DNA of 55,857 nt from Actinomycetota bacterium (lineage in GTDB: Bacteria; Actinomycetota; Actinomycetes; Nanopelagicales; Nanopelagicaceae): contig JAPLBF010000020.1 of the NCBI GenBank assembly GCA_026392825.1, positions 18,648 through 74,504 on the forward strand, read 5' to 3'. The notes under the pieces were generated by a model. The model saw nothing but the letters and a program-made list of their open reading frames with translations. It was not told the origin of the DNA and ran no database searches. Shown here piece by piece: positions 1 to 55,857 of this stretch. Position 1 is the stretch's first letter, and each line of letters starts with the position of its first letter. The position numbers were made by a program, and so were the translations under genes.

Positions 1-2
1 AG

Positions 3-233
3 GCTCGCTTCCTACCTGCAAAGGGTTTGAAGGATGTCATCTCAGGTGAGCGCAAGCTTGGTCCGGCTCCAAAGCCAGAACCAAAGCCAGTTGCAAAGCC
101 AGTAGCCAAGAAGGCTGCACCAAAGAAGGCTGCTAAGAAGAAGCCAGCAGCTAAGAAGGTTGTTAAGAAGGTTGCTAAGAAGAAGCCAGCAGCTAAGAAG
201 GTTGTAAAGAAAGCCGCTAAGAAGCGTAAGTAA
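3..233 (+). CDS. hupB: HU-family DNA-binding protein, C-terminal part (5' end outside window)
   Basis: The reading frame is open from the first bases of the window, so the gene starts upstream. What remains is the end of an HU fold (ARFLPAKGLKDVISGERKL, matching the last strand and helix of HU) followed by a tail of about 55 residues made almost only of Lys, Ala, Pro and Val, with KKPAAKKVVKK repeated. Mycobacterial HupB/Hlp has the same plan: an HU core that bends DNA plus a histone-H1-like basic tail for nucleoid compaction. The neighbours downstream (plsC, gpsA, ddl, thiL, recG) match the mycobacterial hupB region. Two tandem hairpins follow the stop codon. The symbol rests on the tail and on synteny; the DNA-binding core itself is not visible. 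Confidence 0.85.
   Translation, partial: ARFLPAKGLKDVISGERKLGPAPKPEPKPVAKPVAKKAAPKKAAKKKPAAKKVVKKVAKKKPAAKKVVKKAAKKRK
132..205 (+). repeat. Tandem direct repeat in the HU basic tail
   Basis: A 32-nt perfect direct repeat (132-163 and 174-205, period 42 nt) encodes repeated KKKPAAKKVV segments. The repeat period is a multiple of three, so copy number can change without breaking the frame. It is coding repeat structure, not a CRISPR or a mobile element. Confidence 0.85.
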
Positions 234-241
234 TTCACTTC

Positions 242-266
242 TTAGAACTTCTTTAGAAAGTTCTAA
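242..266 (+). other. Hairpin just after the hupB stop
   Basis: TTAGAACTT (242-250) pairs perfectly with AAGTTCTAA (258-266) around a 7-nt loop. It has no U-run of its own and lies directly before the stronger terminator hairpin, so it may protect the 3' end or assist termination. Confidence 0.6.
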
Positions 267-299
267 AACTGGGGTCAGCGTTTGCTGGCCCCAGTTTTT
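267..299 (+). terminator. Rho-independent terminator after hupB
   Basis: AACTGGGGTCAGC (267-279) pairs with GCTGGCCCCAGTT (284-296) with one T-G wobble and a GTTT loop, followed by a run of T. It separates hupB from the plsC operon. Confidence 0.9.
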
Positions 300-309
300 C
301 TTTGCCCAC

Positions 310-321
310 TAAGATTTAGTT
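310..321 (+). promoter_or_regulatory. -10 box for leaderless plsC transcript
   Basis: TAAGAT at 310-315 followed by 6 nt and the ATG at 322. No Shine-Dalgarno sequence is present, which suggests that the transcript begins at or next to the start codon. Confidence 0.5.
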
Positions 322-1125
322 ATGGCCGAACTGCGCGTTTCATATGCGCCACCAACCGGTTACCCATACGGAACAAATCGCACCTACAAAATATGCGCCG
401 GGATCTTGATTCCAATCATCAGTCTAATTACAAAACGAACTTGGATTGGTGCTGAGAACATCCCCAAAACAGGCGCGGTAATCGTTGCTAATAATCACTT
501 GTCATATTTTGATGTTTTGAATCTGACTCACTTTCTCTTCAGGAATGGCCGAGCCCCGCGCTACTTAGGCAAGGTTGGCGTCTTTAAAGTTCCGATCATT
601 GGTCGCATTATTTTGGCGGCGGGACAAGTACCGGTTGAAAGAGAAACTTCTAATGCAGGTAAAGCGGTCGACCATGCAAAGAAACTTCTTGAGGTGGGAC
701 ATTTACTCGGCGTCTATCCCGAAGGAACGCTCTCTCGAGATTTAAACCACTGGCCAATGGTCGCTAAGACTGGATTGGCAAGACTTGCTCTGACTACAAA
801 CACACCAGTGATTCCAATTGCGCAATGGGGTTCACAAATATTAATGCCGACATATTCCAAGAAGTTAAAGTTGTTTCCGCGCACTCGAATCACAATTGTT
901 GCTGGTAAGCCGGTCGATCTTTCGCCTTGGTATGGCAAAGGCGATGATCCGCAAGCCTTGATCGAGGCCACCGCCAAAGTTATGCGGGAAATAACCACGT
1001 TGCTCGAGGGAATTCGTGGTGAGAAGCGCCCTGAAGTAATCTTTGACCCACACACTTCAGATTTGCCGCGCACCGGCAACTTCAAGAAGAAGAAACGATT
1101 ACGAGCGAGGTTAAAGAATCAATGA
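322..1125 (+). CDS. plsC: 1-acyl-sn-glycerol-3-phosphate acyltransferase (PlsC family)
   Basis: This membrane-associated acyltransferase of phospholipid synthesis should transfer an acyl chain to lysophosphatidic acid to give phosphatidic acid. The 267-aa protein has a hydrophobic segment near residues 24-36, the catalytic HX4D motif as NHLSYFD (H59, D64) and the glycerol-phosphate-binding YPEGTLS motif. It ends in a strongly basic tail (KKKKRLRARLKNQ). The gene heads an operon: its TGA stop overlaps the gpsA ATG in ATGA. Having plsC next to gpsA is sensible, because gpsA supplies the glycerol 3-phosphate backbone. A second PlsC is encoded at 52369-53055, so one copy may prefer another lysolipid. 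Confidence 0.9.
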   Translation: MAELRVSYAPPTGYPYGTNRTYKICAGILIPIISLITKRTWIGAENIPKTGAVIVANNHLSYFDVLNLTHFLFRNGRAPRYLGKVGVFKVPIIGRIILAAGQVPVERETSNAGKAVDHAKKLLEVGHLLGVYPEGTLSRDLNHWPMVAKTGLARLALTTNTPVIPIAQWGSQILMPTYSKKLKLFPRTRITIVAGKPVDLSPWYGKGDDPQALIEATAKVMREITTLLEGIRGEKRPEVIFDPHTSDLPRTGNFKKKKRLRARLKNQ

Positions 1126-2123
1126 GCAAAGTATCGGTTTTCGGAGCTGGCGCTTGGGGTTCGACCCTTGCGCAAGTGCTTTGCGATGCCGGAAATGAAG
1201 TCTTGCTTTGGGGCCGCAGCGCCGATGTTGTAAATGAAATCAATACTAAGCATACGAATTCTAAATACATCGGTGAGAATATTCTGCCAAGTGAAATCCG
1301 AGCAACAACTGATTTAGCGGAAACCTTTGCCTTCAGTAATATTTATGTTTTAGCTATTCCCTCACAGCAATTGCGTTCGACGTTGCAGTCTTGGAAGCCT
1401 CATTTTTCGGACGATTGCTTGATAGTTAGTACGCTCAAAGGTATTGAAATTAGTACCCAGCTTCGCATGACTGAAGTGTTGGAAGAAGTTATTGGCAAGC
1501 ACCGTGTGGCACTCATTACCGGACCCAACTTGGCAGATGAGCTAATCCTGCGCCAGCCTGCGGGAGCAGTCGCAGCCGCAACCAATCAAGTGACATCCGA
1601 AGAAGTACGAGCGCTTTTTCGCACGCCTTATTACCGCGTTTACACATCAGTGGATTTACTTGGTTGCGAGTTGGCAGGTGCCATTAAAAATGTGATTGCC
1701 CTCGCCGTTGGAATCTCAATCGGTATGGGATTCGGAGAAAATACCCAAGCGATGCTAATTACTCGTGGGTTAAATGAAGTTGCTCGCTTATGTGCTGCGC
1801 ATGGCGCAGACCCACTCAGCGCTGCAGGATTGGCGGGGATGGGTGATCTTGTTGCGACATGTGGTTCACCGCTCTCACGCAACAGAACCTTTGGTGAATT
1901 ATTGGGTAGCACTGGTTCTATGGAAACTGCACTTGGACAATGGGCAAAGACGGTAGAAGGTGTTGCCTCATCCGGTGCAATAGTTGAGATTGCTCATCGC
2001 GTAGGAGTAGAAGTTCCAGTTATTGAATCAGTAGCGGATATCGTAAATGGTTCGCTCACTCCCGAGGCAGCCCTGCAACGTTTAATGGAGATAACCACAC
2101 AAGCAGAGAACTTCATTCGATGA
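1122..2123 (+). CDS. gpsA: NAD(P)+-dependent glycerol-3-phosphate dehydrogenase
   Basis: The enzyme reduces dihydroxyacetone phosphate to sn-glycerol 3-phosphate, the backbone of phospholipids. The N-terminus carries the Rossmann glycine motif VFGAGAWGS, followed by the family segments STLKGIE and ITGPNLADE, and the catalytic-lysine region GAIKNVIALAVG. At 333 aa the length is normal. The start overlaps the plsC stop (ATGA) and the stop overlaps the ddl start (ATGA), so the three genes are probably co-transcribed and translationally coupled. The order gpsA-ddl matches Rv2982c-Rv2981c of M. tuberculosis. Confidence 0.96.
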   Translation: MSKVSVFGAGAWGSTLAQVLCDAGNEVLLWGRSADVVNEINTKHTNSKYIGENILPSEIRATTDLAETFAFSNIYVLAIPSQQLRSTLQSWKPHFSDDCLIVSTLKGIEISTQLRMTEVLEEVIGKHRVALITGPNLADELILRQPAGAVAAATNQVTSEEVRALFRTPYYRVYTSVDLLGCELAGAIKNVIALAVGISIGMGFGENTQAMLITRGLNEVARLCAAHGADPLSAAGLAGMGDLVATCGSPLSRNRTFGELLGSTGSMETALGQWAKTVEGVASSGAIVEIAHRVGVEVPVIESVADIVNGSLTPEAALQRLMEITTQAENFIR

Positions 2124-3187
2124 TGCAACGTGTTGCAATTATTTGCGGTGGACGCTCAAGCGAACACGAAATTTCTTGCATTTCCGCGGCAGGTGTTCTT
2201 TCGGCGATCGATCGCCAAAAATATCAGCCTATTTTGATTGGCATTAGCAAGAGCGGAAGATGGTTCCTTCTTCCAGATAACTACGCACTTGCTATTAAAG
2301 ATGGTGTGCTTCCAACTATCCCTAACGAGGGAATATCTGTAGCGCTGAGCGTCGATGGATTTAGCGCAGAAGGTAAGAATTTAGATATTGATATTGTCTT
2401 TCCATTACTTCATGGTCCTTACGGAGAAGATGGCACGATTCAAGGGTTGTTGGAAATTGCAGATATTCCTTATGTAGGTTCCGGGGTTTTAGCATCTGCT
2501 GTTGCAATGGATAAGTCATTTGCGAAGGCGATCTTTGCATCTCAAGGACTAAAAGTCGCAGCAGGGTTTGTAGTTCGCCAAAGTCAATGGATTGCCGGAT
2601 CTGCCGCAATACAAAGAGAGGCAGATCAATTGGGCTATCCAGTTTTCGTTAAACCAGCCCGCGGCGGATCATCACGCGGAACTACCAAAGTTAAATCGGC
2701 CGCCGATTTTGCTGAAGCGCTTGCAGAAGCATTTAAATTTGATACCAAAGCTTTAGTTGAACAAGAAATCCGTGGTGCTGAAATAGAGTGTGCCGTTCTT
2801 GAAATAGACGGTGAACCAAAAGCATCGCTGGTCGGTCAAATAAAAATTGACTCAAAATACGAATTTTATGATTTCGAAGCAAAGTATTTAGATGGCGCTA
2901 CGACTATCGAACTACCTGCACCAATTGACCATAAAATCAGCGATGAAATACGAAAGAAAGCTGTAGAAGCTTTTGTATCACTTGGCTGTTCTGGACTTGC
3001 ACGTGTGGACTTTTTCTTAACACCAAATAATGAAGTAATCATTAATGAGTTAAATACGATGCCTGGGTTCACTGCAACTTCTGTTTTTCCAAAGATGTGG
3101 GCCGCAACAGGAGTTGCATACACCGATGTGATCAGCCACCTTATGAAGAGCGCGCAATTGCGCAATAATGGCGTTTTAGGAAACTAG
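2120..3187 (+). CDS. ddl: D-alanine--D-alanine ligase
   Basis: This ATP-grasp ligase joins two D-alanines for peptidoglycan precursor synthesis in the cytoplasm. Visible family marks are the N-terminal CGGRSSEHEIS, FPLLHGPYGEDG, the ATP-binding loop KPARGGSSRG, and the metal and substrate segment ELNTMPGFTATS near the end. The length of 355 aa is typical of the VanA/DdlA type with an omega loop. The first ATG (2120) overlaps the gpsA stop; an ATG one codon later (2123) is also possible. The gene converges on a small AsnC-domain gene only 7 nt away. Confidence 0.96.
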   Translation: MMQRVAIICGGRSSEHEISCISAAGVLSAIDRQKYQPILIGISKSGRWFLLPDNYALAIKDGVLPTIPNEGISVALSVDGFSAEGKNLDIDIVFPLLHGPYGEDGTIQGLLEIADIPYVGSGVLASAVAMDKSFAKAIFASQGLKVAAGFVVRQSQWIAGSAAIQREADQLGYPVFVKPARGGSSRGTTKVKSAADFAEALAEAFKFDTKALVEQEIRGAEIECAVLEIDGEPKASLVGQIKIDSKYEFYDFEAKYLDGATTIELPAPIDHKISDEIRKKAVEAFVSLGCSGLARVDFFLTPNNEVIINELNTMPGFTATSVFPKMWAATGVAYTDVISHLMKSAQLRNNGVLGN

Positions 3188-3194
3188 AAAGTAA

Positions 3195-3428
3195 TCAGTA
3201 AGTAACTGGGCAAGTCAGTGTGCGAGTTATACCCGCAACTGCCTGAACTTTGGACAAGATCGTGCGCCCAAACTCCTCCATTGAAGGTGCTTCTGCGCGC
3301 ATGATTACATCGTAAGGACCGGTTACGCCTTCAGCGAGAGTTACTCCTGGAATTGCAGATACAGATTTAGCGACGCTGGAAGCTTTACCGACTTCAGTTT
3401 GAATCAAAATGAATGCTTGAACTGACAT
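3195..3428 (-). CDS. Stand-alone Lrp/AsnC ligand-binding (RAM) domain protein
   Basis: The 77-aa protein is a single RAM domain (MSVQAFILIQTEVGKASSV, then VTGPYDVIMRAEAP and a final GITRTLTCPV). It has the alpha/beta effector-binding fold of Lrp/AsnC regulators and no helix-turn-helix. Such proteins form oligomers and bind amino acids; the role here is unknown. The start at 3428 is preceded by an AAGAAAGGTG Shine-Dalgarno-like stretch, and the product begins exactly like the family. A longer frame to 3644 would run into thiL and is rejected. The same small gene sits near ddl and thiL in M. tuberculosis. It is divergent from thiL. Confidence 0.85.
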   Translation of the reverse strand: MSVQAFILIQTEVGKASSVAKSVSAIPGVTLAEGVTGPYDVIMRAEAPSMEEFGRTILSKVQAVAGITRTLTCPVTY

Positions 3429-3503
3429 TGTGGTTACACCTTTCTTGTGAGCGCTTCGCCGTTGAAGATGAGCATAAAGGTACTCCAACTTGCATTGATG
3501 TTC

Positions 3504-3516
3504 TAGTCTTGGCGCT
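3504..3516 (+). promoter_or_regulatory. -10 box for leaderless thiL transcript
   Basis: TAGTCT at 3504-3509, then 7 nt, then ATG at 3517. No ribosome-binding site is visible. Confidence 0.45.
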
Positions 3517-4446
3517 ATGGCAGATCGGTCGGGAGCGCTCACGGAATCGCAGGTAATTGCGCGGCTGCGCGAGATTTTTGCCAGCTCGGATCCAAGAATT
3601 GAAGTTGGTATTGGCGACGATGCCGCAGTAGTCGTTGGTGCCAAGCGCCAGGTAATGACAACCGATATGGCAGTCGAAGGAGTTCACTTTCGCACTGAAT
3701 GGTCAACTGGATTTGAAATCGGACGCAAAGTTACCGCCGCTAACGCTGCAGATATTTTGGCTATGGGCGGGGTTCCAGATTATTTACTAGTTGCCGTATC
3801 GCTCACCGGATCTGAAACAATGGAGTGGATAAGCGATCTGGCGCATGGAATTAAATTTGAAGCAGATCTCGCTGGTGCGCACGTCATCGGTGGCGATATC
3901 TCGCGCGCTGATCAAGTGGTAATTTCGATTGCGGCAATTGGAACTGCCGAGAAACCAATTTTGCGCTCGGGTGCAAAGCCCGGAGATGGCATTTATCTTT
4001 CATCTCTTACAGGATGGTCAGCTGCTGGCCTTGCACTTCTTAAATCTAATTCGCAATCAACCGGTGGCCCAGTAGAAAAAGCGCTTAAAGAATTTAAATC
4101 TCCTACCATCGATTACGGATTTGATGCGACGCTTGCTAGTTCACTCTGCGATGTTAGCGATGCTCTTGTAATCCAAGCAGCGCAAATGGCAGAGAGCGCA
4201 GAAGTAGCATTTAAATTTGATTTATCCAAAATAGAAAAGACTCCTGAATTTGCTGAACTTGAAACTCTCGCCAATGAATTAGGCGCTGATATCTGGCAAT
4301 GGATTTTTGCTGGGGGAGAGGACCATGTCCTACTAGCCACCGGGTTGGATTTGTCGGGAATTTTGGTGGGAGAAGTTATCGCAGGAAGTGGAATCCAAAA
4401 TCTTCCACTAGGCGTAGAAACAAGCGCCTGGCGACATTTTAATTAA
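3517..4446 (+). CDS. thiL: Thiamine-monophosphate kinase
   Basis: ThiL phosphorylates thiamine monophosphate to thiamine pyrophosphate, the last step of cofactor synthesis. The 309-aa protein shows the PurM/ThiL-type ATP and metal motif GIGDDAAVV near residue 30, TTDMAVEGVHF, AANAADILAMGG and GGDISRADQ, and the C-terminal GGEDHVLLA. The order ddl-thiL-rpmB-recG is the same in mycobacteria. TPP is used by the DXP synthase encoded at 35.7 kb, although nothing links the two genes beyond that. Confidence 0.95.
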   Translation: MADRSGALTESQVIARLREIFASSDPRIEVGIGDDAAVVVGAKRQVMTTDMAVEGVHFRTEWSTGFEIGRKVTAANAADILAMGGVPDYLLVAVSLTGSETMEWISDLAHGIKFEADLAGAHVIGGDISRADQVVISIAAIGTAEKPILRSGAKPGDGIYLSSLTGWSAAGLALLKSNSQSTGGPVEKALKEFKSPTIDYGFDATLASSLCDVSDALVIQAAQMAESAEVAFKFDLSKIEKTPEFAELETLANELGADIWQWIFAGGEDHVLLATGLDLSGILVGEVIAGSGIQNLPLGVETSAWRHFN

Positions 4447-4475
4447 CAGTTTTTCATTTTTATGCAGTGATATCC

Positions 4476-4496
4476 ATATTTTTTTCACAAAAATAT
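4476..4496. other. AT-rich hairpin between thiL and the secreted-protein gene
   Basis: ATATTTTT (4476-4483) pairs with AAAAATAT (4489-4496) around a 5-nt loop. It is A/T only, so a weak stem. It may end thiL transcription or simply be AT-rich promoter-upstream DNA. Confidence 0.3.
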
Positions 4497-4509
4497 AAGC
4501 GCGGTGGCA

Positions 4510-4544
4510 TTGCGAAAGGCCTAAGCAGGCGATATTTTTGCTAA
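4510..4544 (+). promoter_or_regulatory. Promoter of the secreted-protein gene
   Basis: TTGCGA (4510-4515) and TATTTT (4533-4538) are spaced by 17 nt, and the -10 box ends 6 nt before the ATG. This is one of the better sigma-70-type promoters in the window and again implies a leaderless mRNA. Confidence 0.6.
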
Positions 4545-5795
4545 ATGAAACGTACCTCAGTGTTGGCTAGTTTGACTTCGGCATTTCTCTTTATCGCCGC
4601 TGTTGTAATTGGACAGCCGAGTGCGAACGCCAGTGTGACACTCCCCAAAGGCGTATTCCAACCTTGCGCAGTTGCGCCTGCTCCATATTGCATTGAATCT
4701 GTAAGCGTCACACCATCTGGATTAAAAGCGATTTCACTTTCTTGGGTTGCAGATGGTTCAGCCGGAGCTAGTGTCGGAAATACAACCGGAGTTGCCGCAG
4801 GTACAAAAACTATGACCGGACGTTGGACGGCAGAAAAAGCTTTCACCAACGAAAATTACGACGGCCTATACATTGAAGCAAAAGCTGCTAACGAGTTTGT
4901 CCCGTGGATCTACGTAGATGCCATTCCAACCTACTCTCCTGGAAATAAAGTCTCGTTAGCTGCAACCACAGGCAGCCTAACAACGCCGGTAAATCTCAAC
5001 TCAGATTCTGCGATCACTATTAAGTTACGCATCTCTGATTTCAAAGTTGGCGTTACATATGGCATCGCCACGGAGGCGACGCTAGATGTTCAAGCAGCAA
5101 CTAGTGGAAATACATTTGAATTAACTGGCTTCCCGGTAAAAGTTCCACAGGCTAAAAGTTCCAAAGATTGCAAAGGGGATCTCGGTGTCGCATCGAGTCT
5201 TGTAACGCAGTTCCAGACAGTAATTGTTCCTTCCAATGATCCATTGGGATTTGCCTTTGAAGGCGGAAGCGGAAAAATCTACGTAGGATCAAACGGTCTC
5301 TGCAACCTTTCTACTCCAGTCTGGAGCGCTGAGAAGAAGTCGCTGAGTTATAAGGCATCTGCACCAAGATTGGCTCCAGATGGAACAACGGTCAATACTG
5401 GTTTTTATTACGCAACGGTCTCTGCCGCAGACGCACTTGCTCTTTGGGGATTAAAGAAAGCAGAAGATGCAGCTTCCGCATTGTCAATCTCAATTAGAAC
5501 TTCTGCAAATGGATCAGTTGCCGCAACAAAGGCAGTTACGGTAAAGAATGGCCGAATTATCATCCAAGTGTTCGGTTTCGAATTCCCAGATCCAATGTTG
5601 GATATTTCGCTTAATCCAAGCTATGACCCGATGTCATCGGCTGCTTCAGCAACCAATATGTCTGCACAGGGATCTGTAAAAACGAGTCCTACGCCAAAGC
5701 CAAAGATGACAACAATCTCGTGTCTAAAGGGAAATGTAATAAAGAAGGTAACTGCCGTTAAGCCAACTTGCCCAACCGGTTTTAAAAAGAAGTAA
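4545..5795 (+). CDS. Secreted protein of unknown function with a Cys/Lys C-terminal tail
   Basis: I do not recognise a characterised family. The 416-aa product has a Sec signal peptide (MKRTS, a hydrophobic core, cleavage likely after SANA at residue 29). The mature part is rich in Ser, Thr, Ala and Val with beta-strand-like segments and no long hydrophobic stretch, so it is probably exported or surface-bound. Six cysteines are visible in the mature part, which would allow three disulfides. A Pro/Lys linker leads to a final segment with a Cys pair (ISCLKGNVIKKV ... PTCPTGFKKK) ending in lysines. The gene has its own promoter and converges on rpmB. It separates thiL from rpmB, so it is an insertion relative to the mycobacterial order. 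Confidence 0.75.
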   Translation: MKRTSVLASLTSAFLFIAAVVIGQPSANASVTLPKGVFQPCAVAPAPYCIESVSVTPSGLKAISLSWVADGSAGASVGNTTGVAAGTKTMTGRWTAEKAFTNENYDGLYIEAKAANEFVPWIYVDAIPTYSPGNKVSLAATTGSLTTPVNLNSDSAITIKLRISDFKVGVTYGIATEATLDVQAATSGNTFELTGFPVKVPQAKSSKDCKGDLGVASSLVTQFQTVIVPSNDPLGFAFEGGSGKIYVGSNGLCNLSTPVWSAEKKSLSYKASAPRLAPDGTTVNTGFYYATVSAADALALWGLKKAEDAASALSISIRTSANGSVAATKAVTVKNGRIIIQVFGFEFPDPMLDISLNPSYDPMSSAASATNMSAQGSVKTSPTPKPKMTTISCLKGNVIKKVTAVKPTCPTGFKKK

Positions 5796-5813
5796 CTAAC
5801 TTATAAGCGAGGC

Positions 5814-5999
5814 TTAACGAGTTACTTTGCCAGCCTTAAGGCAAGATGTGCAGACATTTTGGCGCTTAGTGCTTCCGCTAACCAGTGTCTTGATGCGCTG
5901 AATATTTGGATTCCAGCGACGACGTGTCTTTACCTGTGAGTGGGAAACTTTATTTCCGAAGCTGGGCCCTTTGCCACAGATATCGCATGTTGATGCCAC
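5814..5999 (-). CDS. rpmB: 50S ribosomal protein L28, zinc-ribbon form
   Basis: This small protein of the large ribosomal subunit starts MASTCDICGKGPSFGNKVSHS, characteristic of L28. C5/C8 and C50/C53 form the zinc-binding (C+) version. The 61-aa length is normal. The start is GTG at 5999, with a strong AAGGAG ribosome-binding site 7-8 nt upstream. The gene is divergent from recG. A hairpin lies in its upstream region (6032-6055). In many actinobacteria a second, zinc-free L28 exists elsewhere; none is seen here. Confidence 0.96.
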   Translation of the reverse strand: MASTCDICGKGPSFGNKVSHSQVKTRRRWNPNIQRIKTLVSGSTKRQNVCTSCLKAGKVTR

Positions 6000-6031
6000 A
6001 GCAGTACTCCTTTTAATTTCAAATTCAGTAA

Positions 6032-6055
6032 GCCAGACCCCGTTTGCGGCCTGGC
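6032..6055 (-). other. Hairpin in the rpmB upstream region
   Basis: GCCAG (6032-6036) pairs with CTGGC (6051-6055), with additional inner CCG/CGG pairing. It lies between the rpmB ribosome-binding site and a possible promoter (minus-strand TTGTCG and TAAAAG, spaced 16). No plus-strand gene ends here, so a leader element for rpmB is more likely than a terminator. Confidence 0.35.
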
Positions 6056-6122
6056 GCTTTTACAGAGCCCAATAGTAGCGACAACGCCACCCTCACGCTA
6101 ATTCGGCCCAATTCACGCGAGA

Positions 6123-8303
6123 ATGAGCCACATGGCCGGCCTCGACTCTAAATTAGTAAATGTCGTTGGCGACCGTACCGCCAAAGTCTTGGATTCGGTT
6201 TTTGGTTACAAAACTCTCTCAGATTTAATTCATCACTATCCCAGAAGATACTTAGTGCGCGGTGAGTTAAGCGATATCGCAGAACTAAAAGAAGGTGACG
6301 AAGTAACTGTATTAGCTGAAATCTTCAGTTCTACATCACGTAAATTGCACGCGCGCAAAGGAAGCATTCTTGAGGTGATAGTTACCGATGGAAGTGCAAA
6401 AATGTCGCTGACATTCTTTAATCAAGCCTGGCGCGAGAAAGAGTTACGTGTTGGCCGACAGGGACTCTTCGCCGGCAAAGTCGGTGTCTTTAATGGCAAA
6501 CGTCAACTAGCTCATCCCGATTACGAAATGATTCCTGATGGCGATGATGTTGATTCGGCAGTCGCTGACTTTGCGGGGAAATTCTTACCAATGTATCCAG
6601 CAAGTTCAAAGTTGCCGTCTTGGAAGATCGCCCAGTGCATAAATTTGGTAATTGGTGGTCTCGATGAAATTACAGATTTCATCCCCGAAAGGATCTTGAC
6701 TGAGCGCGGATATCCAACTCTGCAACAAGCGATAGCACAGATTCACAATCCAGTTGATCTAGATAGCGCTGAAAAATCACGCGAGCGAATAACCTTCGAT
6801 GAAGCGCTCTTGATGCAGTTACTTCTTTTAGAACGGCGCGCACAACTGCGGGCACTGAAAGCAACCTCTAGAAAAGCGAAGAGCTCAGGAATTCTGAGTG
6901 CATTTGATGCGGCGCTTCCTTGGCAGTTAACTGCAGGACAACTTCAAGTGAGCCGAGAGATTGAAAGTGATCTAGCAGCGCCTTATCCGATGCATCGTTT
7001 ACTGCAAGGTGAAGTAGGTTCAGGTAAAACGGTAGTTGCTTTACGTGCGATGTTGGCAGTTATAGATAGCGGAGGACAAGCAGCGCTACTTGCTCCAACT
7101 GAGGTTTTAGCGGCGCAACACCTTCGAACTATCGAAAAATTATTGGGACCCCTTGCGCAGGGCGGAATGTTGGGCGGCGTGGATAATGCAACACAAGTTA
7201 CTTTACTAACCGGTTCGCAAAGTGCAGCGGCGCGCAAAGATGCGTTGGCTCTGGCTGCATCAGGGCAGGCAGGAATCGTAATTGGCACACACGCCTTACT
7301 AAGTGAATCTGTAGCGTTTGCAGACTTAGGGCTGATTGTCGTAGATGAACAACATCGATTCGGAGTTGAACAGCGAGATGCTCTAAAGACTAAAGCAGTA
7401 AATCCGCCGCATCTCTTAGTAATGACAGCAACGCCAATTCCCAGAACTGTTGCCATGACCGTCTTTGGTGATTTAGATGTATCAACACTGCGCGAACTTC
7501 CATTAGGTCGTCAACCAATCACCACGCATTTAGTTCCAACGATAGAGAAGCCAACATTTCTTGACCGCACCTGGGAGCGAATTAGAGAAGAAGTTGCCCA
7601 AGGTCATCAGGCCTACATTGTCGCGCCACGGATTTCTGCAGGTACATCTGAAGACGCTGATCTGGATTTCTTATATGGAGAGAGTTCACCCGATATCGCA
7701 TCAGTTGAAGAGTTAGGACCGAAACTGCAATCAGGTCCGTTAAAAGGGCTACGTATTGCTCCGCTACACGGTAGACAGAGCAGTGAAGTAAAGAGCGCGA
7801 CGATGCAGGCATTTGCTGCAGGGGAAATCGATGTCTTGATCTCAACCACAGTTATCGAAGTTGGCGTAGATGTACCAAATGCCACTGTGATGGTCATAAT
7901 GGATGCTGACCGCTTTGGCGTGTCACAGCTACATCAATTACGCGGTCGTGTGGGACGCGGTACATCTCCAGGGCTCTGTCTATTAGTTACTTCTGCGGCA
8001 GCAGAAAGTTCAGCGCGCGAGAGATTAGATGCGGTTAGCAAAACCCAAGATGGTTTTGAACTTTCACGAATTGACCTGGAGCAACGTCGAGAAGGCGATG
8101 TGCTTGGTGCTACTCAATCAGGTTCTCGTTCACATCTACGTTTACTGCGAGTCTTACGTGATGAATCTTTGATTGAAAGCGCCCGCCAGATTGCTTCTGA
8201 TCTCTTGGCCGAAGATCCAGACTTAAATAGGTATCCTTTGCTCAAAGAAGAGTTAAAGAAATTGCAGGCTGATGCTGCAGCAGAATTTATAGATAAGGGA
8301 TAA
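6123..8303 (+). CDS. recG: ATP-dependent DNA helicase RecG
   Basis: RecG remodels stalled replication forks and branch-migrates Holliday junctions. The 726-aa protein has an N-terminal wedge/OB domain (RRYLVRGELSDI near residues 40-55), then the two helicase lobes: Walker A GEVGSGKTVVALRA, DEQH box VVDEQHRFGVEQR, MTATPIPRT, and the C-terminal motif VI region HQLRGRVGRG. The length is close to other actinobacterial RecG. An ATG three codons in (6132) is an alternative start. rsmD follows after 4 nt, so the two are probably one transcript. Confidence 0.96.
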   Translation: MSHMAGLDSKLVNVVGDRTAKVLDSVFGYKTLSDLIHHYPRRYLVRGELSDIAELKEGDEVTVLAEIFSSTSRKLHARKGSILEVIVTDGSAKMSLTFFNQAWREKELRVGRQGLFAGKVGVFNGKRQLAHPDYEMIPDGDDVDSAVADFAGKFLPMYPASSKLPSWKIAQCINLVIGGLDEITDFIPERILTERGYPTLQQAIAQIHNPVDLDSAEKSRERITFDEALLMQLLLLERRAQLRALKATSRKAKSSGILSAFDAALPWQLTAGQLQVSREIESDLAAPYPMHRLLQGEVGSGKTVVALRAMLAVIDSGGQAALLAPTEVLAAQHLRTIEKLLGPLAQGGMLGGVDNATQVTLLTGSQSAAARKDALALAASGQAGIVIGTHALLSESVAFADLGLIVVDEQHRFGVEQRDALKTKAVNPPHLLVMTATPIPRTVAMTVFGDLDVSTLRELPLGRQPITTHLVPTIEKPTFLDRTWERIREEVAQGHQAYIVAPRISAGTSEDADLDFLYGESSPDIASVEELGPKLQSGPLKGLRIAPLHGRQSSEVKSATMQAFAAGEIDVLISTTVIEVGVDVPNATVMVIMDADRFGVSQLHQLRGRVGRGTSPGLCLLVTSAAAESSARERLDAVSKTQDGFELSRIDLEQRREGDVLGATQSGSRSHLRLLRVLRDESLIESARQIASDLLAEDPDLNRYPLLKEELKKLQADAAAEFIDKG

Positions 8304-8307
8304 TTCA

Positions 8308-8895
8308 ATGCGCATAATCGCTGGTAGCGCTAAAGGTAGAAATATCCCATCTGTTGCATCTGCTACTCGTCCCACATCCGACCGCGCCCGCGAAGCTCTA
8401 TTTTCAACTCTAGCTTCTGAGTTTGGTGAGTTTGAAGGCTTAAATGTTCTAGATCTTTATGCCGGCACTGGGGCTATTGCACTGGAATCACTTTCAAGAG
8501 GTGCTGCGATAGTTCACGCGGTTGAGAAAGATGAGCAAGCGCAAAAGAGCATTGCGGCAAATTATGATGGAATTAAATCAGCACAGTGCGCGGGTACATT
8601 CCATTTATATGGAATGAGCGTTCATCGATTCTTACAAGATCCACCCGCAACTAAGTACCACTTCGTTTACATTGACCCACCTTATGAAGCTGAGGATTTA
8701 GACGTTATTGAAACCTTGATTCAACTTCAAGATGGGCACTTCCTAGATTCGCAAGCGCTGATTGCGATTGAGAGAAATTCACGAGTCAAGGAAATTTCTT
8801 GGCCACACGGTTATGTTGCAGTCCGCGAAAAGAATTATGGCCAAGCGACCATTTTCTACGGCGCTCCAGCGGAAAATGAGCCTGAGAATGGATAA
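8308..8895 (+). CDS. rsmD: 16S rRNA (guanine966-N2)-methyltransferase
   Basis: This SAM-dependent enzyme methylates G966 of 16S rRNA in the small subunit. The 195-aa product begins MRIIAGSAKGRN with the family's TSDRAREALFS segment. It has the SAM motif VLDLYAGTGAIALES and the catalytic YIDPPYE (DPPY) motif of amino-methyltransferases. The recG-rsmD-coaD order is widely conserved in actinobacteria. Confidence 0.95.
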   Translation: MRIIAGSAKGRNIPSVASATRPTSDRAREALFSTLASEFGEFEGLNVLDLYAGTGAIALESLSRGAAIVHAVEKDEQAQKSIAANYDGIKSAQCAGTFHLYGMSVHRFLQDPPATKYHFVYIDPPYEAEDLDVIETLIQLQDGHFLDSQALIAIERNSRVKEISWPHGYVAVREKNYGQATIFYGAPAENEPENG

Positions 8896-8911
8896 GGGTT
8901 CGAATCGTTGC

Positions 8912-8924
8912 TAGCGTTTGCTCT
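8912..8924 (+). promoter_or_regulatory. -10 box upstream of coaD
   Basis: TAGCGT at 8912-8917, 7 nt before the ATG at 8925, with no ribosome-binding site between. Confidence 0.45.
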
Positions 8925-9404
8925 ATGAAGCGCGCCGTATGCCCTGGATCATTCGATCCGATCACTTTTGGGCACATCGATATCATCGAACGCGCTAGCG
9001 AGCAGTTCGATGAAGTTGTGGTGGCAGTTCTAGCCAACCGAACCAAAACTTCGCTATTTACCGTAGAAGAGCGCATGGAGATGATTCGTCAGACTACGGC
9101 GCACTTTAAGAACGTTAAGGTTGATTCTTGGCACGGTTTATTGGTGGATTATTGCAAAGCAAATTCCATTCAAGCGATCGTTAAGGGTCTGCGCGCGGTA
9201 ACAGACTTTGATTATGAGTTGCAAATGGCGCAAGTTAATTTGCAAGGCTCTGGAGTTGAAACTATGTTTATGGCTACAGCACCGGCACATTCATTTCTAT
9301 CATCATCAATTGTTAAAGAGCTCGCACATTTCGGTGGCGATGTCTCATCAATGGTTCCAGGCATCGTCAATGATGCGCTCAAAGCTCGAGTAGCAGGGAA
9401 GTAA
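8925..9404 (+). CDS. coaD: Pantetheine-phosphate adenylyltransferase
   Basis: CoaD transfers AMP from ATP to 4'-phosphopantetheine, the penultimate step of coenzyme A synthesis. The 159-aa protein shows the nucleotidyltransferase motif CPGSFDPITFGH at the N-terminus and the second signature SSSIVKELA near residue 127, with KGLRAVTDFDYE between. The length is canonical. The following coiled-coil gene starts 1 nt after the stop, so the two are co-transcribed. Confidence 0.97.
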   Translation: MKRAVCPGSFDPITFGHIDIIERASEQFDEVVVAVLANRTKTSLFTVEERMEMIRQTTAHFKNVKVDSWHGLLVDYCKANSIQAIVKGLRAVTDFDYELQMAQVNLQGSGVETMFMATAPAHSFLSSSIVKELAHFGGDVSSMVPGIVNDALKARVAGK

Positions 9405-9405
9405 A

Positions 9406-9888
9406 ATGGATTCAATCGAAAAATTAAACACCGCCATTACTCTCGTTGAAGAAGCGCGCGGTGTCCCACTTTCTGCTTCCTGCGTCGTACACCGTAGCGA
9501 AATGTTGGAAATTCTAGATGGCGCGCGCGATTCACTTCCTCAGGATTTATTCCGCGCCGAAGATATTTTGGCAAAGCGTGATTCATTGGTGGAAGAAGGG
9601 CGCTCTAGTTCTGAGCAGATGATTGCATCCGCGCGTGAAGAAGTTGCGCGAATGATTGAACAAACAGCAATCGTTCAGGCAGCGAGAGATGAAGCGCAAC
9701 GAATTCTCGATGATGCCCGCGCACAAGCCGCCGATGAGCGAGCAGAGGTTGAAAGTTACATTGATGGCCGTCTTGCCACGTTAGAAGTAATCCTAAATAA
9801 AACTATGGACGCGGTGGCACGTGGACGTGACCGGTTAGACGGCGGAAACGATAAAGATGTTCTCTCGCAACTAGCCGACGATAAGTAA
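9406..9888 (+). CDS. DivIVA-domain coiled-coil protein, SepIVA-like
   Basis: The 160-aa protein has a short N-terminal region (MDSIEKLNTAITLVEEARGVPLS) followed by a long Ala/Glu/Arg-rich coiled coil of about residues 45-130 and an acidic end. It resembles the DivIVA-like protein that lies between coaD and the DUF177 gene in actinobacteria, including Rv2927c. The mycobacterial SepIVA protein at this locus takes part in septation and polar envelope growth. The assignment rests on position, size and coiled-coil pattern rather than on a catalytic motif, so a generic ATP-synthase-b-like coiled coil cannot be excluded. Confidence 0.65.
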   Translation: MDSIEKLNTAITLVEEARGVPLSASCVVHRSEMLEILDGARDSLPQDLFRAEDILAKRDSLVEEGRSSSEQMIASAREEVARMIEQTAIVQAARDEAQRILDDARAQAADERAEVESYIDGRLATLEVILNKTMDAVARGRDRLDGGNDKDVLSQLADDK

Positions 9889-9918
9889 TTCCAGTAAAGC
9901 CAAATAAAGATTTAGAAA

Positions 9919-10515
9919 ATGAACCGCGCATCTCAAGTTTTTCAATTTAATACACATGAACTCCCTCGCCGAGCAGGGGAGATGAAGGAATATCAACTAG
10001 ACCTAGAAATTCTGGAAGATGTAGGCGTTCCATTAGTCGCTGTTCCGGCAGGGGATGTCATTGAAGTAGATATGCGGCTGGAATCTGTTGCAGAAGGCAT
10101 ATTGCTAAGCGCTGATATATATGCGATAGCGAAAGGTGAATGTATTCGCTGCCTAGACCCGGTTGAAATTACCGTTGAACGCAAGATTCAAGAGCTCTAT
10201 CGCTATGATCCAACCTCCGATAAAGGTGGCAAGCGAAAGAAACACTCATCGCGTACGGATACTTCAGATGAAATTGATCTTGATGCAGTTGATGAACTCT
10301 GGCTTGATGGCAATGAGATGAATCTAGAAATTCCTATCCGAGATGCTGTCGTTCTAGATCTGCCAGTAAATCCACTCTGCTCTGAAGGGTGTCTTGGGCT
10401 CTGTCCGGATTGCGGCGAAAAGTGGGAGAAGTTGCCAGAAGACCACGCTCACGAGGTAATCGACGCTCGCTGGGCTGGTTTGGCAGGCTTGGATTTTAAG
10501 AATTCGGACGAATAA
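9919..10515 (+). CDS. yceD: DUF177/YceD family protein
   Basis: The 198-aa product is a YceD/DUF177 protein, the family encoded directly upstream of rpmF in most bacteria and linked to 23S rRNA metabolism. The sequence has the family's ECIRCLDPVEI segment and the C-terminal four-Cys knuckle CSEGCLGLCPDCG, which probably binds zinc. A Lys/Arg-rich insert (GGKRKKHSSR) precedes the acidic central part. It is 68 nt upstream of rpmF, in the usual yceD-rpmF-rnc arrangement. Confidence 0.9.
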   Translation: MNRASQVFQFNTHELPRRAGEMKEYQLDLEILEDVGVPLVAVPAGDVIEVDMRLESVAEGILLSADIYAIAKGECIRCLDPVEITVERKIQELYRYDPTSDKGGKRKKHSSRTDTSDEIDLDAVDELWLDGNEMNLEIPIRDAVVLDLPVNPLCSEGCLGLCPDCGEKWEKLPEDHAHEVIDARWAGLAGLDFKNSDE

Positions 10516-10583
10516 GGGATACTTCTCCCAGTTAGCCTTGAGCACGCTCTGCCCGAGGTAAGTTGAGATTAAGGACGATTACC

Positions 10584-10757
10584 GTGCCAGTACCAAAGCG
10601 AAAGATGTCTCGTTCGAAGACACGCTCACGTCGCGCTATGTGGAAGACAACTGCGGCATCACTTGCAGCATGCCCACAGTGCCAACAACCAAAGTTGACT
10701 CACACAGCTTGCCCAACCTGCGGAACATATAACCGCCGTCAGGTTCTTGAGGTCTGA
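10584..10757 (+). CDS. rpmF: 50S ribosomal protein L32, zinc-ribbon form
   Basis: Translation from GTG at 10584 gives a 57-aa L32 (MPVPKRKMSRSKTRSRRA) with the zinc-binding cysteines C30, C33, C43 and C46. An AAGGA ribosome-binding site lies 8 nt upstream. A longer frame from 10563 adds residues that L32 proteins lack. The 3' end overlaps the rnc TTG start by 11 nt, which suggests translational coupling of L32 and RNase III. Confidence 0.95.
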   Translation: MPVPKRKMSRSKTRSRRAMWKTTAASLAACPQCQQPKLTHTACPTCGTYNRRQVLEV

Positions 10758-11436
10758 TCTGTATTCACCTTTAACTTCGCAATTAGGGATTTCAATTTCT
10801 CCTGAATTGCTTGAGTTAGCTTTTACGCATCGTTCTTTCGCTTATGAAAGTGGTGCCAAAGAGACCAACGAACGACTGGAATTTCTAGGCGATTCGGTCT
10901 TAGGTTTGATTGTTACAGAAGAACTTTATTTACGTTACCCCGATCTAGATGAATCTCGTCTATCTCCACTTCGTTCTGGCATTGTAAATATGCGTGCGCT
11001 CGCAGATATTGCGCGCACCTTAGATCTTGGTAAATACATACGTCTTGGCAAAGGTGAAGAAGTAACTGGTGGTCGCGATAAAAACTCACTCCTAGCAGAT
11101 GCCCTGGAAGCGTTGATTGGCGCTATATATTTGGAACTTGGTTTTGCAAGCACAACAGAGGTAGTCCGCGCCCTAATCAAAGAGACTCTTGAAAGTGCGA
11201 TGGCTAAGGGCGCCGGACTCGATGGAAAGACTGCGCTGCAAGAATTGGTTTCATCACTTGGCAAAGGAACTTTGGAATATCACGTTACTGAAACTGGACC
11301 AGATCACGATAAGAGTTTTACAGCGATAGCAATGGTTTCTGGTGAGGCGATCGCAGAAGGAATTGGTAAGAGCAAACGCGAAGCCGAACAATCAGCCGCT
11401 CGTTCGGCATATGAAATTCTCGCAACCCTCAAGTAG
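10747..11436 (+). CDS. rnc: Ribonuclease III
   Basis: RNase III cleaves double-stranded RNA, including the rRNA precursor. The 229-aa protein has the catalytic helix NERLEFLGDSVLGL (residues 38-51), the second acidic motif DALEALIGAIYLE, and a C-terminal dsRNA-binding domain (residues about 155-228, ending SKREAEQSAARSAYEIL). The start is TTG inside rpmF, in line with the family N-terminus just before ALTHRS-like AFTHRSFAYE. In many actinobacteria mutM lies between rnc and smc; here smc follows directly. Confidence 0.95.
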   Translation: MRSDLYSPLTSQLGISISPELLELAFTHRSFAYESGAKETNERLEFLGDSVLGLIVTEELYLRYPDLDESRLSPLRSGIVNMRALADIARTLDLGKYIRLGKGEEVTGGRDKNSLLADALEALIGAIYLELGFASTTEVVRALIKETLESAMAKGAGLDGKTALQELVSSLGKGTLEYHVTETGPDHDKSFTAIAMVSGEAIAEGIGKSKREAEQSAARSAYEILATLK

Positions 11437-11478
11437 TACTTCACTCGCGTCACGTATATAAAGACGCCACCTAAACGG

Positions 11479-11490
11479 TAGGTTTACGCC
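11479..11490 (+). promoter_or_regulatory. -10 box upstream of smc
   Basis: TAGGTT at 11479-11484, 6 nt before the GTG start at 11491. No Shine-Dalgarno sequence is visible, so a leaderless GTG start is likely. Confidence 0.45.
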
Positions 11491-14400
11491 GTGTATTTAA
11501 AGAGCATGACGCTAAAGGGCTTCAAGTCCTTTGCTTCGGCGACCACGCTCCGCCTAGAACCTGGGATCACTTGCGTAGTCGGCCCGAACGGTTCTGGTAA
11601 ATCAAACGTTGTAGACGCACTCACTTGGGTTATGGGCGAGCAAGGCGCAAAGTCATTGCGTGGCGGAAAGATGGAAGATGTCATCTTCGCCGGAACCAGT
11701 GGAAGAGCGCCGCTTGGTCGCGCTGAAGTTTCACTAACAATTGATAACACAGATGGTGCGCTACCTATTGATTACACAGAAGTAACAATTTCTCGCATTC
11801 TTTTCCGCAATGGACAGAGCGAATATCAAATAAATGGTGAAGCATCGCGTTTGTTAGATATTCAAGAGTTGCTTAGTGACTCGGGTATCGGACGTGAAAT
11901 GCACGTAATCGTTGGCCAAGGTCAACTAGATGCGATCTTGATGGCCACACCTGAAGAACGTCGTGGTTTTATTGAAGAAGCCGCTGGTGTTTTAAAGCAT
12001 CGCAAGCGTAAAGAAAAGGCGCTGCGCAAATTAGATTCAATGCAAGCTAATTTAGCGCGCGTTCAAGATTTGACTGTTGAATTACGGCGCCAACTTCGCC
12101 CACTGGGTAAACAAGCCGAAGTTGCCAAGAAAGCTGCGACGATCCAAGCGGATTTGCGTGATGCAAAGTTACGTTTGCTGGCCGATGATTACATCTCGCT
12201 CTCCAAAACTCTAGACGCTGAAGTCGCGGACGAAACTGCACTACGCGAACGTCGCTCACTTGTTGAAGCGGAAAATGAAAAAGTACGCTTGCGTGAAGAG
12301 GCGCTAGATGCCCAAGCAGCGTTTGAAAGTCCATTGCTAATTGCGGCTCAAGAAAATTTCTACTCTTTAAGTGCGCTTCGCGAAAAATTCCGCGGAACTC
12401 AATCACTTGCACAAGAGCGCTCTCGGTTCTTGGCTGAAGAAGCAGACGAAGCTCGCAATGCTGGACGTGATCCAGAAGCACTCGATCAGGAAGCAGCAGC
12501 GCTTCGCTTGGAAGAAGCGCAACTGCGCGCAGGTGTAGAAAGTTCTAGAAATTCATTAGCCAAGACCACTCAAGATTTGGCAAATGCGGAGGCTTTGTTA
12601 AAAGCCGAGGAAGATAAAATTGCAGCTGCAATGCGCGCCATTGCAGATCAGCGTGAGGGTACTGCTCGCCAAGAAGGCCACATTAAATCTCTGGCAGCGC
12701 GCTTAGATGCGATCGCCGAAGAAATCGCTCGCTTGGTTAAAGCGCGCGATGAAGCACAGTCCCGTGCCGAAAGCGCTCAGCGTGAATATTCAACTTATGA
12801 AATGGATATTGCTGGCGCAGATGCCGGCGAACTGGGCTTAGATTCTGAATTTGAAGTTGCAAAGAGCGGTCTTGATAAAGCAAAAGTTGATTTAGCAAGT
12901 TTGGTTGATGCAGAACGTGCTGCTGATCGTGATCGCAATGCTACTGAATCTAAATTAGAAGCGATGCAACTAACTTCCCGGTCACGCGATGGGGGAGCAG
13001 CACTGCTCCGCGATTCCCGTGGACTTTCACTTCTAGGTAGCGTGGCTTCACTCATAAATATTGATAATGGATGGGAAGCGGCAACTGCTGCTGCACTCGG
13101 TACCCTCTCCGACGCGATCGTTGTTCGCGATTTGAATTCAGCGGTAAGTGCTTTAACAACACTGCGAAATGAAAACTTAGGACAGGCAGATGTCTTGGTT
13201 TTTGAACCAGGTTCGCATAATTCTTCAGGAATCCCAGCCGGACTTACCCCTCTTACAAATTATGTTCGCTCCACAGAAATTGGGGATCTATTAACTTCAT
13301 TGCTTTCTTCTACAGTAGTAGTAAACAGCGCGCGTGAGGCTGAAAGCGTTTTGCGTTCCAATCCAGGGTTAACTGTCGTAACTCGCGATGGCGATGTCAT
13401 AACTTCCAAACGCGCACGTGGCGGATCTGCATCGTCGACCTCTCTAATCGAAATCAACGCTCTTATTCAAGAGCTAACGAAGAAATTAGAAGTCAGTACC
13501 CACAATTGTGACCGCCTTAAATTTGAAATTGTAACCGCACAGAGTGAAGTCGATTCCAAGCAAGGCGCTTTTGAAATCGCACTTTCAAAGTTAAATGAGT
13601 CAGATGCACGTATTGCTGCGCTAACTGAACAACTTGCGGTCTCCGGACAAAATATGAAGTCTGCCAGCGCCGAAGTAGAGCGACTCAATTCAGCTATCGC
13701 CGAAGCCAGCGCAGCTAAAGGTCGAGACGAGAATGAACTCACCATTGCATCTGCACAATTACAACAACGTGGCGAAATCGCAGAGCCGGATCACAGCGCT
13801 GCCGAAACGCTTCGCAACCAAGTTTCTCTTGCTAGAACAGCAGAAGTTGAAGCGCGACTAGCAGTAAGAACAAGTGAAGAGCGAGTCGATTCCATTTCTG
13901 CCCGTGCTAAAGTGCTGGAAGATTCAGCAAGCGCTGAACGCGAAGCATCTGCCCGAGCTGTTTCCCGACGTGGCGCGCGCGCACGCGGTGCGCTGATTTC
14001 ATCTGCGATCGCAGAAGCTGCCTATGAAGCGCTAATTCATATTGAACGCTCAATCGCAAAAGCAGCAACAGAGCGTGCCAGATTGGAAGCATCGCGCTCT
14101 GATCGTGAAGGTGAAACACTCACTGTGCGCGCACGCAGTCGTGAACTTGCAACCGAGCTAGAGCAACTCACTTCCTCTGTGCACAAAGACGAAATTGCCA
14201 GAGCAGAACAACGTATGCGAATAGAAGCGCTAGAAAATAAGTGTGTAGAAGAGCTAGGCGTTGATACGACAACGTTGGTTAACGAATATGGTCCGCACAA
14301 TGATGTTCCAACATTTATCGAGACTGATGAGGGTGAAATTGTCGCGACTGAGTTAATTCCGTATCGCCGCGACCAACAAGAGAAGCGATTGGCTGCGACA

Positions 14401-15027
14401 GAACGATCTTTGACTTTGCTAGGAAAGATTAATCCGTTGGCGCTGGAGGAGTACAACGCGCTAGAAGAGCGCCTAAAGTTCCTTGCTGAACAGCTAGAAG
14501 ATTTGAAACGCACCAAGAAGGATCTGCTGGATATCATCAAGGAAGTCGATGACCGAGTGCAAAGTATCTTTATGGAAGCTTTTGATGAAACTGCAAAGCA
14601 TTTTGAAGATATCTTCGCGCGACTTTTCCCAGGCGGCGATGGTCGATTAATTCTTACTAATCCAGATGACCCACTAAATACCGGTGTCGATGTTGAGGCT
14701 CGTCCACCTGGAAAGCGAATCAAGCGTCTGTCGCTACTCTCTGGAGGAGAAAAATCTCTTACTGCTGTCGCAATGTTGATAGCAATATTTAAAGCACGTC
14801 CAAGTCCTTTCTACGTGCTTGATGAAGTTGAAGCAGCCTTGGATGATGTAAACCTGGGCCGATTACTGGTGATTCTAGAAGAACTCCGCGCAAGTTCGCA
14901 GTTGATCATCATTACTCACCAGAAACGCACTATGGAGATCGCTGATGCACTCTATGGCGTAACCATGCGCGGTGATGGCGTTACGGAAGTTATTTCACAA
15001 CGCTTGCGCGATTCTGAATCTGCTTAG
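11491..15027 (+). CDS. smc: Chromosome segregation protein SMC
   Basis: SMC is the ATPase of the condensin-like complex that organises and segregates chromosomes with ScpA and ScpB. The 1178-aa protein has all parts: Walker A GPNGSGKSN near residue 35, Q-loop region GQGQLDAILM, two long Ala/Glu/Arg coiled coils, a central hinge around residues 500-660 (LGSVASLINIDNG onward), the C-motif LSGGEKSLTAVAM and Walker B FYVLDEVEAALDD. ftsY follows 14 nt after the stop, the usual actinobacterial smc-ftsY pair. scpA/scpB are not in the window. Confidence 0.97.
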   Translation: MYLKSMTLKGFKSFASATTLRLEPGITCVVGPNGSGKSNVVDALTWVMGEQGAKSLRGGKMEDVIFAGTSGRAPLGRAEVSLTIDNTDGALPIDYTEVTISRILFRNGQSEYQINGEASRLLDIQELLSDSGIGREMHVIVGQGQLDAILMATPEERRGFIEEAAGVLKHRKRKEKALRKLDSMQANLARVQDLTVELRRQLRPLGKQAEVAKKAATIQADLRDAKLRLLADDYISLSKTLDAEVADETALRERRSLVEAENEKVRLREEALDAQAAFESPLLIAAQENFYSLSALREKFRGTQSLAQERSRFLAEEADEARNAGRDPEALDQEAAALRLEEAQLRAGVESSRNSLAKTTQDLANAEALLKAEEDKIAAAMRAIADQREGTARQEGHIKSLAARLDAIAEEIARLVKARDEAQSRAESAQREYSTYEMDIAGADAGELGLDSEFEVAKSGLDKAKVDLASLVDAERAADRDRNATESKLEAMQLTSRSRDGGAALLRDSRGLSLLGSVASLINIDNGWEAATAAALGTLSDAIVVRDLNSAVSALTTLRNENLGQADVLVFEPGSHNSSGIPAGLTPLTNYVRSTEIGDLLTSLLSSTVVVNSAREAESVLRSNPGLTVVTRDGDVITSKRARGGSASSTSLIEINALIQELTKKLEVSTHNCDRLKFEIVTAQSEVDSKQGAFEIALSKLNESDARIAALTEQLAVSGQNMKSASAEVERLNSAIAEASAAKGRDENELTIASAQLQQRGEIAEPDHSAAETLRNQVSLARTAEVEARLAVRTSEERVDSISARAKVLEDSASAEREASARAVSRRGARARGALISSAIAEAAYEALIHIERSIAKAATERARLEASRSDREGETLTVRARSRELATELEQLTSSVHKDEIARAEQRMRIEALENKCVEELGVDTTTLVNEYGPHNDVPTFIETDEGEIVATELIPYRRDQQEKRLAATERSLTLLGKINPLALEEYNALEERLKFLAEQLEDLKRTKKDLLDIIKEVDDRVQSIFMEAFDETAKHFEDIFARLFPGGDGRLILTNPDDPLNTGVDVEARPPGKRIKRLSLLSGGEKSLTAVAMLIAIFKARPSPFYVLDEVEAALDDVNLGRLLVILEELRASSQLIIITHQKRTMEIADALYGVTMRGDGVTEVISQRLRDSESA

Positions 15028-15041
15028 TTATTTGGTTACGA

Positions 15042-15881
15042 ATGGGAATTTTTAGCAAATTTGTCGCCAAACTAAAAGGCCAGTCAACAGCCGATCCGCT
15101 TGATTGGAAAGTTCTCGAAGAAGAACTACTAGCCGCAGATTTAGGGCCAAAGTTAACTGCAGAGATTTTAAAGAGCGCGCAGGGTTTAAAAGGCGATGAC
15201 GCGCTTTCTTCGCTTAAAGAAATTCTCAATTCACATCTTTCAACAAAATCTCGCGTCCTCTCGGGTGAAAATTCGGTTGGAGTAATTCTGGTCGTAGGGG
15301 TTAACGGAACCGGAAAGACTACTTCGGTCGCGAAGTTAGCCAATTTACTAAAATCTGATGGTAATTCTGTGATGCTGGCAGCCGCAGATACTTTTCGCGC
15401 TGCAGCAGTCGATCAATTGCAAACTTGGGGTCAACGTATTGGTGTTTCTGTTATCTCCGGTAAAGAGGGGGCAGAACCTGCTGCAGTCGCTTTCGATGCG
15501 GCAGTTGCCGCGAGTGCTTCACAAGTTAATTATTTAATTGTTGATACTGCCGGTCGCTTACATAATAAGAGCGATTTAATGGCTGAATTAGGGAAGATAA
15601 GACGAGTGGTTGAAAAGACTCTTGCAATAAGCGAAGTTCTTTTAGTTATCGATGCGACAACTGGCCAGAATGGAATTGCCCAAGCCAAGATTTTTACCGA
15701 AGCGGTTGAAGTGACTGGGTTAATTGTTACCAAGCTGGATGGAACTGCCCGTGGCGGGGTCGCCCTAGCGATCGAGAGCGCGCTAGATATACCAATTAAA
15801 TTTGTCGGGACAGGCGAAGGTGAGCGCGATTTTGCTCCATTTGACCCAGCTCATTACCTATCGGGCTTGATAAACGATTAA
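15042..15881 (+). CDS. ftsY: Signal recognition particle receptor FtsY, short form
   Basis: FtsY is the SRP receptor GTPase that delivers ribosome-nascent chain complexes to the translocon. The 279-aa product consists almost only of the NG domain: the N four-helix bundle (WKVLEEELLAADLG) and the G domain with GVNGTGKTTSVAKL, DTAGRLHNK, TKLDGTARGG and the closing GEGERDFAPFD. The acidic A domain and transmembrane N-terminus present in many actinobacterial FtsY proteins are missing, leaving only MGIFSKFVAKLKG as a short amphipathic lead. It forms a pair with Ffh encoded at 17723-19180. Confidence 0.95.
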   Translation: MGIFSKFVAKLKGQSTADPLDWKVLEEELLAADLGPKLTAEILKSAQGLKGDDALSSLKEILNSHLSTKSRVLSGENSVGVILVVGVNGTGKTTSVAKLANLLKSDGNSVMLAAADTFRAAAVDQLQTWGQRIGVSVISGKEGAEPAAVAFDAAVAASASQVNYLIVDTAGRLHNKSDLMAELGKIRRVVEKTLAISEVLLVIDATTGQNGIAQAKIFTEAVEVTGLIVTKLDGTARGGVALAIESALDIPIKFVGTGEGERDFAPFDPAHYLSGLIND

Positions 15882-15894
15882 GAGCGGAATCCTT

Positions 15895-15910
15895 GTAACA
15901 AATTTGTAAC
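15895..15910 (+). promoter_or_regulatory. GTAAC-N6-GTAAC element upstream of amt (GlnR or MtrA box candidate)
   Basis: Two GTAAC half-sites (15895-15899 and 15906-15910) are separated by 6 nt in direct orientation. This is the half-site sequence and spacing of the actinobacterial nitrogen regulator GlnR; MtrA is reported to bind closely related repeats. The element lies about 33-48 nt before a TATAAA -10 candidate at 15943-15948, a place that suits an activator. No good -35 box is seen, as expected for an activated promoter. The regulator itself is not in the window. Confidence 0.6.
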
Positions 15911-16031
15911 AAGACTCGCATTTTTGTGACTCTTTCTTAACCTATAAAACGAGCCCCTGTAACCCGCGCAGGACATCTTTTCCCCATCTCAATGGCGAGG
16001 GATCTCTCGATATTAAAAAGGTGGTTTATTC

Positions 16032-17662
<1,631 letters not shown>

Positions 17663-17669
17663 TGATGCG

Positions 17670-17715
17670 GCACTCTACTTGAGACGAGTAAAGCTATCCT
17701 CCTCAAGTAGAGTGC
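17670..17715. repeat. 14-bp perfect inverted repeat between glnB and ffh
   Basis: GCACTCTACTTGAG (17670-17683) is the exact reverse complement of CTCAAGTAGAGTGC (17702-17715), with an 18-nt spacer. It begins 8 nt after the glnB stop and ends 7 nt before the ffh ATG. There is no U-run on either strand, so it is not an ordinary intrinsic terminator. It could be an mRNA hairpin controlling ffh translation, a processing site, or a pair of protein-binding sites. Confidence 0.85.
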
Positions 17716-17722
17716 GCTCATT

Positions 17723-19180
17723 ATGTTTGATTCGCTATCTACCAAATTAACCGGAGCGTTTTCATCACTTCGCTCTCGCGGCAAGTTAAGCTCTTCCGAT
17801 ATCGAAAATACTTGCGAAGATATACGTTCTGCTCTACTTGAATCTGACGTTGCGCTCTCGGTAGTTGATTCCTTTATTGATTTAATCCGCGAAAAGTCAC
17901 TAGCGGCCCTACCGACTCTTCAATCTGGAAGTAGTCAAGCCCAAGCAATTTTTGAGATAGTTAATTCAGAATTAATTGAGATCCTTGGGGGAGCGGCGCG
18001 ACGAATTCGCTTCGCCAAAAACCCACCCACCGTCATTATGTTGGCAGGCTTGCAAGGTGCGGGTAAGACAACTCTTGCTGGAAAATTAGCAAAGTTTTAT
18101 TTGGATCAGGGCAATACTCCGCTATTAGTTGCATCAGATCTACAACGCCCCAACGCTGTTACTCAGTTACAAGTTGTGGGTGAGAGCGTCGGAGTTCCAG
18201 TCTTTGCCCCTGAACCAGGTAACGGTGTTGGAGATCCGGTAAAGGTGGCAGAGCAAGCGTTAGCGTTTGCAAAGACCAAACTTCACAACATGGTTATCGT
18301 CGATACCGCAGGTCGTTTAGGTGTAGATCAAGAGTTAATGCAGCAGGCGATCAAGATTCGCAATGCGGTTAAGCCAGATGAAATCTTGTTTGTGGTCGAT
18401 GCAATGATGGGCCAAGATGCGGTTCGCACTGCTAAGGCCTTCCAAGATGGCGTCGGATTCGATGGCGTCGTTTTAACAAAGCTAGATGGAGACGCACGCG
18501 GTGGTGCTGCGCTTTCAATCGCAAAGTTAACTGGCCAGCCGATTATGTTCTCTTCAAATGGTGAGAAGCTAACTGATTTTGATATTTTCTATCCAGAACG
18601 TATGGCCTCGCGCATTCTCGGAATGGGCGATGTGGCAACTCTTGCTGAACAAGCAAAGAAAGCGCTCGACAGTGATTCTTCTGCAAAGATGGAAGAGAAG
18701 TTCGCACGCGGCGATGACTTCACTCTAGAAGATTTCCTCGAACAGTTAGAGGCGATGTCCAAGATGGGTTCTATGTCTAAATTGCTGGGTATGTTGCCAG
18801 GTGCGGGGGCGATGAAGAAACAGATCGAAAACTTTGATGAATCTGAGATTGTGCGAACTAAGTCGATCGTTCAATCAATGACACCTCTCGAGCGACGAGA
18901 TCCTAAAGTTTTAAATGGTTCAAGACGTGCGCGTATCGCTCTCGGTGCTGGGCGCAAAGTTCAAGATGTAAATTCTCTTGTAGATAAATTTTCAGCAGCT
19001 CAGAAAATGATGCGTCAGATGCGCAATGGTGGCCGGATGCCACCTGCTATGGCGCAAAGTATGGGTATGCCTGCCGGAATGGGGGCGGGTCCAATTTCTT
19101 CGAAAAAGGCACAGGCTCCGGCTAAGAAGAAGTCGAAGTCAGGTAACCCCGCAAAACGGGCCGCTGAAGAACGTGGATAA
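17723..19180 (+). CDS. ffh: Signal recognition particle protein Ffh (SRP54)
   Basis: Ffh binds signal sequences of nascent membrane and secreted proteins and docks with FtsY. The 485-aa protein has the N domain (LSSSDIENTCEDIRSALLESDVAL), the G domain with GLQGAGKTTLAGKLA, DTAGRLGVD and TKLDGDARGGAA, and the methionine-rich M domain from about residue 330 (MSKMGSMSKLLGMLPG). It ends in a Lys-rich tail. No clear ribosome-binding site precedes the ATG; the inverted repeat at 17670-17715 takes that place. The gene order ffh-rpsP-khpA-rimM-trmD is conserved. Confidence 0.97.
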   Translation: MFDSLSTKLTGAFSSLRSRGKLSSSDIENTCEDIRSALLESDVALSVVDSFIDLIREKSLAALPTLQSGSSQAQAIFEIVNSELIEILGGAARRIRFAKNPPTVIMLAGLQGAGKTTLAGKLAKFYLDQGNTPLLVASDLQRPNAVTQLQVVGESVGVPVFAPEPGNGVGDPVKVAEQALAFAKTKLHNMVIVDTAGRLGVDQELMQQAIKIRNAVKPDEILFVVDAMMGQDAVRTAKAFQDGVGFDGVVLTKLDGDARGGAALSIAKLTGQPIMFSSNGEKLTDFDIFYPERMASRILGMGDVATLAEQAKKALDSDSSAKMEEKFARGDDFTLEDFLEQLEAMSKMGSMSKLLGMLPGAGAMKKQIENFDESEIVRTKSIVQSMTPLERRDPKVLNGSRRARIALGAGRKVQDVNSLVDKFSAAQKMMRQMRNGGRMPPAMAQSMGMPAGMGAGPISSKKAQAPAKKKSKSGNPAKRAAEERG

Positions 19181-19227
19181 GCGCTCAATTTCGTATCTGC
19201 ACGCGTTAATGGCAAGATTAGCGTCCT

Positions 19228-19273
19228 GTTGCGGGGCCCTCTACCCCCACAACATCCATATCCAAAGTTGGAT
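19228..19273. other. Two palindromic elements in the ffh-rpsP gap
   Basis: The 158-nt gap holds GTTG-c-GGGG (19228-19236) pairing with CCCC-a-CAAC (19245-19253), and the palindrome ATCCAA-AG-TTGGAT (19260-19273). No T-run follows either one. They may end the ffh transcript or be operator or leader elements for the ribosomal protein operon. Nothing else is recognisable in the gap apart from the rpsP ribosome-binding site. Confidence 0.4.
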
Positions 19274-19338
19274 CTAGTAAGTGCGCACCCCGCTGCACAA
19301 GCTTTAGATACGACACACTTTTTAGGAGCACTACTTCT

Positions 19339-19749
19339 TTGTCTACAAAAATTCGCTTAATGCGCATGGGAAAGATCCGCACACCATTTTTCCGCATCGT
19401 CGTAACAGATTCACGTAAAGCCCGTAACGGTCTATCAATTGAAGAAATTGGTCGTTACGTTCCAGGACAAGAGCCATCAATCATGGAAGTTAACTCTGCG
19501 CGCGCTCAGTACTGGCTCGGCGTAGGAGCACAACCAACAGCCGCTGTAGAGGCGATCTTTAAGGTCACTGGCGACTGGCAGAAGTTCAAGGGTCTTCCTG
19601 GAACTGAAGGAACACTTAAATTTGCAACACCAAAGCCAGCTAAGAGCATCGCTTACGAAGCCGCTGTTAAGCAAGCAATGGATGAAACCAAAAGAAGGCG
19701 CAACAACTATGAAGAAGAAGGCGCAAGAGAAGTTAGCTGCAAAAGCTAA
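19339..19749 (+). CDS. rpsP: 30S ribosomal protein S16, with frameshifted C-terminal tail
   Basis: The first ~110 residues are a normal S16 ([46 protein letters not shown]). Translation starts at TTG 19339 with TAGGAG 11 nt upstream. After VKQAMDE (about 19684) the frame changes character: it reads [12 protein letters not shown] and stops at 19749, while the +1 frame continues as [20 protein letters not shown] and an Ala/Glu/Val/Thr-rich tail to 19903. Actinobacterial S16 proteins normally carry such a basic-then-acidic tail. An extra A in GATGAAACC explains the shift. The ribosomal core is intact. Confidence 0.9.
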
Positions 19750-19903
19750 TCCTGTGCCGGTAGAAGAAGTAGTTGTGCCAGAAGCAACTGCGACCGAAGT
19801 GGTTGTGTCCGAACCAACTGCGACCGATGTGGTGGCAGAGGTTCCAGCGGAAGTTGCGACTGCAGACGTTGTGGTTGACACCACAGATGCGGCTGCCGAA
19901 TAA
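19684..19903 (+). pseudogene. Out-of-frame remainder of the S16 C-terminal tail
   Basis: The frame from about 19684 to the TAA at 19901-19903 encodes [16 protein letters not shown] followed by PVPVEEVVVPEA and repeated ATATEVV / TATDVV units. It lines up as the natural extension of S16 once one base is removed near 19685. It has no credible start of its own and ends 2 nt before khpA. It is best read as the detached tail of rpsP, from a real frameshift, a sequencing error, or much less likely programmed frameshifting. Confidence 0.7.
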
Positions 19904-19905
19904 CA

Positions 19906-20145
19906 ATGATGGACGAAGCTCTCGAGCACCTCGTTAAAGGAATCGTTGATAATCCTGAAGATGTCATCGTTAAGGAAAAGACTCACCGTCGCGGCACAAC
20001 TCTTGAAGTTCGTGTCAATCCTGAAGATATCGGCAAGGTAATTGGCCGTAACGGTCGCACTGCGAAGGCGCTACGAACAGTCGTAAGCGCAATTGCAGGA
20101 CGCACAGTTCGTGTTGATCTCATCGATACCGACGAGGCTCGTTAA
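19906..20145 (+). CDS. khpA: KH-domain RNA-binding protein KhpA
   Basis: The 79-aa protein is a single KH domain with the GXXG loop in IGRNGRTAKALR and the start EALEHLVKGIVDNPEDV typical of the small KH protein encoded between rpsP and rimM. KhpA acts with KhpB/Jag in RNA binding and cell-size control in Gram-positive bacteria. Two adjacent ATG codons (19906 and 19909) could serve as start. rimM begins 5-14 nt downstream, so the genes are co-transcribed. Confidence 0.93.
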   Translation: MMDEALEHLVKGIVDNPEDVIVKEKTHRRGTTLEVRVNPEDIGKVIGRNGRTAKALRTVVSAIAGRTVRVDLIDTDEAR

Positions 20146-20159
20146 CTCTCTTGTCAGGT

Positions 20160-20669
20160 ATGCGCCTAAACGTAGGTCGCATTGGTCGTGCTCACGGAAT
20201 TCTTGGTGAAGCAACCATTGAAGTCCGCACCGATTTAGCAGAAGAACGTTTTGCTATCGGCGCACAACTTGAAACAGATAACCACGGGAATTTAATTGTG
20301 GTTTCTGCGCGCGTGCATAATGGAATTTTGCTGCTGGGCTTTGACGGATATACCGACCGCAATGCCATTGAAAAATTGCGTGACGTCCTTCTTTTTGCTC
20401 AAGTAGATATCGATGAACCCGGCTTCGAAGAAGATGATTACCACGTCTTGCAACTTATTGGGTGCCAGGCTTATCTCGTTGATGGCGACCTAGTAGGTGA
20501 AGTTACCGAGGTTCTCAACCTTCCAGGTCAAGATGTACTTTCAATTAAGACCGAATCTGGTGAAATTCTAATTCCATTTGTTCACCAACTAGTACCTGTT
20601 GTAGATATAAAGGCTAAACGCATGACGGTTATCCCACCAGATTTTTACGAGAGCGAGGCTAGTCAGTGA
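20160..20669 (+). CDS. rimM: Ribosome maturation factor RimM
   Basis: RimM binds S19 in the 30S head and assists 16S rRNA processing. The product starts MRLNVGRIGRAHGILGEATIEVRTD, the family N-terminus, and contains the PRC-barrel part in the second half (LIGCQAYLVDGDLVGEVTEV, then EILIPFVHQLVPVVDI). I chose ATG 20160 because the family begins directly with M-x-L-x-VGR; TTG at 20151 in the same frame would add three residues. Neither start has a good ribosome-binding site, so coupling to khpA translation is likely. The stop overlaps trmD by 4 nt. Confidence 0.93.
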   Translation: MRLNVGRIGRAHGILGEATIEVRTDLAEERFAIGAQLETDNHGNLIVVSARVHNGILLLGFDGYTDRNAIEKLRDVLLFAQVDIDEPGFEEDDYHVLQLIGCQAYLVDGDLVGEVTEVLNLPGQDVLSIKTESGEILIPFVHQLVPVVDIKAKRMTVIPPDFYESEASQ

Positions 20670-21349
20670 AAATTGATGCGATCACAATCTTTCCTGAGTA
20701 CTTTGCTCCAGCACAACTCTCCCTACTCGGTAAAGCGCAAGAGAAAGGCCTAGTCGAGTTACAAATTCGCGATTTACGATCTTTCACAAACGATAACCAC
20801 AACACAGTAGACGACACCCCTTACGGTGGTGGCGCCGGAATGGTGATGCTTCCCGAAATCTGGGGCCAGGCGCTTGATCCACTTTTGATTTCAGATGTTG
20901 ATCTGATCATTCTGACACCAGCTGGAAGTCGCTTTAATCAAAAAATGGCAGAGGAATTTTCAAAGAGTAAGCACTTGGTATTTGCCTGTGGGCGTTATGA
21001 AGGAATTGATGATCGCGTTAGGCAACACTATTTGGGCGAGGGCTACGCAAAAGCTGGTGTTCGAGTCCACGAAGTTTCAATCGGTGATTACGTCCTTGGT
21101 GGGGGAGAAGTCGCTTCACTTGTAATTATTGAGGCGATCACTCGTTTGATTCCAGGGGTGATTGGAAATCCTGATTCGCTGACAGAAGAATCACATAATT
21201 CTGATGGATATTTGGAATACCCCAACTTTACAAAGCCACAAGAATGGCGCGGAATTAGCGTTCCTGAGATTCTATTAAGTGGAAATCATGGCGAGATTGC
21301 AAAGTGGCGCGAATTACAGGCAGAAGAACGCGCCAAAAGGACCAATTGA
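20666..21349 (+). CDS. trmD: tRNA (guanine37-N1)-methyltransferase
   Basis: TrmD makes m1G37 in tRNAs, which prevents +1 frameshifting. The 227-aa SPOUT protein has the knot motifs FACGRYEGIDDRV and SIGDYVLGGGE and the start MKIDAITIFPEYF. The start is GTG overlapping the rimM stop. rplS usually follows trmD in actinobacteria; here a fatty-acid desaturase gene follows under its own promoter, so rplS is either elsewhere or displaced. Confidence 0.96.
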   Translation: MKIDAITIFPEYFAPAQLSLLGKAQEKGLVELQIRDLRSFTNDNHNTVDDTPYGGGAGMVMLPEIWGQALDPLLISDVDLIILTPAGSRFNQKMAEEFSKSKHLVFACGRYEGIDDRVRQHYLGEGYAKAGVRVHEVSIGDYVLGGGEVASLVIIEAITRLIPGVIGNPDSLTEESHNSDGYLEYPNFTKPQEWRGISVPEILLSGNHGEIAKWRELQAEERAKRTN

Positions 21350-21374
21350 CTCGTCAGTAACCTGACTTCTCCCG

Positions 21375-21386
21375 TAGCGTTCTCCT
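21375..21386 (+). promoter_or_regulatory. -10 box upstream of the desaturase gene
   Basis: TAGCGT at 21375-21380, exactly 6 nt before the ATG at 21387, indicating a leaderless mRNA. Just upstream is a small inverted repeat GTCAG-TAAC-CTGAC (21353-21366). Confidence 0.5.
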
Positions 21387-22355
21387 ATGAGTGATGAGAC
21401 GGCAAAGATTCAAGCGAGATTGATTCGTGATCTAGAACCTGTCGTTGCAGTTGAACTCGAGCGTCATTTATCGGTTCAAAAAAATTGGTATCCACACGAG
21501 TATGTCCCATGGTCAGAAGGTCGTGATTATGCCGGACCGCTAAATGGAGATGCTTGGGAAGCGAAAGATTCGCGTTTAACCCCGGTTGCGCAAGATTCCT
21601 TAATATTAAATCTGCTTACCGAAGATAATTTGCCGAGCTATCACACTGAAATTGCAATTTCGATGGGTCGCGATGGAGCGTGGGGAAATTGGATTGAGCG
21701 ATGGACCGCCGAAGAAGCGCGCCACGCAATCGTAATTCGCGATTACCTAATGGCCACGCGCGGTGTCGATCCTTATCAGTTGGAAGATCTACGTATGGCA
21801 CATATGTCACTGGGTTATCAGACGCCGTACGAGAACGATATGTTGCACACCATTGCCTATGTTTCATTTCAAGAGCTAGCAACCAGAATCTCTCACCGAA
21901 ATACTGGAAAACTTTCTGATGACCCGATCGCAGAAAACATGATGCAACGAGTTGCTCTCGATGAAAATCTTCACATGCTCTTTTATCGCAATACGCTTTC
22001 AGCGGCGCTTGATATGGAACCAAATGCGGCGATGCGGGCTATTGCAGATGTAGTAACTAATTTTGATATGCCGGGTGCAAATATGCCTGGCTTCGGTCGC
22101 AAAGCAGTGCAGATTGCCCTTGCCGGAATTTATGATCTACAGCAACACCTAGATGATGTTGTTTCTCCAGTCCTGCGCGCTTGGAACGTTTTTGAAAGAA
22201 ACGATCTATCTGGCGATGGGTTGGTGGCACGCGATGAACTCACCGCCTTTATGGAAAAATCTGGAAAAGAAGCGGCGATCTTTAATGATAAACGCGAAAT
22301 CCACTTTGAAAAACTCATAGCTCGCGGTCAATCACCAATTCGTATTCAAAAGTAA
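21387..22355 (+). CDS. Acyl-ACP desaturase (soluble di-iron type)
   Basis: The 322-aa protein belongs to the plant-type stearoyl-ACP desaturase / mycobacterial DesA family, which inserts a cis double bond into acyl chains carried on ACP. It has the two iron-ligand motifs EEARH (in WTAEEARHAIVIRDYL) and DENLH (in VALDENLHMLFYRN), and the N-terminal WYPHEYVPWSEGRDY typical of the family. No membrane segments are seen, so it should be a soluble ferritin-like helical bundle. It would adjust membrane fluidity. A segment near residues 273-284 looks like an EF-hand loop, but the family has similar sequence there. Confidence 0.9.
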   Translation: MSDETAKIQARLIRDLEPVVAVELERHLSVQKNWYPHEYVPWSEGRDYAGPLNGDAWEAKDSRLTPVAQDSLILNLLTEDNLPSYHTEIAISMGRDGAWGNWIERWTAEEARHAIVIRDYLMATRGVDPYQLEDLRMAHMSLGYQTPYENDMLHTIAYVSFQELATRISHRNTGKLSDDPIAENMMQRVALDENLHMLFYRNTLSAALDMEPNAAMRAIADVVTNFDMPGANMPGFGRKAVQIALAGIYDLQQHLDDVVSPVLRAWNVFERNDLSGDGLVARDELTAFMEKSGKEAAIFNDKREIHFEKLIARGQSPIRIQK

Positions 22356-22365
22356 TTTTCAACGA

Positions 22366-22377
22366 TAGATTTACCCT
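22366..22377 (+). promoter_or_regulatory. -10 box upstream of the amidotransferase gene
   Basis: TAGATT at 22366-22371, 6 nt before the ATG at 22378, with no ribosome-binding site. Confidence 0.5.
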
Positions 22378-23118
22378 ATGTGCAGATTACTCGGCTATGT
22401 GAGCAATGAAGAGCGCACCTTTGTCGATGTAGTGGGCGAAGGTTTTGAGAACTTCGTCGAACTATCAAAAGAGCATAAAGACGGTTGGGGCATATCAGCT
22501 AGTTCCGCAGAAAATGGGAAAACCACTTTGGTCAGAGATCTGACTTTGGCAGCTGAAAGTGAAAAGTTCAAAGAATCAGCAAATGGATTAAAGACCGATG
22601 GTGCGCTTTTGCACTTACGCCTTGCTTCAAAGGGGCTGGCGGTAGATTTAAAAAATAACCATCCATTTGTGCACGGAGAGTTCTCGTTTATGCACAACGG
22701 AACGATCAAATCTATTAGTGAGATAGAAAAGCTTCTTGACCCACGATATATATCGCAATTAATCTCAACGACAGATAGCGAGCGATATTTTTATGCGATT
22801 CTCACTGCGGTAGAAGAACTGGGGTTGCTGGAAGGCGTCCGTAAAGCCGTACGCACAATATCCGCTAACTTTGATTTTACGAGTATAAATTGCATGCTTC
22901 TTTCAACAGACTATTTGGTTGCGGTATGCGAATTCAATGAAAGAGATTCCACCGAATGGACAGTTGACAGCCATTATGAACTCCGCTACAGCGCTGAGGA
23001 GGGCGTGGTTAAAGTGGCATCGACAGGTTGGGGTAAAGACCATTGGAGCCGCCTGCCAAATCATTCAATTCTTATGGTCAATCGCCATAATTTAACTTTT
23101 GAGGTTTTACCTCTCTAA
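22378..23118 (+). CDS. Class II glutamine amidotransferase domain protein
   Basis: The 246-aa product begins MCRLLGYVS. The Cys at position 2 becomes the N-terminal nucleophile after removal of Met, as in the YafJ/EgtC-type glutamine amidotransferases (Ntn hydrolases). Other family parts are [19 protein letters not shown] and FMHNGTI. There is no synthase domain, so the amide acceptor is unknown. EgtC of ergothioneine synthesis is related, but no egt genes are nearby. It stands alone between the desaturase and miaB. Confidence 0.85.
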
Positions 23119-23127
23119 ACACCGCGT

Positions 23128-23140
23128 TACTCTTGCCTAT
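23128..23140 (+). promoter_or_regulatory. -10 box upstream of miaB
   Basis: TACTCT at 23128-23133, 7 nt before the ATG at 23141. It would drive the miaB-miaA-dapF-hflX operon as a leaderless transcript. Confidence 0.45.
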
Positions 23141-24559
23141 ATGACCCGCACGTATACAGTCGAAACTTATGGCTGCCAGATGAACGTTCATGATTCTGAA
23201 CGCATCGCCGGGCTCTTAGATGAAGCCGGATACCTTCCTGTTGAACCAGGTGTTCAGGCAGATATCGTGGTTTTTAATACCTGCGCTGTTCGTGAGAACG
23301 CCGATAACAAGCTATATGGCAATTTAAGTTTCTTGGCGCCGATTAAGAAGGCGAATCCAAACATGCAGATTGCGGTGGGCGGATGTTTGGCGCAGAAAGA
23401 TCAATCCATAATTTTGAAGAAAGCTCCCTACGTTGATGTGGTCTTTGGTACCCATAACGTGGGCTCGCTTCCAGTTCTATTAGAACGAGCGCGCATTGAA
23501 GAAGAATCTCAGATCGAAATCCTGGAAGCGCTTGAACATTTCCCATCAACGCTGCCCGCCCGCAGGTTTTCGGCCTTTACTTCTTGGGTATCTATCTCGG
23601 TCGGTTGCAATAACACATGCACCTTCTGCATCGTGCCTACTTTAAGAGGAATTGAGAAAGATCGTCCTGCCGTTGATATTTTAAAGGAGATTCGCGCGCT
23701 GGTTGATCAAGGAGTAATTGAAATTACTCTGCTTGGCCAGAATGTAAATGCCTATGGAGTCGATTTCGGAGATAGAAGCGCATTTGCTAACTTGCTCCGT
23801 GAATGCGGAAAAATTGACGGACTGGAACGAGTTCGTTTTATGTCACCACATCCCCGAGATTTTACGGATGATGTAATTGAAGTCATGGCGAACACAAAGA
23901 ATGTAATGCCGCACTTGCATATGCCTCTGCAATCAGGTTCCAATCGCATCCTGCAAGAGATGCGTCGTTCTTACAGAACTAGCCGTTATTTAGGGATATT
24001 AGATCGAGTGCGTCAAGCGATGCCCGAAGCGATGATTACGACCGACATAATCGTAGGATTTCCGGGTGAAACCGAAGAAGATTTCCAAGCGACAATGGAT
24101 TTAGCAACGCAGGCACAATTTGCTGCGGCTTACACATATAAATATTCAATTAGGCCCGGTACACCAGCCGGTGCAATGGCCAATCAAGTTTTGGCAGAAG
24201 TAGTTGGCGAACGCTACACGCGACTACACGAGCATCAACAGGCAATATCACTCGGTGTAAATCAGCGTTCAATTGGCACCAAACACCGTGCACTTGTTTC
24301 TGAAGTTGAGGGTCGACGAGATGCGGCGCAATCGCGACTTACAGGTAAGACAGAAGATTTCCGCCTTGTTCACTTTGATGCGGTTAGTGAGGCCAGACCA
24401 GGTGATTTTGTTGATCTAACGATCACTGATGCATCTGCGCATTACTTAATTGGGCGGGAAGAGGCACATATAGAAACTCGAGGGGGAGATGCATTTGCTG
24501 CACGAGAAGCAAAGGTTGGCCCACAACCAACAATGCTCGGAATCCCCAAGGTGAAATGA
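23141..24559 (+). CDS. miaB: tRNA-2-methylthio-N6-dimethylallyladenosine synthase
   Basis: MiaB is a radical-SAM methylthiotransferase that adds a methylthio group to i6A37 of tRNA, acting after MiaA. The 472-aa protein has the N-terminal UPF0004 domain ([14 protein letters not shown]), the radical-SAM cluster motif CNNTCTFC near residue 160, and a C-terminal TRAM domain. The start at 23141 gives the usual [13 protein letters not shown]; an upstream in-frame start at 23099 lies inside the preceding gene. The stop overlaps miaA in ATGA. Confidence 0.96.
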
Positions 24560-25464
24560 AGACGATAGTTATCTGTGGCGCTACCGCTACAGGCAAAAGT
24601 GATTTAGCGGTTGCGTTAGCACAGGAAATCGGCGCGGAGATTATTAACGCTGACTCAATGCAGATCTATAAAGGTATGGATATCGGGACCGCCAAACTTG
24701 TACCTGCTGATCGAGGTGGGATCGAACACCACATGTTGGATATTTTGGCAGTTACTCAGGATTCTACGGTTGCTTGGTATCAAGAGTTAGCTCGGCAGTC
24801 AGTTACAGAAATTCATAGCCGTGGAAAACCTGCAATTATTGTTGGAGGTACCGGTCTCTACATTAAGTCAATACTGGATGATTTAAATTTCCCAGACACA
24901 GATGCGGCCATTCGACAGAAGTTAACCGAGGAAGCGAAAGAGTTTGGAATCATTCAGTTATTTCAACGACTAGAGCAATTAGATCCTGCAGCGGCGGCCG
25001 CGATAGATCAGCAAAATGAACGAAGAGTAATTCGCGCACTGGAAGTCATTGAAATTACAGGAAAACCATTTACCGCAAATTTACCGCGCGAAGATAGCTC
25101 TCTCTATCCCGATGCCCTTCAGTTCGGACTAGTTATGGACCGAGCAGAACTTGGGGCGCGCGTGGAGGCACGTGTAGATCGTATGTGGGAGGCGGGCTTT
25201 GTAGCTGAGGTAGATAGATTGATAGATGAAGGAATTACGAAGGCCACAACTGCGCGGCGTGCCTTAGGTTATGCGCAGATCATCACAATGCGTAATGGAG
25301 ATATCTCCGAAGATTTAGCTATTGAAGAAACAAAGCGAGCTACGCGCCAATATGTCAGACGACAAGAGACCTGGTTCTCTCGAGATGCGCGAATTAAATG
25401 GATATCCCCAACGCAACCGCGACTCGAAACGGTGCTGGAGAAGATAAACTCATCACCATCATGA
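24556..25464 (+). CDS. miaA: tRNA dimethylallyltransferase
   Basis: MiaA transfers a dimethylallyl group to A37 of tRNAs reading UNN codons; MiaB then modifies the product. The 302-aa protein starts with the P-loop [17 protein letters not shown], then [17 protein letters not shown], a substrate segment [11 protein letters not shown] and the C-terminal RRALGYAQI and [12 protein letters not shown] motifs. The dimethylallyl donor comes from the isoprenoid pathway that dxs starts. Both ends overlap neighbours by ATGA. Confidence 0.96.
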
Positions 25465-26273
25465 TTAATTCTGTAATCGGCACATACGGACATGGCACCG
25501 AAAATGATTTTGTTCTCGTCTTTGATCCGTCTGATGAAATTTCTATAACTACCGCTCAGACAGCGGCAATCTGCAATCGCGAAACAGGAATCGGCTCTGA
25601 TGGGCTGATTCGCATCACAAAGCGGGATGAAAAATGGTTTATGGATTACCGCAATGCCGATGGATCTCTGGCTGAAATGTGTGGCAATGGAATTCGGGTG
25701 ATGGCTCGTTACTTGGTAGAACGCGGACATCAGCCAGAAGGAATCTTCGCGATTAACACCCGAGATGGAATCAAACATTTACGAGTGCCTAAGGTCGATG
25801 ACATATCCGTAAATATGGGCAAAGTTAGCGATGAGAACGAAGAGATCACCGCATCAGTTGAGGGTAAAATTTGGAATGGATTCAATATAAATGTAGGAAA
25901 TCCGCATGCAGTTGTGTTTGTCGAAAAAATTGAAGATGTCGGATCACTTAAAGATGCTCCGGTGGTGCGACCAAAAGATACTTATCCTGAAGGCGTCAAC
26001 GTTGAGTTCGTTGAAATAATGCCCAATCACGAAGCCAAGATGCGCGTGCACGAACGGGGCAGTGGTGAAACTAAATCTTGCGGCACCGGCACCTGTGCGG
26101 TTGCATTGGCCGCAACCATGCAACTGAAAGAGAAGCTGCCAGCTCGTTGGGTTATATATCCTCCGGGCGGACGGTTAGTTGTAGATATCGATCCACATTC
26201 AAACGCAACTTTGACGGGACCGGCTTTATTGATTTCAGATCACGATTTGACTCCTTTTTTGCAGGATGCATGA
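25461..26273 (+). CDS. dapF: Diaminopimelate epimerase
   Basis: DapF converts LL- to meso-diaminopimelate for lysine and peptidoglycan synthesis. Starting at ATG 25461 (ATGA overlap with miaA) gives 270 aa beginning [19 protein letters not shown], as in the family; a start at 25398 would add residues encoded inside miaA. The two catalytic cysteines are C74 in AEMCGNGIRV and C207 in KSCGTGTC. The miaB-miaA-dapF-hflX order is typical for actinobacteria. Confidence 0.96.
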   Translation: MINSVIGTYGHGTENDFVLVFDPSDEISITTAQTAAICNRETGIGSDGLIRITKRDEKWFMDYRNADGSLAEMCGNGIRVMARYLVERGHQPEGIFAINTRDGIKHLRVPKVDDISVNMGKVSDENEEITASVEGKIWNGFNINVGNPHAVVFVEKIEDVGSLKDAPVVRPKDTYPEGVNVEFVEIMPNHEAKMRVHERGSGETKSCGTGTCAVALAATMQLKEKLPARWVIYPPGGRLVVDIDPHSNATLTGPALLISDHDLTPFLQDA

Positions 26274-27733
26274 CTGAAGAAAACCCCCGCGATAACGATC
26301 TCTTCGAGGCTCTGCTGCGCGAAAGCGCGAGGGTAGCGGCAGATTTTGATGCCGACGAAAGTGATTTCGAAGTTTCATCGCAGCCAGATCTTGCAGATCG
26401 CCATGCCTTGCGCCGCGTTAAAGGATTCTCAACAGAGTTACAAGATATTTCTGATGCGGAGTATCGACAGTTACAACTTGAGCGGGTTGTACTTGTTGGA
26501 GTTTGGACTGAAGGAAGCGCAGAGATGGCGGAGAACTCACTTGCTGAGTTAAAGGCGCTAGCTGAGACAGCCGGATCTGAAGTATTGGATGGACTTATTC
26601 AACGCCGCGATAAACCCGATCCCGCAACATATATTGGATCTGGAAAAGTTATTGAGTTACGACAAATTGTTGTGGCAACGGGTGCCGATACCGTAATTTG
26701 CGATGGCGAACTCTCTCCTTCGCAGTTACGTCAATTAGAAGATAAGTTAAAAGTGAAAGTTGTAGACCGCACTGCTTTAATTCTCGACATATTTGCTCAG
26801 CACGCCAAGAGTAAAGAAGGAAAGGCGCAAGTTGAATTGGCGCAGATCGCATACTTGCTTCCAAGGCTTCGCGGATGGGGTGACTCTCTTTCGCGCCAAG
26901 TTGGTGGACGTGCCGCAGGTGGCGCAGGTATCGGCGGACGTGGTCCCGGTGAGACCAAAATTGAAACTGATCGCCGCCGCATTCGTGACAAGATGGCGAA
27001 GCTGCGACGCGAGATCGCTGAGATGAAGGTATCTCGCGATACTAAACGGCAAGAGAGAAAGCGATTTAACATTCCATCGGTTGCTATTGCTGGATATACA
27101 AATGCAGGCAAATCCTCGTTGCTAAATAAGTTAACTGATGCCGGCGTTTTAGTCGAGAATGCTCTTTTCGCAACACTTGACCCCACTGTTCGTAAATCTC
27201 AGACCGCTGAAGGGCGTGTTTATACGCTTTCAGATACCGTTGGATTTGTTCGCCACCTACCTCACCAATTGATTGATGCCTTCAAATCAACGCTGGAAGA
27301 AGTCTCAGGTGCCGACCTGATTGTGCATGTTGTTGATGGTTCGCATCCCGATCCATTTGAACAGATTCGTGCTGTGCGCGAAGTGATAACCGAAATTGGT
27401 GGGGCTGAAATTCCAGAAATCATTGCGATCAATAAGGTAGATACCGCTGATCCTGATGTTGTGATGGAGATATTGCAGAAAGAAAAGAATAGTTTTGCAT
27501 TCTCCGCCCGAACTGGTTTCGGTATTGAGGGTTTAGTACGTGCCATCGAAAAATCTCTTCCGCATCCGAATGTGGAGATAAATGCGTTAATTCCTTATGA
27601 TCGTGGAGATCTAGTGAGTGCCGTTCACGAACGTGGTGAAATTATCAGCGAAGAATACGTGGAGACAGGAACACAGATGCGTGCGCTGGTGGACGGTGGA
27701 CTCGCAAAAGCCATCGAGGATGCACTCATATAA
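26270..27733 (+). CDS. hflX: GTPase HflX
   Basis: HflX is a ribosome-associated GTPase that splits stalled or heat-damaged ribosomes. The 487-aa protein starts at ATG 26270 (ATGA overlap with dapF). It has an actinobacterial N-terminal extension, the HflX domain (TYIGSGKVIELRQIV, GGRGPGETKIETDRR) and the G domain (GYTNAGKSSLLNKL, DTVGFVRHLP, INKVD). In other actinobacteria lexA and nrdR often follow; here they do not. Confidence 0.95.
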   Translation: MTEENPRDNDLFEALLRESARVAADFDADESDFEVSSQPDLADRHALRRVKGFSTELQDISDAEYRQLQLERVVLVGVWTEGSAEMAENSLAELKALAETAGSEVLDGLIQRRDKPDPATYIGSGKVIELRQIVVATGADTVICDGELSPSQLRQLEDKLKVKVVDRTALILDIFAQHAKSKEGKAQVELAQIAYLLPRLRGWGDSLSRQVGGRAAGGAGIGGRGPGETKIETDRRRIRDKMAKLRREIAEMKVSRDTKRQERKRFNIPSVAIAGYTNAGKSSLLNKLTDAGVLVENALFATLDPTVRKSQTAEGRVYTLSDTVGFVRHLPHQLIDAFKSTLEEVSGADLIVHVVDGSHPDPFEQIRAVREVITEIGGAEIPEIIAINKVDTADPDVVMEILQKEKNSFAFSARTGFGIEGLVRAIEKSLPHPNVEINALIPYDRGDLVSAVHERGEIISEEYVETGTQMRALVDGGLAKAIEDALI

Positions 27734-27746
27734 TCAGCGCTAGCCC

Positions 27747-27760
27747 TTTTACGCGTAAAA
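27747..27760. promoter_or_regulatory. 14-bp palindrome after hflX
   Basis: TTTTACGCGTAAAA is a perfect palindrome 14 nt after the hflX stop. It has operator-like symmetry but no T-run suggesting a terminator. Confidence 0.4.
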
Positions 27761-27838
27761 AAGTGGGAATATATGCGACACGCCGTTGGTTGTAAGGGGT
27801 AATAACGCATAAGTGCGCGAGTATGCGCCCGTATACGA

Positions 27839-27860
27839 AGATTCTCGCTTGAGAATTTTT
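27839..27860 (+). other. Short hairpin with T-run upstream of the DUF4193 gene
   Basis: ATTCTC (27841-27846) pairs with GAGAAT (27851-27856) across a GCTT loop and is followed by TTTT. It looks like a weak terminator or attenuator in the DUF4193 leader, about 33 nt before the start. The remainder of the 156-nt gap holds a CGTATACG palindrome near 27830 and nothing I recognise. Confidence 0.4.
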
Positions 27861-27889
27861 GAGATTTTTATGGAAGGCAGGTGAGAGCA

Positions 27890-28186
27890 GTGGCAACAGA
27901 TTACGACACCCCCCGAAAAACGGATGAGGAACTCCATGAGGAGTCGCTAGAAGAACTCAAAGCTAAGCGAGTCGATGCTCAATCCGGTCAGATTGATGTT
28001 GATGAGGCGGAAGCGGCAGAAACTCTAGAACTTCCCGGAGCGGATTTATCAGGAGAAGAACTTGCTGTTCGAGTAGTACCAAAGCAGGTTGATGAATTTA
28101 CTTGCTCTCGTTGCTTCTTGGTACATCACATTACACAACTCGCTAAAGGCGAGGGTGCTAAAGCAGTATGTAAAGAGTGCAGTTAA
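27890..28186 (+). CDS. DUF4193 family protein with a C-terminal zinc knuckle
   Basis: The 98-aa protein (MATDYDTPRKTDEE) matches the actinobacterial DUF4193 family: an acidic N-terminal region, the conserved LPGADLSGEEL block, and a terminal four-Cys motif FTCSRCFLVHHITQL ... VCKECS that probably binds zinc. Its function is unknown. I chose GTG 27890 because the family begins MATDYDTPRK; GTG 27881 is an in-frame alternative. A GGAAGG/AGGTGAG stretch serves as ribosome-binding site. Confidence 0.88.
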   Translation: MATDYDTPRKTDEELHEESLEELKAKRVDAQSGQIDVDEAEAAETLELPGADLSGEELAVRVVPKQVDEFTCSRCFLVHHITQLAKGEGAKAVCKECS

Positions 28187-28190
28187 AAGT

Positions 28191-28625
28191 TTAGGATTTA
28201 ATTAGCAGTGCGGCGATTTCTTCGCCGCGTTTGCTCGTTATCAGCCAATATGGCGTTGGGTCTCGCGGGTCAGTAACTTCAATTTTTATCCCAGTTGGAG
28301 TCCAGAATTTAATTGCAAGATAGGCCGCGGGGTCGGCATCGCGAGTGCGCAACAATCGCATCGCCTCTGAATCTAGAATCGTAACTTTACCTAAATACTT
28401 GGATTCGATATGAGCGCGATCAATACGCAGCTCTTCACCATCAAATGTAATGGTGGAACGCATTGCATAGGCTATGTAAATAATGGCGATCGTCGCCGCC
28501 ACGAATGAAGTGAAAGCAACGGTATTATCAAATGCTGCCCAAAGCGCTATCACGAGCGAGAGCAATAGAAAATAAATGAAGCCCAGTACCCAGATAGGCG
28601 GGCGCAGGACTTCTTTGAATATCAC
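28191..28625 (-). CDS. DUF3093 family membrane protein
   Basis: The 144-aa product has two hydrophobic segments (about residues 12-30 and 35-53) followed by a soluble domain with DREDAD-like motifs: RTRDADPAAYLAIKFW and TDPRDPTPYWLITSKRGEEIA, diagnostic of actinobacterial DUF3093. Its function is unknown. In other actinobacteria it lies beside dut and the DUF4193 gene, as here. The start is GTG, 6 nt after a minus-strand TAGACT box, and the 3' end faces DUF4193 with only 4 nt between. Confidence 0.85.
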   Translation of the reverse strand: MIFKEVLRPPIWVLGFIYFLLLSLVIALWAAFDNTVAFTSFVAATIAIIYIAYAMRSTITFDGEELRIDRAHIESKYLGKVTILDSEAMRLLRTRDADPAAYLAIKFWTPTGIKIEVTDPRDPTPYWLITSKRGEEIAALLIKS

Positions 28626-28631
28626 TATTGG

Positions 28632-28650
28632 AGTCTAATTGAAGTAAAGT
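28632..28650. promoter_or_regulatory. Divergent leaderless promoters (DUF3093 / thioesterase)
   Basis: The minus-strand TAGACT (plus 28632-28637) lies 6 nt before the DUF3093 GTG, and the plus-strand TAAAGT (28645-28650) lies 6 nt before the thioesterase ATG. Both fit into 31 nt, so the two -35 regions must lie inside the opposite genes' 5' ends. Confidence 0.45.
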
Positions 28651-28656
28651 GAGCAT

Positions 28657-29241
28657 ATGAGTCGCATTGCGAGCACAACCCCGCCTGAAGGCGCCGTAAT
28701 TCCTGAGCGCCATCCTAAAGCTCCAGGTATAGGCACAATAATTCCTTCACACTTTGGGCATTGCTTTGGTTGTGGAGAATTGCATCCAACCGGACTTCAT
28801 CTAGTTGCTAAAGCTGGAGCGGGAGCGGATTTAACTGCAGAATTTACCGTCACGGAAAATCATCAAGGCGCACCAGGTCTGGCGCACGGCGGACTTCTAT
28901 CTCTGGCATTCGATGAGGCGCTCGGAAAGTTAATGTGGCTAATTCGCTCACCAGCAGTTACCGCAAGGTTAGAAACTGATTTTCTTAAACCAGTTCCAAT
29001 GGGAACAACGCTACACATTACTGCGCGAATTACCGGGCAAGTAAATCGAAAGGTTTACACCGAAGCGGAGGGGCGTATCGGCGGAGCTGAAGGAGAAATC
29101 GCAGTCAGGGCAGCAGCGCTTTTTGTAATTGTTCCTATGTCACATTTCTTGGAGAACGCTCCAAAAGAATATTTAGAACATATCGCGAAGACTCCAGAGA
29201 TATTGGCTTTTGTCGATCCAGAATTTGAGATTAACCCATAA
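28657..29241 (+). CDS. PaaI-type hotdog thioesterase
   Basis: The 194-aa protein has a hotdog fold signature: GHCFGCGELHPTGLHL followed by the catalytic-loop GAPGLAHGGLLSLAFDEALG. Such enzymes hydrolyse acyl-CoA or acyl-ACP thioesters. The substrate cannot be read from the sequence. The stop and the dut ATG overlap by one base (TAATG), so the gene is coupled to dut and the DUF3159 gene. Confidence 0.85.
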   Translation: MSRIASTTPPEGAVIPERHPKAPGIGTIIPSHFGHCFGCGELHPTGLHLVAKAGAGADLTAEFTVTENHQGAPGLAHGGLLSLAFDEALGKLMWLIRSPAVTARLETDFLKPVPMGTTLHITARITGQVNRKVYTEAEGRIGGAEGEIAVRAAALFVIVPMSHFLENAPKEYLEHIAKTPEILAFVDPEFEINP

Positions 29242-29678
29242 TGAGCGTCAAAGTTTTGATCACTCGCGTAGATAAGGATTTGCCTCTTCCTAACTATGCC
29301 AAAGGGGGAGATGCTGGCGCAGATTTAGTCTCGCGAGTAGATGTGACTTTAGCGCCGGGCGAACGCAAGTTAGTGCCAACTGGAATCTCAATCGCACTCC
29401 CAGATGGATATGTCGCATTGGTGCATCCGAGATCTGGGCTGGCTATCAAGCACGGAGTAACAATGGTTAATGCACCAGGGACAGTCGATGCAGGGTACCG
29501 CGGAGAATTGCAAATAATTTTAATAAATCACGACCCTAAAGAAAGTGTTTCATTTAAGCGCGGTGATCGCATCGCGCAATTAGTAATTCAACAAGTAGAA
29601 CGCGCCGAATTTATTGAAGTTGAATCACTGCCTGGTTCAGGTCGCGGCACTGGCGGTTTTGGATCTACGGGGCGTTGA
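29241..29678 (+). CDS. dut: dUTP diphosphatase
   Basis: Dut hydrolyses dUTP to dUMP, keeping uracil out of DNA and supplying thymidylate synthesis. All five trimeric dUTPase motifs are visible in the 145 aa: AGADLVSR, PRSGLAIK, GTVDAGYRGEL, GDRIAQLVI and the C-terminal GSGRGTGGFGSTGR arm. The gene overlaps both neighbours by a single base. The dut-DUF3093-DUF4193 neighbourhood is standard in actinobacteria. Confidence 0.97.
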   Translation: MSVKVLITRVDKDLPLPNYAKGGDAGADLVSRVDVTLAPGERKLVPTGISIALPDGYVALVHPRSGLAIKHGVTMVNAPGTVDAGYRGELQIILINHDPKESVSFKRGDRIAQLVIQQVERAEFIEVESLPGSGRGTGGFGSTGR

Positions 29679-30313
29679 TGAGCAATTTACCAATAGATTC
29701 AAACGGATCAGATAAAGCGAAAGTACTTGCTGCCTTCGGTGGCAAGAAAGGGCTCATTGATTCAGGAATTCCATCGATTGTCTTTCTCGTTGTATTTAAC
29801 GTTGCAGATGATCTTCGCCAGGCACTTATTGCCTCACTGATTGTTTCAGCTTCACTAACCATTATTCGTTTGGCAAAACGTGACACTATTCAACATGCCA
29901 TTTCAGGGCTAATTGGTTCGCTAATCTGCGCTTGGTTTGCCAATCGCACCGGCAATGCGAGTGATCTTTATATTCCAAAGCTGCTGACAAATCTGGGTTA
30001 TGGCAGCGTCTACTTAATTGCTAACTTGGCTGGTTGGCCAATCCTTGGTCTCCTGCTCGGTCCAATCCTTGGCGAGAATTTATCCTGGCGAAAAGATCCT
30101 GCGCGAGCTCGTGCGTATAAGCGAGCAAGTTGGCTCTGGGTGGCAATGTTCTTCATTCGGATTGCAGTTCAGTATCCGATTTATCGAAGTGGCAACGTCA
30201 ACTTACTTGGTACTGTAAATCTGGCGATGGGGTATCCGCTTTTCCTGGCAACTGCATATGGATCGTGGATGATTTTAAAGAGCGTGCCGACTACAAAGAT
30301 TAAAGAGAATTAA
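29678..30313 (+). CDS. DUF3159 family membrane protein
   Basis: The 211-aa protein begins MSNLPIDSNGSDKAKVLAAFGGKKGLIDSG, has four to five hydrophobic segments, and contains the motifs GPILGENLSWRKDP and RASWLWVAMFFIR that mark the actinobacterial DUF3159 family. Its function is unknown; it usually sits near dut and trkA-like genes. I chose ATG 29678 (TGATG overlap with dut); a TTG at 29675 is less likely. The 3' end overlaps the convergent TrkA gene by 4 nt. Confidence 0.85.
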   Translation: MSNLPIDSNGSDKAKVLAAFGGKKGLIDSGIPSIVFLVVFNVADDLRQALIASLIVSASLTIIRLAKRDTIQHAISGLIGSLICAWFANRTGNASDLYIPKLLTNLGYGSVYLIANLAGWPILGLLLGPILGENLSWRKDPARARAYKRASWLWVAMFFIRIAVQYPIYRSGNVNLLGTVNLAMGYPLFLATAYGSWMILKSVPTTKIKEN

Positions 30314-30969
30314 TTAGCAATAAAGCAAGATTTGATTAATCCTTCAGCGGTCGCCGATGCCACAAAAAGCAGTTCATCTCCAGCACTAAACACATCAGTT
30401 GGGGTCGGTGTAATCACGCGACCATCGCGAACAATTGCGGCGAGTGATGCATCATCAGGAAGTTCAATCTCTTCTACTGTTTTACCGATGCAACTTGAAG
30501 AATCTGGCAAAGTTAATTCGACTAGGTTGGCTTGACCCTTTCGGAAAGAGAAGAGACGTACAACGTCGCCGACGCTAACCGCTTCTTCAACCAGTGCAGA
30601 GATAATTCTTGGAGTTGATACAGCTACATCAACGCCCCACGATGAATCAAAGAGCCATTCATTTTTAGGATGATTAATACGTGCGACTACGCGTGGCACT
30701 CCGTACTCAGTTTTAGCAAGTAACGAGGCAACTAAGTTGACTTTGTCATCACCGGTTGCGGCTACCAAGACCTGGCAGTTATTTAGAACTGCTTTATCAA
30801 GTGCGGTAATTTCGCAGGCATCGGCCATTAACCATTCTGCATCGGGCACCGATTCCATTTTTAGCGCCTTCGGATCACGATCAATTAAAAGAACTTGATG
30901 GCCATTATCTAAAAGTTCGCGTGCAATTGCACGACCTACATTTCCGGCTCCGGCGATGGCAATTCTCAT
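30310..30969 (-). CDS. trkA: TrkA-type NAD-binding potassium regulator (second of pair)
   Basis: The 219-aa protein has a Rossmann RCK-N domain (IAGAGNVGRAIARELLDNGH, LLIDRD) and an RCK-C domain (SCIGKTVEEIELPDDASLAAI ... SAGDELLFVAS). It corresponds to CeoC in the actinobacterial CeoB/CeoC pair. These cytosolic proteins gate potassium channels or transporters by nucleotide binding. No membrane partner (Trk, Kup, APC permease) is next to it. The start overlaps the stop of its partner gene by 4 nt. Confidence 0.9.
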   Translation of the reverse strand: MRIAIAGAGNVGRAIARELLDNGHQVLLIDRDPKALKMESVPDAEWLMADACEITALDKAVLNNCQVLVAATGDDKVNLVASLLAKTEYGVPRVVARINHPKNEWLFDSSWGVDVAVSTPRIISALVEEAVSVGDVVRLFSFRKGQANLVELTLPDSSSCIGKTVEEIELPDDASLAAIVRDGRVITPTPTDVFSAGDELLFVASATAEGLIKSCFIAN

Positions 30970-31631
30970 GAATGGGCCTCTGGAGAGCGAGCAAGAATTT
31001 GTTCTACTTTACTTAACTCTGAATCGCGCACGGTTACGTGTAGCAGATCGCCCTCTTGTAAAACTGAGTGCACATCTGGAATAAGTCCTTCACCTAAACG
31101 GGTAATGAATGCCACTCGAGCGCCAGTTGCTTCTTCGAGTTCTGTGATTGCCATTCCGAACCAATCTTTGTGCGGATGCATCTCGCAGAGTTGAACCGCA
31201 CCGCTGGCATCTCGCCACTCGGATCGCGATCCTTCTGGAACCAAGCGACGTAAAATTTGATCAGTCGCCCAAATAACTGTTGCCACAGTGGGAATTCCTA
31301 AACGCTGGTAAATCTCCGCGCGTCCTGGATCGTAAATTCGAGCGACAACATTGTCGACACCGTAAGTTTCGCGAGCTACGCGCGCGGCCAAAATGTTTGA
31401 GTTATCGCCATTACTTACCGCAGCAAATGCATCAGCAGTTTCAATTCCGGCCTCAAGCAAGGTATCTCGATCAAATCCAACACCTGAAACAGTGCGACCT
31501 TTGAAGTCTGGACCTAAACGGCGAAAGGCTTCTCGGGATTGATCGATAATTGCAACAGAATGTCCAGCGGCTTCGAGTTCGATAGCTAAAGAAGAACCAA
31601 CTCGACCGCATCCCATAATCACGACGTGCAC
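30966..31631 (-). CDS. trkA: TrkA-type NAD-binding potassium regulator (first of pair)
   Basis: The 221-aa CeoB-like protein begins MHVVIMGCGRVGSSLAIELEAAGHSVAIID, an RCK-N domain with the GCGRVG dinucleotide motif. Its C-terminal half (EGLIPDVHSVLQEGDLLHVTV) is an RCK-C domain. It is the first gene of a two-gene minus-strand operon. The GTG start lies 7 nt from a TAAGTT -10 candidate. The two proteins probably form a heteromer controlling a potassium transporter encoded elsewhere. Confidence 0.9.
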   Translation of the reverse strand: MHVVIMGCGRVGSSLAIELEAAGHSVAIIDQSREAFRRLGPDFKGRTVSGVGFDRDTLLEAGIETADAFAAVSNGDNSNILAARVARETYGVDNVVARIYDPGRAEIYQRLGIPTVATVIWATDQILRRLVPEGSRSEWRDASGAVQLCEMHPHKDWFGMAITELEEATGARVAFITRLGEGLIPDVHSVLQEGDLLHVTVRDSELSKVEQILARSPEAHS

Positions 31632-31638
31632 GAGGTTT

Positions 31639-31656
31639 AACTTACACCCTTATCCT
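31639..31656. promoter_or_regulatory. Divergent leaderless promoters (trkA pair / TRAM methyltransferase)
   Basis: The minus-strand TAAGTT (plus 31639-31644) lies 7 nt from the trkA GTG, and the plus-strand TATCCT (31651-31656) lies 7 nt from the methyltransferase ATG. The whole divergent gap is only 32 nt. Confidence 0.45.
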
Positions 31657-31663
31657 TATCTTT

Positions 31664-32902
31664 ATGACACCTAATGGGGCTAACGAGCGAGATTCCACAG
31701 AACGCGTTGCGTTGGCGGTGGGGGATCGCTTCATCACCACCATTGAGAAAGTTGCTCACGGAGGTCATTTCATAGCACGCCACCTTGGGGCGGTTTTTTT
31801 TGTTAGACACGCAATTCCTGGCGAAGAAGTTGAAATCGAAATAACTGGCACCGGAAGTTCATTTAATCGCGCTGATGTTGTAAAGGTAATCAATCCGTCT
31901 CCGGATCGAGTTAGTGCACCTTGCCAATTCGCTCATCGCGCCGGCTGTGGCGGATGCGACTTCCAACATATTTCACTTGAGCGACAACGCCAATTGAAGA
32001 GTGAAGTCATTGCCGAGCAATTTGCTCGGATCGCCAAGCGCGAAATACAAGTAGTCGTAGAAGAAGTAGGCGCACCTCTGGGATACCGAACGCGCTTTAA
32101 CGCTGTGACTACTCGTAATGGAGATCTCGGTTTTAAGCAGGCCAGAAGCAATAAAGTCATTCCGGTAAGTGATTGTCGGATCTTGCAACCAGAAATTAAA
32201 TACCAAGAATTAAGCTCGCGTAAATGGAAGGGAGACTTACGTGTTGAAGTCTCTCTATCTTCAGCAGATGAGCGAACTATTGCAACTGGTTACACCCGCG
32301 ATGAAACTCCAGTTCGCACAAGTGAGGGACCAGATATAGGCCAATATTCAATCAATGGATTCAATTTAGAAGTTTCGCAACGCTCATTTTGGCAGAGCCA
32401 TAAATTAGCCCCTGCTGTTCTGACCAAAGTTGTTAGTGAATTTGCCCAGATCAAAGCAGGAGATCAAGTTTTAGATCTATATGGAGGAGTTGGGCTCTTT
32501 ACCTCACAATTTTTAGAAGCAGTGGGTGAAGACGGGCAGATCGATTTGGTTGAAGGAAGCAAGAGCGCAACCGCGGATGCAATGCGCAATTTTGCGGAGA
32601 TGAAAAATGTGAAGGTGCACACAGGTGATGTTGCAAAGTTACTACCTCGATTTACTCAAAGTGATGTAATTGTTTTAGATCCACCACGCGAAGGGGCTGG
32701 AAAGGAAGTGGTCCAGGCTATGGCTGAACTTAAGCCACGTGAGATTGTCTACGTCGCTTGTGATCCAGCAGCACTAGCTCGTGACACTACATATTTAAGT
32801 GAAGTCGGATATGAGATAACCAAAATCCGCGCCTTCGACCTTTTCCCCATGACACACCACATCGAATCTGTTGCGCTATTTGGTCGAGTTAAGGTATCTT
32901 GA
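31664..32902 (+). CDS. TRAM-domain 23S rRNA (uracil-5-)-methyltransferase, RumA/TrmA family
   Basis: This 412-aa SAM-dependent enzyme methylates uracil C5 in RNA. It has an N-terminal TRAM domain (residues about 12-65), an Fe-S cluster cysteine set (CQFAHRAGCGGC and the later SDCRI), the SAM motif LDLYGGVGLFT, VLDPPREGAG and the nucleophile cysteine in YVACDPAALARD. The exact target (m5U1939, m5U747 or tRNA m5U54) cannot be decided by eye. It lies beside trkA-type genes as in other actinobacteria. Its stop lies inside an 18-bp palindrome upstream of aconitase. Confidence 0.93.
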   Translation: MTPNGANERDSTERVALAVGDRFITTIEKVAHGGHFIARHLGAVFFVRHAIPGEEVEIEITGTGSSFNRADVVKVINPSPDRVSAPCQFAHRAGCGGCDFQHISLERQRQLKSEVIAEQFARIAKREIQVVVEEVGAPLGYRTRFNAVTTRNGDLGFKQARSNKVIPVSDCRILQPEIKYQELSSRKWKGDLRVEVSLSSADERTIATGYTRDETPVRTSEGPDIGQYSINGFNLEVSQRSFWQSHKLAPAVLTKVVSEFAQIKAGDQVLDLYGGVGLFTSQFLEAVGEDGQIDLVEGSKSATADAMRNFAEMKNVKVHTGDVAKLLPRFTQSDVIVLDPPREGAGKEVVQAMAELKPREIVYVACDPAALARDTTYLSEVGYEITKIRAFDLFPMTHHIESVALFGRVKVS

Positions 32903-32912
32903 CGTCAAGATA
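32895..32912. promoter_or_regulatory. 18-bp perfect palindrome upstream of aconitase
   Basis: TATCTTGACGTCAAGATA is fully self-complementary. It overlaps the last bases of the methyltransferase gene and ends 18 nt before the acnA ATG. A possible promoter (TTGCGC 32871-32876, 17 nt, GTATCT 32894-32899) would place the palindrome over the -10 box, which suits a repressor site. The regulator is unknown, and the sequence does not match the corynebacterial AcnR motif as I know it. Confidence 0.7.
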
Positions 32913-32930
32913 AATTAGTTAAGGATGTAT

Positions 32931-35588
32931 ATGAGCAAGAACTCTCTAGGCGCTAAGAAGAATTTAAAAGTTGCAGGTAAAGATTTTGAAATTTTTGATA
33001 TTTCAAATCTTGAAGGCGCAGCTAACTTACCGTTCTCGCTCAAAGTACTCCTGGAAAACTTATTGCGCACCGAAGATGGCGCGAATATAACTGCTGACCA
33101 TATTAAATCACTCGCCCAATGGGATCCTGCTGCCGAACCTGATACTGAAATTCAGTTCACACCAGCACGCGTTGTAATGCAAGATTTCACTGGAGTTCCT
33201 TGCGTTGTTGATCTAGCCACGATGCGTGAGGCGATAGTTGAACTCGGGGGAGATCCCGCGAAGGTGAACCCGCTGGCACCTGCGGAACTCGTTATTGATC
33301 ACTCGGTCATCGCTGATTTCTTCGGCGGTAAAGATTCGTTCGAGAAAAATACAGATGTTGAATATGAGCGCAATCGTGAACGTTATCGTTTCTTGCGTTG
33401 GGGACAAGGCGCTTTCGACGAATTCAAGGTTGTGCCACCAGGAACCGGAATTGTTCACCAAGTAAATATTGAATACCTTGCTCGCGTCGTAATGACTCGT
33501 TCGGTAAATGGAGTACTTCGCGCCTATCCAGACACTGTTGTTGGAACAGATTCACACACAACAATGGTTAACGGACTAGGCGTACTCGGATGGGGCGTCG
33601 GCGGAATTGAGGCCGAAGCTGCGCTATTGGGCCAACCAGTGTCAATGTTGATTCCGCGTGTAGTCGGATTTAAATTAAGTGGTGCGCTTCCAGTCGGAAC
33701 GACAGCAACGGATATGGCGCTAACAATTACCGAGATGCTTCGCAAGCACGGAGTTGTCGGCAAGTTTGTGGAATTTTACGGTCCAGGCGTTGTTTCTGTA
33801 CCAATGGCAAACCGCACAACGATCGGCAATATGAGCCCTGAATATGGTTCAACTTGCGCGATATTCCCAATTGATGATGAGACTCTTCGTTACCTACGCC
33901 TAACTGGTCGCAGTGATGAACAAGTAGAACTTGTCGAGCAATATGCAAAAGCACAAGGTATGTGGCACGACCCAGCAATTAGTCCGCGCTTTTCTGAACA
34001 TATCGAATTAGATCTTTCGACAGTTGTTCCATCTATTTCAGGTCCAAAGCGTCCACAAGATCGCATCTCACTTAGCGGCTCTAAAGGTGCGTTCGAGAAA
34101 ATTCTTCCAACATACATAACCGATAAGACTGGCAAAGAGTCTTATCCAGTAAACGTTGGTGCTAAAGCGACAACAATTAAGAATGGTGATGTGGTTATCG
34201 CATCAATTACATCTTGCACAAACACTTCAAACCCTTCAGTAATGATTGGTGCCGCACTTCTTGCTAAGAAGGCTGTTGAGCGTGGATTAACTTCTAAGCC
34301 TTGGGTAAAGACAACTCTGGCACCGGGATCAAAGGTGGTTACCGATTACTACGATCGAGCAGATCTAACGAAATATATGGAAGCACTCGGTTTCAACCTT
34401 GTTGGCTATGGCTGCGTGACTTGTATCGGTAACTCTGGCCCGCTGCCAATTGAGATCAGCAAGTCAGTTAATGAACACGACTTAGCTGTTACGGCAGTAC
34501 TCTCCGGAAACCGTAACTTTGAAGGACGAATTAGCCCAGATGTGAAGATGAACTATCTCGCTTCGCCTCCGCTAGTCGTTGCTTATGCGCTAGCCGGAAC
34601 TATGAATCACGATTTTGAGAAGGATTCTCTTGGCAAAGATAAAGATGGTAAGGATGTCCTCTTAGCAGACATTTGGCCAAGCGCTAAAGAGATTCAAGAT
34701 GTAATTGACTCATCAATTTCATCAGAGATGTTTAAGAAGGATTACGCAACCGTTTTTGATGGCGATCATCGCTGGAAATCACTTGATACTCCAACTGGAA
34801 AAACTTTTGAATGGGATGCGCAGTCAACTTATGTCCGCAAACCTCCTTACTTCGACGGAATGCCAGCAAATCCAAAGCCGGTCACTGACATTTCTGGGGC
34901 ACGCGTGTTAGCGATTCTTGGAGACTCTGTAACAACCGATCACATTTCACCTGCAGGAAATATCAAAGCCGACTCACCTGCCGGTAAGTATCTTGAAGCT
35001 CACGGAGTAGCACGCGCTGACTTCAACTCATATGGATCACGACGTGGAAATCACGAAGTTATGATCCGCGGAACTTTTGCCAATATTCGCTTGAAGAATA
35101 TGTTGCTTGATGGAGTCGAAGGTGGCTTCACACGTAACTTCTTAGACGAAGGTAAACAAGCAACAATTTATGATGCTTCAATTGCTTATCAAAGCGCTGG
35201 CGTCCCTTTAGTAATCCTTGCAGGTAAAGAGTATGGATCTGGATCATCGCGCGACTGGGCGGCGAAAGGCACAGCGTTGTTGGGTGTACGTGCTGTCATC
35301 GCGGAAAGTTTCGAGCGTATCCACCGTTCTAATTTGATTGGAATGGGTGTACTTCCATTGCAATTTAAAGATGGCCAAACAGCTCAATCTCTTGGCTTAA
35401 CCGGAACTGAAACTTTTGCGATTTCAGGGATCACTGAATTAAACATCGGTGGAATTCCGAAAGAGGTAAAGGTCACAGCGGGTGATAAGTCATTTAACGC
35501 CAAGGTGCGAATCGATACGCCGGGCGAGGGTGATTATTACCGTCACGGGGGGATCATGCAGTACGTACTCCGCCAATTACTTCAGTAA
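32931..35588 (+). CDS. acnA: Aconitate hydratase A
   Basis: Aconitase interconverts citrate and isocitrate in the TCA cycle. The 885-aa protein has the [4Fe-4S] ligands in [13 protein letters not shown] and [12 protein letters not shown], the early HSVIADFFG segment and the swivel-domain [16 protein letters not shown]. The ATG at 32931 has AAGGA 5 nt upstream and gives the family start [17 protein letters not shown] 32925 lies within that Shine-Dalgarno and is less likely. It stands alone as a transcription unit. Confidence 0.97.
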
Positions 35589-35646
35589 TGGCGCATATAA
35601 AAGGCTCCTTGCTGGCTTAAAGATCGCGGATTTACTTGCTCCAACC

Positions 35647-35658
35647 TAGAATGAAGCC
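35647..35658 (+). promoter_or_regulatory. -10 box upstream of the original dxs start
   Basis: TAGAAT at 35647-35652 followed by 6 nt and ATG 35659. The spacing is the same as for other leaderless genes here, which supports ATG 35659 as the ancestral dxs start. Confidence 0.5.
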
Positions 35659-35772
35659 ATGATTGAGCAAATAAAATCGCCTGCAGATATCAAGGCGCTA
35701 GATCTTGCTCAGCTCAATTCACTCTGTTTCAAAAACTGGCGGACATCTCGGACCAAATTTAGGTGTTGTTGA
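35659..35772 (+). pseudogene. Frameshifted 5' part of dxs
   Basis: From ATG 35659 the frame reads MIEQIKSPADIKALDLAQLNSL, a clear match to the start of actinobacterial DXP synthase. It then runs out of frame and stops at 35770-35772. The rest of Dxs continues in another frame from about 35705. Comparing with the mycobacterial protein, about ten residues (the segment like AAEIREF) are missing, which fits a 32-nt deletion. Confidence 0.75.
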
Positions 35773-37570
35773 GTTAACTCTGGCGATTCATCGCGCCTTC
35801 GATTCTCCGCGCGATGTCGTTCTCTTTGATACTGGACATCAATCCTACGTTCATAAAATAGTGACGGGGCGAGCAGATAGTTTTGATGGGCTACGTCAAC
35901 GTGGCGGTATCGCTGGTTATCCAAATCGGAGCGAGAGCGAACACGATGTAATTGAAAATTCACACGCTTCCACCGCCCTCTCTTGGGGAGATGGAATCTC
36001 ATTTGGCTTCGCACAGACTGGCCAGGTAGATCGTCACGTGGTCGTGGTTGTTGGTGATGGTGCATTAACCGGTGGAATGTCTTGGGAGGCGCTAAATAAC
36101 ATCGCTGCCGCCGAGGAGCGAAAATTGGTGATAGTTGTAAACGATAACGAGCGTTCTTATTCGCCAACTATTGGGGGATTGGCAACTTACCTTTCAACCT
36201 TACGTGTCACAAAAGGATATGAACGTTTCTTAGACTGGGGTAAAGAAGTACTTCATAAGACCCCAGTCGTCGGCGCACCAATTTATGAAACATTGCACGG
36301 AATGAAAAAAGGCATTAAAGATATAGTCGCTCCGCAGGGAATGTTTGAAGATCTAGGTTTGAAATATATGGGTCCGATCGATGGACATGACATTGCTGCT
36401 CTTGAAAAAGCGCTACAGAAAGCGAAGGAGTTCGGTGCTCCTGTACTGGTTCATGTAATAACTGAAAAGGGTCGCGGCCATAAGCCCGCAATCGATGATG
36501 AAGCTGAGAAGTTTCACGCTGTTGGGATAGTAGATCCTGAAACTGGAGCACCGCTTGCCAAGAGCGCCACAAGTTGGACCAAGATTTTCTCTACCGAATT
36601 AATTGAAATTGCTCGAGAGCGCGAAGATATAGTTGCAATTACCGCCGCGATGATGGGCCCAACCGGACTTGATGCCTTTGAAAGAGAATTTCCAAGTCGA
36701 ACAATTGATGTCGGTATCGCAGAACAACATGCTGTTACTAGTGCAGCGGGCATGGCCTTTGCTGGCTTGCATCCAGTAGTTGCGGTTTATTCAACATTTT
36801 TAAATCGGGCATTTGATCAATTGCTTCTTGATGTCGCACTGCATAAGGCCGGCGTCACCTTTATTTTGGATCGCGCTGGTGTAACTGGAGATGATGGCCC
36901 ATCACATCACGGAATTTGGGATTTGGCGTTAACGGGAATCGTTCCGACGATGCATGTCGCGGCCCCGCGCGATGCAACGCGACTGCGCGAAACGCTGCGG
37001 GAGGCGGTAGCAATTTCTAACGCGCCTTCAATGTTGCGCTATCCAAAAGGTGCGGTTCAAAGTGATATTCCGGCATTTGAACGTCGTGATGGAATTGATG
37101 TTCTATATCGCGGCGAAAGTGCGGATGTCTTGTTGGTGAGCATTGGCGCGATGGCTGCGATTGCGGTTGAGGCAGCTGGTATGGCTTACCGAGAAGGTGT
37201 CGGCGTAACGGTTATTGATCCACGATGGGTGAAACCATTGCCCGCTTCTCTAGCCACGATGGCGCGACGATACAAGAGCGTGGTAGTTCTGGAGGATGGT
37301 ATTAAGCATGGCGGAATCGCGAGCTCAATCTCTGAAATTTTCCGCGAGGTAGGACTGAATATTCCAATTCACTCAATTGGTGTTCCACTTGAGTTCATTG
37401 AACATTCCAAGCGGAGCGAAATTTTCAGCGACCTAGGCATTACTTCTCAAAGCATTGCGCGCAGTATCGTTGAGTGGAATAGCTCTAACGGATCAGTTAG
37501 CTCAATTGAAATTATGGAAGAGATGCAATCCCCGGCGCGTGAAAACGCTGACCGCAAACCGCTTCACTGA
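35705..37570 (+). CDS. dxs: 1-deoxy-D-xylulose-5-phosphate synthase, N-terminus disrupted
   Basis: Dxs joins pyruvate and glyceraldehyde 3-phosphate with TPP to start the MEP isoprenoid pathway. The frame covers 621 residues: HSVSKTGGHLGPNLGVVELT, the TPP motif GDGALTGGMSWEALNN, the transketolase central domain (DVGIAEQHAVTSAAGMAFAG) and the C-terminal domain. Only the first 20-30 residues are out of frame because of an apparent 32-nt deletion. A TTG at 35705 with AAGG 9 nt upstream might still start translation, so the enzyme may be functional. The 3' end overlaps the convergent fadJ by 59 nt. Confidence 0.9.
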   Translation: MLSSIHSVSKTGGHLGPNLGVVELTLAIHRAFDSPRDVVLFDTGHQSYVHKIVTGRADSFDGLRQRGGIAGYPNRSESEHDVIENSHASTALSWGDGISFGFAQTGQVDRHVVVVVGDGALTGGMSWEALNNIAAAEERKLVIVVNDNERSYSPTIGGLATYLSTLRVTKGYERFLDWGKEVLHKTPVVGAPIYETLHGMKKGIKDIVAPQGMFEDLGLKYMGPIDGHDIAALEKALQKAKEFGAPVLVHVITEKGRGHKPAIDDEAEKFHAVGIVDPETGAPLAKSATSWTKIFSTELIEIAREREDIVAITAAMMGPTGLDAFEREFPSRTIDVGIAEQHAVTSAAGMAFAGLHPVVAVYSTFLNRAFDQLLLDVALHKAGVTFILDRAGVTGDDGPSHHGIWDLALTGIVPTMHVAAPRDATRLRETLREAVAISNAPSMLRYPKGAVQSDIPAFERRDGIDVLYRGESADVLLVSIGAMAAIAVEAAGMAYREGVGVTVIDPRWVKPLPASLATMARRYKSVVVLEDGIKHGGIASSISEIFREVGLNIPIHSIGVPLEFIEHSKRSEIFSDLGITSQSIARSIVEWNSSNGSVSSIEIMEEMQSPARENADRKPLH

Positions 37571-39620
37571 TTCCTTCACGATCTAAGTAAGGCAATATTC
37601 CACCTAAATGCATCGGCCAGCCAGAGCCCATCAGCATACAAAGATCAATTTCAGCGGGAGTTGATACAACTCCTTCATCGAGCATCATGCGCGCCTCAAC
37701 CGCTAACGCTCTAAGTGCACGTTCGCGAACTTGTTCGGCTGTGGATGCCGTTGTTCCTTGTTTCATTAAAGCTAGCGCTTCTGGGTTTGGCGTTAACTTG
37801 CCGTCACTGCCCTTGATGTAGAAGTTGCGGACTTTAGCCGCAACCATCGCCTGCATTGTGGGGGAGATGCGATAACGCTCACCTAGATTTGCATGCAAAG
37901 TCTCCGATACGTGCAGCGCAACACCTGGACCAACCAAATCTAGGAGCTCAAATGGTGACATTGGAAAACCAATGCTGCGCATTGCGCTATCTGCAACCGC
38001 TGGTGAGGTGCCTTCATCGACAGCATCGGTAACTTCACCCATAAAGCGTGTGAGCAAACGGTTAACGACAAAGCCAGGTGCATCTTTACAGATAATCATT
38101 GTCTTCTTTAACTCTTTGCCGACTGCTACTGCAGTCGCGGTAGTTGCATCATCTGTCGTGGAAGTACGTGCAATTTCAAGCAGCGGCATAACTGCAACCG
38201 GGTTGAAGAAGTGGAATCCAATAACTCTCTCTGGATTTGATAGCCCTTCAGTCATTCTTTCCACTGAAAGCGATGAAGTGTTTGTGGCAAGAACACACTC
38301 AGGGGAGACGATCTTCTCTAACTTCTTAAAGAGCTCTTGCTTAAGGGAGAGTTCTTCGAATATCGCTTCGATAATAAAGTCACAGCCAGCAAATGAGTTC
38401 TGATCTGCTGAACCACTAATTAGCAGGGAAAGGCGACGAGCGGATTCTTCACTCATGCGCTTCTTCTCAACTAACTTTGCCAATTCATTTTTGACCCAGG
38501 CAACGCCTTTATCCGCGCGCTCTTGATCTATGTCGGTCATCACAACGGGGCACTTCAAATTACGTAGAAGAAGAAGTGCAAGTTGCGAAGCCATTAGACC
38601 TGCTCCAACAACGCCAACCTTGGCTACTTTGCGAGCAAGGGCTGGTTTTGGAGCACCTTCAACCTTTTTGCGCTTCTTCTGAATTAAATTAAAGGCATAT
38701 AGCGAAGCGCGCAGCGGATCAGACATTGTTAAATCGGCGAGTGCTTGATCTTCTGCGTCAAAGCCTGCCCCGCGAGTGTTTGTGCGTGCGGCAGCGATTA
38801 ACTCAAGAGCGCGCATTGGCGATGCAATTTCTGCGCCACCATACTTCTTTAATGATGCCGCCTTACCGGTAGCCAGCGCTGTTTCCCAAGCAGGATCGGT
38901 TGAGTAGTCCTTGCGTTCGATTTTAGCTTTGCCAGATAAAACATTTGCCGCAAAGGAAACTGAACGTTCTAAGAAATCTGCTGGTTCATAAACAGCGTCT
39001 ACGACACCAAGTGAGAGAGCATCCTTAGCTTTCATCATCGTGTTGTTATTTAGCGCATTTAGCATTATCACTTGTATCGCGCGTTCTGGACCGATCAACT
39101 TAGGCAAAATTGTGGCACCGCCCCAACCTGGCACTAAACCAAGGAAGACTTCTGGTAATCCGGTAAGTGCAGTTGAGGCCAAGGTGCGATAGTTGCAATG
39201 CAGGCCGACTTCAAGTCCGCCACCGAGGGCTAGGCCATTAATAAATGCGAATGTTGGAATTCCGCATTCATCAAATCTGCGAAATACATCATGGCCTAAT
39301 TTTCCAATCGCAAGTGATTGCTCGCGCTTTGCTAGAAAGGAGAGTGCAGAAAGATCTGCACCTGCAGCGAAGATAAATGGTTTTCCGGTGATCGCGATTG
39401 CAGCTGGTGCACGACCAATGGCATCGGTGATTGCCGCATCCAGAGCAGCAAGGGATTGCGGTCCGAAGGTATTGGGACGATTGTGGTCTAAACCATTATC
39501 TAAAGTAATAAGCGCGAGAGAGCCTTTGTGGCCAAATGGAGTTAGGTCAACATCGCGTACAAGTGCGTTAGTGATGACTTCTTCTGGAGCGCCTTCAGGT
39601 AATTTCATTTCTGTTGTCAT
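37512..39620 (-). CDS. fadJ: Trifunctional-type fatty oxidation protein: enoyl-CoA hydratase / 3-hydroxyacyl-CoA dehydrogenase
   Basis: The 702-aa protein performs two steps of beta-oxidation. The N-terminal crotonase domain has the oxyanion-hole segments KPFIFAAGADLSALSF and NGLALGGGLEVGLHCNY. The NAD-binding domain starts with VGVVGAGLMASQLALLLL, followed by IEAIFEELSLKQELF, VLATNTSSLS and GFHFFNPVAVMPLLE. The C-terminal dehydrogenase helices complete the fold. The start at 39620 overlaps the fadA stop by one base (TAATG), with GGAGG upstream inside fadA. The 3' end overlaps dxs on the other strand by 59 nt. Confidence 0.95.
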   Translation of the reverse strand: MTTEMKLPEGAPEEVITNALVRDVDLTPFGHKGSLALITLDNGLDHNRPNTFGPQSLAALDAAITDAIGRAPAAIAITGKPFIFAAGADLSALSFLAKREQSLAIGKLGHDVFRRFDECGIPTFAFINGLALGGGLEVGLHCNYRTLASTALTGLPEVFLGLVPGWGGATILPKLIGPERAIQVIMLNALNNNTMMKAKDALSLGVVDAVYEPADFLERSVSFAANVLSGKAKIERKDYSTDPAWETALATGKAASLKKYGGAEIASPMRALELIAAARTNTRGAGFDAEDQALADLTMSDPLRASLYAFNLIQKKRKKVEGAPKPALARKVAKVGVVGAGLMASQLALLLLRNLKCPVVMTDIDQERADKGVAWVKNELAKLVEKKRMSEESARRLSLLISGSADQNSFAGCDFIIEAIFEELSLKQELFKKLEKIVSPECVLATNTSSLSVERMTEGLSNPERVIGFHFFNPVAVMPLLEIARTSTTDDATTATAVAVGKELKKTMIICKDAPGFVVNRLLTRFMGEVTDAVDEGTSPAVADSAMRSIGFPMSPFELLDLVGPGVALHVSETLHANLGERYRISPTMQAMVAAKVRNFYIKGSDGKLTPNPEALALMKQGTTASTAEQVRERALRALAVEARMMLDEGVVSTPAEIDLCMLMGSGWPMHLGGILPYLDREGISEAVCGQRFHAPGIASLP

Positions 39621-40810
39621 TACTTTGATCCTCCAGTGAAGTGAGGGTTCTCCCAAATAACGGTGCCGCCCATACCAAGTCCGATACACATTGTGGTTAA
39701 GCCGTAACGAACATCGGTGTGCTCTTCAAAAGAGCGCGCCAGATTTAACATTAAGCGAATTCCAGATGATGCCAACGGGTGGCCGACAGCAATTGCTCCG
39801 CCATATGGATTAACGCGAGGATCATCATCTGCAATTCCGAAGTGATCTAAGAAGGCAATTACTTGCACAGCGAATGCCTCATTAACTTCAAAGGCGCCGA
39901 TATCTGAAATTTTTAAACCAGCTTTTGCCAAAGCCTTGATTGTTGAAGGAACAGGCCCAAAACCCATAACTTCTGGTTCGACGCCAGCAAATGCGTAGGA
40001 AACTAACTTGGCCTTAATAGTTAGCCCCAACTCTTTTGCTTTATCTTCACTAGCAAGAAGTGCGGCGGTTGCGCCATCATTTAAACCAGATGAATTTCCA
40101 GGTGTTACGCGACCTGCAGCGCGAAAAGGAGTCTTGAGTGTTGATAAGCCTTCCATTGTCGTTGTTGGACGTGGTGGCTCATCAACAGTTGCAATACCCC
40201 AACCCATCTCTGGAATACGAGCAGCAGTTGGAATTAAATCTCTTTGAATTTTTCCAGCGGCATATGCGGCCGCGGTTTTCATTTGTGAGTTATAGGCATA
40301 GCGATCTGCGCGCTCTTTAGTTAATTGCGGAAAGCGATCGTGTAAACGTTCTGCGGTTGCACCCATGGCGAGTGCATCTTGTTCAACAATTCGCTCAGCT
40401 AAAAATCTTGGATTCGGATCAAGACCATCACCGATTGGATGGTTGCCCATATGTTCGACTCCGCCAGCAATTGCAATATCGATTGAACCGATTGCAATTG
40501 CACCAGCTAGCGATGTAGTTGCGGTGAGCGCACCAGCGCACCAGCGATCAACTGAATATCCAGGCACTGTATTTGGCAGGCCGGCAAGCAATGATGCGCT
40601 TCGCCCTAAATTCATACCTTGATCACCAGTTTGTGTTGCAGCAGCGATCGCAACATCTTCGATATCACCGGGATTTACTTTCGGATTGCGCTCTAGCAAG
40701 CCGCGCATCGCGCGCACCATCAGATCATCGGCGCGAGTACCGGAGTACATGCTGCCGGCCTTTCCAAAAGGGGTACGAACGGCATCAACTAGAACAACGG
40801 TGCGAGACAT
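39620..40810 (-). CDS. fadA: Acetyl-CoA acyltransferase (3-ketoacyl-CoA thiolase)
   Basis: FadA cleaves 3-ketoacyl-CoA in the last step of beta-oxidation. The 396-aa protein shows the nucleophilic Cys C91 in YSVDRWCAGAL (slightly unlike the common NRFCSSG), NEAFAVQ, the catalytic His in AVGHPLASSG and the second Cys in TTMCIGLGMGG. It is the first gene of the fadA-fadJ operon on the minus strand, consistent with a multienzyme beta-oxidation complex. An 83-nt gap with repeats lies upstream. Confidence 0.95.
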   Translation of the reverse strand: MSRTVVLVDAVRTPFGKAGSMYSGTRADDLMVRAMRGLLERNPKVNPGDIEDVAIAAATQTGDQGMNLGRSASLLAGLPNTVPGYSVDRWCAGALTATTSLAGAIAIGSIDIAIAGGVEHMGNHPIGDGLDPNPRFLAERIVEQDALAMGATAERLHDRFPQLTKERADRYAYNSQMKTAAAYAAGKIQRDLIPTAARIPEMGWGIATVDEPPRPTTTMEGLSTLKTPFRAAGRVTPGNSSGLNDGATAALLASEDKAKELGLTIKAKLVSYAFAGVEPEVMGFGPVPSTIKALAKAGLKISDIGAFEVNEAFAVQVIAFLDHFGIADDDPRVNPYGGAIAVGHPLASSGIRLMLNLARSFEEHTDVRYGLTTMCIGLGMGGTVIWENPHFTGGSK

Positions 40811-40813
40811 TTG

Positions 40814-40874
40814 CGCTACTTTCTAACGAGTGAAGGCTAGGTAACTCCTAGGTATAGGTTACTCGTCAGTAGCG
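40814..40874. promoter_or_regulatory. Repeat-rich regulatory region upstream of fadA
   Basis: The gap between fadA and the upstream FTR1 gene holds an outer inverted repeat (CGCTACT at 40814-40820 and AGTAGCG at 40868-40874, with ACGAGT / ACTCGT inside), a direct repeat CTAGGTA (40837-40843 and 40848-40854) with an 11-nt period, and inverted GTAAC/GTTAC. This may be an operator array for beta-oxidation control, or a bulged hairpin at the end of the FTR1 transcript. No regulator is encoded nearby. Confidence 0.45.
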
Positions 40875-40893
40875 AAAAGCGGAACAGGCTGGA

Positions 40894-41721
40894 TTAAGCG
40901 CTTGCTGGCACGCGTGGTGCAGATGCGCCCTTCTTTGAAAGGTAGGGAATCAAGACCGCTGCAAGATAGATACCTGAGGCTAAGAATTGGACGATCGAGG
41001 TAGTGGTATCAAAGCCAATGGTTCCGCCGAGGATTGCGGCAAGGAGAGATTCCTTTGCAATCCATGGAGTTACATCCCACAGGTATGTGTCAACGCCAGG
41101 TAGATAACCCAACTCTTGGAATTCGTGGACGCCATATGAAAGTACTCCAGCGGCGACGATGATTAGTGCAACTCCAGTTACAGTGAAAAACTTTGCGAGA
41201 TTTAATTTCACAGCTCGGTTATAAATCAAATATCCAAGTGCGACGGCAAGTGCCAAACCAAGCACTAATCCAACTGTGGCAGATGATGCTGCGCCAACTG
41301 TTTTGAAGTTGGTGTAAATAAATAGCGCGGTTTCTAGACCTTCGCGCAAAACAGCGAAAAAAGCCACTAAAGCAAGGCTTAATGGGCCAGTCAATACTGC
41401 GCTATCAACTTTGCCTTGTAGATCATCACGCAAAGTGCGAGCAGTGCGCTTCATCCAGAAAACCATCCAGGTAACAAGTCCAACTGCTAGAAAAGATGTT
41501 ATGCCAGCAAATAGTTCTTCACCGCGACTCGTTAATTCAGCGGATGTGAAAGAAAGGATTCCACCAAGGGCAAGACTTGCCGTGATTGCAAGAGTCACGC
41601 CGGTCCAGACCGGCTTTAACAAATGACGACGGTCGGTGCGCACGATGTAGGCGACCAAGATCCCCACGATGAGTGCGGCTTCAAGCCCTTCACGGAGGGC
41701 GATAATGAATGTACTTAGCAT
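40894..41721 (-). CDS. FTR1-family iron permease
   Basis: The 275-aa membrane protein has seven hydrophobic segments and the two REXXE iron-binding motifs of FTR1/EfeU: IIALREGLEAALIVG (R10-E14) and AVLREGLETALFIY. It should move ferric iron (or take part in EfeUOB-type uptake) across the cytoplasmic membrane. No EfeO or EfeB gene is adjacent. I chose ATG 41721, which gives the family N-terminus and lies 7 nt after a TAGATT box (plus 41729-41734); a start at 41781 would run into rnd. Confidence 0.9.
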   Translation of the reverse strand: MLSTFIIALREGLEAALIVGILVAYIVRTDRRHLLKPVWTGVTLAITASLALGGILSFTSAELTSRGEELFAGITSFLAVGLVTWMVFWMKRTARTLRDDLQGKVDSAVLTGPLSLALVAFFAVLREGLETALFIYTNFKTVGAASSATVGLVLGLALAVALGYLIYNRAVKLNLAKFFTVTGVALIIVAAGVLSYGVHEFQELGYLPGVDTYLWDVTPWIAKESLLAAILGGTIGFDTTTSIVQFLASGIYLAAVLIPYLSKKGASAPRVPASA

Positions 41722-41728
41722 GGTGATA

Positions 41729-41734
41729 AATCTA
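41729..41734 (-). promoter_or_regulatory. -10 box for leaderless FTR1 transcript
   Basis: Minus-strand TAGATT, 7 nt before the ATG at 41721, in the short gap after rnd. Confidence 0.45.
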
Positions 41735-41777
41735 GGACTGCTCCCCGAATTACGCAACTTAAGTGTTGCGTAATTCC

Positions 41778-43088
41778 TCACACCTCGGTTGGGGCTACTT
41801 CAGGCTCTTCGCTCTCAGGGGCCGCCAGCGGGATGGTCTCGAGCAGAGCTGACTCCAAAATGGGGGCTGCGATCTCAATCTGCCAGGAACGAGCACCCAG
41901 AGTAGCCAAAGCGCCCGCTACCTCGCCTTTAGGGGAGTTCCAGCAGATCCGGCGGATGTATTCCGGGGTAAGCATATTTTCAAGGGGGATAGATAGCTCA
42001 TCCGCTTTTGCCAATAAACGAGCCTTGGCATGGGTAAGCGGAGCGTATTTATCTGGAAAGCGCTCACGCCAAATCTTTAGCGGCGGTAATGCATCTGAAT
42101 CAGTTCTCGTTTGCGGCCATTGATCTTCGCTAAGGGCTACGGCATCGGAAATCGCGTTAATCCAGGAAGCGGCGTTTTCCAGCCAACGCGCTCGCAGACC
42201 AAGCGGACGGAGAATTCGCTCCAAATCTTTCTTTGTCTTAATCGTCTTCACATGGGCAACGCTGGCAATTTCTACGATTGCCGCATCTGAGAGAAGGCGC
42301 CCTTGGGAGATATCAGCTTCCTGAGCGATTTCATTTCGCACTATCCAAAGTGCGCGGACTACCGCTAACTGATTTCGTTTCTTAATTTTATGCATCCCCG
42401 AAGTTCTGCGCCAAGGATCAACCCGAGGTGGTGGTGGGGGAGCATCGAGGATCGCTTGAAATTCTTCACGCGCCCACTCCCATTTATTTGCGCTCGCCAA
42501 AAGTCCATAAACTTTTTCACGTAGTTCCACCAATAACTCAACATCAAGTGCGGCGTAATTTAGCCATTCTTGCGGCAATGGTCGCTGTGACCAATCCGCT
42601 GCCGAATGTTCTTTGGCGAGTGAGACCTCCATAAGAGATTCAAGAAGTGGCCCTAACCCAACTCTAGGAAGTCCGGCAATGCGACCACCTAATTCGGTAT
42701 CAAATAATTTTTTAGGGTTGATCCCCAACTCGCGCAGACAAGGAAGATCCTGCGTGCTGGCGTGCAGAATTACTTCATCGCTCTGCAAAAGTGCATTTAA
42801 TTCAATAAACAAGCGATGGTTTGGACCAAATGGAATCGGATCAACCAGATGCAAACCTCCACCATGGCGTTTAATCTGAATCAAATATGCACGCGCACTA
42901 AATTTAAAGCCAGAAGCTCTCTCCGCATCAACAGCAAAAGGGCCAGAACCTTCTGCTAACTCACGGATTGCGCTTTCAAAGGATGCTTCATCTGCAATAA
43001 TTTTTGGAACACCATCGGCAGGTGCCAATAGCGGAATCGCGGTAATTACCGGTTCGTTTTCAGCAGAATCTTCTTTGACGTTATCCAT
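41778..43088 (-). CDS. rnd: Ribonuclease D (DEDD 3'-5' exonuclease with HRDC domain)
   Basis: RNase D trims the 3' ends of tRNAs and other small RNAs. The 436-aa protein has the DEDD motifs: FAVDAERASGFKFSARAYLIQIKR (D and E), ILHASTQDLPCL, and YAALDVELL. An HRDC domain follows (residues about 220-300) and then a C-terminal actinobacterial HRDC-like extension. It forms a minus-strand pair with the DUF3000 gene 21 nt upstream. The dxs-rnd-DUF3000 neighbourhood is common in actinobacteria, although here fadJ/fadA and FTR1 are inserted between. Confidence 0.92.
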   Translation of the reverse strand: MDNVKEDSAENEPVITAIPLLAPADGVPKIIADEASFESAIRELAEGSGPFAVDAERASGFKFSARAYLIQIKRHGGGLHLVDPIPFGPNHRLFIELNALLQSDEVILHASTQDLPCLRELGINPKKLFDTELGGRIAGLPRVGLGPLLESLMEVSLAKEHSAADWSQRPLPQEWLNYAALDVELLVELREKVYGLLASANKWEWAREEFQAILDAPPPPPRVDPWRRTSGMHKIKKRNQLAVVRALWIVRNEIAQEADISQGRLLSDAAIVEIASVAHVKTIKTKKDLERILRPLGLRARWLENAASWINAISDAVALSEDQWPQTRTDSDALPPLKIWRERFPDKYAPLTHAKARLLAKADELSIPLENMLTPEYIRRICWNSPKGEVAGALATLGARSWQIEIAAPILESALLETIPLAAPESEEPEVAPTEV

Positions 43089-43109
43089 ATTTAAATATTT
43101 AGCGCGCGG

Positions 43110-43691
43110 CTAAGCCTTGCGACGTGCTGCAGAAATCGGAGCAACACCCTCCACCGCAGGAGGCAGGCCGGCAACTTCACCGAGCAGATTGCACCAAGCC
43201 AAAACGTGAGACATCATCTCGTTAGTATCTTTAATAATTGGACTCCAAGAGGCGCGAATCTCAATTTCCGATTCATCATTGCGCGGCGACAGTTTTCCAA
43301 ATGAAGCGCTAGAAACTCGAGTAACCGTTCCGCTCGGTGCGTTAAATTCGCAGCCGGCCGCAGAAAGAGAATCAAGGAGCCAGCTCCATCCGACTTCTGG
43401 CAAAAGCGGGTCATCCTGCATCGCTTCATCAACATCTGCACTTAAGAATGTGACACAGCGGAATTCACCTTCCCAGGTATCTTGCCCACCAGGTTCATGC
43501 AAAAGCACGAAGCGACCAGATGCGATCTCGTCTTCAGCATCGCCAAGTAAGCCATTGGAAACATCTGCAGTAAATGCGAAGGAGTATGTAGCTAATTTTT
43601 GGGGAGCCGGGACTTCTTCCAAAATTATTTCAGATCGTGGAGTTACGGATCGGAGGTGATCGACCATGCGATTGAACTGGGCTACATCCAC
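43110..43691 (-). CDS. DUF3000 family protein
   Basis: The 193-aa protein belongs to actinobacterial DUF3000: RFVLLHEPGGQDTWEGEFRCVTFLSADVD and VGWSWLLDSLSAAGCEF are characteristic. It has no transmembrane segment and no catalytic motif I can name. The family is nearly always encoded next to an HRDC/RNase D gene, which suggests a shared RNA role, but the function is unknown. The GTG start lies 6 nt after a minus-strand TAGAAT box (plus 43698-43703), so it is probably leaderless. Confidence 0.88.
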   Translation of the reverse strand: MDVAQFNRMVDHLRSVTPRSEIILEEVPAPQKLATYSFAFTADVSNGLLGDAEDEIASGRFVLLHEPGGQDTWEGEFRCVTFLSADVDEAMQDDPLLPEVGWSWLLDSLSAAGCEFNAPSGTVTRVSSASFGKLSPRNDESEIEIRASWSPIIKDTNEMMSHVLAWCNLLGEVAGLPPAVEGVAPISAARRKA

Positions 43692-43748
43692 TGCTTAATT
43701 CTAAAGATGGCGATGCAAGATAAGTGGGAGGCGGGGCGCAAGACTGTG

Positions 43749-43762
43749 TAGCCTTGCTCGCT
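43749..43762 (+). promoter_or_regulatory. -10 box upstream of the EamA permease gene
   Basis: TAGCCT at 43749-43754, 8 nt before the ATG at 43763. Confidence 0.4.
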
Positions 43763-44605
43763 ATGGCCACCTTACTAGCGTTGCTTTCTAGCCTTTTGTG
43801 GGGAACCGCGGATTATCACGGCGGAAATTTAAGTAAGAAATATCCGGCGATTGCAGTGCTAGGTGTAACGCAAGCGATCGGTCTAGTTTTTGGAATTCTT
43901 CTCGCTTTATTCGCTGGAGAATTTTCAGCTAACGCTTTTGGTGAAGATGGTTATTTTTTTCCTGGAGCGCTCGGAGGCATATTTGGTTACCTTGGATTGA
44001 TTTGTTTATATGCCGGACTTTCGACTGGACGCATGGGAGTTGTCGCTCCGATTAGCGCATTATCTGCGCTGGTCCCAGTTGCTTACGCTTTCTTTGTAAA
44101 AGGGGATCGCTTATCTTTAATTCTGTCGATAGGTGCCGCGCTAGCAATTGCCGGAGCGTTCTTAGCAAGCGGTCCAGAACTTTCACAAGGCCTTCCGATC
44201 AAACCGCTAATTCTCGCACTTGGCGCAGCTGCTGGATTCGGTGTTGCTTTAATTGGAATGGCTATCGGTTCGCAAGGAAGCGTGCTTATGACAATGGTAA
44301 TGATGCGCGCAACCACTTTGGTTATTTCACTGGGAATACTCTTGAAGTATCGCACCATTGGTGGCTTGAACTTTAAGGTTGCGCCGGTTCTGATATTTAT
44401 TGGCTGTGCGGATGCTTTGGCAAATATTCTCTTGGGATATGCCACCACTAAAGGAAGTTTAACTCTCGCGATGGTGCTTGGCGCTTTATACCCAATCTTT
44501 ACTGCAGTCTTGGCTTTCAAATTCTTAAACGAGAGGCTACATCGCGTTCAATACATCGGAATATTCGCAGCAGTCGCAGGTGTTGCAGTTATTTCCGCGT
44601 TCTAG
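43763..44605 (+). CDS. EamA/DMT-family transporter
   Basis: The 280-aa protein has about ten hydrophobic segments in two repeated halves, as in the EamA drug/metabolite transporters. Typical parts are LSSLLWGTADYHGGNLSK at the start and LGALYPIFTAVLAFKFLNERLH near the end. The substrate is not predictable. ATG 43763 gives the usual EamA start; a start at 43724 would add a non-family leader. The 3' end overlaps the convergent reductase gene by 17 nt. Confidence 0.88.
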   Translation: MATLLALLSSLLWGTADYHGGNLSKKYPAIAVLGVTQAIGLVFGILLALFAGEFSANAFGEDGYFFPGALGGIFGYLGLICLYAGLSTGRMGVVAPISALSALVPVAYAFFVKGDRLSLILSIGAALAIAGAFLASGPELSQGLPIKPLILALGAAAGFGVALIGMAIGSQGSVLMTMVMMRATTLVISLGILLKYRTIGGLNFKVAPVLIFIGCADALANILLGYATTKGSLTLAMVLGALYPIFTAVLAFKFLNERLHRVQYIGIFAAVAGVAVISAF

Positions 44606-45086
44606 CTTCGATAAATTCTGTTCCTTCAATTTCTCGACGATTGACTTCAACAAATTTTGCTAAGAATGATGAAATATCAATTTGATTTTCACCGCCGGTG
44701 ATAGATGTGATGCTTAAGTAAATTCCATCCAACGCTTTATTTATTAGAAGGTCGTCGATAAATGATGGACCAGATTCGACTAGAACATTCCCACCAAATT
44801 TTTTCACTCCTTTAGCAAGTGCCGCTGTAGGGGAGAGGTTCCACCAGTGCGCCAACCGGTTATCGGCCAAGGCGTTGATCATGGAACGAGATGCGACTAC
44901 GACTGGTACTGGTGTGCGGTGATAAGGCTCGGTCCGAGCAGTTTGGCCACCAATAAAGAGAAAGTCTGCGCTGCGCCGGCGGGCCAAGAAGGTGCTTCGG
45001 TCTATTCCGCTGGCAATGCCTCGGGAGTTTCCATCTTTAGTGGTCGATCCATCGGCTCCAACAACTAACGAAGCAAATACCGCCAT
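44589..45086 (-). CDS. RibD C-terminal-type pyrimidine reductase family protein
   Basis: The 165-aa protein has a dihydrofolate-reductase-like fold of the RibD-C family: SLVVGADGSTTKDGNSRGI at the start, FIGGQTARTEPY, VLVESGPSFIDDLL near the end. The family reduces riboflavin precursors or other nucleotides with NADPH. No other riboflavin gene is nearby and the deaminase domain is absent, so the substrate is uncertain. It starts 6 nt after a minus-strand TAGCCT box (plus 45093-45098). Confidence 0.82.
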   Translation of the reverse strand: MAVFASLVVGADGSTTKDGNSRGIASGIDRSTFLARRRSADFLFIGGQTARTEPYHRTPVPVVVASRSMINALADNRLAHWWNLSPTAALAKGVKKFGGNVLVESGPSFIDDLLINKALDGIYLSITSITGGENQIDISSFLAKFVEVNRREIEGTEFIEARTRK

Positions 45087-45130
45087 CTCAAAAGGCTACC
45101 GCTCCAAGATGTGATGTCAGTGGAGGCGGA

Positions 45131-45142
45131 TATATTTTTTGC
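45131..45142 (+). promoter_or_regulatory. -10 box upstream of the small 4-Cys gene
   Basis: TATATT at 45131-45136, 6 nt before the ATG at 45143, with no ribosome-binding site. Confidence 0.5.
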
Positions 45143-45328
45143 ATGATCATTTCCTGTGATACCTGCGCCATACGAGATGTTGGATGCAATGATTGCATTC
45201 TGACTTATTTCATTACTAAGAAGGAGCCGCAAGAAGCGCTCCATGAAATTCCCGACTCAACCGCCGATGCCATAGATTTGCTTTCATCACGAGGACTCGT
45301 ACGCCCATTGCGCTTTAATTCAGCGTGA
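45143..45328 (+). CDS. Small conserved actinobacterial 4-Cys protein
   Basis: The 61-aa product begins MIISCDTCAIRDVGCNDCIL with two CXXC pairs (C5/C8 and C15/C18), most likely a zinc or Fe-S site, and ends LLSSRGLVRPLRF. Similar small proteins (CDSCVVRG-GC-DCVV type) occur next to NlpC/P60 hydrolase genes in other actinobacteria, as here. The function is unknown. The closeness to the cell-wall hydrolase may reflect co-regulation but not a shared transcript, since the next gene has its own promoter. Confidence 0.8.
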   Translation: MIISCDTCAIRDVGCNDCILTYFITKKEPQEALHEIPDSTADAIDLLSSRGLVRPLRFNSA

Positions 45329-45368
45329 TATCCCCAGATTTACTTAAATTCACAGGCTAGCCACGCGT

Positions 45369-45406
45369 ATCTCAAGTTGAGATTGCACGAGCGCCCCCGT
45401 TAGCCT
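45369..45406 (+). promoter_or_regulatory. Promoter and overlapping palindrome upstream of the NlpC/P60 gene
   Basis: TTGAGA (45377-45382) and TAGCCT (45401-45406) are spaced by 18 nt, and the -10 box ends 9 nt before the ATG. The palindrome ATCTCAAGTTGAGAT (45369-45383) overlaps the -35 box, so a repressor or activator could act here. Confidence 0.6.
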
Positions 45407-45415
45407 TTAACTCTT

Positions 45416-46450
45416 ATGTTAACCATCGGCCAAGGGATTCGACTGCGATCAGTCGCTGCGGTCGTAGTTGCTCTTTTTGCAATCGCAGCTCCCATTTTTA
45501 TCGCGCCTTCAGCGCAGGCCGCCCAAACTTTGGCGGAAGTACAGGCTCGAGTTCGCCAACTTGAAGAAGAGGCAACCACCGCCGCAGAAGGTGCGCAAGA
45601 AGCGAAGGTAAGGCTAGCAACGCTAAACCGCACACTCGCCGGAATCCAGGCGAAGAAAGAAGTACAAAGTCAGAGCGTTAGCGCTCTTTCTAAGTCATTG
45701 AGTGCAATTGCGGTAGAACAATATAAAACTGGTGGGCTAAGCCAAAGTTTAGAACTTCTATTTTCTTCCGATCCTACTCTTTACCTCTCAGCTGCCGGTT
45801 CTCTAGAAGCGATCACGCGAAAAAAGTCAGTCGAACTTCGCAAATTTCAGGCTGCAAAGCAACGCCTTACTGCCACTTCGCTAACAGTTAACGACAAATT
45901 AGCTCTTGTACAGGCGGCCCAAAAGAAATTGGCAGCCCAGAGTGCGAGAGCAAGCGCAAAGTTAGCTGAAGCCGAGTCGCTCTTATCCAAACTCAAAAAG
46001 GAAGATCGAGAACGTTTAGCTCGGCTTGCCGAACAAGAAGAAGATGCCGATCAAAAATCATCTCTGGCTGCAGCAAAGGCGCTCTCAGGGGTTTCGGGTC
46101 GCGCTGGCAAAGCTCTTCAGTTCGCTCTGAAGCAAATTGGCGATAAGTACGTTTTCGGCGCAGACGGAATGACATATTGGGATTGTTCTGGTTTGACTAT
46201 GCGAGCGTTTCAAAACGCTGGCGTCTCACTTCCGCATTCATCGCGCGCGCAATACAGTTACGGAAAATCAATCAAACGCAGCGATCTTAAACCTGGAGAT
46301 TTAGTCTTCTTTGGACGTCCAATTTCGCACGTAGGAATTTATCTCGGTAACGGCAAGATGGTGCATGCTCCTCGATCTGGATCACGCGTAAAGGTTGCTA
46401 GTGCATCCAGCCTAGGACGCAAACCATATGTCGGCGCACGTCGTCTCTAA
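45416..46450 (+). CDS. Secreted NlpC/P60 peptidoglycan endopeptidase (RipA-like)
   Basis: The enzyme should cut peptide stems of peptidoglycan during division or wall turnover. The 344-aa protein has a signal peptide (residues 1-35, cleavage near SAQAA), a long Ala/Glu/Lys coiled coil (about 36-225) and a C-terminal NlpC/P60 domain with C257 in YWDCSGLTM, H305 in PISHVGIYLG and H317 in KMVHAP. The coiled coil plus hydrolase plan is that of RipA and other divisome hydrolases. Position upstream of pimB' matches Rv2190c in M. tuberculosis. Confidence 0.93.
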   Translation: MLTIGQGIRLRSVAAVVVALFAIAAPIFIAPSAQAAQTLAEVQARVRQLEEEATTAAEGAQEAKVRLATLNRTLAGIQAKKEVQSQSVSALSKSLSAIAVEQYKTGGLSQSLELLFSSDPTLYLSAAGSLEAITRKKSVELRKFQAAKQRLTATSLTVNDKLALVQAAQKKLAAQSARASAKLAEAESLLSKLKKEDRERLARLAEQEEDADQKSSLAAAKALSGVSGRAGKALQFALKQIGDKYVFGADGMTYWDCSGLTMRAFQNAGVSLPHSSRAQYSYGKSIKRSDLKPGDLVFFGRPISHVGIYLGNGKMVHAPRSGSRVKVASASSLGRKPYVGARRL

Positions 46451-46463
46451 CTTAGTCACATAA

Positions 46464-47609
46464 ATGACTGAAAAAATTATTTGCATAACAAATGACTTTG
46501 GCCCACGCGCCGGCGGAATTGAAACATTTGTGATGGGTCTTATCGAAAGATTGCCACCTGGCTCAGTAACTGTTTACACCTCACAGCAGGGCGATACCAA
46601 GATTTATGACCGAAACTGGCTAGATTTATGGGGAGTTAAGGTAGTCAGAGATAGATCAAAAATTTTATTGCCGACTCCAAGAGTAAATCGAGCAGTAAAG
46701 AAATTGATTGCTAAAGAAAGAATTGAAATTGTATTTTTCGGTGCCGCGGCTCCGCTCGCTTATATGGCTCGTGGGCTGCGCAAATCTGGAGCGCGCAGAA
46801 TAGTTTCGCTTACACATGGACACGAAGTTTGGTGGGCCAAACTTTGGCCATTTAATTGGGCAATTCGATTTATAGGTAACAACGTTGATCACCTCACTTA
46901 TTTAGGCGATTTCACTCGTAAAGAAATTTCGCGATCGCTATCCACGAAAGCAGCTTCGGCCATGGTAAAGATTGCACCAGGAATCGATACGGCACATTTC
47001 GCGCCTCAATCTTCAGCATCGCAACTGCGAGAATCGCTGGGGCTTACCAATAAGAAAGTAATCGTTAGCGTTGGTCGTTTAGTTCATCGCAAGGGCCAAG
47101 ATTCGCTCATTGCATCACTTCCCGAAATTTTGCGACACCATCCAGAGTCGCATATTTTGATGGTGGGGACAGGGCCATACTTAAAACACCTTCAAGATTT
47201 AGTTGAGAAATTAGCAGTGCAAGAATCCATTACCTTCATCGGCCGAATTCAGTACGCAGATCTTCCTAGATATATATCTGTTGGCGATGTATTTGCTATG
47301 CCATCACGCTCTCGTCTTGCTGGGCTAGAAGTTGAGGGTCTAGGAATCGTTTATCTAGAGGCGAGTGCCTGCGGTTTACCTGTTATCGCAGGTAAATCTG
47401 GTGGGGCACCTGATGCAGTTTTAGAGGGAGAGACTGGAATTACAGTTGATGGAAGAGATCCGACTGACATTGCCAGAGCTATAAATTTCTTACTTGATGA
47501 CCCAATTAAGGCTAAAGAAATGGGTCAGCGCGGGCGGGAATGGATTATTTCGAATTGGCGCTGGGAAATCTGGTCAGGAAAGTTTTCAGATCTTCTCAAA
47601 TTTGATTAA
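46464..47609 (+). CDS. pimB: GDP-mannose-dependent phosphatidylinositol monomannoside mannosyltransferase PimB'
   Basis: This GT4 enzyme adds the second mannose in phosphatidylinositol mannoside synthesis on the cytoplasmic face of the membrane. The 381-aa protein matches mycobacterial PimB' in ITNDFGPRAGGIETF, FFGAAAPLAYMA, THGHEVWW, VSVGRLVHRKGQDSL and the donor-site segment VEGLGIVYLEASACGLPVIAG. The neighbours NlpC/P60 and fadD are the same as around Rv2188c. The 3' end overlaps the convergent response-regulator gene by 14 nt. Confidence 0.92.
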   Translation: MTEKIICITNDFGPRAGGIETFVMGLIERLPPGSVTVYTSQQGDTKIYDRNWLDLWGVKVVRDRSKILLPTPRVNRAVKKLIAKERIEIVFFGAAAPLAYMARGLRKSGARRIVSLTHGHEVWWAKLWPFNWAIRFIGNNVDHLTYLGDFTRKEISRSLSTKAASAMVKIAPGIDTAHFAPQSSASQLRESLGLTNKKVIVSVGRLVHRKGQDSLIASLPEILRHHPESHILMVGTGPYLKHLQDLVEKLAVQESITFIGRIQYADLPRYISVGDVFAMPSRSRLAGLEVEGLGIVYLEASACGLPVIAGKSGGAPDAVLEGETGITVDGRDPTDIARAINFLLDDPIKAKEMGQRGREWIISNWRWEIWSGKFSDLLKFD

Positions 47610-48219
47610 GGCTCTGCGCCTTCATCACCGCACCTAATCGATTGCCCACCTTGAGTTTGCGATATATCGCAGCCAAATGCGTCTTAAAGGTCGCCTCTGA
47701 AATATAAAGTGATTTTGCTAATTGGCTATTTGTGCCAGGAAGTGAAAGCGCATGTAGAACCGTCAATTCTCGGGGAGTTAGTACATCGGCTGCCTCTGTT
47801 TTCTTAAGCGCGCTTCCCAAACCTGCTGCGCTGAAGTTCTTTGGTTGACTCAGAGCACTTCTTAAAGACGATACAACGTCCTCGAGCGGTGCGCTCTTCT
47901 TCACAAAAGCACTTGCCCCAGCGCGCATTGCAGCGATTAAGTGAGCTTCATCGTCACTCATAGTTAGGACCACTATTGCCATTTCTTTTGAGTGCTTACG
48001 TATCCATTGCACAATGTCAAAGCCCGATCCATCGGGAAGATTTAGATCAAGAATGACTCCATCAGGAGATTTGTGAGCGATTTGCGCAAAGGCTTCAGAG
48101 CGACTTGCTGCTTCGCCGCAACAAGCCATGCCGGCGCTTTCAATAGCGCGCTTGATTCCCGATCTAACTGAAGGATGATCATCTACCAATAAGATCTGTG
48201 GAATTTCGAGTTTAATCAA
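47596..48219 (-). CDS. NarL/FixJ-type response regulator
   Basis: The 207-aa protein has an N-terminal receiver domain with the acidic pair D13/D14, the phospho-acceptor D58 in GVILDLNLPDG, and a LuxR-type helix-turn-helix (LTPRELTVLHALSLPGTNSQLAKSLYISEATFKTHL). I chose the TTG at 48219, which overlaps the stop of the kinase gene in TTGA and starts right before EIPQILLVDDH. The longer frame from 48261 lies within the kinase gene. It is the last gene of the fadD-kinase-regulator chain. Confidence 0.9.
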   Translation of the reverse strand: MIKLEIPQILLVDDHPSVRSGIKRAIESAGMACCGEAASRSEAFAQIAHKSPDGVILDLNLPDGSGFDIVQWIRKHSKEMAIVVLTMSDDEAHLIAAMRAGASAFVKKSAPLEDVVSSLRSALSQPKNFSAAGLGSALKKTEAADVLTPRELTVLHALSLPGTNSQLAKSLYISEATFKTHLAAIYRKLKVGNRLGAVMKAQSLNQI

Positions 48220-48785
48220 AGAGTAATTGCGACTCGGGTACCTGAACTCGTTGATACACAAGAGAATGCGCCACCAAGTTCTTCGGTTCGCTCTTTTATA
48301 CCAATCAAACCTAAACGTGAACTTTGCAAGGTCGCACCTCCTTTTCCATTATCGCGAACTTCTAGGTAGGTGTGATTTTCAACTTGGCTTAGATATATTT
48401 CAATCTCGCTAGCCCTAGAATGACGAACGCAGTTTCGCAGTAACTCAGTTGCAATTGCTGTTATTTCTATTCCTATCACTGGATCGATATCGAACTCAGC
48501 TATCTCTAAGCGCGACATCAGAGAACCGCAAATCTTGATCGCTACATCTGTTAACTTTTCTTGAACAGATTCAATGTGGACTTCTCTGAGTTGGTACATC
48601 TCACGACGAACCTTGGTGATCATTTCGTCGACTTGAAACCGCAGCGAACGAATACCTTTGCGCACCGGCGCCTGAGTACCGGAAGCCGCCAACAGCAGAT
48701 CTAACTCATAGCCAAGTGCTACTAAATCTTGCGCCACCCCGTCGTGAAGTTCGCGGGCTAAAGCTAAACGCTGCGGCGTAATCAC
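48216..48785 (-). CDS. Minimal soluble histidine kinase (HisKA_3 / HATPase_c)
   Basis: The 189-aa protein begins directly with the dimerisation helix, LALARELHDGVAQDLVALG, with the phosphorylatable H14. An ATPase domain follows (ATELLRNCVRHSRASEI N-box, VRDNGKGG, SRLGLIGIKERTEELGG). It has no membrane segment, PAS, GAF or other sensor domain, so any input must come through partner proteins or small ligands of the core. Start GTG overlaps the fadD stop (GTGA) and the stop overlaps the regulator start (TTGA). It should phosphorylate the regulator encoded next. Confidence 0.9.
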   Translation of the reverse strand: MITPQRLALARELHDGVAQDLVALGYELDLLLAASGTQAPVRKGIRSLRFQVDEMITKVRREMYQLREVHIESVQEKLTDVAIKICGSLMSRLEIAEFDIDPVIGIEITAIATELLRNCVRHSRASEIEIYLSQVENHTYLEVRDNGKGGATLQSSRLGLIGIKERTEELGGAFSCVSTSSGTRVAITL

Positions 48786-50572
48786 TTAGCAAATAGTTCG
48801 TTGATCTCCTTGGCAAATTCCTGGGCAACTACGTGGCGCTTGATAGAAAGTTTCGCCGTTAATTGGCCGCCAGCAATCGTGAAGTCGGTAGGAAGAATGG
48901 TGAATTTACGAATAGATTCGGCCTTACTTACCGCTTTATTCGCTTCATCTACTGCAGTTTGAATGACAGCGACCAGATCAGGATCTTGTGTCAACGTGGC
49001 AATAGTCGCGCCATCTTTCTTGTTAGCTACGATCCAAGATTTAAGTGAATCTTGATCAATTGTTACCAAGGCAGCAATAAATGGTTGATTATCTCCAACG
49101 ACTACACACTGGCTAACTAGCGGATGCGCGCGCAGACGATCTTCAAGAACGGCGGGAGCAACATTCTTTCCACCGGCGGTGACGATCAATTCCTTCTTGC
49201 GTCCAACGATAGAAAGGAAGCCATCTGAATCAATCTGGCCTAAGTCACCAGACTGGAACCAACCATCTGCTGTGAATACTTCAGCATTGGCTGCTTCGTT
49301 CTGCCAGTAACCGCGCATAACGATTGGTCCCTTAATTAAAACTTCACCGTCATCGGCAATTTTCACGCTTGTGCCAGGAATAGGCTTTCCAACTGTGCCA
49401 ACCTTTAGCGCGCCAGTGATATTCAAAGTCGCACCTGCAGTAGTTTCAGTGAGTCCGTAACCTTCATAAATTGTTACACCGGCACCGCGATAGAAGTGTC
49501 CAAGACGTTTTCCTAGCGGTGCACCACCGGAAATTGCTGCTTCAACATTTCCACCCAAAGCAGCGCGAATCTTAGAAAAAACCAATTTATCAAATAACGC
49601 ATGCTTAAGAGTCAGCAGTGGATTAAAACCACGCTTATCTAGCGATTCGCTATAAGCAATTGCAACATCTGCAGCCTTGCGGAAGATCTTTCCCTTTCCG
49701 GCTGCATCAGCCTTTGCTTCAGCGCCGTTGTAAACCTTTTCAAAGATGCGAGGTACAGCGAGGACGAAGGTCGGCTTAAATGATGCAAGATCAGGTTGCA
49801 AACGTCCGACTGGATCACTGCAGTGAGCTAGATGTAGCCCAGCGCGAATTGCTCCGATTTGAACCATGCGCCCAAATACGTGCGCAACAGGTAGGAAGAG
49901 AAGCGTTGATCCGTTTGGCTTAAGAAAGAGATCGCTTGCGCCTTCAACGACATTGCCACATTCTGATAAGAAGTTGCCGTGAGTTAATTGCACGCCTTTT
50001 GGTTTCCCAGTCGTTCCAGATGTGTAAATCAAAGTTGCAAGCGAGTCAGGCAAAAGTGCGCTTCTGCGACGATCAATTTCATCGTCACCGATATGTGCGC
50101 CGGCGGTAGCAAGAACAGAAAGAACATCTTCGGTCATAGTCCAGATGTGCTTGGTATGTGATGGCAAAACTGTGTTTACTAACTCGCGATGTGTTGGCGT
50201 TTCAACAATTAAACCCACAGCGCCGGAATCGCTCAAGATCCAATCAACTTGTTCGGCAGAAGATGTTTCATAAATTGGAACTACGCAACCACCGGCGTAC
50301 CAAATTGCGAAATCTAGAATTGTCCATTCATATCTGGTGCGAGCCATGATTGCCACGCGATCACCAATCTGAATTCCGGCGGCAACGAGACCTTTTGCAG
50401 TTGCGCGGACTTCAGCATCTAACTCTTGTGCGCTAACTTTTTGCCAGCCATCACCGAGAGGACGGGAGAGCATCACGCGATTAGGTTCAAACCAAGCGCG
50501 CTCAGCGATCAAATTCGTAAGGTTGCCTGAAGCGGCAGCAGGGACAAGGGCCGGGATTGAGATTTCATTCAT
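48782..50572 (-). CDS. fadD: Long-chain acyl-CoA ligase (FadD15-like)
   Basis: The enzyme activates fatty acids with ATP and CoA. The 596-aa protein has the AMP-binding signature IYTSGTTGKPKGVQL, YEGYGLTETTAGATL, the hinge region GDLGQIDSDGFLSIVGRKKELIVTAGGKNV and a C-terminal lysine region (TAKLSIKRH). Closest architecture by eye is mycobacterial FadD15, which also neighbours pimB'. It heads the minus-strand chain fadD-kinase-regulator. The ATG is 6 nt from a minus-strand TAGCGT box. Confidence 0.94.
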   Translation of the reverse strand: MNEISIPALVPAAASGNLTNLIAERAWFEPNRVMLSRPLGDGWQKVSAQELDAEVRATAKGLVAAGIQIGDRVAIMARTRYEWTILDFAIWYAGGCVVPIYETSSAEQVDWILSDSGAVGLIVETPTHRELVNTVLPSHTKHIWTMTEDVLSVLATAGAHIGDDEIDRRRSALLPDSLATLIYTSGTTGKPKGVQLTHGNFLSECGNVVEGASDLFLKPNGSTLLFLPVAHVFGRMVQIGAIRAGLHLAHCSDPVGRLQPDLASFKPTFVLAVPRIFEKVYNGAEAKADAAGKGKIFRKAADVAIAYSESLDKRGFNPLLTLKHALFDKLVFSKIRAALGGNVEAAISGGAPLGKRLGHFYRGAGVTIYEGYGLTETTAGATLNITGALKVGTVGKPIPGTSVKIADDGEVLIKGPIVMRGYWQNEAANAEVFTADGWFQSGDLGQIDSDGFLSIVGRKKELIVTAGGKNVAPAVLEDRLRAHPLVSQCVVVGDNQPFIAALVTIDQDSLKSWIVANKKDGATIATLTQDPDLVAVIQTAVDEANKAVSKAESIRKFTILPTDFTIAGGQLTAKLSIKRHVVAQEFAKEINELFAK

Positions 50573-50578
50573 ACCCTA

Positions 50579-50584
50579 ACGCTA
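50579..50584 (-). promoter_or_regulatory. -10 box upstream of fadD
   Basis: Minus-strand TAGCGT, followed by 6 nt and the fadD ATG at 50572. It shares the 72-nt divergent gap with the SRPBCC gene promoter. Confidence 0.5.
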
Positions 50585-50632
50585 GCGCCCGTCCTGAAAA
50601 AAGGGGAGAGGCGGGAAAGAACTTTTTACGGG

Positions 50633-50644
50633 TAACCTTTGGCC
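50633..50644 (+). promoter_or_regulatory. -10 box upstream of the SRPBCC gene
   Basis: TAACCT at 50633-50638, 6 nt before the ATG at 50645, with no ribosome-binding site. Confidence 0.5.
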
Positions 50645-51082
50645 ATGAGCGATTTCAGCAGTTCGACAATTACGATCGATGCCCCTATCTCCGAAGTGGG
50701 GGCTACCTTATTTGCGATAGCCGCCTACCCCGAATGGTCCGGGGCATTTAAAAAGGTGGATGTACTAGCCACTGACGATCAAGGACGCGCAACAAAAGCA
50801 AAGTTAACTGTTGATGCCGGCGCTGTTAAGGATGTAGTGACTCTTGACTTTGACTGGAGCGCTGCGCCGGACAAGGTCACTTTCACACTCGACGATGCCA
50901 ACATCCTTACCAAAATGGATGGCGCATATTTACTTAAGAATTTAGGCGGCGACACCACTTCTGTTACCTATGAACTTTCGGTTGGATTATCAATGCCGAT
51001 CCCAGCGATGATGATCGCCAAGCAAGAGAAATCAACTATCGATACCGCGTTGAAGCAGCTTAAAGAACATATAGAGGGATAA
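50645..51082 (+). CDS. SRPBCC (polyketide cyclase/START-like) family protein
   Basis: The 145-aa protein has the START-like helix-grip fold pattern: SSTITIDAPISEVGATLFAIAAYPEWS at the start, alternating beta strands, and a long C-terminal helix (TIDTALKQLKEHIE). Such proteins bind hydrophobic ligands. The mycobacterial counterpart Rv2185c lies at the same position near fadD15. The ligand is unknown; a lipid is a reasonable guess from the neighbours fadD, pimB' and plsC. The ROK kinase gene follows after 4 nt. Confidence 0.85.
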   Translation: MSDFSSSTITIDAPISEVGATLFAIAAYPEWSGAFKKVDVLATDDQGRATKAKLTVDAGAVKDVVTLDFDWSAAPDKVTFTLDDANILTKMDGAYLLKNLGGDTTSVTYELSVGLSMPIPAMMIAKQEKSTIDTALKQLKEHIEG

Positions 51083-51086
51083 CCGC

Positions 51087-52034
51087 GTGGCTTCCAACAC
51101 CATCGGCATCGATGTAGGTGGCACCAAAGTTCTCGGTGGTGTTGTCAGTGCAACTGGCGAAATTCTTGCGACTGCGCGGCGCGATACACCTCGTGAAGGT
51201 GGGCGCGCTCTCACTCAAGCCATTGCTGATGTGGCAAATGAATTAGGGCGAGAATTTGAAAGCGAAGCAATTGGCGTATCCGCCGCAGGCTTTATCTCAT
51301 CGGATCGGAAAACAATTTTGGCAACGCCAAACATCGCCGGATGGAATGGCGTTGATTTAGATCATGAGTTAACTGAAATTCTTGGAAAGCGAATCGTCTT
51401 AGAAAATGATGCTAACGCCGCAGCCTGGGGTGAATTTAAATTCGGCGCCGGTCGCGGCCGCAAAGATTTAATGTTGTTAACGTTAGGTACCGGAGTTGGG
51501 GGCGGACTAATTCTTGGTGGATCGCTATTTCGTGGTGCTTTTGGCTTGGGCGCAGAGCTCGGCCATATAAGAATTGTTCCCGAAGGCCATTTATGCGGAT
51601 GTGGTATTCGTGGTTGTTTAGAGCAATATGCATCTGGATCTGCACTTATGCGACATACCCGCGAAGCGATAAGCGCTAGTCCGGATATTGCGCGAAATTT
51701 GCTTGCTCGCGGTGATGGCACTTTGGAAGGCTTAAAAGGTCAACACATTACTGAGGCGGCGCGTGACGGTGATCCAGTTGCGCTTGCGGCTTTCAACACA
51801 ATGGCAAGTTATTTGGGAGCAGGTATCGCATCACTTTGCGCGGTGATTGATCCTTCTTGCATTGTTTTAGGCGGAGGCGTAATTGACGCAGGTGAAATCT
51901 TTCTTGGACCAACGAGAGAAGCAGCTATGCGTTTAATCCCATTTAGCGGAAAGCATCCATATCCAGAAATTATTCCTGCAGAACTTGGCAATAACGCTGG
52001 CTTGGTAGGAGTAGCGGACCTTTCAAGAATCTAA
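51087..52034 (+). CDS. ROK-family sugar kinase, glucokinase-like
   Basis: The 315-aa protein is a ROK kinase: N-terminal ATP motif GIDVGGTKVLGGVV, LENDANAAAWGEFKFGAGRG with the catalytic aspartate, GTGVGGGLIL, and the zinc motif GHLCGCGIRGCLEQYASG. It most likely phosphorylates glucose or a related hexose in the cytoplasm. The GTG start is 4 nt after the SRPBCC stop, so the two are co-transcribed. The 3' end overlaps a convergent small gene by 4 nt. Confidence 0.92.
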   Translation: MASNTIGIDVGGTKVLGGVVSATGEILATARRDTPREGGRALTQAIADVANELGREFESEAIGVSAAGFISSDRKTILATPNIAGWNGVDLDHELTEILGKRIVLENDANAAAWGEFKFGAGRGRKDLMLLTLGTGVGGGLILGGSLFRGAFGLGAELGHIRIVPEGHLCGCGIRGCLEQYASGSALMRHTREAISASPDIARNLLARGDGTLEGLKGQHITEAARDGDPVALAAFNTMASYLGAGIASLCAVIDPSCIVLGGGVIDAGEIFLGPTREAAMRLIPFSGKHPYPEIIPAELGNNAGLVGVADLSRI

Positions 52035-52309
52035 AGTGCGACTCCGTCATCGTCTCGGTAATCTTTTCCGTTTTTCCATTTCTTAAATGCGGTGATTGCA
52101 TCGCGAAAAGATTGTGATGCACTTTTTTTGGTGGGATTGGGTGCCAGAAATTTTTCGGAATCTGAGATTGCATCTAGCTCATCTAGATATGACGACGGAG
52201 TGGATTCATCCAAAGAAAGGTTTTCAACCATTGATTGAAATTCCATTTCAATCAATTCACGTTCTGTAGCGTCTTCTGGGTCTTCCCGGTGCTTGTCTTT
52301 TTCGCTCAT
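52031..52309 (-). CDS. Small acidic hypothetical protein
   Basis: I do not recognise a named family. The 92-aa product (MSEKDKHREDPEDATERELIEMEF) has a charged, Glu/Asp-rich N-terminal half that should form a helix, and a basic middle (NPTKKSASQSFRDAITAFKKWKNGKDYRDDDG). It has no signal peptide or membrane segment. I chose ATG 52309, preceded by GGAGCAGGAG; a start at 52345 would add non-conserved residues. Comparable small genes lie near plsC at this locus in other actinobacteria. Confidence 0.65.
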   Translation of the reverse strand: MSEKDKHREDPEDATERELIEMEFQSMVENLSLDESTPSSYLDELDAISDSEKFLAPNPTKKSASQSFRDAITAFKKWKNGKDYRDDDGVAL

Positions 52310-52356
52310 AACTCCTGCTCCATGGTTCATATTCGCACATTCCAACCATTTGGCGC

Positions 52357-52368
52357 TAAATTACTTCC
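52357..52368 (+). promoter_or_regulatory. -10 box upstream of the second plsC
   Basis: TAAATT at 52357-52362, 6 nt before the ATG at 52369. Confidence 0.45.
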
Positions 52369-53055
52369 ATGAACAATCTGCCGTACGGCATCTTGCGCGC
52401 ATTCCTAACCCCATTCCTGATGATCCTCTTTCGCCCAAAGGTGAAAGGTCTTCGTAACGTGCCAGGTACAGGTCCAGTGATCATCGCCTCAAACCATTTA
52501 TCTTTTAGCGATTCCATTTTCATGCCTTTAGTTGTTCCTCGCAAAGTTACCTTTCTCGCCAAGAGCGAGTACTTCACATCTCCTGGCCCTAAAGGGTTAT
52601 TGAAGAAGTTAACTTTTATTGCCCTTGGCCAAGTTCCCGTCGATCGCTCTGGTGGACGACGTAGTGAAGCAGCGCTCATTACTGGACTTAAAGTCCTCGC
52701 AGAAGGTAAGTGTCTAGGCATTTATCCAGAAGGCACGCGATCACCTGATGGTCGTTTGTACAAGGGGCGCACCGGCATTGCACGTTTGGCGATTGAATCT
52801 GGAGCGCCGATTATTCCAGTAGCAATGTTTAACACTGAGAAGATTCAACCAACTGGAACGGTAGTTCCAAAAGTTATGCGCGTTGAAATGATCTTTGGAG
52901 AGCCTATGTATTTCGAAGGTGATTCGAGCGACTTGCTTTACCTAAGAGATGTTACAGATAAAATTATGGCAACAATTCAATCGCTTTCTGGTCAAGTGTA
53001 TGTTGACACCTATGCGACAAAGGCTAAGAAAAGCGCAGAAGAGGCTGAAGGTTAA
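52369..53055 (+). CDS. plsC: 1-acylglycerol-3-phosphate acyltransferase (PlsC family), second copy
   Basis: The 228-aa protein has an N-terminal hydrophobic segment (ILRAFLTPFLMILF), the HX4D motif NHLSFSD (H43, D48), and IYPEGTRSPDGRLYKGRTG. It matches the position of the Rv2182c acyltransferase beside the pimB'/fadD15 block. It should acylate lysophosphatidic acid or another lysolipid. The 3' end overlaps a convergent nuclease gene by 4 nt. It is only distantly similar to the copy at 322-1125. Confidence 0.9.
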   Translation: MNNLPYGILRAFLTPFLMILFRPKVKGLRNVPGTGPVIIASNHLSFSDSIFMPLVVPRKVTFLAKSEYFTSPGPKGLLKKLTFIALGQVPVDRSGGRRSEAALITGLKVLAEGKCLGIYPEGTRSPDGRLYKGRTGIARLAIESGAPIIPVAMFNTEKIQPTGTVVPKVMRVEMIFGEPMYFEGDSSDLLYLRDVTDKIMATIQSLSGQVYVDTYATKAKKSAEEAEG

Positions 53056-53747
53056 TTACTTTCAATTGCAAGACGCTTGATTAAGTAATTGCAGGTATCG
53101 CAATCCGCTCCAGCATCTGGCAGATCTCCTTCAATTACATCAATTAAATCTGATATCAATGAGTTAAATTGTGCTTGGTCACGGGTTACGTGAAGGTAGT
53201 GCTGAGTGACCCCAAATCCATAAGCGCCATCTGCTGTCTCTGTAACGCCAGCTAGCTTCCAAACTAAGAGCCCCATAGAAGAGACCGGGAAAGGCTTTCC
53301 TTTTTCAGGGTTCTCTAGCGCGTAGGCGTACGCCTCCAACTGCGGAGCATAGAACTGGGCGTTATCGCGATCAGAATCAGAGACCTTGCAATCGATGATT
53401 CCGACGGAGCCATCGTCATAATGTGCGAGCAAGTCATAAATTCCAAGGATGCGCCAACGTGTAGCTTTTCCATCTATTTCTATCGGCGCGCTCTTTACCC
53501 ATTGCCCCCATTGTTTTACAACACCTGGAGCAAGTGAAGGATCCAGGTCAGGCATGGCAGCACGACGGAAATGTTCTTCTTGGGCGGTAGATAACGGTTT
53601 CACCAAAGGAAATTGACCGGGCATTGTGATCTTGAACCAGTATTTGATCCATAGGCAGCGCTTGCAGGTTGATAAGCCAAAAGTCAGATCAGATGGCGCA
53701 ATAGTGTCGCGAGCGGGTGCAGCTGGTTTAACAATTTTTAAACTCAT
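53052..53747 (-). CDS. RecB-family PD-(D/E)XK nuclease with four Fe-S-type cysteines
   Basis: The 231-aa protein carries the RecB-like nuclease core: D105 in GIYDLLAHYDDG, the D119-x-K121 motif in GIIDCKVSD and QLEAY (Q136, Y140). Four cysteines, C28 and C31 near the N-terminus and C216 and C219 near the C-terminus, flank the core as the cluster cysteines do in Cas4 and AddB. It should cut or trim DNA. It is a stand-alone gene with no helicase or CRISPR nearby. Actinobacteria commonly encode such a RecB-like protein, but its role is not settled. Confidence 0.82.
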   Translation of the reverse strand: MSLKIVKPAAPARDTIAPSDLTFGLSTCKRCLWIKYWFKITMPGQFPLVKPLSTAQEEHFRRAAMPDLDPSLAPGVVKQWGQWVKSAPIEIDGKATRWRILGIYDLLAHYDDGSVGIIDCKVSDSDRDNAQFYAPQLEAYAYALENPEKGKPFPVSSMGLLVWKLAGVTETADGAYGFGVTQHYLHVTRDQAQFNSLISDLIDVIEGDLPDAGADCDTCNYLIKRLAIESN

Positions 53748-53832
53748 GTGATGATTAAATCACGCAGGGCTGACGCAATCACCGATAGACCCGACATAAT
53801 CATTTAGAAGATGTAATTCTTGAAAAATGCAG

Positions 53833-53856
53833 AAGGGGCGGCAAGTGCCGCCCCTT
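53833..53856 (-). terminator. Terminator after the uracil permease gene
   Basis: AAGGGGCGGC (53833-53842) pairs perfectly with GCCGCCCCTT (53847-53856). On the minus strand the stem is followed by CTGCA and a run of T, so it ends the permease transcript. The rest of the 129-nt gap holds nothing I can name. Confidence 0.85.
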
Positions 53857-53876
53857 CCCTACAGATTACTTTTAGA

Positions 53877-55145
53877 TTATTTACCGCGTGCATCAGATAT
53901 CGCATGAAGAACGCGATAGCCGATAACTGCAACCAGAGTTGCATTCACGATGCCGGTGAATGTGTAATCGCCACGAGTCCATGAGTAATCAGCGATACCG
54001 ATGATTAGTGCTGAACCTGCAATGAGTAGATTGGTTGAATCCGCAAAATTGACTCTAGAATCAATCCAGATGCGCGCACCCAGAACTCCAATCATTCCAA
54101 ATAGGGCAGTAGAAACTCCGCCTAGCGCTCCCACAGGAGTTGCGCTTAGTACAGCTCCAAATTTTGGTGATAGCGAAAGCAAAATTGCGCCCGCTCCAGC
54201 AACCCAATACGCGGCAGTTGAGTACACGCGAGTTGCAGCCATTACACCAATGTTTTCAGCATAAGTTGTTGTTCCTGAACCGCCACCCATACCGGCAAGC
54301 GTTGTTGCAACACCATCGGCCATAAGCGCATTTCCCATTTGATCGTCAAGATCTTTACCAGTCATTGCGGCAACAGATTTAACGTGTCCTACGTTTTCTG
54401 CAATCAAAACGAGAACAACTGGGAGGAAGAGGATCATTACATTCATACTAAATGTTGGAGTTGTGAATGTCGGAATAGCGAACCAAGATGCGGCTTCAAT
54501 TCCTTTAGTGTCAACATCTCCCATAATCAGAGCAACGATGTAACCGACTGCGAGTCCTAAGAAAATACTGATTCGACTCAAGAAACCCTTAGAAATTACG
54601 CCGATAAACGCGATGCTTCCCAAAGTGATAATCGCAATTAGTGGATCTTTTGTGAAGTTACCTTTTGCAGCTCCTGCAAGATTGAAACCAATAACCATAA
54701 CGATGGTTCCGGTAACTACAGGTGGAAGGAGCCAGTTAACCCAGCCAATTCCGGCTGCTCGAACAGCAAAGCCAACGAGTGCAAGCACAACACCAGTGAA
54801 GACGATGCCGCCGAGCGCTGCTGCCATTCCGCCACCAGCGCCTGTTGAGGCAACTGCAGCGCCGATTGGCCCAAGGAAAGCGAATGAAGAACCTAGATAG
54901 CTTGGAACTTTATTTTTTGTAATGATTAAGAAAAGGATTGTTCCAATTCCAGAGAAGAAGAGCGTTGTAGTTGGAGGGAATCCAGTGATGATTGGAACCA
55001 AGAACGTTGCGCCGAACATTGCGGCGATGTGCTGTAGACCAACACCCATAGTGCGGGGCCAGCTGAGTCTTTCATCTGTTGAAACAACTTCACCAGCGGC
55101 GATTTTCTTGCCGGTTCCGTGGACTTTCCAAGTTAGTAAGGACAT
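53877..55145 (-). CDS. Uracil/xanthine permease (NCS2 family)
   Basis: The 422-aa protein has about fourteen hydrophobic segments and the NCS2 motifs LQHIAAMFGATFLVP, VLIAENVGHVKSV and GTTTYAENIGVMAATRVYS. By these it most resembles UraA-type uracil:proton symporters. The ATG has GGAGAGG about 7 nt upstream. It carries its own terminator and about 190 nt of upstream gap, so it is a single-gene unit. Pyrimidine salvage fits a nutrient-scavenging lifestyle, though that is inference. Confidence 0.9.
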   Translation of the reverse strand: MSLLTWKVHGTGKKIAAGEVVSTDERLSWPRTMGVGLQHIAAMFGATFLVPIITGFPPTTTLFFSGIGTILFLIITKNKVPSYLGSSFAFLGPIGAAVASTGAGGGMAAALGGIVFTGVVLALVGFAVRAAGIGWVNWLLPPVVTGTIVMVIGFNLAGAAKGNFTKDPLIAIITLGSIAFIGVISKGFLSRISIFLGLAVGYIVALIMGDVDTKGIEAASWFAIPTFTTPTFSMNVMILFLPVVLVLIAENVGHVKSVAAMTGKDLDDQMGNALMADGVATTLAGMGGGSGTTTYAENIGVMAATRVYSTAAYWVAGAGAILLSLSPKFGAVLSATPVGALGGVSTALFGMIGVLGARIWIDSRVNFADSTNLLIAGSALIIGIADYSWTRGDYTFTGIVNATLVAVIGYRVLHAISDARGK

Positions 55146-55273
55146 TGATTACCTCTCCAAATAAGTTGCTACGAGAGCGTTCACCGTGTGTGAGCACTTA
55201 TTGCAGGGAAGATGTCTAAAGGGTATTCGTGCCTAGTTGACTACTCATTGGTCATTCTGGGGCGAGTCGCAAT

Positions 55274-55315
55274 AAAAACCCCTCGCCAGCCGCTGATTTC
55301 ACGGCTAACGAGGGG
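55274..55315 (-). terminator. Terminator after the partial membrane-protein gene
   Basis: CCCCTCG (55279-55285) and CGAGGGG (55109 nt offset: 55309-55315) form the outer stem, with AGCCG/CGGCT pairing inside. On the minus strand the stem is followed by TTTTTATT. It lies 23 nt after the stop codon of the minus-strand gene ending at 55338. Confidence 0.88.
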
Positions 55316-55337
55316 CGCCCTCACGGAGAGTTGAGGG

Positions 55338-55856
55338 TTAAATCGTCGCATCCTCGGGGACGCGACGAATGTGAAGTAACCCAAGTATTGAGAGCAGCAA
55401 CATAACTGCCGCCCCGGCAAGAGAGACCAGCGCTGAAATTGCTGCGATAGATCCCAAAGTTCCAAATGCGTAAGCTGTTAGCAAAGTTCCACGCAACATG
55501 GTGCCTTTAAATACAGTTTCAACCATCGCTGACTTTGCAGCCACTTCTGATTTCAACGTTTCATCATTAGGGCTTTCCGCTAGAGCTGCTCTCGCTGCAC
55601 GATTAGCGGAACTCGCTGCCGCGTAAGTAGGCATGCCAGATAAGTGGAATCCTAGAAAATGATCTGCATACATTTGTGCTTGTGTTGCGTTGGAAAGAAT
55701 TTTCTCTCCATTAGCAGCAAAGAATTCTGTTACTTCCGCAGATTCTTCGGCATTTCCCGTTGCTGCCGGAATAGTTATTTCTTGCGCTTCTAACTGCGAA
55801 GCAACCGAATCGGCAGCAAAACTCGCACCCCAGTTGAGTAGACCGGCGGCTATCAG
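55338..55856 (-). CDS. Actinobacterial membrane protein of unknown function (5' end outside window)
   Basis: The minus-strand frame stays open to the window edge, so the first part is missing. The visible 172 residues start in a hydrophobic stretch (LIAAGLLNWGASFAADSV), continue with an extracytoplasmic region (about 90 residues, SQLEAQEITIPAATGNAEE onward) and end in two hydrophobic helices and a short basic tail (LGLLHIRRVPEDATI). This layout resembles the actinobacterial membrane proteins often mislabelled as LigA-like. No catalytic motif is visible. ATG 55671-55673 is internal, not the real start. Confidence 0.7.
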   Translation of the reverse strand: MIAAGLLNWGASFAADSVASQLEAQEITIPAATGNAEESAEVTEFFAANGEKILSNATQAQMYADHFLGFHLSGMPTYAAASSANRAARAALAESPNDETLKSEVAAKSAMVETVFKGTMLRGTLLTAYAFGTLGSIAAISALVSLAGAAVMLLLSILGLLHIRRVPEDATI

Positions 55857-55857
55857 T

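Follow-up and report, generated by a model that had tools for sequence, protein, structure and literature searches.

A 32-nt gap in dxs of an actinobacterial draft genome as a probable assembly misjoin

The window, a 55,857-nt stretch of one contig from a draft genome assigned to the Nanopelagicaceae, carries on its forward strand a dxs gene whose reading frame is broken near the 5′-end. The gene is flanked upstream by an open frame that is presumably aconitase-like (32925–35588, forward strand) and downstream by one that is presumably 3-hydroxyacyl-CoA dehydrogenase-like (37512–39689, reverse strand). The 5′ part of dxs (35659–35726, frame 1) reads MIEQIKSPADIKALDLAQLNSL, after which the frame opened by ATG 35659 leaves the Dxs family and, read by eye, reaches a stop at 35770–35772. 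The remaining open frame on the same strand (35705–37570) comprises 621 aa counted from TTG 35705; its homology to Dxs starts at base 35726, from which translation in the +1 frame gives VSKTGGHLG and continues without interruption as far as 37570. This 621-aa frame passes the equivalog cut-off of TIGR00204 (601.2 bits against 465.95), and the full Dxs N-terminal region is not contained in any single frame, the break lying at 35726/35727 with a one-base ambiguity due to a shared G. Re-reading the window reproduced the positions given by the first-pass annotation for the ATG (35659), an AAGG (35692–35695), the TTG (35705), and an 18-mer (35707–35724). Its description of the second frame as family sequence from 35705 holds from VSKTGGHLG onward and fails for the preceding LLSSIHS, where the closest relatives have QFLITK.

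The start of the gene carries a −10-like hexamer of the leaderless type, TAGAAT (35647–35652, forward strand), 6 nt upstream of the ATG. Of 63 distinct relatives, 10 were left out for having no ATG or GTG at the expected place; TANNNT with a spacer of 6–7 nt precedes the dxs start in 51 of the remaining 53, compared to 12, 0, 1, 0, and 1 of 53 when the position is shifted by 5, 8, 16, 24, and 32 nt. A Shine-Dalgarno-like 4-mer was found in bases −20 to −4 of dxs in none of the 53. Judged from these motifs, dxs looks like a conserved leaderless gene in the relatives.

Comparison with relatives confirmed the proposal that dxs has lost 32 nt with a shift of frame, the loss being exactly 32 nt after base 35726. 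Briefly, a genus-wide search matched dxs in 113 of 135 genomes (own genome counted); most of the other matches begin aligning at or near the junction, and six genomes (G139, G136, G074, G029, G011, and G066) span the whole 601-base query, with 633 bases across the junction in all six against 601 in the window. Of 143 loci examined, 3 lacked dxs and 3 had too little upstream sequence, and the frame is kept in 134 of the 137 that were left (some genomes being counted more than once). The three broken loci are two copies of the window itself (L001 and L114) and L014, from another genus member (G007), in which a different change, a 1-nt loss in an A run near the same site as read by eye, is possibly a homopolymer error. 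The 24-mer across the junction, searched with up to 3 mismatches in 201 family genomes, occurs in one, the own assembly, the only genome of its species among those examined; no relative among the 6 aligned genomes, the 201 family genomes, and the 137 loci shares the deletion, and a scan of viral contigs for a 21-nt junction pattern gave no match. The break is thus confined to a single assembly, with the window's two copies its only carriers among the 137 loci, and a shared ancestral deletion is rejected by its absence from every relative examined. In a separate observation on the records themselves, three metagenome-assembled genome records labelled Bifidobacterium breve (L034, L037, and L072) carry a dxs 72–97% identical to that of the window over 198 aa; these labels look wrong, as do those of L041 and L054, which read Streptomyces griseus.

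The missing segment is a conserved one. Across 63 distinct upstream sequences, taken from relatives with at least 78% identity over the 198-aa query, Leu −16, Ile −12, Arg −11, Leu −8, and Val −4 are invariant in all 63, and the Ile −12, Arg −11, and Leu −8 columns sit within the missing 32 nt. Identity to the closest relative is practically equal to the left (88% of 68 bases) and to the right (89% of 300) of the junction, the window is free of N, and no chimera is visible at the dxs junction.

Isoprenoid synthesis depends on Dxs, as does, in many cases, that of thiamin and pyridoxal phosphate. The own genome holds one full-length Dxs, its other matches being partial and 24–30% identical. Besides dxs, two PF13292 matches pass the Pfam cut-off of 21.2 (31.5 and 22.7 bits); the better of them belongs to the next-best Dxs match, a split pair on another contig, both halves of which fit transketolase models better than dxs, all scores falling below the whole-protein cut-offs. 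This transketolase-like pair, whose N- and C-terminal parts lie apart on a single contig of the own genome, corresponds to loci L002 and L154. No match to HMG-CoA reductase was found in the own genome, and its IspG and IspH matches are intact, so loss of dxs should be lethal. A second dxs or a mevalonate route acting as backup is rejected on the same findings: no second full-length Dxs and no HMG-CoA reductase match.

Furthermore, the remaining part of dxs is under strong purifying selection, which fits a working gene. Its dN/dS is 0.028 against the closest relative (L115) and 0.025–0.037 against other relatives, compared to 0.028–0.037 for four intact relatives among themselves, all values to be read with dS being high (0.7–1.8); unique amino-acid changes number 8–10 in the window and 5–7 in L115, depending on the outgroup. 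Neither dN/dS nor relative rates support a decayed pseudogene; dxs has not been decaying. Had the loss become fixed, it must have done so very recently or be offset by a rescue.

The assembly that contains the window is probably metagenome-derived and, going by its relatives, represents a freshwater actinobacterium of the Nanopelagicales type; it consists of 38 contigs and is 97% complete. A first, coarser scan (100-aa open reading frames, both strands) flagged 3 places in the window against G066 and 4 against G136. When non-overlapping open reading frames were compared with 48 G066 genes and 56 G136 genes, and matches to paralogous regions and a gene truncated at the edge of the window were set aside, dxs and rpsP remained as the genes split between frames with both relatives. 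In a wider sample of 765 kb of own stretches, window included, G066 genes of at least 150 aa used as queries were frame-broken in 13 of 312 cases; the same kind of query gave no broken gene among 123 in G136, 86 in G001, or 53 in G139. For the difference between 13 of 312 and the pooled 0 of 262 in these three controls, the Fisher P-value is 3.5e-4 (0.018 for the 7 clearest breaks), to be read with the control comparisons sharing the same query genes and covering few contigs. With other queries the own genome again shows breaks (5 of 86 G136 genes, 2 of 60 G001 genes), whereas in further controls no break turned up among 124 G136 genes or 86 G001 genes in G066 or among 15 G136 genes in G139, and 1 of 119 was broken both for G001 genes in G136 and for G136 genes in G001. 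Similar breaks at unrelated core genes are therefore present in this assembly and rarer elsewhere (13 of 312 against 0 of 262, and 1 of 119 twice); the own assembly is break-prone compared to the controls.

In the reverse direction, own genes were flagged in 8 of 314 cases when compared with G066, in 5 of 84 with G136, and in 2 of 58 with G001. Six of the 8 flags against G066 are the same loci by position, and a reverse-direction flag at window position 41778 reflects a difference of 1 nt immediately ahead of a start codon and does not count as a break. In-gene single or double stops, counted in a smaller sample (genes of at least 100 aa), number 12 in the own genome and 16 in G066; the 8 that were inspected all lie near gene ends.

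Graded by eye, the 13 broken genes comprise 7 clear cases, 1 probable case, and 5 that are possibly natural differences near gene ends. The clear cases within the window are dxs (35726/35727, forward strand; 32 nt lost) and rpsP, encoding 30S ribosomal protein S16 (19339–19903, forward strand), in which an extra A near 19685, relative to both G066 and G136, shifts the acidic/alanine-rich C-terminal tail out of frame. Elsewhere, nusG (L253, ~900–1800) contains a near-duplicate of 49 nt, with two bases differing between the copies, as would result from joining the variants of two strains; atpD has lost 42 and 5 nt, gap-free; a helicase-like gene, with family matches below cut-offs, has lost 47 nt, gap-free; cmk-der has lost 1 nt; and maf is interrupted by a run of N with the same 9 bases on either side, which makes it a gap and not an indel. 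In cysS, the probable case, 29 nt are missing, the alignment being divergent. The uncertain ones are a YaaA-type gene, a Ni-SOD gene, dnaA (near its start), and two unnamed genes, one of them with a divergent start. A thioredoxin-like gene of 137 aa, outside the 13 for being shorter than 150 aa, has lost 37 nt, gap-free. A second piece of atpD on another contig is without bases 199–320 of the gene (122 nt) and bears no sign of a gap; it runs to the contig end, and its terminal 231 bases share 93% identity with the first copy, compared to 79% for the preceding 1.5 kb. Both own copies of atpD (L195:12407–13828 against L251 and L257) are thus broken, at different places, and because these copies contradict each other the bin probably mixes related populations. 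Together with the nusG near-duplicate, they look like joining errors in a strain mixture.

Because other core genes in the same draft break similarly, we read the dxs gap as most likely a misjoin, an explanation in which we have considerable confidence. What is shown directly is the loss, that none of the examined relatives shares it, and that the own assembly has more such breaks than the controls. Two pieces would have been put together with no Ns between them although 32 bases of the real dxs were missing there, and the same kind of joining would have occurred at several other core genes of this assembly. The cause would be the joining step, whether through strain mixture, scaffolding, or gap closing, and the living organism would keep an intact dxs. 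As described in PMC8021871, strain differences can cause misassemblies, and uncorrected indels of long noisy reads lead to frameshifts. An aside in the first-pass annotation that an assembler might be the culprit fits this evidence. What counts against a misjoin is the junction itself, which has no N and equal matches to the closest relative on both sides.

The same clean junction, without N and without a step in divergence, favors a real deletion, which we consider unlikely overall, with or without rescue of translation at TTG 35705. In its simplest form, to which we give a somewhat smaller chance, a recent 32-bp deletion by slippage or end joining would have left dxs inactive or impaired, perhaps as a minority variant. 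The 1-nt microhomology at the junction is compatible with either process; yet dxs is single copy, the mevalonate-pathway reductase was not found, the loss removes an Ile, an Arg, and a Leu that every one of the distinct relatives retains, and many other core genes are broken in the same assembly. That a real strain-level deletion in the conserved N-terminal segment of Dxs is tolerated by a free-living actinobacterium, through TTG 35705 or by isoprenoid precursors obtained otherwise, seems less probable still.

Rescue specifically by an internal start at TTG 35705, which the first-pass annotation had suggested from the AAGG upstream, would yield a working 621-aa Dxs without its first ~27 residues. 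The TTG and an AAGG 9 nt upstream of it do exist, and the downstream frame is open over 621 aa and strongly conserved. They form no special signal, however: the AAGG is ordinary coding sequence common to the intact L116, L117, L120, and L121 (not L115), and the segment that such a protein would lack is conserved. Because dxs starts in the relatives look leaderless (51 of 53), with the Shine-Dalgarno-like 4-mer in 0 of 53, the internal TTG would probably be a poor start, and we regard this rescue as very improbable. Ribosomal frameshifting was also rejected, since it would have to be a +1 shift ahead of the frame-1 stop and would not restore the 32 nt; a by-eye reading of the window dxs showed no known +1 frameshift signal.

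Least credible, and in our estimation close to dismissed, is a short direct repeat of which two copies recombined or were collapsed by an assembler: the 18-mer can be read in two frames, but its second copy, predicted to lie 32 nt from the first in intact relatives, was not found in the six genus relatives aligned across the junction, where the 18 bases before both breakpoints agree at 5–8 of 18 positions and the best other 18-mer match within ~120 nt reaches 9–12 of 18. Exact microhomology at the breakpoints is 1 nt in the two closest relatives and at most 3 nt in the six. That the 18-mer is readable in both frames does not point to a repeat, because LLSSIHS arises from the bases of AQLNSL in another frame and the closest relatives have QFLITK there. 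The repeat mechanism of the first-pass annotation is accordingly left unsupported.

When an essential gene in a draft genome shows a broken frame, the finding is best weighed first against relatives and then against a count of other broken core genes in that assembly. By that measure the own assembly, 97% complete by statistics, is unreliable for claims of gene loss. Set against known local misassembly and indel errors of metagenome-assembled genomes, its core genes show gap-free losses, near-duplicate joins, and contradictory copies as the common features, with the difference that here the cause is deduced from the pattern of breaks. Set against the Dxs family (TIGR00204, PF13292), the window dxs differs in having its N-terminal end out of frame, so that its match begins at profile position 30 of 616, or 29 of 274; for the rest, the 621-aa frame shares 92% identity with G011 and 91% with G029 along almost all of its length, and 97% with G139 across 198 aa.
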